Below are positions 1 to 64,000 of a stretch of DNA of 64,000 nt, in pieces (the stretch's first letter is position 1; each line of letters starts with the position of its first letter). Both the position numbers and the translations under genes were made by a program. The stretch comes from Jaapia argillacea MUCL 33604 (Eukaryota > Basidiomycota > Agaricomycetes > Jaapiales > Jaapiaceae). The stretch is taken from NCBI GenBank assembly GCA_000697665.1, contig KL197731.1, positions 26,311 to 90,310 on the forward strand, given 5' to 3'. The notes beneath the pieces were generated by a model that saw only the letters and a program-made list of their open reading frames with translations, made no database searches and was not told the DNA's origin.

Positions 1-106
1 ACAAACCATCGCCAGCACTTCTCTCAACAGGGAGAGCAAGAGCACCTGGTATGAGGGCGAGAGCAATAGAGAGAGAAACGAACGTCGAAGAGAGAGTGAA
101 GCGCAT
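1..106 (-). CDS. N-terminus of a secreted protein, second PriA-like paralog (cut by window edge)
   Basis: Reading leftwards from the ATG at 104-106 gives 35 codons before the window ends. The peptide is a typical signal sequence: MRF start, a hydrophobic core rich in Leu, Ala, Ser and Val, and a probable signal-peptidase site after GALA. It closely resembles the start of the PriA/CPL1-like gene at 1092-2901 (both MRF...LP(L/G)..A.ALP), so a tandem paralog is likely. No cysteine-rich domain can be seen because the rest lies outside the window. The start is supported by a TATA box about 75 bp upstream. The secretion signal is seen directly; membership of the PriA family is inferred from the leader alone. 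Confidence 0.6.
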   Translation of the reverse strand, partial: MRFTLSSTFVSLSIALALIPGALALPVERSAGDGL

Positions 107-178
107 CGTAAGGAAGGATTGAGCTACTATTCGAGGTAGTTTGCGATGAAACTGGAGAGATATGGCCAGTAACCAGAA

Positions 179-190
179 GCCTTTTATACC
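179..190 (-). promoter_or_regulatory. TATA box of the left-edge secreted gene
   Basis: On the minus strand this reads GGTATAAAAGGC. It is 73-86 bp before the ATG at 106, a spacing shared by other TATA-bearing genes in this window. Confidence 0.6.
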
Positions 191-1091
191 TGGTTGGTCG
201 TTTTGCGAGGATTCGCAATATCAAGTAGGTTCCATTTCCTTGACGTCGAGAGTTCATGGAGCTGTCAACCAAACGGCGCCGGAACGAGGTAGCAGATGGT
301 TGAATGGAAGGAACCCATCTACCAAGCGTACACAGAGCATTGTACGGTTGAGATGAGCTATGGAATTCGGGATTTCGCAGAGGCGTCCGAGAAGCATCAG
401 ATAACTGACGTCGAATGGTAAGGACATCCGAGTTTCAGGCCCGGAATTTATGGGCCCATCAGCGCCGGAGCGAAGTAGAGATGGCCTGGGTCAGAGCACC
501 GCGAGCATATGAGTCTATGACGATACGGCTTCAAGCCAGAGCATTCTCCAGTGGCAAGCAAAGCACGACTCCTGTCAAGATGCTGGTTGTAATCGCGGAT
601 GAGCGTGCATGGATGGGTAGAGTTAGTGACTTGGATGCCGCGCAAGCTCTACGGAATGGAACGTCCGGTTGAGCTGGAAAGTCGATGTCCAAGTCTGATA
701 AGAAACGCGAAAGTCACGAGTGTGTGTGTGACACTTCGCGAAAACGCACAATGGATTACAAGGCAAATAACGCGCTACAAGATAGTATGCTACAGACAAG
801 TGACAGAAGTGAACGAAAGTACACTAGGGGTATAATGGAACACATTGGAAGGAAAATACAACAAGGCGAAACACAAAACTTCCGAAGTAAGTAGTCCCAG
901 AGTGAACAAAGAAAACAGAAAAAAATGGGAGAGGGAACGTGAAAGGAGGAAGGGTGAAAGAGTGTCGTTAATGCCTGTCAAGGCCCAGAATATCCGCATC
1001 TGCAACAGAAACTATCAAGTCGGAGTCGACGACTGCGTTAAGATAGTCGGGAATCTGATCACGGCGAAGGATGTCGCTATCGCCGTCAGAA
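191..1091. other. Intergenic region, no supported gene
   Basis: Short open frames occur on both strands, but none shows a domain, a signal peptide or a consistent exon structure. The stretch probably holds the upstream region of the left-edge gene and the 3' end of the PriA-like gene. A purine-rich segment lies around 835-965. Confidence 0.5.
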
Positions 1092-2901
1092 TCAACGGAG
1101 GTATGGACGAGAGTCGCGGACTCGATACCAAACGTCGGTCAGAGTCGATCCCAATAGCTCGCCTCCCTTCTTCCTGCTAGTCTGACCCTCTGGACCGAGA
1201 GAAACTCCAGTGAAGGAGAGGACGTCTCCGTCGAGTTGACGACGATCAAGGAGGGGTCCAACCCGAGTGCTATCACTGGAATCCGAAGTTGCCACGCCTT
1301 GACCTTCGATCCCATGAAACGTCGAGCCGCCATTCACACGGCCTCGTGCTCGGTGGGTGCGGATATCGGTAACGGAAGTCGTGGAAGTACCAACTGTATC
1401 CAAGGCGATTCCAGTGTACGATACCAAGTCGTCATCATGGCCGCGCCACGCAAAACCCAAATCCGTGTCGCGCTCCATGACATAATCAGTCCTAATAGGT
1501 GACCGCGAGCCATGGTTGTCCGTCCCATCAGAGATTCCACTTCCAACATAGACGACGTCGTTGTCCTCGATTTGACGAGTGTGAAGGTCAGTGCTGGAGG
1601 TGAGGGTTGCTGGGATATCGACCAGATCATCGCGGCAATCAGAGTCGGCCACAGCGGCAGTGCTGGAGACAACAGACAGATTATCAAGAGAGGTGTCCAG
1701 GCTGTGGCGACGGTAATCTGCGTTGCGGTAGTAATCGTCGCCGTGGGAGGAAGGAGTAGATGAACTGGGGGTAAGAGAGTCTTGGAGGGAGCGGTCGACG
1801 TGCATCGCTGCGACTGTACGGACACGAGCGGAATCGGAGACGAGTAGGGCAATGCAAGTATTCTCAGCTTCGCCAACTTGATATCCCTCCCTGCATGTCT
1901 TCACGAAGCATCGGCTGTTCAGGCAGTCGACCGCATCCGCACCCTCAATAGCCGTGCAATCGACACCGACAGGAGACGGCGGTGCATCAGCGAAGGGATG
2001 TGGTACGGTGCATCCTCCACCTACGTACATCCACGAAGTGAAATAATCAGAAACAAGATATCAGGGGACCTGATGGGAACGTACAGCTCTCAAGATGAGT
2101 CTTGACATTCAGGCACTCGAAGCCAAGAACGCCGCTGGGTGCACCACACACCATCTGGTTGACACCCGCAGCACTATCGCAGTAGGCCTGGGCCTGAGAG
2201 AAAGTCTTGATGCCTAACGAGTTTTGGGCGCGAGCGCCGAGAGAGCGTGGAACCGCAGAACCACAGCCCTAATGAGATGTAACCAGTGTTAGAACACCGG
2301 AAAAGGAATTAACGAGCAAGACACTTACGCGAGAGGATGGAGCGCATACACCGTTGCACATTATGTTGGGCGGGGCACAACCGCATGTTTGACCTTGACG
2401 AACATAGGGGGAGTTGCACTGGAAGTCACAAACGTTTCCAGAAGAACAGAGGGCCTTTGCGTTCGGGGGAGGATGGGGACATTGCTGAGAACTAGGAGAA
2501 GAATGGATCTGGGCGAAGAGTAGAGTTAGAATTTGGCTCAGAAAACATAGTAATACTCTCACCAAGTCGACAAGAATATCAGAGACGACGCTCGCTCCAT
2601 ATGTCTGAACCAGACTTTGGATTTGGATGTTACTCTCGAGGGCCAAAGGAAGAGCCGACAAGCAAAGACAAATTTGGAGATCTACAAGCGCATTGAGGTT
2701 GATACCGAGGATTGATAGAGAGCCGATGACGTCTCCGTCGATGTATGCGCAGATGTCCAACAGGCTGCCTGAGGTCCGACGAACAGGGCGATAGTGACGA
2801 AGACCACCACGAGGGAGGGCATGGGCGCCAGGCAGAAGGTCGAGAGACGAGAGACAAAGAGTGACAAGAGAAACGATTGTGGGTGCGATGCTGAAACGCA
2901 T
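1092..2901 (-). CDS. Secreted PriA/CPL1-domain cysteine-rich protein
   Basis: Four exons (2563-2901, 2329-2508, 2085-2268, 1092-2020) give 543 residues in one frame. An N-terminal signal peptide (MRFSIAP... to AHALP) is followed by a helical hydrophobic segment and then a cysteine-rich region. This contains the hallmarks of the fungal CPL1-like domain seen in Lentinula PriA and Cryptococcus Cpl1: MVCGAPSGVLGFECL, then ESCGGC, VGVDCTAIEG and CFVKTCREGYQVG. The family is extracellular or wall associated and often linked to fruiting or capsule. Unusually, about 270 polar, Ser/Thr/Asp-rich residues follow the CPL1 domain, whereas PriA ends soon after it. An unrecognised last intron could shorten this tail. 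A second ATG three codons upstream (2910) is possible. A TATA box lies at 2986. Confidence 0.8.
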
Positions 2902-2985
2902 CGTGGACAAGAAGGGGAAGGTAAAAGTGGGAGGAGATGAGAGGAAAGGACAAGAAGTAATTGAGAGAATGGGAGAGGCGGTCGC

Positions 2986-2997
2986 TCCTTATACTCG
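2986..2997 (-). promoter_or_regulatory. TATA box of the PriA-like gene
   Basis: The minus strand reads GAGTATAAGGAG, about 85-95 bp upstream of the ATG at 2901. Confidence 0.55.
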
Positions 2998-4309
2998 CGA
3001 ACGCACGGACCATCAGGAACATGGTCGAAAAACAGTGGGGTGACTGAGAAAGGTAGTCGAGTTGCTTCAAAGGGTAGTCGAATTACCAGGAATGGGTGAC
3101 CCCAGGCGCTGAAGTTGAATCCGACGTGTGCTGCCCGCGTCCTTCACCTGGATCACAATTCCTCTCCGATCCCCGCGGCCCAGCGGCACCCCCACAGAAT
3201 TTTGCGGTGGCGAGAGAAAGACCCTCAGACAGTGTCTGAAGTCGGGATCGCGCGATAGGTATCAGCGGCCATGAATGATGCAAGGCACTTTCTGTAGGCC
3301 ATAGGCAGGACAATTGGCAGAAAACCTTAGGCTAGTGATTGCCTGTGCATACCCGGCAAGGTTGACGACCGTGGACTTGAGCCAGTGTTCGTACTTGTGT
3401 GCAACAGGAGCGCTCCATGAGAGTGTGACGAGTCAACGTTTCAACGCCAGCGACGTGCTGGAACTGCTGGAATTCCATACACAGAACATTGCTCGCCTTT
3501 GAATTCTGTGTATGAGAGACGCCGTAACAATTCTATGCTGGAATGAGATGTTCAGCAAAAGTTTGAGAGAGGCGGATTGGACGGCCCGGAATTACCGGAA
3601 ATCCAATCCTCCTCAACTTCGCTCTCTGGTCGCTCGCCAGACCGAGACAGTGCTTTTGTTCCTCGTCGTCCCGTCCCTATCGACAAAGTATTCCCGAGGC
3701 CGATGACATTCCACACCCCACTTCGCCACGATGTCTCGGATGGGATTAATATTGTTTTTGAGCGGCCACCCATATTGTCCATGAACTTTCGTATAGGGAG
3801 CCTCGCACTGAATTCGAACAGGTGTATATCTGCATCGAACTACGGCTGGATACTGACACCATCCAAGGGCGCCGACAGCACCACCCCTTCATCTATCAAG
3901 CATGGTAGAAATTCGGAACGTCTCTCACCGACTTCTCAATTTTCCTCGTTCCTCGTTTTCTTGCCAACATCAGAAGTCTCGTCTTCCAAAGCGCATAATT
4001 AGCTCCATAACTCACACATGACGCTCATGACCATGGCTGAATACCCTCCCCGTCTTTGAAACGGTTACAAGGATCAAAGGGCCGTAGCGGCCCGCTCATT
4101 CGTGAGCCCTTCCATCGTAACTCGTGCTACTGTACGTTTTCGGTGGGTATGGAAATATGAACCAAGAGGGGTGCTGGCAACTTGGATTAGTGTGTGTGTT
4201 TTTCCGAAGTACGCGTGTATTGACGGAGAACGTATGTCACGCCGACCTGACGACCTTCCCACCAGTGTACCCGAGGTATCTGCAGAGATGTGCATCATTT
4301 CCGTCAGGG
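2998..4309. other. Intergenic region, no supported gene
   Basis: A 141-codon plus-strand frame at 3577-4002 has no recognisable domain and overlaps an equally plain minus-strand frame, so I do not call it. A small inverted repeat (CATACACAGAA at 3476-3486, TTCTGTGTATG at 3504-3514) could form a weak hairpin. The right end is the promoter of the GH12 gene. Confidence 0.5.
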
Positions 4310-4317
4310 TATATAAA
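4310..4317 (+). promoter_or_regulatory. TATA box of the GH12 gene
   Basis: TATATAAA, 72-79 bp before the ATG at 4389, with a pyrimidine-rich leader in between. Confidence 0.65.
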
Positions 4318-4388
4318 CGCCTCAGTCATCCTGCTATCCTAGAAGGTCCATCGTACCATCCCAGAACACCATCCCAGAATCCTCCAAC

Positions 4389-5492
4389 ATGCTCTCCCTC
4401 GCCAAAGTCGCCTCTACCGTCCTTCTCCTCTCCACCTTGACCCTCGCCGCTCCCTCTCCTCGAGCAACGACCATCAACACCGCCGTATACTGCGGTCAAT
4501 GGGATAGCGTTACAGCAGGCGAATACTCCCTCCTCCTAGATCAATGGGGAGAATCCGGCGCCACTTCAGGATCGGATTGCGCTCAACTTGTTTCCTTGAG
4601 CGGGACTACACTCGCTTGGAAGACTAACTGGACCTGGACTGGTGGAACCGGTTCGTCTTTGTGGCTTACTCCCGATTCGCAGCTAATTTTTGGGGAAATA
4701 AGGCGTGAAGAGCTTCACCAACATCCAGCTGAACACCGGCATCAACCAGCAATTGAGCGCCATCACCACTATGCCCGTGCGTCTCCGACTCTCTATCCAC
4801 AGCCTGTTTTCTATCTCGATCTCCCCTCTATATCTGAACTGACGAATTCATCCCGCGCTTTCAGTCCACTTGGGATTGGTCCCAAGCAAGCACCGGAACA
4901 GTCGTAGCGGACGTAGCCTACGATCTCTTCACGTCCACCACATCAGGGGGTTCGGCCGTGAACGAAATCATGATTTGGCTGGCCAACTACAACGCCGGAC
5001 CTATCTCGGCTACTTATAGTTCTAGTGGCGCCCCAGTGCCTATTGCGTCGAGCTTGAGTCTCGCCGGGCATACTTGGTGAGCACCTGGTCCTTCTCCAAG
5101 CTCAATTTCACTCTGCTTACCGATGTAATATATCAGGAACTTGTACTTTGGCTCGAATGGAGCCAACAACGTCTATTCTTTCCTCCCTACGAGCGGGACG
5201 ATCACCTCCTTCAGTGGTGATATCTACACTTTCCTCAAGGTATCTCTTTTTCTCCCCTCAACTCATACCAGGTTGTACTGACCATAATTTCTCCAAAGTA
5301 CTTGATCACCAACGAAGGAGTCAGCACCTCTCAGTATCTGACCACCGCTCAAGCTGGTACCGAGGCTACTTCGGGTACCGCTACGTTGACGACGTGAGTT
5401 ATTTCATCGTTCACTGTTTCTGTTGGGGTCGGAGATGCTCATGCATTATGTGATTGTCTTTCAGGTCGGCTTATAGCTTGGTCATTAACTGA
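4389..5492 (+). CDS. Glycoside hydrolase family 12 endoglucanase, secreted
   Basis: Six exons (4389-4650, 4703-4776, 4865-5076, 5137-5239, 5299-5393, 5465-5492) total 774 nt, 257 residues, the usual GH12 length. A signal peptide (about residues 1-20, ending in TLAAPSP) precedes the mature enzyme. GH12 hallmarks are visible: [24 protein letters not shown] and the nucleophile Glu146 in NEIMIW. A Glu at 239 (AGTEAT) sits where the acid/base residue is expected. The enzyme hydrolyses internal beta-1,4-glucan bonds of cellulose, xyloglucan or mixed-linkage glucan outside the cell. All introns are 52-88 bp with GT..AG borders, and the frame closes exactly at the TGA. The gene looks intact and has a TATA promoter. 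Substrate preference cannot be read from sequence. Confidence 0.93.
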
Positions 5493-6708
5493 AACCAGAG
5501 AAGTGATGTAGGATGAAAGTATGAACGGATGGGTCTATGTATGTATGATCATTGTGTCGAATACGCTGGGTTTTTTGTTCTCTATGTAGGTCAAGTATAA
5601 GTGGCTCTTGGTTCTGTCCCGCGAAGCTTTTCTCCGTCCTTGTCTAGGCCGGCGGTGGGTTGGGGCTACGGAAATATTATCAGATATCGCCTCATCGGAA
5701 AAGCAGATACGGTTTTCCCCTGCCATCAAGAGGCGCGAAACGTGCTTGAAGATAAGTACATCGACCTCTACAAGGCCCCCGTGTTGCCCATGACGATGAT
5801 CATCATGGTCTCGGTGGTCTGCATGCATGCGTGATTTAATACTCATCGACTGAACCATGACTGAACTTGAACGATAAGAGGTAATTACACCGAGTACAAC
5901 AGATGATGCCACTCAACGTTCCACGATGCAGCCCATTGATACTGTAAGTCTGGTCCGAACTAAAACCGGGGTTCTGATGGGAGAGCTGGGACGATTGATC
6001 CATGCGGTCTTCGCGTTTCGCGGTGCTTTCACCAGTTTGCAGCGTGGTTCAGTCATGTCTGTCGGATCCGTCTGCCCTTAAAAACTACATCCCTGGTCTT
6101 GAAGACATCGAGGACCCGGAGGCATATCACTAGTGTCAATTTGTGTGGGGAAAGGTCCCTCTTCCTCCGCAAACCTTCCCTTGCTGTGATGAAAACCGCC
6201 AGATTTTGCAATCCTGCCGAAGATGGTTCATCTCTACCCCGTTTGATATGTCCCCACATACCATTGCGCAAGCTGGTCGCCGTCGCCCACGAGCACGCTC
6301 GATGATACCAGCAATCGCGCGTTGTGGTGAAGGTTAAGGAGGAACTCGACCCGCCGGCATCTATCTAGGAACCTATTCAGAAGCTGTCAATCAAAATTGA
6401 TCGCTGTGAGATTAAATCGGGCTCCGTTTCGAAGGTCGCTGGCCGTCGTCGAGAGTATTCTACTCACCCAGCTTTCAGTGGGATCAAGTATACAAGCGCC
6501 CGTGGCTTGGTTTGGTCAAACTCAGATGCCACCAAAAGTTTTTTCGTCATAGATTTTCCTGCCATCGCTGCTGGAAGAACACTTTGATCACCGTCTTCTC
6601 GGAACCGGTAAGCAAACAGCCGAGGACGGATATATTTCAGAATGGTCCCCACACATGTGGAGGTAACCTATTGCGCCAACGTCGTTGTGCAGTTACATTC
6701 TCTCCACG
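5493..6708. other. Intergenic region, no supported gene
   Basis: This holds the 3' flank of the GH12 gene and the 5' flank of the ligase gene. Short open frames on both strands have no recognisable content. An AT-rich TATA-like stretch (ATATATTTC) occurs near 6628, about 75 bp before the ligase ATG. Confidence 0.5.
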
Positions 6709-9039
6709 ATGAAGAACCAGACGGTCCACGTCTCCCCTCACGAATCTTGCTCCCTCCCCGAGACATCTGTCTATACCCATCTCTTTGACACCCATTTCGA
6801 CAAACATCCCGGGTCTTCAGCCGCGTTCATCGATGCTCTTACTGGTCGGACAATCACTCGGTCTCAACTGAGAGATTTCGCTCTGCAATGGGCATACGGC
6901 GTGTTGCATGTATTCCCGACGCACCCGAAGCACCAGGGCACTGGGATTCAGGTGCAACGGGGAGATACAGTTTGCATCTTTTCTCCCAACTCACTCGCGT
7001 ACCCAGTGATCCTGCATGGTGCAGTGGCAGCTGGCCTTCGAGTATCGCCCGCAAACAGTGGTTACACCCCACCAGAGCTCGCTCATCAATACGTTGATTC
7101 GAGGTCGAAGCTAGTGTTCGTCCACCCTGCACTGTTACCGACCGCCCTCAAGATGTTCGAACTCGTTTATGGAGGTGCAAGCAAGGGATTGGAAGAGGCG
7201 AAGAAGAGGGTGGTTGTTGTCGGTGGGCACGGGTGGGGAAGCTTGCCTCCTCAAGAAGAGGAGAAAGGACTCGCTGCTGTTCAACAGCATTGGAGGCTGG
7301 ATGCGAAGAAAGCTTTCGTTTGGATCGATGATTTGCTTGGGAAGGGTACCTTGAGCAAGGTGGAGCAGTTCACTGGGCAGGACATCCATGAAACTGTGTA
7401 TCTCTGTTATTCGAGTGGAACGACCGGAAAGCCGAAAGGCGTGGAGGTGAGGAGTGCCTTTCTTTCCTGTTCTCTTCAATCAATCTGACGAACTTACATT
7501 TCTCGTAGACCACTCACATTAATATTGCTACCATCCTTCACATCATTGAACCTGTTTGGCCCAAGCTCGTCCCTGGAGAGGATGTTATGCTGGGTGTCTT
7601 GCCCTTCTACCACATCTACGGTAAGCCTTTCCACCTCGTTTGTGAGTCCGCGTCCTAATCCTATCCCAGGCCTCGCGAAGCTCCTTCATCATCCAATCTA
7701 CAGAGGCATTCCTGTTGTAATCATGCCCAGATTTGACCCGGTGGGATTCTGTGCCAATGTCGAGAAGTACAAGGTGACTATGAGTTTGATTGTCCCTCCA
7801 ATTTTGGTATTACTTGCCAACCACCCTGGTGAGTGGTCGTTGATCTTGAGGGCATACCTCCGAATTTAACGATGTTTGAAGCTGTCGACAAATATAACAT
7901 GACGACCATGAGGATATTGTTCTCTGGTGCAGCTCCATTGGGAAGATCACTAGTTGACAAAGTCAGAGAACGGTTTAAAAAGCTTGGAATAGACGTCGTC
8001 GTCACGCAAGGTTGGTTGTATTTTCAACGTCGCCGTTGACTCTAAATTTATTATCTTCGCCGTAGGTTACGGATTGACGGAGACTTCTCCGACTACTCAC
8101 CTTCTGCCTGCCGAACATTCATTACGAAAATGCGGGTCTATCGGTGTTCTCCTCCCAAATCTCGAGGCCCGATTAGTGGACGATGACGAGCGAGATGTGA
8201 GCCAGGCTCAAGCGAAGACCGGTGGCGGTGAATTGTGGGTTAGGGGTCCTACAGTCATGAAGGTCAGTTCAGTTCCCGATGAGACATAGAAGATTGTGAT
8301 TAAGTTTGGCCTAGGGTTATCTCAACAACCCCAGTGCCACCACCAATTCAGTCACGAAGGACGGGTGGTTCAAGACTGGAGATATCGCTGTGAGAGATGA
8401 CGAGGGCTTCTATTGGATTGTGGACCGAAAGAAGGAGTTGATCAAGTACAAGGTATATCGCCCCTTTTTTCGCTCCTTGGATTTTGACTGAAGCGATTCA
8501 CATGTAGGGATTCCAAGGTATGCAGACGCGCCACCTGCCTTGAAATTGGACTGACTTTTCTACGCCCCCTTCTAGTCCCACCCGCTGAGCTTGAGGCTAT
8601 CCTCCTCGTTCACCCTGACATTGTCGACTCCGCCGTTATCGGTGTCAACAACAAAGAGCAAGCAACTGAACTACCCAGGTGAGCAAATTGTTGTCCAACC
8701 ACTTGGCAACTATCTCACATCCTGATTGCATGGCTTGGCCAGAGCATACGTTGTTCATCGTGATCCTTCATCGTTGAGGACGGATAAGGAACGAGCCGAG
8801 TTCGGGAAATCCGTCCAGGACTGGATCAAGACTAGGGTGGCGAAGCATAAATTCCTTCGAGGAGGTGTCGTCGTGGTCGACGTTATTCCCAAGAGGTCCG
8901 TTGTCTTCTGCGACTTCCATTTAGCATGCTAACGAGCCATTACTGCAGTGCCGCGGGTAAGATTCTTCGAAGAGAACTCCGAGAACGCGCAAAGAAGGAA
9001 CTCACAGCCGAAGCCACTACCGCCAAGGCATTGTTGTAG
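6709..9039 (+). CDS. Adenylate-forming acyl-CoA synthetase, 4-coumarate-CoA-ligase-like
   Basis: Ten exons (6709-7446, 7509-7620, 7670-7828, 7882-8010, 8066-8262, 8315-8452, 8508-8517, 8576-8678, 8743-8895, 8949-9039) total 1830 nt, 609 residues. Core motifs of the ANL superfamily appear in order: P-loop YSSGTTGKPKG (about 234-244), GYGLTETSP (380-388), GELWVRGP, DGWFKTGD (461-468), VDRKKELIKYKG, and the C-terminal catalytic Lys in SAAGKILRREL (about 580-590). Such enzymes activate a carboxylate with ATP and transfer it to coenzyme A. The closest general type is 4-coumarate-CoA ligase-like, acting on aromatic or medium-chain acids. The C-terminus (KALL) is not a clear peroxisomal PTS1. Exon 7 is only 10 nt long. 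The upstream ATG at 6685 is rejected because homologs start near the SxHESxS region. Confidence 0.92.
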
Positions 9040-9513
9040 CTTGTAACATTGTTATTTCCCTTCAGCCTTTTGAGCCCTGACTGTGGGGCATATACCCGCA
9101 CACGGCGTTCGTGCTTGCTACTGTAGATCTATATCTATCTTCACTGTCCTTCTTGTCAACGTACCACATACATTCCTTTCGTTTTGTCTTCCACAATATC
9201 ATAACACTCATCTTGTTCCCACATCACTCCGCCATGTTGTCAACGATTGCTTGAAATCCTCGACTATGTCGATGTCATGAATCCAACTGTACCATTGCAA
9301 GGCCATCGTCAAGGTCGTCGGCTCTTTTATTTCCTGCTTGAAGACTTCTACGACATCCGGCTAATTTTCGTGTCCAATCGTTTCCCCGGGCCCACACCCG
9401 CCGACAACCTCCCATTCGGACTCAATCATGTGCGACACCAGCGAATGTGTCCGCCTCCTACAGTACCAAAACCACCTCGTTCCGGCCGCGGCCCACGACA
9501 AACGAATGGTATC
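9040..9513. other. 3' flank of the ligase gene, nothing else supported
   Basis: No convincing frame. The stretch ends where similarity to mitochondrial Hsp70 begins. Confidence 0.45.
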
Positions 9514-10290
9514 ACCCCTTCAAGTTGGAACAACAAACCCTGGTGTCTCCATGATGGAAAACAAGACCTCTCGCGCAATCGAGGATGCTGAGGGTGCACG
9601 GATAACACCCGGGTGATCCTCAGCAGTCGCTTCCACAAAACACAGAGAGTTTGCCTTCTAAGCGTCAGGCCGTCGTTACCTCGTCAAATACCGTGTGCGC
9701 ACTCAAACGGTTGATCGGTCACAAGTCCCAGGAGGCTGTGGTTCATAAAGATCAAAACACAGGTACATTTCATTCGTTCATATAAGTCCAGAATCTGATA
9801 TTGCTGTTCTATAGGCCATTCAAGACCGCTCTGAAGTCCGATCGACGGCACCTGTCGAGGTCGACTCGGGGGACTTTGGAGAGAAGTACTAGTAGGTCTA
9901 CATACGATTCACCTCGTACATCTCTGAATTGGCATCTGACATGGTTTCAGAGTCACCGGATGAGTTATCGTCGATGGTCTTGGTCAAGATGAAGCAGATG
10001 GCGGAGCAGTACCTGGACAAAAAAATCAAGTGAGTATTCCTCACGAAACTGCGTTCAGAAGGTAGCTAATTAGCTTATCATAGGCACACCGTTATTACCG
10101 TTCCCGCCTACTTCAACGACACCCAATAGCGAACTACCAAGAACCCAGGAATCATTGCTGGAATAGACGGTCCTCTACTGCACTGGCCTACTTGTACGAT
10201 CTCGATCGGGTTGATATATCTGTCATCGCCGTCTACGATCTTGGAGGAGGTAATTTCGATATCTCCATCCTCAGTAGGGTAAGTTGGAGA
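9514..10290 (+). pseudogene. Decayed N-terminal ATPase region of a mitochondrial-type Hsp70 (Ssc1/DnaK)
   Basis: Successive frames match the mitochondrial Hsp70 ATPase domain in order: VGTTNPGVSMMENK and IEDAEGARITPG (9514-9614, then a stop), LPSKRQAVVTSSNT with ALKRLIGHKS (9650-9735), LVKMKQMAEQYL (9980-10030), an intact-looking intron at 10031-10083, then HTVITVPAYFNDTQ followed by a TAG, and finally ALAYLYDLDRVD with VIAVYDLGGGNFDISIL (about 10195-10272). At least two in-frame stops and several frame changes mean it cannot make a chaperone. Hsp70 of this class imports and folds proteins in the mitochondrion; the functional parent gene must be elsewhere. The sequence runs directly into the tail of a different Hsp70-like family. 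Confidence 0.85.
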
Positions 10291-10560
10291 AGGTGGTCGG
10301 AAAGAATGGCTTCCCTTCAAGTTCTACAAGCTCGAGTTCGAGATTGAGATATTGTTCGGGTCGCACAGCTGGCAGGCCACGGTGTTTTGGGGGAAGGACA
10401 GAAAGGTCAGCCATGTTTCCACATTTCTCGCCAGCGACCTACTGATAGAATTTCCTAGGTTACGAAAGAAGTAGGCTTCGCTCCACTGGACAGCGCCTCG
10501 TGCGAATGACATCGCACTTGATGAAGTGATAGCTACGTCGGGCAAGTAGCCTCAAAGCAT
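10281..10560 (+). pseudogene. Relic of an HSPA12-like C-terminus, joined to the Hsp70 relic
   Basis: From GTAAGTTGGAGAAGG (10280s) the DNA closely follows the C-terminal coding part of the beta-trefoil/HSPA12 fusion gene at 25808-26090. Both contain YKLEFE(I/V)EILFGS and QATVFWG. Similarity continues through the last intron, the final exon and into the 3' flank (AGTAGCCTCAAAGC near 10545). A small deletion shifts the frame before FYKLEFE. It is non-functional and provides one side of a chimeric junction with the mitochondrial Hsp70 relic. Confidence 0.8.
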
Positions 10561-10902
10561 CGGGATCTTGTCTTGTCCATCTGTTGTATTGCTCCGGGTG
10601 TCAAAACTCGATCCTGGGGGAGCTCCTTCAGCGCTGTTCCCCCGCACACTCAGGCAGCTTAATGTTCGCTCTACATTTCGGTGCAACATCGATGGTGCGG
10701 GCTGTCGCAGCTTCTGGAACAAACGGCATAACTCGTTGTAAACGCGTGGGGTACAGCTACGAGATACAAGTTATATTCCGATCCCCTCAATTCCGGTTAC
10801 GACTCGCTGACGTCCGATAACCTCGAGCTCCCGACCCCCCCAACCTGGATCCCAATTTCAACAGCGGCTTCATCTGTCTGGCATTGTGTTATTGGAGACA
10901 GA
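10561..10902. other. Intergenic, no supported gene
   Basis: I see no domain or exon structure here. It separates the chimeric pseudogene from the 3' end of the convergent beta-trefoil/LamG gene. Confidence 0.45.
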
Positions 10903-12440
10903 TCATTTCGGCCAGGGCATGAGATTGGAGGAAGTCTGCGCAAGCTGCCTTTCGCCATATTGTCGCTGATTTGTTTCTGTTTTCACAACATTCGTATCAG
11001 ATTGATATGTCAGGGAATAGAAGCCTCACCTTGGTTAGAGCCGCCTGGTGAACGTGGACATTCTCAAGGCTACCACTCCATTGTGCTGTGGTCCTCCCGA
11101 GAAACTTCTTAGCGCCAATGACGACCGCGATCTAGCAAATCAAGCGTAAACGTGGAGTGTCGCTGCGAAAAGGTGATCACTCACATCTTTAGCAGGAAAG
11201 ACACGATGGTTAGCGCTCAGTTCGGTATCCTCCAGGCCATTGACATACGTCTTGAACGTGTCACAACCGGTGGTACTGAATACGAGTGCGACATGGAACC
11301 ACACACCCAGCGGTGGGAGTTCCGTCTTTCCTTGGTATCCCACCAAGTCATCGCGCCGCGCGCTGGACGCGTATGAGAATTGTAGCACGTTCTTCTGGGG
11401 AGCGGGTGGAAGAGCAAGTGCTAAAAGCGATTTTTCACATTGGGGGGATTCGAAGGATATGATTGAGCGCGGGTGTGTTCGGTCGTCGCAGAACACCCAG
11501 GCTAGAAGTGTAAAGTCATTTTGCAGATTGATATCCAACGGCTGCTCAATAAAGCTCATACTCTGGCAATCAGCGGGGCTGGAAAAGTTCTTTACTAGTT
11601 AGTCGACGGGTACAGAGAGAGATGTTTACCTGCAATTTAGACGGAATGTGAAACTAAACAAGGGAACTGTGTCGGCGCCTAGAGGCTGAAAAACCCATAG
11701 AAACTCCTCCTTGATAGCCGAGTCCGATTCACTATTAGGAATAGCAAGTTTAACCTATCCCGAAGGAGGCAATGAGTCACTGTGCAAAAGATCGTGCTAT
11801 GGGACAATGAGCGTACCAGAGTCGATGAATTTCCGTCAGGGAGGTACCAGCACAACGAAGAATTTTCGATGAGACCCACACTGAAGGTGAAGTGAAACAA
11901 TAGTCACACAGAGCCAGACATAACGGCAAGATCCATTCGCACATGTAATGGCCAGCACGACTCCCTTCGCGAACGTACCATCTTGTCGGCGTGCTTGTTG
12001 TCCTTCGGCCCACGACGGTCCCACCGCTGTCGGTTCTCACAGCCGGAGGAGAAGGCCGGGAGGTAACCCATAACTCTTCTTTCTGGTTCACTATGGAGTA
12101 GGTATCGTTACCATACTTCGTCACGATCCACTGCCAGGATAAAGGATCGATGTCAGCGCAGATCGTCGTGATCATTTCAGGAACCACAACTCGCCTTGAT
12201 CACGTCGTCCGTGAGATCATGATGTTTCGCGGCACACAAGGCTGTGCCATCTTCGTCGGGATCAGCGAGTGAGATGAGATGATCTGACGCCTTGTTGGAT
12301 ATTGCGTACGTCCCCCCTTCCAACTTCCCAAAGGTAATCATCATCCGCCCCTTGCGGTTGGGCCTCTCCAGCGGGACGGTGTCTATCACATGTGGTTGGC
12401 CCAGGGGTCCCTGGTCGAAAATATTAATGAGCGTAGGCAT
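10903..12440 (-). CDS. Beta-trefoil (I66/ricin-B-like) plus LamG/ConA-like two-domain protein
   Basis: Seven exons (12195-12440, 11943-12130, 11817-11880, 11630-11754, 11185-11578, 11030-11131, 10903-10944) keep one frame for 386 residues. Residues about 33-190 match the small beta-trefoil proteins encoded at 17091-17688 segment by segment (KLEGGTYAISN, KWIVTKYGNDTYSI, ENSSLCWYLPDG, VKLAIPN, LWVFQPL), with the same three intron positions. The second half looks like a laminin-G/concanavalin-A-like jelly roll: NDFTLLAWVF, GVWFHVALVF, TYVNGLED, then an exon with IGAKKFLGR and GSLENVHVHQAAL. LamG domains usually bind glycans or proteins. There is no signal peptide, so a cytosolic place is likely. 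Intron 1 appears to start with GC (AAG/GCGAGT). An internal ATG at 12344 would match the family's usual N-terminus and give 354 residues. Confidence 0.65.
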
Positions 12441-13356
12441 TGAGAAGCTAGTTGCGGGTCAAGGGGTTCGCGATCGTATTGCAACTTGGGGCGCCCATCG
12501 TCTTTGTTTACACAAGTAATGCCGGGCGCTTCCTGCAGCCGACTCGAATCGGACGTACGGTTCAAAGTGATATGATGTCATTGTCTCTGTGTCCCACAAC
12601 ACAAACTCTCATCTCAAACATAGTCAAGTGGAGTGCTACTACCAACTCGAACCGAGGGACACAGGTTCTTTCCCACACGCACCGATGATTGAGAAACTAC
12701 CAGTTGGTCACTACTCGCAGCGTACAGCGCCTTTTGTCCCTTCCAGCGCAATCTGAGGGGTGGCGATCGTCGAGCTGGTATGTGGGTGCGAAGTTCTAGC
12801 CTGGGGACTCATTAGGAGGAAGGTCAGCAAGTAGGGTTAGGGCAGAAGGGTGTAAGAAGTGGCGGAGAAGGATGGAAGTGGACCGTGTATCGAAAATGGT
12901 GCCTGTTCAACCAAGCAACGACTCGAAGTTCCGTGCGATGTCGGAAATCTGGAATGCCCTTCTAGAAATTCCGAATATTAATTTCGCCTGTTACTTGCAA
13001 TCACTGTATGATTTCCTTTCCACGATCCGCCACAATCAATACCTTTGGCTAGCCTGCCATTCGCTCGAGCACCCCACTCGTTGGTTGCCTCGGTTTCTCG
13101 AAATCCCACTCGAAAGGTATACCGACAGCCCCCTGGTTCACCAGGACAAGGTTATATCTGGACAAAATCTGTACCGCAGGGTCCTGCTGAGCCACGCAGT
13201 TCGATATAGGAGATGTGTGCTAGACGTTTGTTGCAGAAATCACCACAAAAACAAAATCAAAGACGATGTTGGTTGCTCCATGCCGCGTAAAACACATCAA
13301 TTCGTCGCTCGCAAACATACATTGTACAACTGAAAATCGATTCCTCTGCATACTGC
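12441..13356. other. Intergenic, one unsupported open frame
   Basis: A 153-codon plus-strand frame (12872-13333) contains no recognisable domain and lacks clear splice or promoter context; I do not call it. From about 13286 the DNA belongs to the segmental duplication whose other copy starts near 17020. Confidence 0.45.
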
Positions 13357-14254
13357 TCAAGCTTGAGCCCTAATGAAGTTCCACTTGTCCTTGTCATTAG
13401 CAGCCGAGTCCAACTTGACCTAGAAACAAGTCAGCAATTGATTTCGGGGGCTCTCGCCCAGAACATGACCTACAGCTGTCTTATCGGTGCCGCTCACAAG
13501 ACCCCAGAAGAGCGAATCATTGTTGTTCGGATAGATGCTGAATCAATCGCACCCACAGTTAGCCATGGCCAGAGGGGTAACAGAACCGAGGTCCTCACAG
13601 ATATTGGCCTTTGGTACTGGTTTCCTTGATGACCCATTGATACTGGTCGAGACCTGNNNNNNNNNNNNNNNNNNNNAGTTCCACTTGTCCTTGTCATTAG
13701 CAGCCGAGTCCAACTTGACCTAGAAACAAGTCAGCAATTGATTTCGGGGGCTCTCGCCCAGAACATGACCTACAGCTGTCTTATCGGTGCCGCTCACAAG
13801 ACCCCAGAAGAGCGAATCATTGTTGTTCGGATAGATGCTGAATCAATCGCACCCACAGTTAGCCATGGCCAGAGGGGTAACAGAACCGAGGTCCTCACAG
13901 ATATTGGCCTTTGGTACTGGTTTCCTTGATGACCCATTGATACTGGTCAGACCTGGCAGCAACGCGATCGCCAGAGCTGGGAGCAGCGCCGACATAGGCA
14001 TAGTTGGCGAAGACGTAGTTGGCAACAAGGTACTTGTCGCTGCTGAGCAAGGTGATGTTCCACTGGGTGGAATGGTCAGCGTAATTCAGCGTGATCAGAC
14101 GAGTTTGACATACCTTGGTGTCATCGTTATCGGTATCCTTGCTAGCGATGACGGCGGATCCGGTATTGGCGTCTGGGAGAGTCGCAAAAGCACCGCTGTC
14201 GACATTCTTGATGCGGTAGGTGCCGCTTTGGAGCTTTCCGGTGACGTTAGACAT
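13357..14254 (-). CDS. Small beta-trefoil protein (I66-inhibitor-like), copy 1, interrupted by an assembly gap
   Basis: From the ATG at 14254 the exons are 14114-14254, 13899-14062, 13774-13837 and a last exon that starts at 13719 and runs into the N-gap. The sequence left of the gap repeats the same region, so the true last exon is probably the left-hand copy 13357-13419. Joined across the artefact, the protein is the same length (143 residues) as copy 2, with the motifs KLQSGTYRIKN, WNITLL, QWVIKETS, DSLFWGL and KWNFIRA. This pattern resembles fungal peptidase-inhibitor family I66 (cospin-like) and ricin-B-like lectins, cytosolic beta-trefoil proteins often active against foreign proteases or glycans. 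No signal peptide. Exon 3 is 64 nt, as in the two fusion genes nearby. A TATA box is at 14321. Confidence 0.65.
13377..13955. repeat. Direct repeat around a 20-N gap, likely an uncollapsed contig overlap
   Basis: 13377-13656 and 13677-13955 are the same sequence apart from about one inserted base (GGTCGAG versus GGTCAG next to the gap), offset by exactly 300 bases and separated by 20 N. The second copy of this locus at 17100-17390 has the segment only once. This is best explained by overlapping contig ends that were joined without merging. Confidence 0.85.
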
Positions 14255-14320
14255 GTTGGTTGGTAGATTCGAAGAGCTGTAAGAGATGTGGGATGAGGTT
14301 TGAAGTGAGATGGCCTGGGT

Positions 14321-14330
14321 TTATATGTGG
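14321..14330 (-). promoter_or_regulatory. TATA box of beta-trefoil copy 1
   Basis: The minus strand reads CACATATAAA, 67-76 bp before the ATG at 14254. In copy 2 the equivalent site has drifted to CATATAGAC. Confidence 0.5.
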
Positions 14331-14399
14331 TTTTACGACGCGCCCCATGGGGCCATTCCATGGTTGGATACAGCTCTATCTATAGACCGCATAGTACGA

Positions 14400-15610
14400 G
14401 TGATCATCCGATCATACCAAATCGTCCCGCTTGGTAATGTTGCGAGTAGAGCGGGAATGTTCAAGGTCTAGAGAGAAATCCCAGAAGGAGACAGGGCCAG
14501 CCTACATCAACGAGTCATGCCAGATGGAGCGTGCATTCAACACAAACGGATTGTGAACTCGATGAACCTTCTGGTCAACATGGAGGTCCCCCTGATCCAA
14601 AAAAACCCCAAGGGGCTTGGAGAACCTCGTGAAAGCAAACTATCACGTCGGAGCTGCTCTCCCTCCGACTAGCATCGAAATGAGTACCCCAAATCCAAGG
14701 CATGTAGATTTCGCCATCGCACCTCACTGTTGAGTCACTGCACGGTGGCAGTGGCGAGAAAACTCTAGAAAGACGACCGCCTGACATCGCCGATCTTTAA
14801 CACCACTGGAGTAAGGTAAGGGTACCCCAAAATAAAGTTGAGCTTTACACACCGTCGGAAAACCCTCTGTCAATGGCCCGGTAAACCCTCGGCCTTGGTT
14901 GCCAGTGAGAAATATTTCAAATGCATGTCTCAATAGCGGCAGAGGGTATTAGCGGACGCCATAATGAACGGGTACAGGATATGTCCATTAAGCCAAGGCA
15001 TGTCATGGATCACCAGGATGACGAGCGAAGGGGACTTACTGCGCTGAAATGTTACAATCTGTCGTATGGTGCATTGGGTATCATTTCGGCATCAATTAAA
15101 TCCAATGGTGGTTCAGCTCAGTGGTCCTGTAGGAAACGGGGGAGTTCTCGATCCAGGATGTATCGACTTCAAGTTCGTGATTGCCAGAACAGAGAACAGT
15201 TCAAACATTGGCGCCCGGGTGTGACAGAGTCACAACATACCATGTGACCCAGTCAGTGTTCGGCCTCCTCAATCCACTCACGAACGTTGCGAGGACTTCT
15301 GCCAAATTCCGACCAATCAATGTCCCCATCACCCACGAAACGTTCATTAATGCTCCATTCCCTGAGTAATATTAGACCAGGATACCAATGCGCCCAATGT
15401 GGTCCTCATTGCGTCTCGCACGCGTACACGTTTGTGACGCAGAATTGCGCAAGGCTAGTGCCATTCCATCCTGTGCATATGACCGCAGCCTCACCGACAG
15501 GGTCCGTCTGGTCTTGTTCATTTGGAGGACGAAAACCTTCGTCTGGCTTCTGTCCCCTTGCTCTGCGAGGGTCCTCGACATGAGAATCAATTGATCACCT
15601 TGCCCCGTCG
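14400..15610. repeat. Left copy of a decayed segmental duplication (relics of an unknown minus-strand gene)
   Basis: This stretch aligns in order with 17830-19480, for example 14540-14640 with 17960-18075, 14990-15020 with 18470-18500 and 19010-19045, 15270-15340 with 19170-19235, and 15370-15590 with 19255-19470. On the minus strand pieces look formerly coding (PWLNGHILYPF, matching DTPWVDGHMLNPF and DTPWLDGGMSNPF in the other copies), but stops and frame changes are frequent. I do not recognise the protein. Confidence 0.6.
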
Positions 15611-15937
15611 GATCATGTGCTCCCGATCGCAGGGTTCAACAAAGGTGCCTCGTTCTGCTGCAGGCTCATATCACTGGCAGGAACTGGTATTTTCGGATTA
15701 CTGATGTTGCGCGGATTTGACGATGATCCCCAGACCATACACAGACTAGTCCACCAAGCCTCAGAGTGTGCGGGGAGACGAAATCGCCGAGTTGTGTCCA
15801 TGCCACTCGGTGAAACAGTGGACATCTCGTGCCACCTGCTTCAAGAAGAAGCATGTTCGATCCCGAGCTTTTGGCTTGAGGGAAGATGCGAAAACGAGAC
15901 AGATCACGAAGGAGGTCATGAATGTTACGGCAGAACA

Positions 15938-16110
15938 TTAGTTCATAGCATGAGCACACTGAGCTACGAAGGAACGCCATTCGGGGGTTTGGAAAGGGCG
16001 ACACTAGTACTTGTGCACTTCTCGCTGTCTGTTGGCGAACTTGAATTTGTCATGGGCGGGGAGATCCAACCTAAAACCTTAAGTACCAATCGGAGAAGAG
16101 AAGTATCTGT
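15938..16110. repeat. Dispersed repeat with a tRNA A-box-like core, copy 1
   Basis: It aligns with about 22353-22500. Both copies contain, on the minus strand, a GTAGCTCAGT core; copy 2 reads TAGCTCAGTTGG, a full match to the RNA polymerase III A-box consensus. No foldable tRNA could be built from either copy. It may be a tRNA-derived short element. Confidence 0.4.
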
Positions 16111-16186
16111 CTATTAGACTAAGGTTTAATTATACTAGGAGAGAACGTGAAGTTGCATGAAAAGGGGACATCTGGGATTGTTCGAT

Positions 16187-17020
16187 TTAGTAGTCGTCTC
16201 GCGGAGTTGAAAACTCGGGAGGACCCATGTAGCAGTGTACGGTAAACTCCACAGATACACTGTTGTTGAGCTCGACGTTCTGCATGATGGTGCCATCGGC
16301 GACCCTCCAGTCCCCGTGATCCCCCCAAATTTCCTCCCAAATTTCCTCGGAACCACGTGCATAATGGGCACATGTGACTCAGCGCGACATCCTTCAGATT
16401 CGGTCTTACCCTCCAGGCCGAATACTGCTCCTGTCATCGACTTGGAGCCTTTGTCACCCCCACCTCGGAAACCATCGTATAACTCCCTGCGTACAGCTAG
16501 TGGGTCAATTTCGACTTCGGGATGGGGAGGATCGTTGACTATCCCATGACCTTCAAGTTCCGTCCTGTGAATTTGACCAAGACCCCCCGTCTTGTCGAAA
16601 GGTACATAGGATTGAAACATACTGTCGAGGAACCGCGCGAGCCGTGCCTCGTGATGCAGCTATAAGTTAGTTCCATCAATAGACGAGGTCAGGGCTAAGG
16701 AGTTTCGCTCCCCTCTTACCAACTCGAATGCGACGACGCGAACCGTCCTCACGTGAGATCTCGCCAATTTGATCTCTTCGCCCCAGAACCTTTGCGCCGA
16801 TGGACCAAGAAGGAAAGTACGCCTTGTTTTCATCGGACAGGAAGTAGGGGGATGAGGGTTGCGTGGGGGACAAGTGCATACTCGCCGTCGACCGATTCAG
16901 AGACACGGAGTTTGAGTCGCTAATCCTTTCCCGTATGACATCCGCCTCAAAACAGGGGGGGCTTTTCAGAAGCTCATTGGACACAAATGATATCAATGTC
17001 GGTCCCTCCAGTAATGTCGT
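16187..17020 (-). pseudogene. Partial gene of unknown function, 5' end apparently lost at the duplication breakpoint
   Basis: Several adjoining minus-strand segments look coding: an exon with LISFVSNELLKSPP, PSSPYFLSDENKAYFPSW and GAKVLGRRDQIGEIS (about 16725-17015), an exon with LARFLDSMFQSYVPF and GQIHRTELEGHG (about 16500-16660), and a last exon with VADGTIMQNVELNNS, VEFTVHCYMGPPEF and a TAA at 16187. Plausible short introns join them. I do not recognise the family. The coding signal stops at about 17020, exactly where near-identity with the 13286 region begins, so the 5' part was probably replaced when the beta-trefoil segment was duplicated here. Confidence 0.45.
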
Positions 17021-17090
17021 CGTAAAACACATCAATTCATACTCGCAAACATACATTGTACAACTGAAAATCGATTCCTCTGCATACTGC

Positions 17091-17688
17091 TCAAGCTTGA
17101 GCCCTAATGAAGTTCCACTTGTCCTTGTCATTAGCAGCCGAGTCCAACTTGACCTAGAAACAAGTCAGCAATTGATTTCGGGGGCTGTCACCCAGAACAT
17201 GACCTACAGCTGTCTTATCGGTGCCGCTCACAAGACCCCAGAAGAGCGAATCATTGTTGTTCGGATAGATGCTGAATCAACCGCATCCACAGTTAGCCAT
17301 GGCTAGAGGGGTAACAGAACCGAGGTCCTCACAGATATTGGCCTTTGGTACTGGTTTCCTTGATGACCCATTGATACTGGTCAGACCTGGCAGCAACGCG
17401 ATCGCCAGAGCTGGGAGCAGCGCCGACATAGGCATAGTTGGCGAAGACGTAGTTGGCAACAAGGTACTTGTCGCTGCTGAGCAAGGTGATGTTCCACTGG
17501 GTGGAATGGTCAGCGTAATTCAGCGTGATCAGACGAGTTTGACATACCTTGGTGTCATCGTTATCGGTATCCTTGCTAGCGATGACGGCGGATCCGGTAT
17601 TGGCGTCTGGGAGAGTCGCAAAAGCACCGCTGTCGACATTCTTGATGCGGTAGGTGCCGCTTTGGAGCTTTCCGGTGACGTTAGACAT
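17091..17688 (-). CDS. Small beta-trefoil protein (I66-inhibitor-like), copy 2, intact
   Basis: Four exons (17548-17688, 17333-17496, 17208-17271, 17091-17153) encode 143 residues. The chain is three similar beta-rich segments, with KLQSGTYRIKN, SAVIASKDTDND, KWNITLLSSDKYLVAN, QWVIKETSTKGQY, NDSLFWGLVSG and KWNFIRA, as in beta-trefoil proteins of peptidase inhibitor family I66 and ricin-B-like lectins. No signal peptide; such fungal proteins are usually cytosolic and can inhibit trypsin-like proteases or bind sugars. Which of these applies cannot be decided from sequence. It is near-identical to copy 1 through coding, introns and about 150 bp of promoter. The same domain with the same introns is fused to other domains at 10903-12440 and 23218-26051. 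Confidence 0.75.
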
Positions 17689-17829
17689 ATTGGTTGGTAG
17701 ATTCGAAGAGCTGTAAGAGATGTGGGATGAGGTTTGAAGTGAGATGGCCTGAGTCTATATGTGGTTTTACGACACGCACCACGGGGCCGTTCCATGGTTG
17801 GATACAGCTCTATCCACGGACCACACAGT

Positions 17830-19740
17830 GCGAGTGATCATCCGACCGTGCCAAAATCGTCCCGCTTGGTAATGTCACGAGTAGAGCGGGAATGTTCAAG
17901 TTCTAGAGAGAACCCCCAGAAGGAAAAGGGTCAACTTAGATCAACGAGTCATGCCAGATGGAGCGTGCATTCGACACAAACGGATTGTGAGCTCGATGAA
18001 CCTTCCAGTCAACATGGAGGTCCCCCTGATCCAAAAAACCTCAAGGGGCTTGGAGAACCTCGTGAAAGCCAACTATCACGTCGGAGCTGCTCTCTCTCCG
18101 ACTGGCATCGAAATGAGCACCCCAAATGCAAGCCAAGTGGATTCGCCATCTCACCTCAATACGACCATGATTAGATGGGGTGTACCCCAAAACAAAGTTG
18201 TGCGCCGGGGTAGACAGAGACTTGATGTGGGACATCCGCCTGAATTGGTCAAGAGTATGATCAATTGATTCACGTTCCGACATACCTCAGTAACCTCAGA
18301 CTTCTTGGGCGATATCGATCGGTGATGCTCTTGATGCGTACATATTTGCAGACCGTCAAAAAACCCTTTGTCCATGGCCCACTGAATCCTCAGCCTTGGC
18401 TGGGAAAAACGTCAAATACGCGTCAGGATATATCCACGGCCATACTGAATGGGTTCAGCATATGTCCGTCAACCCAGGGCGTGTCGTGGATCACGAGGGT
18501 GACTGTTACTCGATGAAGCTTCTGATCAATACGGGGGCTCCTTGAAGCCATAAAATCCACCTAAAGTCCCTTGCAGAACCTTGTGAAATCAAGATCTACA
18601 CCGGTGCAGCGCTCTCTCCGACTGGCGTCAAAATGAGCACCCCATTTGCTAGGTCAGTGAATTTCGCCATCTCACCTCATTGTTGAGTAGCAAGCACCCT
18701 CCGGAAGGACGATCATCTGATACTCCCGATCTTCAATACCACTAGGATGTACCCCAAATGAACGCCGAAGACGAAAGAACCTCCATGGGAGACGTCCATT
18801 CACTGGCAATGTGATCAAGGGTGTGCTCAATCGGCTCCAATTCCAACATACCACACCTCTGGCTTCTGGGGCAATATCGCAGAGTCCCCCTTAGGGATGC
18901 GTACATAGTCACAGAATATTGGAAAATCATCAGCCGTTGTTGAGAAATATACGTGTCTCGAAAACTGTTGAGGATTTTCGAGGTGGCCATACTGAATGGG
19001 TTCGACATACCCCCATCAAGCCAGGGCGTGTCGTAGATCACCAGGGGTGACTGAGCGTACTGAGCCGAACTATGTTGAAGATGGAGCGGGTTGCAGAACG
19101 GTTCAAGCATTGGCAGTGTGACAGAGTCCAAGTCACATGTAAGTAACCCCAGGCTGCGGACCCACTCAACTTCCACTCGCGAACGTTGCAGCGACTTTTG
19201 CTAAATTCCGACCAATCACTGTCTCTACCGCCCACGAAACTTTCATTATTGTTAGACCAGGATGTCGATGTGCTCGGAATAGTCCTCATTTGCGTGCTCA
19301 CGAGGCAGAATTGCGCGGGAGTGCAGGTCTAGTGCTTCCTAGTAGCGCTCCACCCTTTGTATATGACCACAGCTTCGCTTATTGCACCCGTATGGTCTTG
19401 TTCATCCGGGGAACGAAAACCTTCGTCCGGCTTCAGTTTACCCTCTTGCTCTGCGACGATCTATGCCTTCAAGGATACTAGCCACGTGAATCCCCTCGGA
19501 TTGCAACAGCCTCCTACCACCCTCATGTTCTGCGCTCCAGAGTACTGGATTCTTGCCCCGGAGATGCCTGGTTCTACTTCAGCCCCATACCAGGAACTGG
19601 GGTGTTCGGGGAGGTACCCGATGATCACTGCTGGTGGTGACAGATCCGATGATGATACCCATACCAGCTGGATCAGACTAGCACACTTCGTCTCCGCAGA
19701 CCAAAGAACCAGTTTTCGTGTCATTGATTGTGAAATACAG
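17830..19740. repeat. Right copy of the decayed segmental duplication, with an internal repeat
   Basis: Besides matching 14400-15610, this copy contains the same unit twice in tandem: about 17992-18510 and 18511-19050, each with TCGGAGC..CTCTCTCCGACTGGC and ATACTGAATGGGTTC. Minus-strand frames such as VIYDTPWLDGGMSNPF (about 18990-19060) and QLVWVSSSDLSPPAV with GISGARIQYSGAQN (19500-19680) look formerly coding. The latter vaguely recalls DM9/DUF3421 repeats, but stops interrupt it and I do not call a gene. Confidence 0.55.
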
Positions 19741-20020
19741 CCCCCCCTTGACCATTCTACCTGAACGGGCGGCCCTTAGCTCACCCGACCGCAGTCGACG
19801 AGTCTACTGTATCTTTCATGTCACTCTCGAAATTCTTCTGATGACACTGTTGTGTGTCCTGTCCTTCTCGCTACAAGAGTCGTAGGTTCGGACCGGAGTC
19901 TTTGAGTCATTCCATCAACGACCCTTCGTTGTTATCGACAACTTCTGTCCTTCATTGTGAACAGCGTACGGATGGCGACTAGTACTGGTAGTAATACACC
20001 TTTGAATTGACAAGCAGTAT

Positions 20021-22252
20021 TCATACAAATTCAGCAGGGATGAGAGTCGCTGGGCCTTGGCATGTCTTTCCCTAGTCGAAGATGAGGTGTCAAGTTCGGG
20101 GCGCGAAAAATTTATTGGTGCGGACTTACATTCTCAACCCAGAGGATTCGCGCTGAAGGCGAAGTTGAACCAAATGCGATCGCAACCTCGAATTCTAGAT
20201 ACCAGTACGGGCCGTTTGGACCATTTCTCATGGGTAGCTTTCCCTGTAGGTTGGATATATCAGCGTTTATCGTGCATATTTCTTGGATCCCCTCCACGAA
20301 TTTTCCTACAAATGGCGTGACTCTCAGAGACATAAAGACCGAGTGATGCGAACACACCTGCAGAGTCGCAGACCCACTGCGTATTTGCTGCAGTTTCATT
20401 CGCAGTGAATACCGAGGTGTTGAAGTCGGCGAGACGCGCATCTTTGGTTGTGTAGGCTCGATAGTACGACTTCTTTCTTTCTTGGTTATCCTTCAAGAGC
20501 ATACCCTGGATATAATATCATGAGGTCACAAGCACGCAAGAGTAGATCAAACCACTCGCATATGGGACAACTAAGTCCCAACCACCGTTCACGAAATCGC
20601 CATTTGGGTATCGAGCGAAACCTCGTTTAACGTGCTCCGGGTCATGGGAATTGTACGGCACAATGATTCGCTGACCAAATGCAAAACGGGCGGCACGAGC
20701 AACGACACTGTGCTTTAGGAACCAAACGAGAGCCCCGGATACGGCGGCTTTGACACTGCGGTGTTGTTGGTTAGCAGAGGAAAGGTCGCACACGGAGGGG
20801 ACTTACTTTTTCTTGCCGCCTTGGATGACAGGCATGCCTGGCTCATATTCATCCCTCAGCTGATCTTGAAAATAGGGAGAATTTCCGAAGTCTCCCAGGA
20901 GGAGAAGGTGCTGAAGAGGTTCGATATCAAATATGAATAGGAACAGATGCGCGAACGATAACAACCTTTGGATCATTCTTTCCTTTGAGCTCGTTGATAC
21001 CCGAAATGATAAGTTGAATCTCCTTATCGAAGTGCTTCGCTACGTCTTCACTGTTCAAATTTATAAGACAAGCTTTGAATAACAAGGCATTTGACGACTC
21101 ACCGAGGTACTTCCAGTTTTCCGTCAGGGAAATAGTTCTTTTCGGTCTCAACGTCGACGGGGAAGGTGTAGATGTCTTCCGAGGCATCAAATGTGGTCTT
21201 TGCCTTAGAGAATTCTGCTCGCACATCCTCTGAGAGCTTAGCAATTCCTTCGTCGTCGAGCTTGTCCGCGAACATATGGCCAACCATGTCGTCGAACGAA
21301 TCATCGATCAACTCGGATCCTGCCTCGATACCTAGAGAGACATCAGTATCTGTGAGCCCAGTGCCAACCCAGCGTGAGGCTCACATTTCGAGGGGAATCC
21401 TTGTATCTCCTGTAACTTCAATGGAGAGCGTTGGTTGACTGAATACAATGCGATGTCCGTCGTCGAGCCACCAGAATCGCAGACGATGAACTTTGTGCCA
21501 GCCTATAAAATAGCTTGAACGTCGAATGGTAGCACAAATGGCTGCCAACTTACATCCAGTTTGAGTTTGCCTTCCAACATCGCCCAATGAACGGCTGCTT
21601 CAGTTTCGGGAACGAAGGCCGCTTTTAAATCGTCTTTGATGATGCCTGCTGCGACCGCGGCACGGGCTAGAAAGCCATACTCCTGCGTATACCACCCGTT
21701 CGGAACGGTGAAGACGACTTCGACCGTTGGTGCAAGTCGTTGCCAGACCTCGTTCCCAAATTTGCTGACGAAGATGGATCGTGCGTGTTGAAAGAGGTAT
21801 TTCAACCAATCTCTGTATACTGAGTCAATGTTGATGTTTGGCGGGAGAGTCAGGATATTAGCTTTGTCGACCGTAGTTTCGGAGAAGGGGCGCCCGAGTT
21901 GGTGTACATGTCGCTTGAAAGAGTGGACGTAGGCCCATCCCTCTTTCTCCCCCTGCTCCACGATTTTGTCCATCTTCGTCCGACCCCCGTAGGCGCGAGG
22001 AGTGCCACTTTGATCATAAAACATGGCCGTCAAAACCTTGGCTCTCTCAGCTGCCTCAGGCTGGTCAGGCCAAGAGCTAACGTGCTCGACCCGGGGCCTT
22101 TGACCGGGGAGAAGGTACAGAAATGAGACAGCCTGACGATGCGTCAGCGCAGGTCACATCGAGGGGGAAAGGTGACATGCAGATTGTGTGGTCCCAATAT
22201 CGATGGCAAAAACGACCTTGAGTTCACCAGTCCAAACGTCGAGGCTCGCCAT
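20021..22252 (-). CDS. HSPA12-like Hsp70/actin-fold ATPase
   Basis: Ten exons (22181-22252, 21554-22132, 21385-21502, 21103-21331, 20966-21050, 20807-20910, 20560-20755, 20358-20505, 20130-20305, 20021-20071) sum to 1758 nt, 585 residues, typical for fungal HSPA12-type proteins. ATP-site motifs are present: phosphate-1 AIDIGTTQS (16-24), phosphate-2 CDSGGSTTDIALY (about 225-237), and the adenosine-site LLLLGDFGNSPYF (about 363-375). The family shares the Hsp70 nucleotide-binding fold but lacks the normal peptide-binding domain; its role in fungi is largely unknown. Introns 1 and 7 appear to begin with GC instead of GT; the paralog at 23218-26051 has GT at the intron 7 position. The gene is head-to-head with that paralog, 965 bp apart. 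It looks intact. Confidence 0.82.
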
Positions 22253-23217
22253 GGCTAGAAAATTTGTTCTGAGTTCAGAAGTGAACGTCGCTCTATGGGA
22301 GATCAAAGAGGTGATACATACCATGGAGATTTGAGTCGATCGGGCCGAGGATCTTTAGTTCAGGGCATGACCAACTGAGCTACGGAAGAAGGCCATTCGG
22401 GGACTTGTAAAGTGCGAAGGTGTGCACATCTAGCTGTCGGCTTTTCGAGGGGAGAAAGATGTCACCCCGAAACTTTGGCAAGCGCAAGAGGTTCCCAACC
22501 CCAAATCCTACCGATTGGAAATGAAAACCTGAGAACAGGACGCCCTTGGAACATAGATGTTTCTGCCAGGGTCAGCTGCTGTTCGTTCACGGGAGACAGG
22601 GCGATAACAAGCGCACCGCTGGATCAAGTTGCATACGATCACAATATCACTATTGGACTAGATTGGACTGCAAAATGATTGGGCGACAATCTGTCGTTTC
22701 AAAGTGAGCGCTTGAAGCTTGAAGACCACCCCCAACCTAGTTTCTCGCTCAAGTTTGCCGCCTTCTCGGAATGTTCACACGCAAGTTAAGTTACAGACAC
22801 GACAGTACCTCGGCACTCATCTGTCGACCGCCCCGGACGTCTGGTCCAACACCGAAGCCACACGAACCCTCTGAACAGAAAAGCGGGGTGCCTTCTTTTT
22901 CCAGGGACTGATCTGCTGTTGTGAGCCCGAGAGTCACCCAGCTCCCGTCGTTCCGTAACTTGTTGACCCATTCCTTCCAGACTCAAACGCCACACCCTTT
23001 GAAACATGCTCGGCGGCACAGCTCCGAGTCAGCAACATGATTTCAAGTAGCCATACTTATCCATTCGTGGATTCGCACAATTTCCGGGGATAAATGGGGC
23101 CTTGCTATTTGTACCTCTGCCGCATTGTTCATAGCCATTTATGCCACCGCATCTTAAGGGCTGACTTCGCTTTCGAATCACAATCTCCTCCACTGGCACT
23201 CCATTATCGTAGCAGCA
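22253..23217. other. Divergent intergenic region between the two HSPA12-like genes
   Basis: This presumably contains both promoters. A copy of the A-box-like dispersed repeat lies at about 22353-22500, on the minus strand just upstream of the HSPA12-like ATG, with TAGCTCAGTTGG at about 22371-22382. No clear TATA box is seen on either side. No gene is supported. Confidence 0.5.
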
Positions 23218-26051
23218 ATGGGTTCCAATGCATATGAATCTGGAAAACTTCAAAACGGGCGCTACCTCATCAAGAATGCTACTTTGGGTACTTTTGTCCG
23301 CCTCTTCAACGGAGATGACCCGTCCACTCTTCAGGCCTATGACTCTAACGACTCGGAGGACTTGAAGGTACGCCCCCTCTTCAACTTGATGAGAATCTCG
23401 ATACGATCTCGTTGACCTTCAGTGGGACATTGAAAAAACCTCTGACGGAAAGTACACCGTGACGAACTACAGATGGCATCACAATGTCTACGTTCGTGAC
23501 GAACCAAGTAACCATGATGTGGTCAAGGCTTGGTCGCTATCTGTTGGAAGATCTCCTTTCAAGTGGGAAATTAGACCGATGAAGCAGACTGCCAAGTATC
23601 TGTGAACCAACTTCCTTCCCATGCCCGTGTATCGCCCATGGCTCACCACGTGATGGATTTATTCCAGCATCTCACCAGACAACGACTCGGATCTCTACTG
23701 GGACTTTGGGAATAGTACTACGGGTACAGAGGTGCGTCAATATGACAATTCACTGGCGACAACTTGTCAATGCGTCGGTTCTGCTACCCATACCAAATCT
23801 ATAGCTCAAGGTTAGATACTCCAACATGGCTGGGAATCGTTTCTGGCACTTCATCCGCGCGCCGACCCCTTCCACCGATACATCGCCGCAGCCCACAACT
23901 TCTCCCCGTCCACCACCACCTATAGTCCCACACGACCCACCCCCATCCAACGCACCGAACGACTCACCGAAAGTCTCTCAACCAGACCGTGAAGAGAAGA
24001 AAGCGCTTATTTTCAGTATGGACGTTGGGACAATATCTTCGGTTGGTCATCCTCTCCCGAATCCCTCTTTTTAGCCATCTTTACCTTTTATTGTGTTTAA
24101 AGGTTGTCTCCTTCTTGCGTCCTGACGACGCAGCTCCGGTACCCGTCAGTAATTGGCCTCTGAGCAATGCCAACGTCCGAGCTGTTCCATCGGTTATGAC
24201 ATTCAATCCGGGTGGGAAAATCCTCTATGGGCGTGAATCCGAACCAGCAGGAGGGCCCAATGTCGTGGCAGGTTTCAAGCGCAAGGTGCTTCAGCTGTGG
24301 AGCGCCGATCAGGCTAACGATATTATTCCCGGTCATAGCATCGCATCCGTTTACGAGGATTGGATACGATTTCTATTCCTGCGTGCCAAGGAGGTATTTG
24401 AGAAGAATAAGCGGGGCTCTGATCGCGAAAATGATTGGAAAGAAAGGCTTCTCATATTCGCCATTCCAAATTCTTGGACTTTGACCGAACAGACGATACT
24501 TCGTGACACAATTGTTGCCGCGGGATGTGTCGAAGACAAGAATAACGTCCGCTTCGTAACTGAGTCAGATGCCGTCCTTCACCATCTGATTCACAATAAA
24601 GGGCTGAAGTTCGAGGTCAGTGTCGTGGTAGCTGATAAACATTTTGCTGATGCGATGTCAATATGTCTAGGATAACAAAGAGTTTATCATCTGCGATGCC
24701 GGAGGGTCGACAATTGAGGTGGCCTTGTACCAGGTAAAAAGGGCCAGTCCTTTGATGATTACCCAAAAGGCAAAAGCGCCATCGAGCAGTAGGCCATGTT
24801 ATGTAACTTGCCAAGGGTTCAGGCCTTGATTCTGTGTTTTCCTAGCCGTCAAGCTCGATCTTTTCAAGGCATACACACAATATGCCACAGAGTTGCAAGG
24901 GACCATGGTAAAACCGCAAGAAGGGGAAGATCAGGAAGAGGATTTTGGCGATGAAGCTGGGGAGGAGAAAGAGTGAGTTGACCGACACTGCGTCTCTCAA
25001 TCGGTGACCGTAGCGATTCTAGGGATCCTTTGCAAGATTGTGTTGACACAATCCAAACGGCCATTGATCAAATTGCAGAGGGTAATGCGCCCAAGGTACG
25101 CGTTATTCACTCGTTCTCTTCATCTCTGAAACGAAAATGTCGTAGACGCTTATTTTGATGGGCGGCTTTTTTAACATCCCGCGAGTCTATGATGATTTGC
25201 GCGGACACTACGAAGGAAAAGGGATGGCGGTCGCTAAGCGGTGCGACCTTTCACTGATAGGCTAATACGCTTGACTTACTCGTTCCATAAGGGCTGAACA
25301 GAGCGCTGTTGCGGATGGGGCTCTTTACTTTTATCGCTGCAACGCCGTGGTCGCTCATGCCGCTCCGTTCGGTTATGGTTGTAGTGTCCTAGTGTCAGCA
25401 AAGGCGAACAAAAACGGTATTGAAGGCAGGAAAGTGCTTAGATTCCCGAATGGGTTGTTTGTGGAGGGCGGCTGGAGTCCGATTATCGTCTATGTGAGTC
25501 TTCTAATCACTTATTCCATCACAGGGGGTCCGGAACTCGCAATAGGGACAGCTCGTGCAAGAGGGCGAAAGATCGAAGAGGATGTTCTACACCAAAACTT
25601 ACGCCAGCAGATATGCAGAACTTTCAAAAGTTGAGGTCGACCTATACGCACGGGGAAGAGAAGGAAACCCCGATTGGGTATTTGATAAAAATGGTAAGAA
25701 CAGTTGTTCCGTTATAAGTTCTCACTTCAATAGATTTCTGCTACAGGGAATCTCATGAAAGGTTTCTGGACCGTTGCTACAATTCAAGTCGACTTCTCGG
25801 AACTGGAGGGTAAGTTGGAGAAGGTGAACAGAAGGAATGGCATCCCCTTCTACAAACTCGAGTTCGAGGTTGAGATATTGTTCGGGTCGCAAAGCTTGCA
25901 GGCCACGGTGTTTTGGGGGGAGGGCGGAAAGGTTAGCCGCTGTTTCCAAATTTCTTACCAGCGGTCTACTGATGGAATTTCCCAGTTTATGAAAGAAACG
26001 AGCTTCGCCCCACCAGCCGATGCCTCGGACAAGTTTAAGCATACTCGGTGA
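23218..26051 (+). CDS. Fusion protein: beta-trefoil (I66-like) domain, Pro/Thr linker, HSPA12-like Hsp70 ATPase
   Basis: Thirteen exons (23218-23367, 23423-23601, 23668-23731, 23811-24041, 24103-24615, 24671-24788, 24846-24972, 25023-25095, 25146-25240, 25292-25493, 25552-25693, 25747-25931, 25986-26051) keep one frame for 714 residues. Residues 1-147 are the beta-trefoil domain (KLQNGRYLIKN, KWDIEKTSDGKYTV, DSDLYWDFGN, FWHFIRA). A Pro/Ser/Thr-rich linker follows (about 148-195). The rest is HSPA12-like: a degenerate phosphate-1 loop SMDVGTIS (200-207), CDAGGSTIEVALY (387-399) and LILMGGFFN (487-495). Relative to the neighbour at 20021-22252 it lacks the segment that in the neighbour reads SELIDDSFDDMVGHMF to EKNYFPDG. 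Exon 4 crosses the junction, so the fusion is genomic and not an artefact of joining genes. Catalytic activity is uncertain because of the altered first loop. The last intron (25932-25985) is 54 nt and could also be read through. Confidence 0.72.
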
Positions 26052-26724
26052 AGGGATACCTATGTCGTATGTCGGGCCAGTAGCCTCAAAGCGCTATCCA
26101 GCGGTTGCGGGCAAGTGATTCGGTTGGCAGAGTTGATCATGAAGAAGTTATTCACACATGTGGATCATTGTCGAAGATGTTCCTAATCCAATCAATGGGT
26201 GGCGCTATTGTATTACAACAAGTACAGAGAGCAAGGTGCGACAAGAACACAGATATAACGAACTGGAGACTGGAAGAAGGGGGAAACAGCAAACATGCTC
26301 GATGTCCAATATGATGGAGACTCGGAGCGACTCGAATGAGTAAAGTATATACAGAGTACGGAACCGAACGTGAATGGGAAGAAACATTATTTCGAGTCGC
26401 ATGATGCTAGGTCCATTCGAGGGATTGCGGGGTGGTGGGGGATAACTAGGTCGAACTGTATACGGATGTGACAGTCACTGAGGATTTGGAGGGAATCCGC
26501 CGGACCTCGGGCTGCGCATCAGTCAATTTCACCACCAGAGAGGTTAGGGAATAGGTATGTTGGCGAGGGTCGAGTCTATCGAGGCTGACGGCGGAGAGTG
26601 TAGGAGGATGGTGGGGGTAATGCGGGTATGTGGATGGGTCCAACAATCACGAAGTCTTGGGGACGAGGGAAAGAAACCTAAGAACGGTGCCGGCGCTACA
26701 CGATTGGCGACCAGGACGGAGTAT
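26052..26724. other. Convergent 3' flanks, no gene
   Basis: This lies between the stop codons of the HSPA12 fusion (plus) and the Mo25 gene (minus). Open frames here have no recognisable content. Confidence 0.5.
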
Positions 26725-28164
26725 TCACAGACTCTGAATCTGGACAATAAGGAATTGTTTTTCATCCTGAACGCGAGCAAGTTAGCTCCCGTGAAGATGC
26801 TGACATGAACACGGGTGCTTACCGTGAATTGTTCATCTGCGAACAGAACGGGGAATTATCAGCTTAACTGCGGTTACGAGAATGTGATGACAATCACGAA
26901 CCCTCCTTGTCATTATGGAAGCTCTTGAGGAAAACGAGCAACTTATCCTTATTTCTCCTTAGTATCGTTTCGATCTGTGGAGGTTTCTTGGGATTCGCAA
27001 CGAACACCTGAACAACCAATCAGGAATGTCCGAGAATAAAGGGAAGCGTGCAGGGGCGAACCTTGAAGACGTGGAATGCCTCAAATTGAATATTCTTGCT
27101 TTTGTCTCTGAGCAGGTTCATCATCATCTTCAGGTTGGCTTCGTTTGCAATGTATCGTGTCATGACGTTGAAGTTCGCTCGATCAAGGAGAATTTCACCC
27201 AGTAGTTTGAGAGATTGGCGCTTGGTCACATAGTTGTTGGAGAGGATTAGGGTCGTGAAGGATGAGAAAAACTGTCCACGGGAAATTAACATGCAGTAGA
27301 AGAAAGAGAATCGAAGAACGTACGCGATCATAATTCTTGTCAAGGTATTCCGCTACCATGGGTTTATGTCGTGTGAGCGTCTCTTTGAGGTTTGTGTAAG
27401 CATCACAGGAGATTCCGAACGTCGTCGTTTCGATGTAATGAGGGAACAGGTAGAATCTAGTTCAAATTACGGCATTAGACATCATGACACACGATGAATG
27501 AGATAGGGGCCGAGTGGGCCCCTCACTTACTGCTCGGAATATAACAGAATTTTACAGAGCGGTTCATGCCTCAACATCTCTCTCAGAACCAAGCCCGTGT
27601 TGAGGGCAATCTCCTCGTTCTCATAGCCCTTGAGGGCTGCGAAAATGATATCCTTCTTCTGACATAGGTATTCGACGGTGGGGTATCTTGACCCGATCTG
27701 TCTTCGAAGGAGATTGTTGAATATCTGAACGACGTCCTTTCGAGCCTCGAATTCGAAACGGGCGATGTTGGTCACCAGATGGTAAAGGAGGTCGGTATTG
27801 TAGGTTTCCTGAGCTAGCTGAGCGATAACTTCTGGTATGGGGTCCGCTGTGAGGGAAAGCGTCAGTGGCGTCGCACATCACCCATATAGGGCTCCAAATG
27901 TGAGAGAAAATGCAACGCAAACGTACCGCCGTCACCGTAAAGGATGGCCTTGATCTGCTGGAGATTTCTTGACACATCTTCGTTCGCCTGGGGCACCCAA
28001 CACCCACAATCAACACTCATCGCACCTGGCTAACTTATCGAGACAAAGCGTACCCTTCTCCTTGTCTCGCCGCCTGGTGGACCTGACTCCAGCTTCGGTA
28101 TAGCATCTCTAAGTCCTCGGACGATGTCAGGGGGTGTCCTCGGTTTCGTTCTGAAGAAATTCAT
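26725..28164 (-). CDS. HYM1: Mo25/Hym1 family scaffold protein
   Basis: Eight exons (28054-28164, 27927-27987, 27531-27846, 27324-27456, 27062-27271, 26902-27007, 26823-26836, 26725-26766) give 330 residues, matching the usual length of about 340. Clear family signatures: [93 protein letters not shown] and EDEQFTDEKQFLI. Mo25 is a helical-repeat scaffold that activates Ste20/GCK-type kinases and works in the RAM/MOR pathway controlling polarity and cell separation (Hym1 in yeast, HymA in Aspergillus). Exon 7 is a 14-nt microexon. It looks intact and conserved, a good anchor gene between the variable blocks. Confidence 0.95.
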
Positions 28165-28696
28165 CGCCGCCAGCACGAAACAAACCCAGAATCAACGATT
28201 CTATGTGTATCAGATAGTTTCTGTCGATGTAGACAGGAGGAAATAAGGGGGAGACGAAACCAATAGGCGAGTGTCCGTGGTGGAGAGGTTTGGTTGAAGT
28301 GCTTGATGCTCGGCAACCACCGCAATTGCCGTAATTACACTCCTCGGCAATTCTGTCAACTCAGCATGTGTCAGCTGGAAAATATTGGTTCTCCCTTCTT
28401 GCCCTTTGCTCCCCGTCGCACCAGCTAGCTAAGAAGTCGACTACACAAAGACCCCAACATCCAGTTGGTTTGACCTGCAAATACCTGCAAGCCCCATAGT
28501 GTGAACTGGGAAACCCATTGATATGGCACAGTCTACGTCTTCATCATGCCACAACACGAAAGCACGAAGTCAAAAGGGAGTTCATTGGAGGCCTCCTTCA
28601 CAAGGTAAATAAATTACACCTCCATAGATGATGAAAGGTCATGGTACATTATGATACAACCCGAAACCACCCAGATGTTCTTCATTTTGCAGACGA
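28165..28696. other. Mo25 5' flank and GNA1 3' flank
   Basis: No additional gene supported; an imperfect run of polypyrimidine and AT-rich sequence only. Confidence 0.45.
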
Positions 28697-29427
28697 TCAG
28701 AGTCGAGGAGATTGCACATGCTCCTTGGGCGCATACTTCGCCTGGAAGAAGATCCAAGTTAGCGTCTATCCACAAGGTGGAGCTAGTTAGACTCACCATC
28801 TCGTTTTCCTTCTGCACATATCCACATTTCTGGTAGAAAGCTGGAATAGGGAGAACCAATGAGCGTCGGTGGATGCGAACCGGTGTGACAAAAACGCACG
28901 AATATTATCGTTGCTACAGTTGAGGATCGTCTTGTAGCATCCGCTGTTCTCGCTCAACCCAGTCAACACCTGGATGATTCTCAGCCCCAACTTCTTCCCT
29001 TGTTGCTTCTTGTCAACCGCAATATCTTCAATATGACCCACACTCCCCAACCCTCGCAGGAACTTCCTCTCGATGAAGACTGTGCCAACGCCGATAATAA
29101 CGTCGGTATTTTTGTCGACCATGACGATCATGTAGTACGTCAGGGGCAGGGCGCGCATTGCGTGGAACTGAGCCACCCATGCCTCCTCACCAGGGTCCGT
29201 CACGACAGTGAGGACGGAAAGAACGTCAAGGTGGCCACGTCGGTAGTCTGTAGCAGCAAGTGGACGAACCTATCGAGCAAGCGCGCGACAAAACGTTAAC
29301 TAAAGAACATCGGAAGAAGCGGCCGAGTACTCACATGGACGTCCTGATGCAGTTGATTCTTAACTTCGAGGGAGATCAGCTCGGCCGGAAAGAGAAGGTC
29401 AAGCTCAGAGTCTGGCGTGAACGGCAT
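28697..29427 (-). CDS. GNA1: Glucosamine 6-phosphate N-acetyltransferase
   Basis: Four exons (29335-29427, 28900-29269, 28797-28840, 28697-28741) encode 183 residues. The GNAT fold is recognisable: VRPLAATDYRRGHLDVLSVL near the start of exon 2, then HIEDIAVDKKQQGKKLG (acetyl-CoA loop) and GCYKTILNCSNDN, and FYQKCGYVQKENEM. The enzyme acetylates glucosamine 6-phosphate with acetyl-CoA in the cytosol, the committed step to UDP-GlcNAc, which feeds chitin, N-glycans and GPI anchors. The ATG at 29427 is chosen because the preceding in-frame ATG would add a 30-residue Ser/Thr/Leu stretch not expected for the family. The gene looks intact. Confidence 0.95.
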
Positions 29428-29806
29428 TTTCGTAGAAACGAGAGTCGAGTAAATGGGAGTCGAGGGAGAAAAACTATAGGAAAGTGGGTTGAGGAGATGG
29501 TTGTTGACTAGCAGCAAACGTTGGTTGTCACTTATAGCAGTTGCCTCTTTTGGACACAGCCTGAAGGCGATGCTCGGGGCGATACTCCACCCGATGTCAG
29601 TAGCACGAAGGCGATTTCTGATTACCGTGGAGGCTGTGGTAGGCAGTTAGGTAGTGTACAACCAGTGAGTGCTAGTGCAGATGGTAGTATGATAGAATTT
29701 TCGGAAAGCGAAATGAGTGTGGCACAGTGACAATGGGTGTACAGGCAAAGGAGTGTTTTACGATGTAGTAGTTTCAAATCCAATCATCTTGGTACAATAA
29801 CGACAT
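29428..29806. other. GNA1 5' flank and P1 3' flank
   Basis: No gene supported in this stretch. Confidence 0.45.
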
Positions 29807-31737
29807 TTAAGTAAAGGGGAGCCAGGGGACGCGGGCGGAGACGTTGCTTCTTTTCTTGGTTGGAGTGGATGGGCTCATGGGTGATAAAGGGATGTCGGCG
29901 TTGAAGTCCGGAGGAGTGTACGGTTGAGGAACGATCGAGCGAGGTTTCGAAGAACCTGCTCTGCTGGAGAGTGTCGATTTGCGTTCTCGTTCTCTTGGAG
30001 GAGACTTGCTATCATCACTCAGTGGCAGTGACAAGCGGCTTTCTTCTCCTTCCGAGCCGTAGAAGATCCTCTCTACAAACGGTGTGAGTTCAACCGCACA
30101 ACGATCGGGGAGAAGATACTCACCGTCAAATCGAGTCGTATCAGGGAAAGAAGTAGTTGAGGGGGTGCGGAGTGATTCTAGCACGTCCTCAACTGTAATC
30201 TCGGAGCTGGCAAGGGAAGGAAGGGAGTAAACTGAGGGGGTGGAATATTCGCTATCTGTGTCTGGTTCACGGGGGAACGGGACATGAACATCATGTCCTA
30301 CACCCCACTGTCGACTAGAGGGTGTCGAACGACCCGAAAAAGTTGACCCTTCAATGGATTCATCCGCATCGTACGCGCCTGGAGACGCGGTTGTACGATC
30401 AGACACCAGTGAACTCGGGGTTGGAGTTGGTGATCGATCTTCCTCCTCAACTGTCGCCGATGCCCTGGGAGTGGAAGACGACAAGGTAGTCCCAATAGAT
30501 GGCCGATAATCGATGAATTCCAGGCTGATAGGCGACACAGGAGGGGTTGGGAGCCCGCCGGTTGGCGTAGGCTTGGCTCGAGGCCATGCGACTCGACTTT
30601 GCTTCTGTGTACCACCTTGAACCGCGGGTTTGAACAACGATGGGACAAAATGACGACGTCCGCCGCCAGGCATAACAGGTGGCCGGGCGTTAGATGCGCT
30701 GCTTGACTCCGCAAAACTCGACCCAGACAGTGGGGGAGGCGCTGCAGTCGGTCCTCCAGAAACTTTGGGCGGTTTAGTAACGCTGGGTGTGGCTCGACGA
30801 CCACCTCCGGGCTTGACTTTCTTGGACCGGTCAGAAGCGAATGTAGGAGAGAATGTGACGGCGTTGATGCAGCGATCCGCTTCGGACATCATAACTTTGG
30901 TCCTGTTGTACCCAGTGTAGTTGGCGGAGCGCCCTGCATCTGAGGTAACGGGAATGTCTTGGATAATCCGTTTACCGAATTCACCGATTACCTATGCGAA
31001 TGCGCGATGAGTTGCATATTTTATCGAGCATAGCAGAATATACACTCACAGATCCTTTTCTGGAGCACTCCTGCAGAGCGCCAAACATGATCGAGACCCA
31101 GTCTCTTACTGTGGACCGCTTGAATTCGACCAAAGAGGCCTCCTTGGCCATGATCTCAGCGTTGACTTCTCTAATCTGAGTCTTGAACGCGTTGAGTTCG
31201 TCCAGCCTTCTCTGCACGGCGCTATCGTAGGGGTTCATGCCTACCATGGATCGCTCCACGGCTCCGACTTGCGAAGAAAGAGAATGGCGGCGGGACTTGA
31301 GACCATCTAAGTGCTTTGTGGTTGACAGGATGTATTCGACGTGTTGACGGACAGGTTGAATGCGCGAAGAGAAATTGTTGAGACACGACGAAAACCGGCC
31401 AAGTAGAGTGCAGCACGCCTGTAGAGGATCCTGTCACAACGTTGAGTCGACAGTATCAAAATTGAATATTGAAAGGATTACTCACTCGAAAATCGTGGCT
31501 TTCAGCCCAGCCCCAAGATTCAATTGCACTCGAGACAGTGGAAAATTCGGCACTTAATCTTGCGAGGCTATAATTTTTTTTGAGCACATAGACGGCAAGG
31601 TTGAGCAGTTACAAAACGACATACGATTGGATGAATGACTCTTCTGAGTCGGCAAGATTTTGAAGGAGGTCCTGGTCTTCCTCTAAGGAGAATGTGCTGC
31701 GAGTCCGTGATGTGTACGCCGACGACGAATCAGACAT
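29807..31737 (-). CDS. Pil1-like eisosome/BAR-domain protein P1
   Basis: Four exons (31625-31737, 31486-31567, 31050-31430, 29807-30991), 586 residues. The first about 225 residues follow the Pil1/Lsp1 plan: LLQNLADSEESFIQS (compare yeast LSQLVKIEKNVLRSM), SAIESWGWAESHDF, a long helical segment with LNAFKTQIREVNAEI and EASLVEFKRSTVRDW, then VIGEFGKRIIQDIP and NYTGYNRTKVMMSEA. Pil1 proteins self-assemble into banana-shaped dimers that coat plasma-membrane furrows. The tail (about 230-586) is Ser/Pro-rich and disordered with two PGGGRR motifs. Exon 2 is 82 nt and exon 3 is 381 nt, as in most paralogs here. A possible 51-nt in-frame intron at 30073-30123 has good borders and may be optional. Confidence 0.83.
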
Positions 31738-32287
31738 GGTGGGGGTGAACGCGAACGTAGTGGGCTATTGGGTGTGGAGGAAAAGTTGGAGGAAGACGTC
31801 CTGCAAGCGGCAATTTCTATTCCCCCTCCAGTGCCGGGCTGGGTGCCGTTTGTCGAAACGTCAAGATTGTCAGAATGCGTCAACCCGAGCTCCAGATTCC
31901 CTTTGGACATCCTCGAACGCTGTTCGGCTCATCTAGCGCAGATATCGAAACGCGAAGCGGTTGTGGACATTCATCTCTACCAAAACAAGACGAATCAGCG
32001 ATTCCTGGGAACACAAATCGCAGTAATTTCAACATGGAGGCAGAACCAATACCATCAACTGACCCTGACGCTTTGCGATCGTACGTATCTAAGTATGATC
32101 TCCGTTTGCCATGCCTGATGCGAACAAGCATTAACCATCATGAATCGATCGAGGCTCGGCCCTGAGAGGGGTTAAAGCCCGACGAAATTAAAAACCGTCA
32201 AGAGACTGATTCGTTGAGAGGTTTCACGACTGGCCAGGTTTTGACAAACTCACAGAGTGAATTCTTCAAGCCATGGCGAGCAGAATA
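31738..32287. other. P1 promoter region, no supported gene
   Basis: A plus-strand frame at about 31768-32118 has regular composition (PPVPGWVPFVETSRL) but no recognised domain, and overlaps the P1 5' flank. It could be a gene fragment. I leave it uncalled. Confidence 0.4.
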
Positions 32288-32647
32288 CTGTACATTTTCG
32301 ACCAACCCGGCGGGGGTTGTGACCTGTGACCACTTGGACACGAAACGGCGCGACGGCGAAGGGGCTAGGGACGTGTGACCGACGGTCAAACTTGCGGCGG
32401 CGGGAGTGGTATGTGTGGTCCCCAAGGCACACTATCGCGTCCCATATCGTTCTGTTGGTTTTACGACGTTTCTGGAGCTAGAATAATCACGATTGGGCCC
32501 CGCAGGGCCGAAAAAACTTGAAAACTGGGCCGCGGGAAGGTCCGTCACACCCGGCGGAGGTCCCGGTGACCTGTGACCAAAGCCACGAAACGGCGAGGAT
32601 GAGGGCCCTGTGACCTGTGACCCGCCGGGTTGGTCGAAAATGTACAG
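32288..32647. mobile_element. MITE with perfect terminal inverted repeats and TA target site (Tc1/mariner-like)
   Basis: CTGTACATTTTCGACCAACC... at 32288 and its exact reverse complement ending at 32647 form perfect inverted ends. Including the flanking TA dinucleotides the identity spans 30 bp (32285-32314 and 32621-32650). TA on both sides is the target duplication of Tc1/mariner-type elements. The 360-bp interior has no coding capacity but holds two direct repeats around TGACCTGTGACC...CGAAACGGCG. Perfect ends suggest recent insertion. Confidence 0.7.
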
Positions 32648-32934
32648 TATGGGGGCCCGCGGAAGTTTTGACTGGCGCGGTTTCCATATATGGCACAAAT
32701 ACTGATCGCGTCGATGGACAGATAAACGTAACATATGTCCGTGTCGGGGCAGAAATACGTCGGCATCGTGGAATTACAGACACTGGGAAGGGGAAGGTGA
32801 ACTGAGCCGTGGCTATCAGTAGTACGGAGAATTAACTTTAACTGGTATCGGTGAATGACCGGGAACATAATACGTAGTCGATACGGGAATCAACACATAA
32901 GGGCACTAACGGAGGCGAAGATCAGGATCCATCA

Positions 32935-34788
32935 TCATTCACGGCCCCCCAAAGACCGCCAATTAACTCGGGATGAAAGGCTTCTTTGTTTTGAGGGAGG
33001 GCGGCGTGTCGAAGACTCCAGCAATATGGAGAGACTATGGTCGCCGTTGAGATGTGGTATCCCTGAGGAGTAAGCTGGAGGCGGTCCATTGAACGTAAAC
33101 CGATTGTCAGGCGTTAGGTTTTGGGCCTCTTGTGGTTCGTCGTTTGAAAAATCTATGGCAAATTCACCCACAGGTGGTATGGGAGGGAGAGCTGGCGAGC
33201 CATCATCGTAAGAAGGGGACGCATCTGGAAAGATTGTGGTGAGGACCATTTCATCAATCGCAACCTCACACCCACCTTCGATGTCGTACTCGGAATCGGG
33301 GTATGATCGGTGGGAAGGTGTACGAACGGAATCGCCTCCCTCGGTTGCCATGGTGGAAGTCTCCGCCAAAGAGGGGACGTAATTAACCGATGACGCCCGC
33401 TCAATATGGGCTAAGGGAATCATTTCATGCTCGGAAGGGGTGAGTGCACGATCTTCTTCGGCAATAGGGGTCACGCCCCATGATCGCAGACTTGCGTCGA
33501 TATTGGGAATGCGGGCAGGGTCCGGGGAGTAGACCCCACTGTCGAGGCTGTCGACAGGCGAGCTTGGTGAAGGGGACGGAGTTTCAGAGGAAGATACTGA
33601 GCTTTTGCTTCGTAGGGACCACGAGAAAAGACGCCCAGGATCGCCACTCCGATTTGAAGATTTACCAGTAGTGTGCCGACGACCTCCACCGGGAGCAACC
33701 CACTTAACCGGGGAAGAGCCTTGGCCATGCCCATCCACGCTGCTTGATGGTGACAACAGGGATGGGGCAGTAATAATGGAATCCTGTCCCATAGGCCGCT
33801 TCCCAGCTTTAACGCTGCTTCTACTACTCTTGGTTGGAGTTACGGCATTCTTGATATGTCGGCGCCCTCCACCTGGTCTCACGACCTTGGATCGGTCTGT
33901 AGAGAACGTGCGAGTGAAGATAACGCCACCAAGGTCATGCTCCGCTTCGACAAGAACGACTCTCGCCCGCGAGTGTCCATTGTAGTCGCTTCGGGAAACA
34001 TTCGCCTCCGAGGGTATTTCCTGAACAACGAGTTTTCCAAATTCACCAATGATCTACATAACCGCCAGAGGTTCAATGGATCGCCCCAAATAGATGGAAA
34101 CAGAGGCGGTGCTCACCGAGCCTTTCTGCGAGCATTCGTGCAGTGCTCCAAACATGTTGGCTGTCCAATCTCGAGCCGTGCTCCTCTTGAAATCCCGCAT
34201 CTGCAACTGCTTCGCTGTAATATTGGCATTCAACTGGCCAATCTGGGTCTTCAGCTCGCTAAGGTGCTTTACTCGTTTCTGCGTTTCTTTGTCGTTAGGG
34301 TCCATGCCTGCAAGGGACTGCTCGATGGGAATGGCGTGGCGGAGCATCGTTTCGCGATCGTGAACGAGTTTGTCAACCACTTTTGTGGTTGACTCGAGAT
34401 ATTGCACATGATGACGAACGGGTTCAATCCGTGCCGAAAACTGGACTAGGGCCGATGTAAAACGGGTCAAGAGTGTGCTGCAAGCTAGAAGGTGGTCCTG
34501 TAGCGGTTGTGATGTGAGTAATTACGACCTGTGGGCTGGTATGGGGGGGGCTGTACGCACCCGGAAATCGTGACTCTCTCCTTCACCCCAAGACCCGAGT
34601 GCGCTGGATATGTTGGTGAATATATCACCTAGGCGTGGTAATCTTTCCTGGTGTCAAGAGGAGAACAGAAGACCAAGCCAGACGCCTCACGTTTGCCGTA
34701 ACGACTCCTCTGCATCGACGAGTTTGTGAAAGGAATCCTCTTGAATGAAGGTTACGCCAGGGGTCCTACTAGTAGAGGAACTCGCCAT
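32935..34788 (-). CDS. Pil1-like eisosome/BAR-domain protein P2
   Basis: Four exons (34691-34788, 34561-34642, 34117-34497, 32935-34053), 559 residues. The Pil1 core runs to about residue 225: HKLVDAEESLRQTL, SALGSWGEGESHDFR, LKTQIGQLNANI, DFKRSTARDWTANMF, then IIGEFGKLVVQEIP and DYNGHSRARVVLVEAEHDL. Exons 2 (82 nt) and 3 (381 nt) have exactly the same length as in P1, although protein identity is moderate. The tail is Ser/Pro/acidic and disordered with PGGGRRHIK and PGGGRRHTT, and ends SSRVNWRSLGG, comparable to the P1 end SARVPWLPF. It is the closest relative of P1 and P3 in tail features, and likely arose by tandem duplication. Confidence 0.82.
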
Positions 34789-36007
34789 TTTGACCTCGGG
34801 TGAGACGGAGGGAAAGCTAGCAAGTAAGAGAATTCTTCCCAGAGTAGTACTACGTGCACAGCAAGCACTGGCCTCCGAAATTGGTCCACCGAGCTCTCCA
34901 TCGAGATTGCGGGCTCTTTGTGGGAGATAGGCGCCTGACCATGCCTAAAGAAACAGAAAGCATAGCCGTTATCGCGAGCTGGGGATCACGCGTTACGGAA
35001 GAATGTTAGGAATAAACTCTAAGTAGTTGGCAGCGCTAACTCCGCAACACAGAGAGTATCATAATGTGTGACTTGCGGTCGAATCTGTCGAGTAACGGGT
35101 CATATATGGTAAGGGGCACTCACGAAGACCAAGGACTCTACTTAAAACGGTGAACAAGGACTCGGACACAAACCAAGGTTGGACGTAAAGCGCCTTGTGA
35201 AGCCCTGATAAATAATATCACAGAACTACAAATATGCAGAAATTCCACAGCCGCACTGACAGCACGCTTATCTTGCACGGCATGGATCATGACATCTATT
35301 GAGCGTCTCAGCATACGCAAAGCTATCCCCTGGCTATGTAACGCAAACACTTGTCGTTGTCTGTTGATCCACCATTCCAAGAGTAAATACGGGAATGAGC
35401 GCGTTCACGAAGCCATCAACAACTCCTGAGGAAAACAGCGGAACAAGGGTATCCTTTGGAGGAGTTCCTTGCGAAATTTCTTTCTGAGCTGAGCAAGCAC
35501 CGCCGCTTATCGTGGGGACATGGCATACAGCGGTGAGCTACCATCGCTTCTTCGGAAGGTGCGCCTAGTTTACGCAGGGCTGTGCTGTGCTCCAAAGGAT
35601 CTGCGGGCGCGATGCTGACAGGCGCACGTCAAATCCGGGTTGACGAACGAAAACAGAATAGTTATGGATGGTCAACGATGAGTATCAATTTGATGAGGTG
35701 TGGACGAGAGATTGGTTGGTTGACCACTGTTTCGAACAGGGTCTGGCAAGAGATCATTTGGAAGGTTCGAGTGGGACATCAAGGAGGGTAGAACGGAGGA
35801 AGGCTTCTATTGAGTCATTGGACGAAGGATATCGAAGGAATGGACCAAATGACGGCGCGAGATTACTTTGCAACGTATTTTGGGAGAGGATGATAACATT
35901 CGAGAGAGGACGTCTAATCGTGTGGCAAAGGATCCGATCAACTCTCGTGCAACAGACACGCCACCCCAAGCTGGCCAAAAGCAGAATAAATCGCCTCTCC
36001 CAAACGA
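34789..36007. other. Intergenic between P2 and P3, no firm gene
   Basis: A plus-strand frame at 35668-36051 (126 codons, with VWTRDWLVDHCFEQG) overlaps the P3 stop region and has no recognised domain or splice context. No further feature is supported. Confidence 0.4.
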
Positions 36008-37560
36008 TCATGATTGCAGATCGAGGAATGTCACACGAGAGGACCTGCTAGATGGATGAGACGGAGGTAAGGCTGGTAGCATAGCCGGGGTTGATGCGTT
36101 CGGCGGCCACGAAACCTCAAATTCGCCGGATGGGATATCTGGGAGGAATGGGGGCGCAGGGGTTACGATGAAGGAGTATTCCTCGATTTCCGAACCTTTC
36201 TCGTCGATTTCTGTGCTCTGATAAGAGGACCTCCGAAGAGATTCGACTGCCCCTGGGGTTTGCGCTAGGATGGGTGTCGGAGGGCGGGAGGGATCGAAAT
36301 GTGACGATTCTTGTGATGGGGTGACACTACCCGCGCTTCCCGAAAGATCGTTGGGATTGGTCGGCAAGTGAATCGGGCTGGTGGAAGGATCACTGAACCG
36401 AGTCGACATAGAACCGCCGTGTTCTTCGAGAAGTCCCCCAGAGATAGAGGCGTCCAGGAGGGGCTGGCAATCTCCTGGTGTAGGGTCTCGAGGGAGCCTC
36501 GCCCGACCCAAGGCAAACCAAGTATGATCACTGATGGCCTTTCGAATCGGAGCGGGAATATAATGTACGCGCCCTCCGCCCGGTCGTATAGATGAATTTG
36601 TTGATGAATGTCCATGGGAAGAGTCGGGGGATACTGGTATCTCGACCTGAAGTAGTCGCGACCCACGTGAGTCGAGGTTAGGGATATCATGGGTGGTATG
36701 CGATGATGGGTTGGTGGGACCAGAGTCCATCGGCACCGGGGCATTGTTGGATTGGCTCGTTTTCTTGAAAACGGATGGACTCGGAGCCTTCTCCGTATGT
36801 TTGTGGGGGCGATGCCTCCTCCCTCCACCCGGGACAGAAAACCTCGTATCAGAAGGCTGGGATGAAAAGGGAACAATGCCAAGCCAGAGATCGGCGTCTG
36901 CGACCAGCGCGGTGGGGGTTGTTTGAGAGGTGGGATCAATCCGTCCGAAGCTGCTTTGTCGCGATACCAGGGAATCTGTATCTCTGACAATGCGTTTTCC
37001 ACAGTCGCCTATAATCTATGTCATTGGGTTGAATGTGGGTGAGAAGGAGTAGAGAAGACCTGAAGGGTGATGCGCACCACACCCTTCTCTGAACATTCTT
37101 GGATGGCACCAAACACCAATGATACCCATGCCATCAGATCCGCTTCAGAGTCAGAGTATTGAGACAGGGGATGCAGTCGCTCGCAACAGATTCCGAGAGC
37201 AGAAGAATAACGAGTGAAAAGTTTGCTGCATGATTGGAAATGAGTCTAACGGTTGGTTAGGAGGATGGTCTATCTGTCAGAAACGAGCAAACATACCCGT
37301 ATGAAACTATCCTCAAAGGACTCCAAAGACGTGGAAACGACCTTGAATTCATCGCTGAGTGACTTGAAACTACGTAACAGGTGTCGTTAGTTCGTGCCCT
37401 GCTAATACGAATACGCTGTAGCTGAAAAAGAAACGAACGACTGGAGGATGGAAGCCTGCGCATTGAGAAGACTTTGAAAAGGATCAATACTACGGTTCCG
37501 CACGACTCTTTTGCCCTTTTCCGCGCTCGTAGAGGGGAGAGGAGCACTCGACGCGAACAT
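36008..37560 (-). CDS. Pil1-like protein P3 with a shortened BAR region
   Basis: Four exons (37439-37560, 37297-37369, 37078-37245, 36008-37015), 456 residues. The order of Pil1 elements is kept: FQSLLNAQASILQS, LSDEFKVVSTSLES, FTRYSSALGICCERL, then directly WVSLVFGAIQECSEKG and IIGDCGKRIVRD. Exon 3 is 168 nt, not 381, an in-frame loss of 71 codons that removes most of the two central helices. The curved Pil1 dimer can hardly form without them, so P3 may act differently, or be on the way out, although its frame is fully open. The tail carries VPGGGRRHRPH and RPGGGRVHYIP, as in P1 and P2. A second in-frame ATG at 37584 would add eight residues. Confidence 0.7.
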
Positions 37561-38356
37561 CGTGGTGGAGGGAAGGCCAGTCACTAACCTGGCTTCAGCC
37601 CTCCGTCGTCACATATTAGTTTGGGCGCCTGTAGACGGATCTCAATCCGGAACCTGTGGGGTCACACTGCAACGAGAGCCGAGCGCCATTCAAAGGGCCG
37701 TCATCGAGCGGACACTGGTGGTCAAGCGTTTGTGAAGCTCCTTCAAGTAAATCTTCGATAGACATCTGATGGATGTGGTCGTGCACTCATAACAGAGACA
37801 AACTGGGCAAAGGTTTGGCAGATATCTGAGACGAAAGCTCCTGTTACAAATTTGAGCCAAATGTATGATAGAAAGAATATCGGCGCTGGTTTCTTAACAT
37901 AGTTTACTATTTTAAGGTCTGCTAAAGGAGACTACTGGTTTCTTGCGTTCGCCAGGATAAGATGGCCACGTGGGTACCACGTTGCATTGGGAGATGCAGG
38001 TAAATACGACAACTCAAACACTGCACAGCAAATATCCCCACGAGGAACAAGAAAACAGGAACACAGATTATTCGCTGGGACAAGCGCTGGGAAATGATAA
38101 ATATCAAGTCTTCTTGATATTAGTTTGATCGCCTTTGTTACATAGTGTCACTAGCGCCTCCAGATACCCTCTTCTGAGATCCAGTGTTGTTTCCTCCTGT
38201 ATGTGGACTTATAACACCTCTTAAGTAGCTCCGACAAATAGGAAGTACGTAGCACCAAAGTAGCACAGCAGAATGGAACGTCCAGCACACCCAACCAAAC
38301 GAAACCGTAGGATTACAAAACCACACAGTTGACATATTCCCCAGCCAAAAACCACA
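37561..38356. other. Intergenic between P3 and P4
   Basis: P3 upstream region and P4 3' flank. AT-rich, no supported gene or repeat. Confidence 0.45.
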
Positions 38357-40337
38357 TCAACTGCCATCTCCGTGATCACCCGATGTTTTACAGCACGAAC
38401 CCAGTGAAGAGAAAAACCCCACAACAGCCGTAGCACCATTAACAAATACTTTCGCAAGATCCGCTGCCGTAGTCCCACCAGTTTGACCCTCCGAACGTTC
38501 CTGAGATGGCCCCCATGTCGGAGAGAGGGCCGGTGGGAGCCCCGAAAATGTATTACTTGTGGTATGCATCATTTCCCTGGCGCCAGATTGTATGGGAGGG
38601 GGAGGAGGATAGAAGAGGGGTAAGTCGGGAAGGCGGCGTTCCGAGATGACTGTGGTAGAATTGCTCGTCGTCATTCCAGGAGATGGATTTGGGGGTATGA
38701 TGGGTAAGGAACGTGGTTGGAAGGGAGTAGTCGAAGACGATGAAGATTGACTGTCGATAGGACCTCTAGAGTAAGGCGCAACTGAGAGGAGAACAGAGTC
38801 AATAAGTTTTCCAAACCAGAAAGGGAAGTGAGAAAAGGCGGACTTGGGGAAGAACGAGAAATACCTGGCGAACTCCTAGGTGTTTCACGATCAGATCCAC
38901 CATTACTAAATTCTCGAACTTTTCCACTGGGCGGTTTCGCAGTCATTACCAGATGCGGAAGTTCTCCGACGTCGTACGGTGTAGCTTGAGACGAAGAGCC
39001 ACGATCGCTGTCGTCGAGATTAGTTGGCAGGGATCGATAGAGGGAGACAGTCGCATCGGGGCTGGAAGGACCTGAGTAGGCGCTACCACTACGGCGTTGA
39101 ACACCTGACAGAGGAGAGGGACTATGTGTGGAGGGGCTCCTCGTAGAGCCCACAGTTGACACGCTAGGTTTCTCGCTCAGAGGTGGGGTGATGGGGACAT
39201 ATTGTATTTGCGGCTGGGGGTTAGGTGGGAACGAGGCGGTGCTGGACTCATGAATGATAGGTAGACCGAAATAACCTGAAGGTGTGTCACTTTGGTAGGG
39301 ATGAGTGGTAGGGGTGTCGGTGGTAGTTTGTCTGGTGGGTGTAGGGCTCTGTGCTTGGACGTCTTCAGGAGCCGGAGTCGCAGGTGTAGTCACTGTCGTT
39401 TCCGCCTTTGTCGATGCGCCGTCATGTAAGCTGCGTTCAGCCTCAGTTAAAATCTCCCTCGTTTGATTGTAGCTGCTATAGGGCCGAGAGGCGTTTGGGG
39501 GTTCCTCGGTGACGTGTTGGATGACACGCGAGCCATAAGTGCTAATAACCTGGAAGGATAAATACGAGGTATGAGCGCTGAACGACGATGTATCGAAAAA
39601 CCAAATGGAAATTTACCGTTCCTTTCCTCGAACACTCGGATAGTCCTCCAAGTAAGACTTCCATGAATATCCTCGCACTTCTTCGTCTAAATTCTACGAT
39701 GTTGACTTCTTCGACACGGATTTGGTAGCTCAACTGGGATACTTTCTCCGTGGCTGTATTCCAAGCCAACGTCTCGGCCTGAACGTCCTTGCTCTCACTC
39801 ATCATCTTCTGCAGTTTCTTTTGTACGGAATCTGCCTTCTTCGTAGCTTCGAGGTGGCTACGTTTGAGGTCACTGAGCGCCTTTTCGTATGAAGCAATGT
39901 CGGTTAGGTGACGGCAGACTTTGTCAAAGTGTGTTGCGAATTGGATGAGGGCGGACGAGTAGTGGTTCAGAAGGATCGAGGAGACGGAAAGTGTATCCTA
40001 AGCATTCAAGGTCAGTGGCAGTCATTCAATACTTTGGCCAGAAAGAGCCGGAAGAAGGACAGGAACTTTAAGAGGGAATCGGGATCGTGAATGAACTCAC
40101 TTCAACGTCTTGGCTCTCTCCTATCGCCCATTTCTTCGTCGAGTTCGAAGCAACAGCAATGTCTCCACCCAATTGAGACATCCTATACAATATCCAGCGG
40201 TGGTTAGAGGTTGAAGACCATGACTGCACTTACGACTTCATGACTGATCGCATGGCTTGAAGAAGGTCTCGCAGAGGACCGCCTCCCGTATTAGACGAAC
40301 TACCACCCGATATCAGTGAAGCTGCTGTGTGGAGCAT
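38357..40337 (-). CDS. Pil1-like eisosome/BAR-domain protein P4
   Basis: Five exons (40234-40337, 40101-40182, 39617-39997, 38865-39549, 38357-38781), 558 residues. Pil1 core: LRDLLQAMRSVMKSM, KKWAIGESQDVED, LIQFATHFDKVCRHL, RVEEVNIVEFRRRSARIF, then VISTYGSRVIQHV and SSYNQTREILTEAERSLHD, which parallels the yeast YEASKQIIIDAESAL segment. Exons 2 and 3 are 82 and 381 nt. The Pro/Ser-rich tail contains FGLPIIHESS and SLYRSLPTN, shared in part with P5 and P8. The C-terminus is hydrophobic with two cysteines (KVFVNGATAVVGFFSSL then GSCC) and could insert into or be lipid-anchored to a membrane. A TATA-like stretch lies at about 40388-40396. Confidence 0.82.
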
Positions 40338-40948
40338 TTGATCCACGCCAAGTGTGTTTGCTAGAGGAGTTCAAGTTCGCGCCGAGGATATATAAACCTT
40401 GGGCGTAGGTGTCGGCGTCTATGAAGAGGACATGTGCAGTTAGAGAGGTGAACTAGTGCCTCGAAGGGACTATTAAGTTGGGCACGAGGACGATAAAGGG
40501 AACTAACGATACCTTACCTACAGAACCCAATCTTATCACGGTGTATTCCTCGCGTGTGTCTCCAAAGACATGGTAGTCCCATATCCAAGCATTTTTGTGA
40601 ATGAAATGGGCCAAATGTTTCGCAGATGATAGTGGAGGGTCCGAAGAGCTGCAGATTGAATCGGCGGTATCGATGCCGCGGCAGCGCCAGAGTCTCCATG
40701 AACTCCGATAATCCTGACATCTGAGCCGAAAATGCACATTATATTCTTGAACGAGGTGAATGATATTCAGCATGTCTAGTGTCTTCAACATTCGTCGATA
40801 GCAGGGGCAACGTCGCACATGGTCGAGGACATGCTTTTCGATCATCAAAATATTCCTAATCACCCCACATTTTCTCGAACCAGCTGTATTACAAAAACCC
40901 TCAACCGAAATCCCAGGACTCCTATTTCTCCCTAAATACCACGCCTGC
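40338..40948. other. P4 promoter and hydrophobin 1 3' flank
   Basis: From about 40780 the DNA is part of the hydrophobin duplicon (its mate starts near 47530). A long minus-strand frame here is only read-through of the hydrophobin introns and 3' flank. No separate gene is supported. Confidence 0.5.
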
Positions 40949-41396
40949 TTAGAGGGTAACGGGGACGCAGCCAATGGAGATAAGACCGCCTGCGAGAGGG
41001 ATGCGTGAATATCAACGAAAACAACGGAAAGTGTCACGAAAGGGAATATACCGTGGGAGTTATCGCTGCAGCATACAGGCGAAGCAGAGCTACGAGCAAA
41101 ATGAGTGGATGACTCTCGACTCTCAACTTTGAAGGGACTTACCAAGAGGAGCCAGAGCCAACACCAATGGCGGTGATGGGCGAGCAAGTCAAGCCAACTT
41201 CAGTAGTGAGATCCTGGAGGACGATGCCAAGGAGCGCGAGGATACCGGCAGCGGCGGGGTCGCTCGCGGTCTCAACGGTGTTGCAGCACTGGATGGGGCC
41301 AGTGGTACAATCGCTAGCTGGGATTGGGGTAGTGTCCCAAGCAGCAGTGGCGACAGCAAGGATGGAGAGAGTGGTGAAGGTGGCGAGTTTGAACAT
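40949..41396 (-). CDS. Class I hydrophobin, copy 1
   Basis: Three exons (41143-41396, 41052-41089, 40949-40989) encode 110 residues. A signal peptide (about 1-19) precedes eight cysteines at 30, 37, 38, 71, 85, 91, 92 and 105, the C-CC-C-C-CC-C pattern. The C2-C3 to C4 spacing of 32 residues is the class I type. Hydrophobins are secreted and assemble into amphipathic films on hyphae, spores and fruiting bodies. The last residues (GGLISIGCVPVTL) are typical of agaricomycete class I hydrophobins. Introns are short with GT..AG borders. Nearly identical to the copy at 47711-48159; a TATA box lies at 41468. Confidence 0.95.
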
Positions 41397-41467
41397 TGTC
41401 GGTTTGTTTGGTGGGACGTACAGATGGATGTCTGAGCGATGGAGTTTGGAGGACTAGATGTGAGGGT

Positions 41468-41475
41468 CTTTATAG
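41468..41475 (-). promoter_or_regulatory. TATA box of hydrophobin 1
   Basis: The minus strand reads CTATAAAG, 72-79 bp before the ATG at 41396; conserved in copy 2 as CTATAAAAA. Confidence 0.65.
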
Positions 41476-42572
41476 GATTTCTGCACGGGAGGTGAGTGAG
41501 TTATTCGGCCCCCTGATGACAGTCAAGGAGTCCATCGTTGCTGATGGCTTGCATGGTGTTGACAGGTACTGAGAAAATGCCAGCAGAGCAATCGACTGCA
41601 GAGCTTCATCAAGGGTGCAAAGCATAGTCGTCAGGGACGGCAACAAGAGCATTGCATGTCAAAGTGGAGTGCTTGGGAAACATTCGAGAACATCTGATCA
41701 TGAACTTTGAGGCATCAGACGGCCTCCGACAAATGTAGGATGATGCAGTGGTTGGGTTACGCAACTGCAAACGATGTTGTAGCCTGATCCGAGGAACGAG
41801 GTAGATAAGGTGTGGGAGCGTAGACGGAAGTCTGGTGTCCGCCCAGTAAAGCGTCCAGCACGGAGGCCGCGAGATGGCCAATGATATCTGTGAATGCTAT
41901 GTGGATGACCAGGAGAGTTGGCGGTGTGGAGGAACAAATGCTATCGGCGTTTGCCGAGACTGGTTGGGTCGGTCCGAGTTCACGTTGTACAGTACCACCA
42001 CACAGACATGAACATCTCAAGCTCTGTACACGACTCCAGAAGAAAGCTTTACCTTCCTTCTTTCCCCATTCTGTGATTATGTCATCATGGGTGCAACTAG
42101 TACTCTTGGACTCGCTAAACAAGGCCATATGCGTTCGCTTACACACTTATGTGCCTGCCCCTGTCAACGATGAATGCTGTGAGTTCATTGTTCTCTTTCA
42201 CACCGAGTGGAGTGACCGGTAGTATATTGAAGGAATGATATCGGTTCCGCTGAGTTTCTGTCAGCCTTTCACGACCAAATGCCGTGAGCAGACAACAACT
42301 TCGTCGCCATTTCTCTCCATGAGACCTCTGCCATCGTTATCATTGTCCCCCGTCTGTCAATCATCACGCTGAACCGTGAAACCTATTCCGATTTAATTGT
42401 CTCATCGGCACAGATGTTCTCAGTGGAAAGATTTCATTATGTATCTCACAAGGAGTGGCTTCCCAACCCTCATCTTTGGATTCCCAACAACTATATACCT
42501 ATACCATACGCAAGCCCCCGCTGTCGCCCCCCGACTCCCAACGACCCATCCAGTGCTGCATAGGACCATCAA

Positions 42573-42890
42573 GAGCCTGGGTATCGTGCTCAAAGATCTC
42601 GCTGAGGCTGAAGTAGGCTTGACTTGTTCCCCAGTGTCGGCTCTGATTCTTCTTGGCACTCAAGTCCTTTAAAAGTCGAGAGACGGGGCACACGAATCAG
42701 CCCTTATAAACTTTGATTTGAATGTCAGCTCTGCTTCTCCTGTCAGCTGCACTGATAACTCTTATAGTCAATCTTCGAACCCCCGTTTCTCTTTGTTTGC
42801 AGCTGGTATTGTGCCTTCGGTTCTTCAGGTGGTCTCATCTCCATTGGCTGTATCCCCGTTTACCCTCCGAGACATTGGGTGGGAGAGGGT
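42573..42890 (+). pseudogene. Hydrophobin relic, opposite strand to copy 1
   Basis: Plus-strand frames give SLGIVLKDLAEAEVGLTC with SPVSALILLG (42573-42660), matching LLGIVLQDLTTEVGLTC with SPITAIGVG of the intact hydrophobin. Further right TCTCATCTCCATTGGCTGTATCCCCG (about 42831-42856) encodes LISIGCIPV, the hydrophobin C-terminus. The middle is shifted and the SPVCC region is damaged, so no protein can be made. Confidence 0.7.
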
Positions 42891-43123
42891 TGGTTGAGAA
42901 CGTGGTACAGTGTCTCAGATGCATAAACGTTACTGTGATGGTTGACTATCACGTACACTGTCCATCTTGATTCTTGAGCCAGCAAACACGACTTACCTTT
43001 GTTTGAATTTCGTGATGACTTGATAAAAAGTACATTGTGTCACCTGACGAATCCTGTCCAGGTCAACAGAGGAAGCGGACAATAGCAAGGCAATCATAAA
43101 AGAGCTAATAACGGGGTGAAGCG

Positions 43124-43173
43124 TCTGCCAAGCCTTGACCAGTCAGTGGGTCAACCGGTCAAGGCTTGGCAGA
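43124..43173. repeat. Perfect inverted repeat, 17-bp arms
   Basis: TCTGCCAAGCCTTGACC (43124-43140) and its exact reverse complement (43157-43173) surround a 16-base loop. It sits at the edge of a degenerate repeat also seen at about 50900-51030. Confidence 0.75.
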
Positions 43174-43620
43174 GTTTGATTTGATGGAGAGGAATTGGTA
43201 TCGACCAAAGTTGCAGGGCGATGGCGTGACTTGAGTGAGGCACTGAGTCAAGCAGATTCTGGGAGAAGATCGTACGAGATGGTGTGGAGAATATGTATGT
43301 TATCGCTGACGTCGTTTGAGGTGATTCCATTTGTACAAAATGCCCATAAAAGAGACAAGGAAATCTTCCAGCCAGTTCAAGTTGAGGTCCAGCATCAGTC
43401 CGGGTGGGTGCCTGACATCTAGTTAGAATATAGCGCTTACGGGCAAGCCACGGGAAATCACCCAGTGGGTTTAGGACTGGGTCCATCAAGTCCGAATTCG
43501 CCAAGTCTCTAACAGATTCTGCCAGAACATCGTAGGAGACGGTATGGAGAAGGGTGAGAATCGGTGGTCGTGAAAGGGCGAATGTGGCGAATTGAATGGT
43601 GGTTTGGTGATGGCTGCGCA

Positions 43621-44729
43621 TATATAACAACCCTCGACCAGTCACCACACCATCCCGCCGAATCCGTTTCCTGGCATCCCTGCTAGTCTGCACCCCCACC
43701 CAACTCAAAGACCCCAGCTCACCCTCCGATAGGGTTGCAGTGTCCTTCTGCATTGTGTATGCAGGACCCATAATCATACGGTATACCTTTACACTTCTGC
43801 GGAACAGCAGCATCCAAAGTCGCTCACATTCTCCCTGCGCTGCACTAGGCCACCAACCGGGTGGGACACACCTTTGTTGTGTGTTGGTCGTCAGCGTTCT
43901 TCAGTTTTTCGTTTCTCGTTGCATTCAACTACATCCTTGTTAATAGATCCACCGGGGCTCGTCCTCAGCGTAGGCGTTTTTGGTAGAAGTCACAAAGTAA
44001 CAATCCTCGTCGAGTGGGTACCAGCCCAGTCCACTAGAGGTCAAAGTCGCCCCTCTCTCGATCTCACAAGGGTCCCTCAAACAAAAGGAAGTCAGTCACT
44101 CCCTCCACCATCAATAATCCCTCCTCACCAAACATATCTTGCCTCCCGAACATGTCCTGCTAGAGAGTCCCACCCATGCAGTCTTCCCAACCATCGAGAG
44201 TTTTTGCTATGGTTGAGAGTCTGCACGGCTAGCTTTGATAGGTGGGGGTTGTGTTCCATCCCTGGTACCGTACTTGGCACAGAGCGTGGTGAAATCCTTC
44301 CGCGAGCGGGGGCAGGTAATCGGAAACCCGGAGTTGTTATCAGGATTCAGGCTCTATCTGGGGAGAGATCATCCCCGGTTTGTGAGGCGGACTGTGTGTG
44401 TACTTACTTGTCTGGCGTCGGGGGTTTTGAGGATGCAGTTTGGAGCTGGAGATCGAGTTCGACCAGATCAATCGTAACTCTGTTTAAGCACAAGTATACT
44501 CGACGTAGGTTCCTTCATACTCCTTCCCTACCCATCCCCTCAATCGTACAAGCAATATGCAACTATCGCATGCAACCATCATCGCACACACAAAGGTAAA
44601 CTGTACTACATAACCTTAAACCAACTCGTACGAAGGCCGAACACAACCGAGGAGCCCTCGCACGAAATCAATACATGCTCACCCCCCGGTATAGCATCAA
44701 GATCCCACCCCCTCTCACCAACGAAACGA
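43621..44729. other. Intergenic, no supported gene
   Basis: A 241-codon plus-strand frame (43874-44599) is open but has the composition of non-coding sequence and no domain. A 220-codon minus-strand frame just to the left (43151-43813) covers duplicon repeats. Neither is called. Confidence 0.4.
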
Positions 44730-44742
44730 CCCCCCCCCCCCC
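44730..44742. repeat. Poly-C tract
   Basis: Thirteen consecutive C residues just beyond the P5 stop codon; length may be unreliable in the assembly. Confidence 0.8.
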
Positions 44743-44745
44743 GGT

Positions 44746-46089
44746 TTAACCCGCCAGCTTGGCATCCCCAAAAGACTCATACGGACGTGGGAACGACCTA
44801 TAAAGCTCCCTACCACCCGTCCCGAGTCCCCCTTGTCCCCCTTTTTCTTGAACTACGAGCGGGGGCTGCGTATACGAAGGCGCAGGAGATGAAGGAGATG
44901 GAGATGGGGGAGGAACGAAGAGAGGGATCGGTGTTTGAGATGGTTGTAAGTATGAAGGAGAAGGAGAAGGTTGTATGGATGAAGGAGAAGTAGGGATTTG
45001 TGAAAGTGGTCTAGAAATCGTCGATTGAGAAACACTTGGCAGCCTCTCCACGCTAGTATCGAGGGTGGTGTATCTCGTCGTTCGCATTGATGATGATGTC
45101 GTGGCCGAACCTGAATGAGATGACTCGGATTCGTGGATCATTGGGAGGCCTCCGTACTGCGGTGGGAAAACCTGTCGAGGGGAAGTTTGTGCGGAGGGCG
45201 TTGGTGGGGAGGGAGCTGAGCCTTGCAGACGAGTTGTGGTTGTGGATAAGATGGATGTAGCTAAGGGTTTATTGTCTGGTCTAATATCCATGATGCGTTT
45301 CCCTCCCTCGCCAATGATCTAAACCACCGTTAGACCGTTTGTATACAACGACAGTGTTGGTGTGGGGGGGGAGGCAAACAAAAGACATACCACCCCCATC
45401 CTCGCACATTCCCCCAACCCAATAAAAACAGCGTCCATCCAAACTCGCATCTTCCTCCCTCTCACAGCCCGCACCATCGCTTCCTCCGCTCTAGCCTTCT
45501 CCTCTAAACACACGACTTCTTGTACAGCTTTTTCCACCTTTCCTTCCTCAGCCCGGCATTTCTTCTTCGACTTCTGTTTTTTGGATAGTTTGTGTTTTGC
45601 CAGGTCTGCTTTTTGGGAGGCTGAGCGGTGGAGAGCTTTGAGGTCGGTTAGGTGTTTGGAGTCTTCTGATATTGAGGAAATTGGATCGGCGATTTTTTTG
45701 ATTGGGGAGGAGGCGAGGAGGAACGATGCGGAGTAGTGGTCTAGGAGGGTTGAATAGGGGTGGAAGTCGTCCTGAGGGACTTGGGATCAGTAATGACCTT
45801 CGGATATGAGAAGGGAAGGGAAGTCATAACGTACTTGACCACCTCCGTCAAAGTCATTCGCTCCTCCCCGGTCTTTTATGAGGTCGGAGGCAGCAGAGAA
45901 AGCGAAGCTCAATCTTTCCAAACTACGATGTTCTATCGTCAATCGCGAAAACATGCAACATTGCCGACATGAGTGGAGAATTGCTTACCAGACAGCAATG
46001 GATCCCTGTCCATACAAAAGTGCTGCAGCACTATCCTTCGTCGTATCGCTTGCAGCGAACGTGGTAGGTGAATCTGTTACTGAAGGCAT
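44746..46089 (-). CDS. Pil1-like eisosome/BAR-domain protein P5 (short tail)
   Basis: Four exons (45989-46089, 45835-45922, 45391-45771, 44746-45318), 380 residues. Exon 3 is again 381 nt; exon 2 is 88 nt rather than 82. The Pil1-like core has YSTLLDHYSASFLL, HLTDLKALHRSASQK, VRAVRGRKMRVWMDAVF, then IIGEGGKRIMDI. The central helix is very rich in Lys, Glu and Ala (KKQKSKKKCRAEEG). The dimer-forming segment is present, but the DAESAL-type element after exon 3 is missing, so the core is shortened. The Pro/Ser-rich tail has YGGLPMIHESES and ELYRSFPRPYES, matching P4. It lies between the two hydrophobin duplicons. TATA box at 46148. Confidence 0.75.
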
Positions 46090-46147
46090 TGAACTGGCCT
46101 CGTCTGGTCAGTCTTGGATAAAGAGAGAAAGCAGGGAAAGCGGTGGT

Positions 46148-46156
46148 CCTTTATAC
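46148..46156 (-). promoter_or_regulatory. TATA box of P5
   Basis: The minus strand reads GTATAAAGG, 59-67 bp before the ATG at 46089, directly preceded by TGAC (TGACGTATAAAGG), a CRE-like half site. Confidence 0.55.
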
Positions 46157-47529
46157 GTCACATGAAACCGAGCTACCGAGGAGCGGTGCTGTTAGTACGG
46201 ATTCAACCATGTAGGCTCCGGCTCTCTGCTGTGCCACCCACCCGATCCATACAATAACGGCCGTTGCAAACGCCGTAGACTGGCTAGCGTGTTTGGCGGG
46301 CGCTTAAGTTCATATTGTGGGCTATAGAGCGGTGGGGCGTCGATCAGCTGAAAGGGGAGGGCGTAGTTATTGTGGAAGCACATCATCAGCAAAACTACAA
46401 ATTCTTTCGAGTTTGCTGGGACTTGGTCTGACTTGACAACTTGACCCAAGTTGCGCCAAGTATGAAATCCGTGGCAGGACTAAGAAGGCGGCATTTTGGC
46501 AAGTAGTGGCCAGTTGTTTGCGAGTTCCACCAATGACCAGAATCGACCACAAAGTCGTCTCATTCGTGCGACGATCTACATTCCTGTTAACATAGTGCGA
46601 ACGGACAGCGTCAGTTGAGGAGATAGCAATCTATCAAGAAAGACGTGGAATAACTGGACACTGCGATTACTGTCTGATCAGGCCTGTGGCCTCCCTGGTC
46701 AGCTTGACAATTCGCCAGGGGATGGTTCAGGAGAATCACACCCACAAACAGCCAACTTGAAATCATGAGTAGATCTCACCTGCATACCTGATTTTAATGA
46801 GAGCAGACGTCGTGCCTCAACGACCTTGTAACAGCCTGCTCCTTCACCATGGGTGACCTGCCGAGATTTAGTCGCTGCACATCCCTCCAAACCCAGACAA
46901 ATCACTGAGTGCCTATGCTGTTGCTTCAATAGTCGAAATATCGATGTCGGCCCAGCGATGCATGAAGAGCCGTCGGGTGGCATAGTGACCTAGACCGCAT
47001 CACGATATCTTCGGGGTGAAGTACGTCACGCATCACATCATATGAATGGTGAGTATTGGTGTTTCGAGAGGAAGGAATGGTACACGTTTGATTCCGAACG
47101 AAGTATACAACCCAGGGAAGGCAGGGGATCGGGAGCAGACAGTTCATTAAAGTATAGCATGAAGATTCGGAGAATAGATTATTGCCCAGGTAGGACTCAG
47201 TGAATCAGAAGAGCAAGACCAACGAAACATTGTCTTGCAGGAGACGATGGGGACGTCGGGAGGTGCACAAGTATCTGGTGTGAAAATGCAAGCGAATTTA
47301 GATGCAGAAAGATCGCCAATGACGAACGGAGCAGAAAGCGATAAGGATTGCGAAAAGAGGCGAAACAGTGGAGGGTTAATCGGTTCCACGAGCCGTCAGG
47401 CTCAGAGCGGGACGAGGTTGCGAGGTGGGGGTAAATTGTGAAGTCCGATGGTCACGTGGGTGTTGATACTTTCGGCAATCGGCTTCAACTTGCAAAGATC
47501 TGCACAATGTTCTGTAGGTGCTGGAGTGA
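46157..47529. other. Intergenic between P5 and the second hydrophobin duplicon
   Basis: Several open frames under 100 codons on both strands, none with a recognisable domain. No repeat or RNA gene was identified. Confidence 0.45.
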
Positions 47530-47710
47530 ACGATGCACGTCCGGTGTCTTCGATATCCGTCGATAGCAGGGGCAACTTCGCACACGGTCGTGAACATGCT
47601 TTCAATAGTCAAAATCTTTCCAATCACACCACATTTTCTCGAACAAGCTTTATTACAAAAACCCTCAACCAAAATCCTAGGACTACTATTTCTCCCTAAC
47701 CACCACACCT

Positions 47711-48159
47711 GCTTAGAGGGTAACGGGGACGCAGCCAATGGAGATAAGACCGCCTGCGAGAGGGATGCGTGAATATCAACGAAAACAACGGAAGTGTCAC
47801 GAAAGGGAATATACCATGGGAGTTATCGGTGCAGCATACAGGCGAAGCAGAGCTACGAGCAAAATGAGTGGATGACTCCCGACTCTCAAATTTGAAGGGA
47901 CTTACCAAGAGGAGCCAGAGCCGACACCGATGGCGGTGATAGGCGAGCAAGTCAAGCCAACTTCAGTAGTGAGATCCTGGAGGACGATGCCAAGTAGCGC
48001 GAGGATACCGGCAGCGGCGGGGTCGCTGGCGGTCTCAACGGTGTTGCAGCACTGGATGGGACCAGTGGTACAATCGCTGGCTGGGATTGGGGTAGTGTCC
48101 CAAGCAGCAGTGGCGACAGCAAGGATGGAGAGAGTGGTGAAGGTGGCGAGTTTGAACAT
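47711..48159 (-). CDS. Class I hydrophobin, copy 2
   Basis: Three exons (47906-48159, 47815-47852, 47711-47751) encode 110 residues with the same signal peptide and eight-cysteine pattern as copy 1. The only protein change I can see is Ser to Thr after the second cysteine pair (VCCTDNSHG). The start at 48159 is preferred over an upstream in-frame ATG because the signal peptide begins there and a TATA box lies 70-80 bp upstream. Both copies look functional, so gene dosage or separate regulation is possible. Confidence 0.95.
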
Positions 48160-48229
48160 TGTTGGTTTGTTTGGTGGGACGTACAGATGGATGTCTGAGC
48201 GATGGAGTTTGGAGGACTGGATATGAGGG

Positions 48230-48238
48230 TTTTTATAG
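48230..48238 (-). promoter_or_regulatory. TATA box of hydrophobin 2
   Basis: The minus strand reads CTATAAAAA, 71-79 bp before the ATG at 48159. Confidence 0.65.
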
Positions 48239-48770
48239 GATTTCTGCACCGGAGGTTAGTGAGTTATTCGGCCCCCTGATGACGGTCAAGGAGTCCATCG
48301 TTGCTGATGGCTTGCATATTGTTGACAGGTACTGAGAAAATGTCAGCAGAGAAATCGACTGCAGAGTTTCATCAAGGGTGCAGAGCATAGTCGTCAGGGA
48401 CGACAACAAGAACATTGCAAGTCAAAGTGGAGTGCTTGGGAAACATTCGGGGACATCTGATCCGAGGAACGAGGTAGATAAGGTGTGAGAGCGTAGACAG
48501 AACTCTGGTGTCCGCCTAGTAAGCGCCCAGCACGGAGGCCGCGAGACGGCCCATGATGTCGATGAATGCCAGTAGCTTGGCCGACGGTCGGTGGGTGGCC
48601 AGGAGAGTTGGTGGTGTGGAGGAACAAATGCTATCGGCTTTTGCCGAGACTGGTTGGGTCGGTCCAAGTTCAAGTTGTACAGTACCACCACACATACACG
48701 AACATCTCAAGCTCGGCACAGGACTCCAGAAGAAGGTTTTACCTTCCTCCTCCCTCCATTCTGTGTCCAG

Positions 48771-49140
48771 TTTGTGTCACCATGGGTGCAACTAGTATTC
48801 TCGAACTCGCTAAACAAGGCCATATGTATTCGGTTACACGCTTACGTGCCTGATCCTATCCACGACGAATGCTGTGAGTTCATTGTTCTCTTTCACACCG
48901 AGTGGAGTGACCGGTGGTATACTGAAGGAATGATGTCGGCTTCGCTGAGTTTCTGTCAGTATGTCCCGTTTGTGTCACCCTGGGTGGAGCTAGTATTCTC
49001 GGACTCGCTAAACAAGGCCATATGTGTTCGGTTACCCTATCCACGACGAATATTGTGAGTTCATTGTTCTCTTTCACACCGAGTGGAGTGAGCGGTGGTA
49101 TACCGAAGGAATGATGTCGGTTTCCCTGAGTTTCTGTCAG
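48771..49140. repeat. Tandem duplication of about 180 bp inside the right duplicon
   Basis: 48771-48959 and 48969-49140 share long identical stretches, for example GAGTTCATTGTTCTCTTTCA and GTTTCTGTCAG, with a small deletion in the second unit. The left duplicon (about 42080-42270) has a single copy. Confidence 0.8.
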
Positions 49141-49320
49141 CCTTTTACGACCAAATGCCGTGAGCAGATCACAACTTCGTCGCCATTTCTCTCCGCGAGA
49201 CCTCTGCCATCGTCATCGTTGTCCCTCGTCTGTCAATCACCACGCTGAACCGTGAAACATGTTCCGATTTATTCATCTCATCGACCCAGATGACCTTATT
49301 GGAAAGATTTCATCACACTA

Positions 49321-50017
49321 GTGAGTGGCCTCACCCTTCATCTTTTTTTTTGGGGGGAATTCGGCGCACTTCCCCCTCCAACAACGCCCTATTCCATCCG
49401 CGCAAGCCCTGGTCGTCGTGTCGAATTCCAGGATCTCCCAGACTATGTTGACAAGATCAACTTGAAGCACATACCTCGTCCTAGATATCCTGATCTCAGC
49501 GCTTGATTGTTCTTGAGAAGGCTATATGCTCCCTTCTCAAGAACCATTAAACATCGTCTCCCTTCCTATCACTACCACTCTCGTGCTTTTGGAAGCCACA
49601 CTCTTGTTTTATCTCGTTTTATCAGTATGGCTTACTTAAACTTGTCCCGTCTTGTAAATTTTACTTTGATTGGGTGCAAGACGTTGATGAAAACATGGTT
49701 GCCTGGTTTTCTAACCTCGAACGGTTCGCCGGGTCCCTCTCCCTTCCCGCTTTGAAGAAACTGACAGGTTTGAAATCATGGCCCTTCAACGTCATTCCTG
49801 CGTCTCAAAGTACCCGACCGACCTTGACTTTATGACCGGTTCCGCACCGCCTCTCACAAGGGTGATCGATGAAACCTATAAAGTCCCTCTCACACCACCC
49901 CCGACCTTCATCGAATCAACATACCTTCCAACCTCTCCCTTCTTAGGTATCCTCGCTGTCATCGACACTCCGACTCCCAATTTGCACACATGAGCCAGCC
50001 CATGCAGCAGGTAGTAT
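49321..50017. other. Duplicon interior, no supported gene
   Basis: Small plus-strand frames occur, some Pro-rich, with no domain. The region separates the tandem repeat from the hydrophobin relic. Confidence 0.4.
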
Positions 50018-50390
50018 CAGCAAGAAACTCGGCATCGTGATCCGGGCTGAAGTGGGTTGCTTGTTCACCGGTGTGTCGGCTTTGGGTCTTCTTGGCTTGA
50101 GGAGAGAGAGAGAGCGAGAGAGATGGGGACGACACCTTCTAGAACTTTGACTCGACTTTGCCTTTTGGCTATGCTTCTCCTGTTTGCCGCACCGATAACC
50201 ATGAAGTACTTATGGTCACCTCTCGTGGTGGAGCAGACGATGAGGTAAGTAAGGAGGCGGCTTCACCAGGGAGAGTTCATGTCAAGTACTTATGGTCACT
50301 CTCCAAACCCGGGTTCTCTCTTCGTCTCGTGGTAGTATTGGCGTCTTTATTGTATAGGTCCATTGGCTGTCTCCCCCATACTCTTTGGTG
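50018..50390 (+). pseudogene. Second hydrophobin relic on the plus strand
   Basis: Frames read KKLGIVIRAEVGCL with TGVSALGLLG (50024-50100), then GYASPVCRTDNHE (50166-50204), where the intact gene has SASPVCCSDNSHG, and later SIGCLP (about 50360-50377). The cysteine pair is reduced and the parts are out of frame. This is the counterpart of the relic at 42573-42890. Confidence 0.65.
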
Positions 50391-50631
50391 TTTTAGTTGT
50401 TCGTTTCACACCGAAACCCAAGGGTGTTCGGAGTTGGATATATTATGCTGGCAGCCACACGGCCTTCCCACCGTGACAGTGGCTTGACCACCGTTTTCTC
50501 GTCCATCCTCTTGATTCCTTGTTGTTTAAATCGGAGGAAATGCTATTCGTGTTTTAAGGCTTCCTAGCTACAACCGTTGGACTTAAGAGAAACAGTGCAA
50601 CGGTGATTGACATACAAGAGCGAAAAATGGC

Positions 50632-50683
50632 ACAAGCCCCTTCTCCGAAGGATTGCCCACACGTGGGCACGGAGAGGGCTTGC
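50632..50683. repeat. Compound hairpin
   Basis: CAAGCCCCTTCTCCG pairs imperfectly with CGGAGAGGGCTTG, and within it TGCCCAC pairs exactly with GTGGGCA across a two-base loop. No neighbouring gene explains it. Confidence 0.55.
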
Positions 50684-51230
50684 ACCGAACCTAATCCACA
50701 GTACCAGATCGAACATGGGGACTACCAGCTAGGTCGTTATGAGTAGTCAATAAGGGAATAAGCTGGTGCGAGACTTCGAAGGGTCTGTTTGTGCGAGCAG
50801 TCAACTCCGGTCCAGGTCAACAGGGGAAGCGGATAATAGTAAAAACGGCGAATAAAGGGCGAAGCAGCAACGAAACCGTGGAAACCACGCATGGTTCAAT
50901 GGTCGGCAGAGTTCAACTTGACGGGGAAAAATTGGTATGGGACCGAACTTGGATGGCGCGAGTTCAGCGAGCCTCCAACAGATTCTGCGAAGACATCGTA
51001 GGAGATGTCGTGGAGAATGGTGTTGTCGGTAGCGCGAGCTGATTGTCGTGGAAGTGCGGCGAAAGTGCTGATTCCACGAATCGGGAGTTGGTGATGGCCG
51101 TTGCCCCTTCTGAGCCGAATTATCGCAACCACGTTTGGTATCCAAACCGAAGTGGTTGATAGAGTCATCCTGAAGGTTTGGGAAGCAGCAGAAACTGGCC
51201 TGACAAGTTGAAAGCCAGCAACGACCCAGT

Positions 51231-53149
51231 TCATCGCGTTTCCAACGACAATCGATTAACTCCAGATACGATACTCCTCCGTTCATATCTCCTGCTCAAC
51301 GATCGATGCGCAGACGTGGACGAAGGGCCTCCAAAATCGACCGAAACAAACTCCTCCGTGGCCGATAAGGCAGAGCGGTTCGACAAAGCAACATCTTCCG
51401 AGGTTCGTCTTATATGGGATGAGAATGGAGAGACGTTGCTTCGAGTCGAGGAGGTACGTTTGTGCGAAGGGCGGAGGGTAGACTCTATGAGTTGGGCTGA
51501 TTCTCTATGAGGTGGTGTATCTGATTTCGGCGGAGGACGATATCCAGATTTCGTGCGATGTGGATGGAGTGGACTGGGTGGACCCTGCGAAGAGAAAACC
51601 GTAACATGTCCTCTCGATTCAATCATGGGTGTGGGACTCTGTTTCTGCACCGGCGCATCAGCCTGAGGTACGACACGACTCACAGCCTTCGTCCTAGGAG
51701 TCTGGGTTGATCTCGAGGTCCCTTGTGGGGTTGGGACATTACGCGTGGCGTCGCCCATGGATGATGACCGAGGTCGAGGAGTGCCAGGGCGTGGAGATGG
51801 ATGATCGGGATGAGAAGACGACGCCGACGGTGTTTGGACTAAATCCCCACTCCGAGTTCGACTTCGAGTTGTAGGAAAAGGATGTGTGTTACTTCGTGTA
51901 AGTTTCGAAGGAGTCGCAGGAGGTTCGATAACGGTAGGACGTAGATCGGGAAAATGGCGAGTGGGTTGAGCTGGATTGACCGGGATTGGTTGGTGAACCT
52001 GTGGGAGGGCTTTATTATGCAGAACTTCAGGATTGTGCAATGTCGGAATAGGATGAACGATAACTGGAGGCGGGGTGGAATGAGAATGATTGGCCGAAAC
52101 AGTGGGTTGTGTGATAATAGATGAAGCCGAGGAGGGGGGACGGGGAACGGGAACCATCTGCGCGATCGGAGGCGCCGATGAAGAAGGCAGTACAACAACC
52201 AAAGGTTCCGGGATCAGAGAACCGGGGGTAGGGTAAACGTCAAAACCTGGCTTGGGATACTGCTTGAACAAGACCTCAACGCCTAAATCTTGTACAGCTT
52301 GGTGAATGTGCGCTTGTATCCTGGCGTGTTTCAAATCTACCATGGGTTGGTCAACCGCCGATATGTTGATCTCGTCCACAATTCCTTGTCCGTGCCGAGC
52401 GATTACCTGTAAAACAGGAGGGCTAGAGGGTAAGAGGTATCCACGAAATACAATGCGGGTACGAACCTGAGCGACACCCGCCCATTTTGTTACCTCCGGA
52501 AACAAAACCCCCGACAACCACTCCCTCACATTCCTCCTCTTCATCTCCTCCACCCTTCTCTTAACCTGCCCAATCAAATTCACCACATCATCAATATCCC
52601 CTTTCAACTGATCCAACGCCTCTCTCTGAGAATCAAAATTCTTTTGACCCAAGACATGAGTCAACTTATCCTCTGCTGATTCCTTCTTCGCCAATAGTGA
52701 TTTATGCCGATGTTTGAGATCGCGTAGGGAGGTTTCCTCTATTCGGATAGATCTGATGTTTTCACGGATGACGGGAAGGTACGCGTGAAGTCTGTTAAGA
52801 GGTGACGCAACCAACGAAAACAGTTGATCCAACGCATGAAGAGACGCCTATGACATTGGCCCATATCGTCAAGTAGATTCGAAAGAACAAAAGATTCACA
52901 AGCCCCAACTCACCTTCACATCCTCATCTTCATTATAACTCCAATACCGCAAAGCTTTAACAGCCCTATCAACATCCCTTCCAACCTTGTCAACCCTGTC
53001 CTGTCAACTAAGCGGAACGACCCGACCGAGTAACAACAGACGACGCACGAATCAATGAAAGACCCAAGAGCGTTACTGAAATCTTGCAAATGATCCCTCG
53101 GGCCTCCTAGCGGTGAGTTCCAAGAGATCTTGGTTCCACTCTTGAACAT
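51231..53149 (-). CDS. Pil1-like eisosome/BAR-domain protein P6
   Basis: Four exons (53049-53149, 52914-52995, 52467-52847, 51231-52406), 579 residues. Exons 2 and 3 are exactly 82 and 381 nt. The core reads LQDFSNALGSFIDS, VKALRYWSYNEDEDVK, LFSLVASPLNRLHAYL, RRVEEMKRRNVREWL, then VIARHGQGIVDEI. It is more diverged: the exon 3 end has VLFPEVTKWAGVAQ in place of the usual GxLxECSxKG. The tail of nearly 390 residues is Pro/Ser/Thr-rich with basic patches, probably disordered. An upstream in-frame ATG at 53182 would add eleven residues. The family role, membrane-furrow scaffolding, is inferred from the core. Confidence 0.75.
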
Positions 53150-53182
53150 CGCGAGAGTCGGGTTGGTGGATGTGGAATACAA

Positions 53183-53695
53183 AGCGACACGCAGTGAACA
53201 TTTAGTAATCTGCCGTAGGCATAAGAGGTCAAGAGACAGAGCCAGACGCTCGAGAATCCATCCCCGCGAACGTTGTTGCCTCTCTCGCGTGCAATTGGAT
53301 GTGCGTACGGGGAACGGGCTGGTATGGCGTAGACTGGATTGTCAACCCATCAGCGAGTCGGAAAGGCGAGGTGAGGTTCCTCTGAGTATGATACTTGTCG
53401 AAACCAAGTCGAATTCCGCCAGAGGGATCGTGTGGGCGCGGTGAGTCGAACGACAAACCCGGGCGACAACAGAGAACGAAAACCAAGGTATATCATTATC
53501 GTACGTATCACAAGAGACAAGCAACATGTAAAAAGACAAGAACATGTAAAAAGACAAAAATGCGAATCCAAAGATACAGCACCTAAGAATACACTAAAGC
53601 AGTGTACACACTTCCCTTTCCCCCCCAACCTATCACCTCCTTTTCTCAAACCCCTCCCCTCCCCTCCCTCCTCCTGACCGCTCCCCAACACCAAA
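53183..53695. other. P6 upstream and P7 3' flank
   Basis: No gene supported. A near-tandem AAAAGACAAGAACATGT repeat occurs at about 53530-53560 and a C-rich run near 53620-53690. Confidence 0.45.
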
Positions 53696-56600
53696 TCACC
53701 TCAAACCCTCCAAATTACTAACAAACCTCCCCTGCCCATACCCTCCCCCTCCCCCTCCTTCCTCCCCGTCCTTCCCAACCCCCTCAACATAAGCACTCAA
53801 ATAATCAAACTGTTCATCCAACCCTTCCCTCCCAGTCCCCTCTCCCTGTGGAATCGCAGGCGCCACACCCTGCGGGATCCCAGGTAACGGACCCCCTCCA
53901 CCTCTCCCACCCCTAACAGGATCAACAGCCGAAACACTCGAAGTCCTCTTCGTAAAACTCAACGGGCTCGTATCAGCCGGTAACCCACCAGGTAACGAAG
54001 GTAGGCCACCAGGTAAAGGCGGTGATGCTCCACTAGGTAACGGTGGTAACGTCCCACCTCCCATCGACGGCACCCCACCACCGATAGGAGGTTGAGGCTG
54101 ACTAGGACTCCTCCTCTTAAACGCAGCAGCACTAATCGTCCTAACCCCTCCCCCAGCCCCAGCCCCAGCCCCAGCCCCCCCAGCCCCTCCCCCAACCCCA
54201 AGCGAACCAGCACTCCCACTAGGATACTCCAACGGAGTCGAATAATTCGACATCGAACCATGACTCGGTAAACTCAACATCGGCGGCGGCGGCGGTAATC
54301 GAGGTGAATTAGAGAGGGAGATTGGCGAGCTTGATGTCGGAGATTCTTGAGTTTGAGTTTGCGATTGGGTCGGGATCGGGATCGATGTTGATATAGCAGG
54401 GGGCACAGCAAACGGAGGTACAGGAGGCGAAAGTGGCGACAATCCTTGACCTTGTTGCCCACCACCTGCATTCAAAGAATCAAGTTCCCTCCTAACATCC
54501 CTAGCAGCAGCAGCGTTCAAACTATGTTCATCCATCGGTGGTGATGTTTCTTGCAGGGGAGGTGGCTGTTGTTCAAATGGCGAAGGTAATCGCTGTTGTT
54601 GCTCAATAGGCGAAGCCACTCGCTGTTCATCTACCAAAACCACAAAACCCATCAGCCCAATGCCAAACAAAAAAAGAAGGAAAGACGAACCCCGTGCACC
54701 CTCCCCACCATACCCTCCACCCTCATACCCTCCACCTTCATACCCGCCTTCATACCCTTCATACCCACCCTGCTCATACCCTTCATACCCACCCTGATAC
54801 CCCCCACCCCTCTCCCTCTCCCTCTCCTCCAAAACAGCCCCAACATCCGTATCACTCCTCCCCGTAAACCTCACATGTCTCCCCCCTCCATGCCCCCCAT
54901 CCGCACCACCCCCATCCCCTCCATACCCCCCATCCTCCATCCCATACCCATCCCCCCCAGACATATAAGCCAACCCCTCCTCCCCCTCTCCCCTCGAATG
55001 CCGATAACCCTGCTCGACCCCTCCCCTCTCCACCCCTCCATCATCAAATGAAGTGGGGACGTAACCAGCCCCTGGTGTGTAGCCTTGTGGGTATTGACTC
55101 CCCCCTGCCACTTGTCCCTGCCCGCCCTTTCCACCGGCACCGGAACCTGCGGCAACCCCATCTCCAAGTCCATCCTCCCCAAGTCCATGCCCATAACTAG
55201 GAGGAGCCTCAAACGAACTCCTAATCTCCTCCCCCCCTTCCTCAGACCTCCTCCCACCCTCACTCCTCCTCAAACTCGAAACCTGACTCAACCTCCCTCC
55301 ACTCCTAACATTCAAAGGCAAACTACCAAACTGTCCACCTTGTTGTGTGCTAATCGGACTCCCATCGTACCCCCCTACCCCGCCTAACCCACCAACCCCA
55401 CCCAAACCCCCATAAGTCCTAGCCCTCTCCCCTCCACCAACACCCATCTCATCCACCCCACCCGCACCAACCCCATAATCACCCAAACCAAGAGGCGAAC
55501 CCGTATCGATTGGTTGGAGTGAGAAGTTCGACGTTCGGTCCATCCCTCCCGTGTAATTAGGTCCTGTCGGTCCAGGAGCAGCGTAGTTGGGCACAGGAAC
55601 GCGTGAAGCCGACACGAGTGAAGTCTGTGATGCGTCAGAAGTGATTTGTGTTGGGGGACGGGGGAATGGGTATGAAGGTGATGTTGGAGTTTGAGTTTGG
55701 GTGTTATCTGAGGGGAACGCTCCGTATTCCCGATTGACGCCTATATCGCAATGACATCAAGATCACGATTAGTGTTTGGGAAGAAGGGCGACTAGGTCTT
55801 GGGGGGAGGCGCTCACCTGGTTTTATGGCGGGGTCAAAAGTGACTTGATGAATGTTTCGTTCAGCTTCTGCTAATAAAGGACGAGTTTGCGTGTGTCCTG
55901 CGTAAAAGGCTCTTGGGAGACCTGGTTGGGTTGGTTCGAGGGGTACGGAGAGTAGGATTTGTTTGCCAAAGGATGATATAATCTGCACACGATTCAATCA
56001 CCACTTTGATTTTAGAAACGAAAGGACTCACCAAACCCTTCTCACAAAGCTCCTCCAAGCCCCCAAAAAACACCCCCATAAACAACCCCACCTGCACCCT
56101 CTTAAAATCCCCAAGCGCAGCTTCCTCAACCATAATCTCCCCATCCATCTCCCTAATCTCATCTCTCAACTTATTCAACATTTCCATCTGACTCGTAATG
56201 TTCTTATGCTCTGGACTCATCTTGTGTAGTTTCTTTTCTGCTGCGTCTGCTTTGGAGAGGGTTGATTTGCGGTTGCGTTTGAGAGTGTCGAGGGATTCTT
56301 CGCGGGATCGGATGGATTTGAGGTGGTTGCGGATGGATTGGGTGTGGGAAGAGAAGGATTGGAGGGAGGTTGAGTAGTGGGCTTGGAGGATTGAGGATGC
56401 TGTTAGGACGTCCTGGGTGCTGCGTTAGGCGAGTGCAATGGAAGGATGCGATAAGGACCCACCCCGAGATCTTCACCCTCGCCTGTCCCCCAATGTTTCA
56501 ACGCCTCACTCGCTTTGGTAAAATCTGCGCTCAACCTATCCAGTCTACAACACCAAACCGTCAAAGACAGGCGCAGCATGAGCAAGGCGGACATACGAAT

Positions 56601-56715
56601 TGAGGACGGCTTTCTCAGCAATGATGAGATCCTGGAGTGGTCTGAGGTCTTTGTTGCCACCAAAGGACGGGATGGTCGAGTTGTGTGCTATTCGCGCTGC
56701 AGCTGTTTTGAACAT
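53696..56715 (-). CDS. Pil1-like eisosome/BAR-domain protein P7 with a glycine-rich tail
   Basis: Six exons (56597-56715, 56463-56544, 56032-56412, 55817-55982, 54691-55740, 53696-54630), 910 residues. It has the clearest Pil1 core of the set: LQDLIIAEKAVLNSL, SEALKHWGTGEGED, HYSTSLQSFSSHTQSIRNH, SREESLDTLKRNRKS, KADAAEKKLHKM, VEEAALGDFKRVQVG, IISSFGKQILLSVP, AFYAGHTQTRPLLAEAERN. Exons 2 and 3 are 82 and 381 nt. The tail is unusually Gly/Tyr-rich (repeats of the GYEGGGYEG type around 54700-54800), followed by Pro/Ser-rich sequence. Intron 5 (54631-54690) is 60 nt and in frame; unspliced, it would add a false transmembrane-like stretch. The strong G/C strand bias of 53700-55500 comes from this tail. 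Confidence 0.83.
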
Positions 56716-57689
56716 GGTGAGACGAAGAGGGAATCAGTGATGGACAGCGATGAGATCATCGACTTTGCAGTGTCAGTGGCTGTGCACCCTCCGCCCTCTT
56801 TCCTTTCCGGGATGCCCCGAACTTTGAGTCAGCGATTAGCACGTCACACCTGTGACCACGGTCTCTCATCTCCTGCCACCACGACAAACGCGCTCATTGC
56901 GCCTTTCGTTTGCTAACTTTCTTGCTCGCTATTTTCTTTTCCCCACCCTCCGCTCCCTTTTCTTCCTCCTTGCATTCTGCACTATTTGCCCTGTCAATAG
57001 CTCCTGGTCACCTTGCTCCTATCATAGTCTTACTACATCTGTCAAGTTGTACCTGCGAATGCGTGGAGTATCCCACCCACCCATCGCAGCGTACTTCGGA
57101 TATCTCTCATAGTCCAGGACCTGTGTGCGGGGCCGGAGAGCGCTCACGCGTTTTCACCCGTATTGCTTGCTACGCTACGCTAGCTTCCTACATTCCTTAA
57201 TATAAGTCCTTTTCATTACTCGTGCGACCAGTGCCAAGTCAAAGTTTTCCGTTCATCTTTTTAGTTCTCTCTAATCTACTCCGAGGACCTACGTTCCCTT
57301 CATTTTAACTCTTCAATTTCATCGCCGCAACATCTCCGGTTAGCTGCTGCCAAGCTGCTGCAGCCCATTTCATGATTTCATCATCCCTCGCACCAGACAG
57401 TCACGGAACCAGAATCTATTGCAAACCGGGTTACGTAAGATCCTCAGTCCAGAATACCTCGTCCGAGTTAACAGGGAGGGCTGATGCAAGTCTGAGTTCT
57501 GAGCGCTTTATCGTCGTCTAAACTGCCTCTGGTCTGCAAAGTATGGTCTAGCGTTCAATGTGATCCTTGGCGATGGTCCAGAACGTAACGCCTTTGATCT
57601 TGGTAGTCTCGGTACTTGCTCCTTCTGTGATACTTAAGGCACTTTCTGCCATGAACCGTTCACTAGCTCTTGCTTGGTCTCATTGAACA
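56716..57689. other. Divergent promoter region between P7 and P8
   Basis: P7 (minus) and P8 (plus) diverge from this 974-bp stretch. Pyrimidine-rich tracts lie at 56920-56990, a common feature of fungal promoters, and an AT-rich AATATAAGTCC at 57199. No gene supported. Confidence 0.5.
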
Positions 57690-60397
57690 ATGTCAAAGAC
57701 GACCGTTTCGCCATCCGACTTGGTATCATCCACATCTGACTCTCGAAATGATCTCGCCCGTCTCCGAGCCCTACTGAACGCTGAACAGTCTTTACTTCAC
57801 TCGTACGTGTCCATCTCCAAGTGTATCATTTTCGTTCAAAAGAGTCTGATAAATTACCATCCGAGTCTAGGGTGGATCACTTGAGCTCTGATTTTTCAAC
57901 GGCGACACAGTTTCTGAGGGAGTGGGCTCGTGGAGAAAGCGAGGACATTGCTGTGCGTATCTCCAACTCCGACTTTTTTTCTTAAATGAGATTGACTGAC
58001 CATGCTTTTGGTTAACTATATGTTTTTTCACGTGTCCTGTTGTGTGTTCCCCGTCGTTCATTCATCCGAAATTGATACCAGGATGCCGTCGGTGTATCAT
58101 CAACTCTCTTGGACGAGTACTCCTCCGCGCTCTCGCAATTCTCAAAGAATATCGCAGAAGTCTGCTCACATCTATCAAATATCCGCCCTTTCGAAGACAT
58201 TCTACAAAACCTTCATAGTCGTCGAGATTCATTGGTAGTTCAAGTTAATTCCGCTCGAGATGAACTTCAGGTGATGACTCCAGGGTTCGATGATGCTCTG
58301 GAACAAACGGAGAAATGGAGGAGGTTGCAACAAGAATTGGACGGTTTGAATCTGCAGATCGGTAATGAAGAAGCTGATTTTAGCGAGTTCAAGAGGGGTA
58401 CGGCTAGAATTTGGATGGAAAAGTTGTTGAATGGGTTAGTCGAGTGTTCCGTCAAGGGGAAGGTGAGTCGCTCGTTTGATATACATGTTCCCCAACTTAT
58501 CACTACGTTACAGATTGTTGGCGACTCGGGTATAAAAGCCGTTCGAGAGATTCCTTCAGAGCCTCCGAGCGCGAGTAATCCGTACAGAGGGTACACTCAT
58601 ACCGAGGCCATCTTCGAGGAAGCTGAACGTCGTCTATCGGATTGGCGATTCGTTTCAGTAGAGCCTACTCCTGTGCCTCCCCCAACGCCTCTCATGGCTC
58701 CCTCTGATATCCTCCCTGCTGTCGTCACTGTTTCTCCAACTGGCCATGACGAACCCGAGTCTCCTATACCTCCTGAGGCTTCGACTTCTCCTCAAGTTCA
58801 TGAAGCTACCACATCAAATCTGACGTGGGAAGGCGAAACAGAGCTTCGTCTGCCGACTCAGATACCTACCTCCCATGGAATCCGCAGAGCTGCCACCTTC
58901 GCTTTAACTGGGGAAACCGAAGTCCAACCCTCACCTCAGATACCACCTCCATCTAACGATCTCCATCGAGTCATCACTCTCCAACCAATACGAGAAACCG
59001 ACTCAAGCCCCACACCTCCTCCTCCTCACCCAATCCACACTCAATCATACCCACGCCGAAAGAAAACCCATCACGTTTCACGCAGGAATACCGAACCTAA
59101 TCACATTTCTACTCGGATTGGTGGGGCTGGGAGTAGGTTGGACCGAAATGTGTTGATTCGAGATGAATCTTTTTATCGTTCACTACCCGGCGGGCACTAT
59201 GGAGGACAACAGGGACTCCCTCGTATGAGTACGGGGTCCTTCGATTCGCCTCTTGTAGTTGACGATACATCGCGTCGGGTGTTCACTCGAGCTTTACCAC
59301 CGCAGCCTCCAATGCCTGGAGGCGGAACAACCCCCACCTCGATTCCATCAGGTTCTTTACCTGGTACTCTTTCGCCACTGCAGAATGCATCCGGTCAGTC
59401 TTCATTCTTTTCCTAGTGATGAAGCGTGTTGAACCTCAACCCCGTTTTGGCACTTTGCTCAGTTAGTTCAGCTTCGACTTTCTCATTCTCGGATCCTCTT
59501 ACTCCAATCCGTCGCTCCGACCCTGATAAACCCATTGATGTCTACATGCCACAGCCAACAATCACCGTTCAGCCTTCTGTCAAGGGACTACCACAGATCC
59601 CGTCTAGCTTTCCTAGTTCGTCTCCCACTATGAATGGGTTCTCCGAGTCTACCAATGTCGCCGGTACGTGAGGTTATTTCAAGGAGGTAACTTCTTCTCA
59701 TTATTTTCCTCTTTTTCTCGTATTTCTTTAATGTAGAGATTAATTCGGTGCTATGGGCACCTACTACCGTTGGCCAAGGGACTACGTCCGCCGACCGGCA
59801 GATGCAGCAACAGCCGTTTTCTCAGCAGCCTTTCGGTCCCACCACGTCATACGAGCAACGCGAAATGTCTCCACCATTACCGACGTTACCTGGTACATAC
59901 TCTCAAACGACGAGTCCACCTGGTGAGTCCCGTCTTTCAAAGATGAAGTTTCTTTGGGACGCTGAGTTGAACAAACGACATCACCCATCCTCTTTACAGA
60001 CCCAGTCCCATACCTCAATCAGCTCAACCCAGTGACTGCAGTCAATCCCGTCAACAACCCAACTTCTACTTCTCAACCTTCTTCTGTACCTTCCATAACT
60101 CAAACTGCATCTCGCACCTTGAACATGGGCCTTCCATCCCTTGGCTTTCCCTCAATGCCTCCCTTTAATCTTCCGACTACGCCGAATCTGAATGGAGCGC
60201 AACCCTTATTACCCAGTTTGACGCAACCTACTACTAATGATGCGACTTTGAACGACCCCCCTGGCCCTGATGTAGTCCATCCGAGGTTGCAAAATGCTGG
60301 TCAAGTCCTTGACATTGTCAAGAAGGTCTTTTCTACCGCAGATAGTATCATCCGATTCTTCATGTCCATTGTCAGATGTGCCGCCTCTCCCATATGA
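57690..60397 (+). CDS. Pil1-like eisosome/BAR-domain protein P8
   Basis: Seven exons (57690-57802, 57871-57952, 58082-58462, 58514-59393, 59463-59663, 59737-59922, 60000-60397), 746 residues, the only plus-strand member. Core: LRALLNAEQSLLHS, STATQFLREWARGESED, LLDEYSSALSQFSKN, FEDILQNLHSRRDSL, EADFSEFKRGTARIWM, IVGDSGIKAVREIP, RGYTHTEAIFEEAERRL, parallel to Pil1 throughout. Exons 2 and 3 are 82 and 381 nt. The long Pro/Ser/Thr tail has SFYRSLPGG and MPGGGTTP motifs, and ends in a hydrophobic helix (KVFSTADSIIRFF) with a cysteine near the end, similar to the P4 C-terminus. Three tail introns are GT..AG and frame-consistent. Confidence 0.83.
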
Positions 60398-60623
60398 TCA
60401 TTATGGTCATTGTCCTTCTTCAGCTTCATCGAAAGGACTGTTGTCTGTACCTCTTTTCGACAATTCGTCAGAACGGCAGCGCTGCCCTTAAGCATTGCGA
60501 CCAAGATGAGGTAAAGATGCGAAGGATCTGCCCAAACGAACACACCGACAAAGGATGACAACAACACGTAGATGGTGTACATTATATGGAAGTCCATCAG
60601 TCATCCGGATCCTCGTCGAGAAG

Positions 60624-61772
60624 TTAATCGTTGTGATGAGTGAGTTCGAGAATTGTGACATCCGTAAGGTGAGATGGCAGCTGAGGACGGGGAAGGTCGG
60701 TCGCATTGTTAACTGAGGATGGGGAAGAAGGTGCTACCGAAGCAGCCTCACGCTTGTCAAAGATTGGAGGATGACGGTCAGTCGCTGGAGGAGTAGTTGC
60801 CGGTCTACTTCTGCCATCGCTGACGTCCATATTAGCAACAGAGGCATGTGTACTTTTTCGGCGAGTGAAGAACGCGGATGCCCGTCGAATGTAACTGGGA
60901 GGTGATGGTGATAAGTTGTTCCGCACACCGAAATCCGAGACGCTCCGCCTCGAGAACCTTCCCGGAGGATCTATCGATGCCTTTGTTGGTTGGGTAGTAG
61001 ATGGAGGTGGACCGACATTCTCGCTACCGTCAACATTATGGAGGTTGGAACGTCCGCGTGATCCCACAGTCTATGTGATTTAGCTCAGCAATGAGGATAC
61101 ACTCGAAAACTTAAACGAACTGACGGTCACAGATTTCGAGAATACATCGAAGGCATCAATGTATGCGGACATCCACTTCTTGATCGCAGCTTTCTTCGAC
61201 TCTGCCAAGGCAGCTTCGCTATTCGTGATCTTGACGCTCAGATCGTGAATATCTCCTGCCACTCTCTCAAGCTCAGCATTTCTTTCAGATGGATCGTCCG
61301 TTACAGCCAGTGGAGGAACGTCAACTTGGGTACCAAGAGCGTTTCTACGAGCTCTGAGGTCTTCCAAGGACGCATCTGTGTGGTGAACAGCTTCCATATG
61401 TTTGCGTAGTGGTCTGACATCGGCGGCGAGTTGGGCAAATGAAGCGGAATAGCTGGCGACAACCGAGATAAGGGGTGGGATATATGCCTTGAAGGACTGT
61501 TTGTCAGCTTGAACGGAACTGGATGGAACTCAAGCTGAGGTTCCACGCACAGAGAGTTCGGCGGCTTCCTCCAAACCCAGTAATACAAGAGCCGTTGACA
61601 TATCATGATAGCGATGACTCACGCTGCGGAAGCTGGTGATTCCCAACGATAGGATCAGAACCAAAGGGAAGAACATCGGTGGTGTACATTACCTTTCAAG
61701 GAGAGCATCGTGGGCGACAAGTACGCGCTGGAGCGCTGGAGAGTGCGCTTGTGGAGTCGCAATAAGACTCAT
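60624..61772 (-). CDS. Divergent Pil1-like protein P9
   Basis: Four exons (61693-61772, 61551-61632, 61125-61487, 60624-61070), 323 residues. Exon 2 keeps the 82-nt length and the phase of the family; exon 3 is 363 nt. Core: LQRVLVAHDALLESF, STALVLLGLEEAAEL, VASYSASFAQLAADVRPL, DASLEDLRARRNALG, NSEAALAESKKAAIKKW. The region after exon 3 (TVGSRGRSN) no longer resembles the IxGxxGK element, and the tail is short, basic and Ser-rich. It is the most diverged member, recognised mainly by exon structure and helical spacing. Exon 3 could end six bases earlier (a GTGACC donor). Confidence 0.65.
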
Positions 61773-62085
61773 CGAATCCGCTCCAAGTCACAGGATGTTG
61801 GCCTACCGAGCTTTGGTGCAATTTAACGGTCGACGTGCAAACCATGTACTTCGTGGGCATTGCCTTCGCTTACCCTCTTCACTGAAGGGCGATGACAGAC
61901 GCCCACGATCATTTCTTGAGGCGGTTGCGTGGCGTGGTGACATTGCCACCGTGATGCAACATCTAACACCCAATTCATGAGAGCTTCAGAACAGACAGAA
62001 TGATATAGCAAGGTTTCAGATCTCCAGCGCCAACAGAACATCGTGCAGGTCATTGCAGGTAATATTTTGAAGTCGATTCAATAGG
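61773..62085. other. P9 upstream region
   Basis: No gene or clear TATA box. It ends at the inverted-repeat element. Confidence 0.4.
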
Positions 62086-62397
62086 CAGGTTGTGCATGAG
62101 CCACCAGTGCCACGTGGTGGCGTGAGAGCGTTGCGCAAACTGGTGGCTCACGTCCGGTGGCTCTCAAAACATCATTATCAGATGTCGTCTAATGAGCTGT
62201 GTAGTCTTAAATACAATCATAGATGTGAACTGCATGCACTTGGTTGCAGTGCGAGGGCACGTTGTTGTGATTCCACCTCTAAAATAGTGCAAAATCTTCG
62301 TCAGCCACCAGCGGTGGCTCCGAGAGGCAGCCCGCCTGCCAAATTTGCACAATGCGCCCACGCCACCACGTGGCTCCGGTGGCTTGTGCACAACCTG
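62086..62397. mobile_element. MITE-like element with about 50-bp terminal inverted repeats
   Basis: The left end CAGGTTGTGCATGAGCCACC and the right end, reverse-complemented, CAGGTTGTGCACAAGCCACC match; similarity continues inward through CCACGTGGTGGCGTG to TTG(C/T)GCAAA. The 312-bp element has no coding capacity and an additional internal CCACCAGCGGTGG palindrome. Flanking octamers TCAATAGG and TCTACACG agree at five of eight positions, a possible worn 8-bp target duplication as in hAT elements. Confidence 0.65.
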
Positions 62398-62514
62398 TCT
62401 ACACGAGAAACAGGCACGACTTTGTTGCCGCAGCAAAGCCTGAATAAGTCACGTAACATTGCCTCCATTAGCTACTGACTGTGAAGCGAAAACATGGCTG
62501 ACAATTAGCCTTAG

Positions 62515-62954
62515 ATATGCTGTCAGCTTTGCTGTAGTGTACAACTCTAACCACAAATTTTGAATATTGATACCTACCACATATTCTAAGTTTGCTGACT
62601 GAGAATGCTGCACCGACATTGGCCACAGCACACCCAAAATGTGGTGATAGCTAAAATATTGCAGTGGACTTAGACTTTGTTGGGGTGAAATGCTTTGAAT
62701 TTGTTGTGGCAGATTATCCTTGGTTACCATGGTTACTCTGCCAATAATTGGACATGTTGCCACAACAAATTCAAAGCATTTTGCCCCAACAGAGTTTAAG
62801 TCCACTGCAACATTTTAGCCATCGCCATATTTTGGGTACATCGTGGCCAATGTCGGTGCAGCATTTTCGGTCAGCAAACTTAGAATATGTGGTAGATATC
62901 AATATTCAAAATTTGTGGTTAAGGTTGTACACTACAGCAAAGCTGACAACATAT
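62515..62954. repeat. Fold-back element, two 198-bp inverted arms
   Basis: 62515-62712 and 62757-62954 are reverse complements at roughly nine of ten positions without gaps, around a 44-bp centre containing the near-palindrome GGTTACCATGGTTA. The RNA or single strand would form a very long hairpin. Both arms keep the same open frame (QQSLSPLQ, PMSVQH, SANLEYVV, INIQNLWL). Confidence 0.8.
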
Positions 62955-63725
62955 CTACTGTTAAGGTTCAGGTACTCGGCCATACCCAGAAGTTGGCCAC
63001 CTTGCCTCTCCACATCGTTATATACCTCACATGCAGAAATTGTGGTGTACATTGCAGAGTAAATAGCCTGAATGCATTGCATTCCAATTTTGGAGTGAAT
63101 CCGCCCAGTATTGAAAGAGAAATTGTCTGGCCAAGAGTGTCAAAGGGCCATTACAGATGAAATTCACATGTGCAGAAACACCACTTCCTCCTTGTTCTGT
63201 CTCTCCGCCTTGCAACACTGCCTCAAATCGCTCACTTCAATGTCTTGTCTGCTCTACTAGGTCTGGTCTATATTATACTTTCTCAAATCACTCTATATGG
63301 TAGCCAGTACCAAGTTATTTGAGAGAAATTTCAGCAATACTTCAATTCTCAAATTCTGGAGCGCTCAGTTCAGATGGGAGATTGGGAGATGAGTATGCAG
63401 ACTCACCTCTGTGACTCTATCGTAAGACATTCTATCGACCTCTCCCTAGCTGATACAATTTTTTATAGGGATCTCTCATCTTTTCCAGCTTGTGTACATG
63501 GCTCTCAAGCACAAAATCCAATTTTCTGCCCCTCCCCACTCACGAAATAAATTTGGCTTCCCTCATAACTCTATCAGCTCCAGTCACCCTCCAGTCAAAT
63601 CTCTAACATCCTGGGCCTGTTGTGAACACGTCTGGACTTGTATATTTTCTGTTGTTTTCATTCTTTTATTGGACTTCCTTCGCTTTCGTATCATTTCCCT
63701 TGTCTATGATACTCAGCATCCTTTT
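62955..63725. other. AT-rich intergenic, no supported gene
   Basis: Small open frames only; no domain or splice structure. Confidence 0.45.
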
Positions 63726-63750
63726 ATCTTATCTTATCTTATCTTATCTT
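63726..63750. repeat. Microsatellite (ATCTT)5
   Basis: Five perfect copies of the pentamer ATCTT. Confidence 0.9.
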
Positions 63751-63810
63751 GGACTTGGTACTATTATTAGCATCCAATGACTCGCCTCGGACAGCCTCGT
63801 ACAGCCTCAT

Positions 63811-63944
63811 CATTGTTCTCTGTTTCATTGTTCTATCTTCATTGTTCATTGTCATTGTTCAGAACCTTAACTCGCTTGCCATTGTTCTTAGACATTGTCT
63901 CGTCTGTTATTGTCTATAGTACATTGTTCGATATCCCATTGTTC
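63811..63944 (+). promoter_or_regulatory. Cluster of nine CATTGT motifs, seven of them CATTGTTC
   Basis: CATTGTTC occurs at 63811, 63826, 63840, 63853, 63880, 63922 and 63937, plus CATTGTC at 63847 and 63893, all in one orientation within 134 bp and just upstream of a TATA box. CATTGT is the classic core bound by HMG-box proteins of the Sox/mating-type kind, so this looks like a homotypic binding-site cluster of the promoter for a gene to the right. Confidence 0.6.
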
Positions 63945-63950
63945 TTGTAG

Positions 63951-63960
63951 TATATAAGGA
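63951..63960 (+). promoter_or_regulatory. TATA box of a gene beyond the right edge
   Basis: TATATAAGGA directly after the CATTGTTC cluster. No ATG follows within the remaining 40 bases, so the coding part is outside the window. Confidence 0.55.
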
Positions 63961-64000
63961 CACCTACCTACTTTGTATTCGGTAGCTTGTCCACTTGAAC

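What the first reader, a model, noticed from the sequence alone, without database searches (positions are those of the whole stretch)
23218..26051. A beta-trefoil (I66-like) domain fused to an HSPA12-like Hsp70 ATPase in one gene
One continuous 13-exon frame joins a complete three-segment beta-trefoil domain, a Pro/Ser/Thr linker and a complete-looking HSPA12-type ATPase. Exon 4 itself spans the end of the trefoil (FWHFIRA), the linker and the first ATP loop, so the fusion is in the DNA and does not depend on an assumed splice. I know of no described protein pairing a protease-inhibitor or lectin-like trefoil with an Hsp70-type ATPase. Such a protein could sense a ligand and change state with ATP; that role is inference.
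Basis: partly seen in the sequence, partly recalled or inferred. Interest (0 to 1): 0.85.

Follow-up and report, generated by a model that had tools for sequence, protein, structure and literature searches.

The report
Lectin-like domain fused to Hsp70-type ATPase
A fungal gene joins a small lectin- or protease-inhibitor-like domain to a trimmed HSP70-type (HSPA12-like) ATPase; the join is real and is found twice in the genome, but what the protein does is unknown.

Summary
The fusion is real. The 13-exon frame at 23218-26051 is open, and its parents lie in the same window: standalone trefoil genes (4 exons) and an HSPA12-type gene (10 exons); 4 + 10 - 1 = 13. The fusion's 12 intron phases repeat the trefoil's 3 and the HSPA12 gene's 9 in order. 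A diverged copy of the same architecture lies on contig C5, but a 7-nt insertion (exon 1) and a 2-nt loss (exon 7) make it a probable pseudogene. Profiles support both domains: trefoil with an agglutinin and cocaprin 1 (1.8e-7, 2.7e-6), ATPase family with Hsp70 (2.2e-8, four sequences, fusion included). The trefoil and exons 7-9 diverge at or above the neutral rate; exons 10-12 are constrained. Function is inferred: most likely a cytosolic recognition or defence protein. No transcripts, other fungal genomes or confident structure were available.

The parts
23218..23367 (+). exon 1, trefoil segment 1 (start ATG)
   Evidence: phase 0 as in standalone trefoil exon 1
23423..23601 (+). exon 2, trefoil segment 2; highest second-position divergence of the exons measured
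   Evidence: phase 2 as in standalone gene; divergence
23668..23731 (+). exon 3, trefoil segment 3; 64 nt, same length as in the standalone gene
23805..24041 (+). exon 4: end of trefoil (to about 23867), Pro/Ser/Thr linker (about 23868-24000) and first ATP loop; the fusion joint
24103..24615 (+). exon 5, first part of the ATPase
24671..24788 (+). exon 6, second phosphate loop (DAGGSTIEV); 118 nt as in the neighbour's exon 3
24846..24972 (+). exon 7, 102 nt (34 codons) shorter than the neighbour's exon 4; lacks the GGEDFD-like segment
25014..25095 (+). exon 8 (a second in-frame acceptor lies 9 nt further on)
25146..25240 (+). exon 9, LILMGGFFNIP motif (adenosine-side label recalled)
25292..25493 (+). 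exon 10
25546..25693 (+). exon 11; 148 nt as in the neighbour's exon 8; NG86 omega 0.17
25747..25931 (+). exon 12
25986..26051 (+). exon 13 with stop TGA
20021..22252 (-). standalone HSPA12-type gene, 585 aa, 10 exons, head-to-head with the fusion; 35% identical to its ATPase; two introns need GC donors in this model
17091..17688 (-). standalone trefoil gene, 143 aa, 4 exons, 36% identical to the fused trefoil
13357..14254 (-). second standalone trefoil gene, same protein over its first three exons, then interrupted by an N gap and a partial repeat
10276..10601 (+). decayed remnant of exons 12-13 and 3' flank of a third copy: 86.2% to the C5 copy over 326 columns, 84.0% to this gene over 212

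Best explanation
A trefoil gene and an HSPA12-type gene, both present as separate genes in this cluster, were joined head to tail: the trefoil's last exon runs through a Pro/Ser/Thr linker into the HSPA12 gene's first exon (shown by anatomy). The product is one protein of about 721 residues with no obvious signal peptide by eye, so probably cytosolic (inference). The trefoil is the part that meets a partner, a glycan or a protease as in its relatives (inference); it changes fast. The ATPase keeps its phosphate-loop residues but has lost the GGEDFD segment, so it most likely binds nucleotide weakly or not at all and serves as a folded base rather than an active Hsp70 cycle (inference). The most likely role is intracellular defence or non-self recognition (inference). 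I hold the fused gene itself at about 0.95; the confidence below is for the whole functional reading.
For: Open 13-exon frame and joint in exon 4. Phases: standalone trefoil 0,2,0; neighbour 0,0,1,2,0,2,0,1,0; fusion 0,2,0,0,0,1,2,0,2,0,1,0. The C5 copy has the same order; exon 4's two indels are 3 and 9 nt. 6 of 8 coding indels between the copies are multiples of 3, 0 of 6 intron indels are. Whole-gene omega 0.64 (0.51-0.79, NG86) or 0.79 (2dL 4.35, ML). Profiles match an agglutinin and cocaprin 1 and Hsp70. Second codon positions differ at 49/147 in the trefoil against 120/583 intron sites (p 0.0015) and 17/178 in exons 10-12 (counts rebuilt from the rounded fractions). Cocaprin 1 is a mushroom protease inhibitor discussed as a regulator of own proteases or a defence protein, and the Discussion speaks of cytoplasmic lectins and inhibitors in fungal defence (PMC9104457: abstract, Discussion).
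Against: No transcript or protein evidence. The C5 copy is broken in exons 1 and 7, so the architecture is not shown to be kept in two working genes. Trefoil omega is not above 1 (ML 0.95, NG86 0.71), and against 4-fold sites the trefoil excess is not significant (p 0.12), so fast change may be relaxed constraint. Synonymous NG86 divergence in the trefoil also exceeds introns 1-3 (39/94 against 26/171). Defence and ligand are by analogy only. The model of exon 5 was poor (pLDDT 45.7) and its fold search gave no match at E up to 0.001.
Confidence: 0.4

Rival explanations
1. A young chimera with no selected joint function: a rearranging gene cluster fused two genes, and the protein drifts.
For: The locus shows much rearrangement: tandem trefoil copies, a remnant of a third fusion copy joined to broken Hsp70 pieces, and a C5 copy with broken frame beside a truncated HSPA12 gene. 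Trefoil ML omega is about 1.
Against: Whole-gene omega is below 1 (NG86 0.51-0.79; ML 2dL 4.35), exons 10-12 are constrained (ML 0.47, 2dL 9.34; NG86 0.33, 0.20-0.55), and 6 of 8 coding indels keep frame. The window copy is intact although introns of the two copies differ at 120 of 583 sites.
Confidence: 0.25
2. An Hsp70-type switch: the ATPase binds and hydrolyses ATP, and ligand binding by the trefoil changes its state.
For: The Asp-x-Gly-Thr loop, the Lys of FKR, the Glu of TESDA and the DAGGST loop are kept; that these stand for Hsc70's D10, K71, E175, D199 and T204 is recalled.
Against: The GGEDFD segment and part of the following helix are missing, and the Asp of GGST-x-D is Glu. HSPA12-type proteins lack a classical substrate domain (recalled).
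Confidence: 0.15
3. A fused defence effector: the trefoil is the active inhibitor or lectin, and the HSPA12 part only stabilises, stores or tethers it.
For: Relatives of the trefoil are lectins and a mushroom protease inhibitor (PMC9104457), and standalone trefoils sit nearby.
Against: The ATPase tail (exons 10-12) is the most constrained part, more than a passive tether needs.
Confidence: 0.15
4. Two adjacent genes wrongly read as one.
For: Both parts exist as separate genes nearby.
Against: Exon 4 is unbroken across the joint, with no stop, and its linker aligns in frame in the second copy.
Confidence: 0.03

Closest known systems
Cocaprin 1 (Coprinopsis cinerea, PDB 7znx)
   Same: Beta-trefoil of about 140 residues, matched over nearly the whole domain (profile 2.7e-6; single sequence 6.8e-4); a mushroom cysteine and aspartic protease inhibitor (PMC9104457)
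   Different: A free 15-kDa protein; distant in sequence; not fused to an ATPase
Agglutinin of PDB 4g9m (Rhizoctonia solani; species recalled, the record says agglutinin)
   Same: Profile match 1.8e-7 over positions 11-148
   Different: Free lectin; sugar-binding residues not compared here
HSPA12-type Hsp70 relatives
   Same: Same order of DxGT, FKR, DxGGsT and GGF motifs and the same C-terminal part; 35, 24 and 26% identity to three such proteins of this genome
   Different: N-terminal trefoil; lacks the GGEDFD-like segment. The label HSPA12 is recalled: no HSPA12 record was on hand
Fungal NOD-like receptors
   Same: Modular intracellular proteins whose recognition repeats evolve under positive selection (PMC4986451: start of abstract in a listing, and passages)
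   Different: NACHT or NB-ARC switch with repeats, no Hsp70 fold, no trefoil; an analogy only

Membership tests
Beta-trefoil, RicinB_lectin_2 (PF14200) | Score above Pfam's cut-off | tested here: met
   30 bits (whole protein) and 36.3 (domain) against 25.6; standalone trefoil 33.2; 3 of 3 members of A2 listed at E up to 1, the C5 row read across its break with X
Beta-trefoil, RicinB_lectin_2 (PF14200) | Three-fold internal repeat | tested here: inconclusive
   Trp 51, 98 and 145 of the fusion, spacing 47, are invariant in 3 of 3 trefoils, with a fourth invariant Trp at 121; suggestive, no structure
Beta-trefoil, RicinB_lectin_2 (PF14200) | Glycan binding | not testable with these tools
   needs an assay
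Peptidase inhibitor I66 (PF16850) | Score above Pfam's cut-off | tested here: not met
   13.9 and 18.5 bits against 27
Peptidase inhibitor I66 (PF16850) | Protease inhibition | not testable with these tools
   needs an assay
Hsp70 (PF00012) | Score above Pfam's cut-off | tested here: not met
   fusion not listed at E up to 1; neighbour none at E up to 10; two C32 relatives 14.1 and 10.9 bits against 20.6
Hsp70 / actin-like ATPase superfamily | Profile similarity to Hsp70 ATPases | tested here: met
   four-sequence profile A3 (fusion, neighbour, two C32 genes): 119 PDB sequences at E up to 1, best 2.2e-8; the 60 shown bear Hsp70-family names, one only HYDROLASE. The signal may come mainly from the C32 genes; the exon-5 profile gave two chance hits, no Hsp70
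HSPA12 type | DxGT, FKR, DxGGsT and GGF motifs in order, with the C-terminal part | tested here: met
   alignment with three relatives of this genome; motif roles and the family label recalled
HSPA12 type | GGEDFD-like segment after the second phosphate loop | tested here: not met
   gap of about 26 columns; exon 7 shorter by 102 nt
HSPA12 type | ATP binding or hydrolysis | not testable with these tools
   needs purified protein

The most novel reading that the evidence does not exclude
A new class of fungal intracellular non-self receptor, in which a rapidly diversifying trefoil recognises a foreign glycan or protease and a reduced Hsp70-type module takes the place that NACHT or NB-ARC holds in NOD-like receptors.
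Probability: 0.1. Interest if true: 0.85.

Novelty: new variant of a known kind. Interest (0 to 1): 0.5.

Why it matters
HSPA12-type Hsp70 relatives are poorly understood (recalled); a natural fusion to a domain with testable ligands gives a handle on what such modules do. The locus also shows, in one window, both parent kinds, the product and remnants of a gene fusion, with intron phases that record the event.

Tried and rejected
I66 membership: rejected by cut-off. Own-genome family searches with PF16850 (no match) and PF14200 (one match under cut-off, on C67) were uninformative: even this gene was not found, as it is scored exon by exon. PF00012 gave 44 matches, none at the fusion, the neighbour or the other HSPA12-type places. 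Positive selection on the trefoil was weakened on testing: NG86 omega 0.71 (0.44-1.13), exon 2 1.39 (0.65-3.47), exons 7-9 0.90 (0.52-1.67); ML 0.95, 2.14 (2dL 3.27, not significant) and 1.22. The excess over introns is significant in 5 of 5 such comparisons of second positions (trefoil against all introns and introns 1-3, exon 2, exons 7-9 upward; exons 10-12 downward), but over 4-fold sites upward only in exon 2 (p 0.023) and exons 7-9 (p 0.033), uncorrected for nine tests. Exon 5 folded with the neighbour's exon 2: pLDDT 45.7; fold search 235 matches at E up to 10, none at 0.001, with MreB, DnaK and mortalin only among insignificant rows: no evidence either way. Neighbour protein against PDB: one chance hit, E 0.094. 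Ten paper searches, all used: HSPA12 with beta-trefoil gave 0 papers; HSPA12 with 'lectin domain' gave 11, 10 listed, none about fungi by title. They cover an open-licence library only, so absence from print is not shown. Other fungi could not be looked for: the collections on offer hold prokaryotes, viruses, phages and plasmids (I ran no scan of them), and the metagenome cap was zero.

Full report
Observation. The region reads as one gene of 13 exons, 23218 to 26051, with GT..AG introns and one open frame of 721 codons plus stop in my model. Exon 4 (23805-24041) carries the end of the trefoil, the linker and the first ATP loop without interruption, so the join does not rest on splicing.

Where it came from. 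The window holds both parent kinds. A standalone trefoil gene (17688-17091, minus strand, 143 aa, 36% identical to the fused trefoil) has 4 exons with intron phases 0, 2, 0; a second copy lies at 14254-13357, with the same protein over its first three exons and then an N gap and a partial repeat. A standalone HSPA12-type gene (22252-20021, minus strand, 585 aa) stands head to head with the fusion and has 10 exons with phases 0,0,1,2,0,2,0,1,0; two of its introns need GC donors in my model. The fusion's twelve phases are 0,2,0 followed by 0,0,1,2,0,2,0,1,0. Thus 4 + 10 - 1 = 13 exons: the last trefoil exon and the first HSPA12 exon have become exon 4. Exon 3 (64 nt), exon 6 (118 nt) and exon 11 (148 nt) have the same length as their counterparts. 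The fusion's sites were fixed, before the neighbour and the standalone trefoil were modelled; those were picked by eye with the fusion in view.

Second copy. Contig C5 carries the same order of trefoil, linker and ATPase. Between the copies introns are 71-89% identical, trefoil exons 1-3 62-71%, exons 7-8 61-62%, exons 10-12 80-88%. Of 8 indels in exons 6 are multiples of 3; the others are a 7-nt insertion in exon 1 and a 2-nt loss in exon 7 of the C5 copy. Of 6 indels in introns none is a multiple of 3. The C5 copy is therefore probably a pseudogene, unless the assembly is wrong there. The duplicated block includes the 5' part of the neighbouring HSPA12 gene; the genome search found only residues 22-84 of it there. 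No trefoil of this family turned up outside the window and the C5 copy (E up to 10; only the best candidates are scored).

Domains. A profile of three trefoils matches 9 PDB sequences at E up to 1: an agglutinin (4g9m) at 1.8e-7 and cocaprin 1 at 2.7e-6 over nearly the full domain, then an insecticidal crystal protein (2.6e-4) and other lectins, with one unrelated protein at 0.094. Pfam's RicinB_lectin_2 passes its cut-off; I66 does not. Trp 51, 98 and 145 are invariant, spaced by 47 in the fusion. For the ATPase, the fusion shows no HSP70 match in Pfam at E up to 1, and an exon-5 profile none in the PDB. Its identity rests on a chain: 35% identity to the neighbour, 24 and 26% to two genes on C32, one of which matches Hsc70 structures weakly (best 0.0021), and a four-sequence profile, fusion included, that matches Hsp70 ATPases at 2.2e-8. 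The name HSPA12 is recalled; no HSPA12 record was available. By my grouping of exon hits the genome holds eleven other HSPA12-type places: five on C32, two each on C8 and C10, one on C12, and the neighbour (lower bounds).

The ATPase is reduced. After the second phosphate loop the fusion lacks about 26 alignment columns that pair with Hsp70's HLGGEDFDNR..KKD; its exon 7 is 127 nt where the neighbour's exon 4 is 229 nt. The Asp of GGST-x-D is Glu. The first loop, FKR, the Glu of TESDA and the second loop remain. Weak or lost nucleotide cycling is an inference, not a result.

Rates. Introns differ at 120 of 583 sites and 4-fold sites at 53 of 207, a neutral yardstick of 21-26%. Second codon positions differ at 49 of 147 in the trefoil, 24 of 58 in exon 2, 38 of 100 in exons 7-9 and 17 of 178 in exons 10-12 (rebuilt from the fractions). 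So the C-terminal part is constrained, and the trefoil and exons 7-9 are at or above the neutral rate. ML omega is 0.79 overall, 0.95 in the trefoil, 2.14 in exon 2 (not significant), 0.47 in exons 10-12. Diversifying selection on the trefoil is suggested, not shown. Of 722 codons 708 were usable; gapped codons and stops were dropped.

Reading. The best account is a two-domain protein, probably cytosolic, whose trefoil meets a glycan or protease and whose Hsp70-type part is a reduced scaffold, used in defence or recognition. The fused gene I hold at about 0.95, the functional reading at 0.4. Cocaprins are discussed as regulators of endogenous proteolysis or as defence proteins (PMC9104457; abstract, Discussion, one passage). 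Fungal NOD-like receptors show positive selection in their repeat domains (PMC4986451; passages), an analogy only.

Limits.

Noticed in passing
window 9521-10601 (+): Four PF00012 pieces (profile positions 5-204; two over the cut-off, two weak; stops inside some), followed directly by a decayed stretch of the fusion gene's exons 12-13 and 3' flank: a chimeric remnant.
   Followed up: partly
window 13280-14726 and 17014-18158: Tandem duplication, 95-97% identical, carrying the standalone trefoil genes; beside the N gap a 280-base stretch repeats at 99.6%, perhaps an assembly fault.
   Followed up: partly
window 40770-42437 and 47535-49313: Another set of direct repeats, 84-94% identical, in several pieces.
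   Followed up: no
window 62512-62957: A stretch that matches its own reverse complement at 86% over 449 columns.
   Followed up: no
L022 37-803: On C5 only the 5' part of the neighbouring HSPA12 gene matches, next to a piece that matches window 19149-19238, as after an internal deletion.
   Followed up: partly
L023 1130-6240: Two tandem HSPA12-type genes of usual form, with the GSVFVNRRA segment that the fusion lacks.
   Followed up: yes
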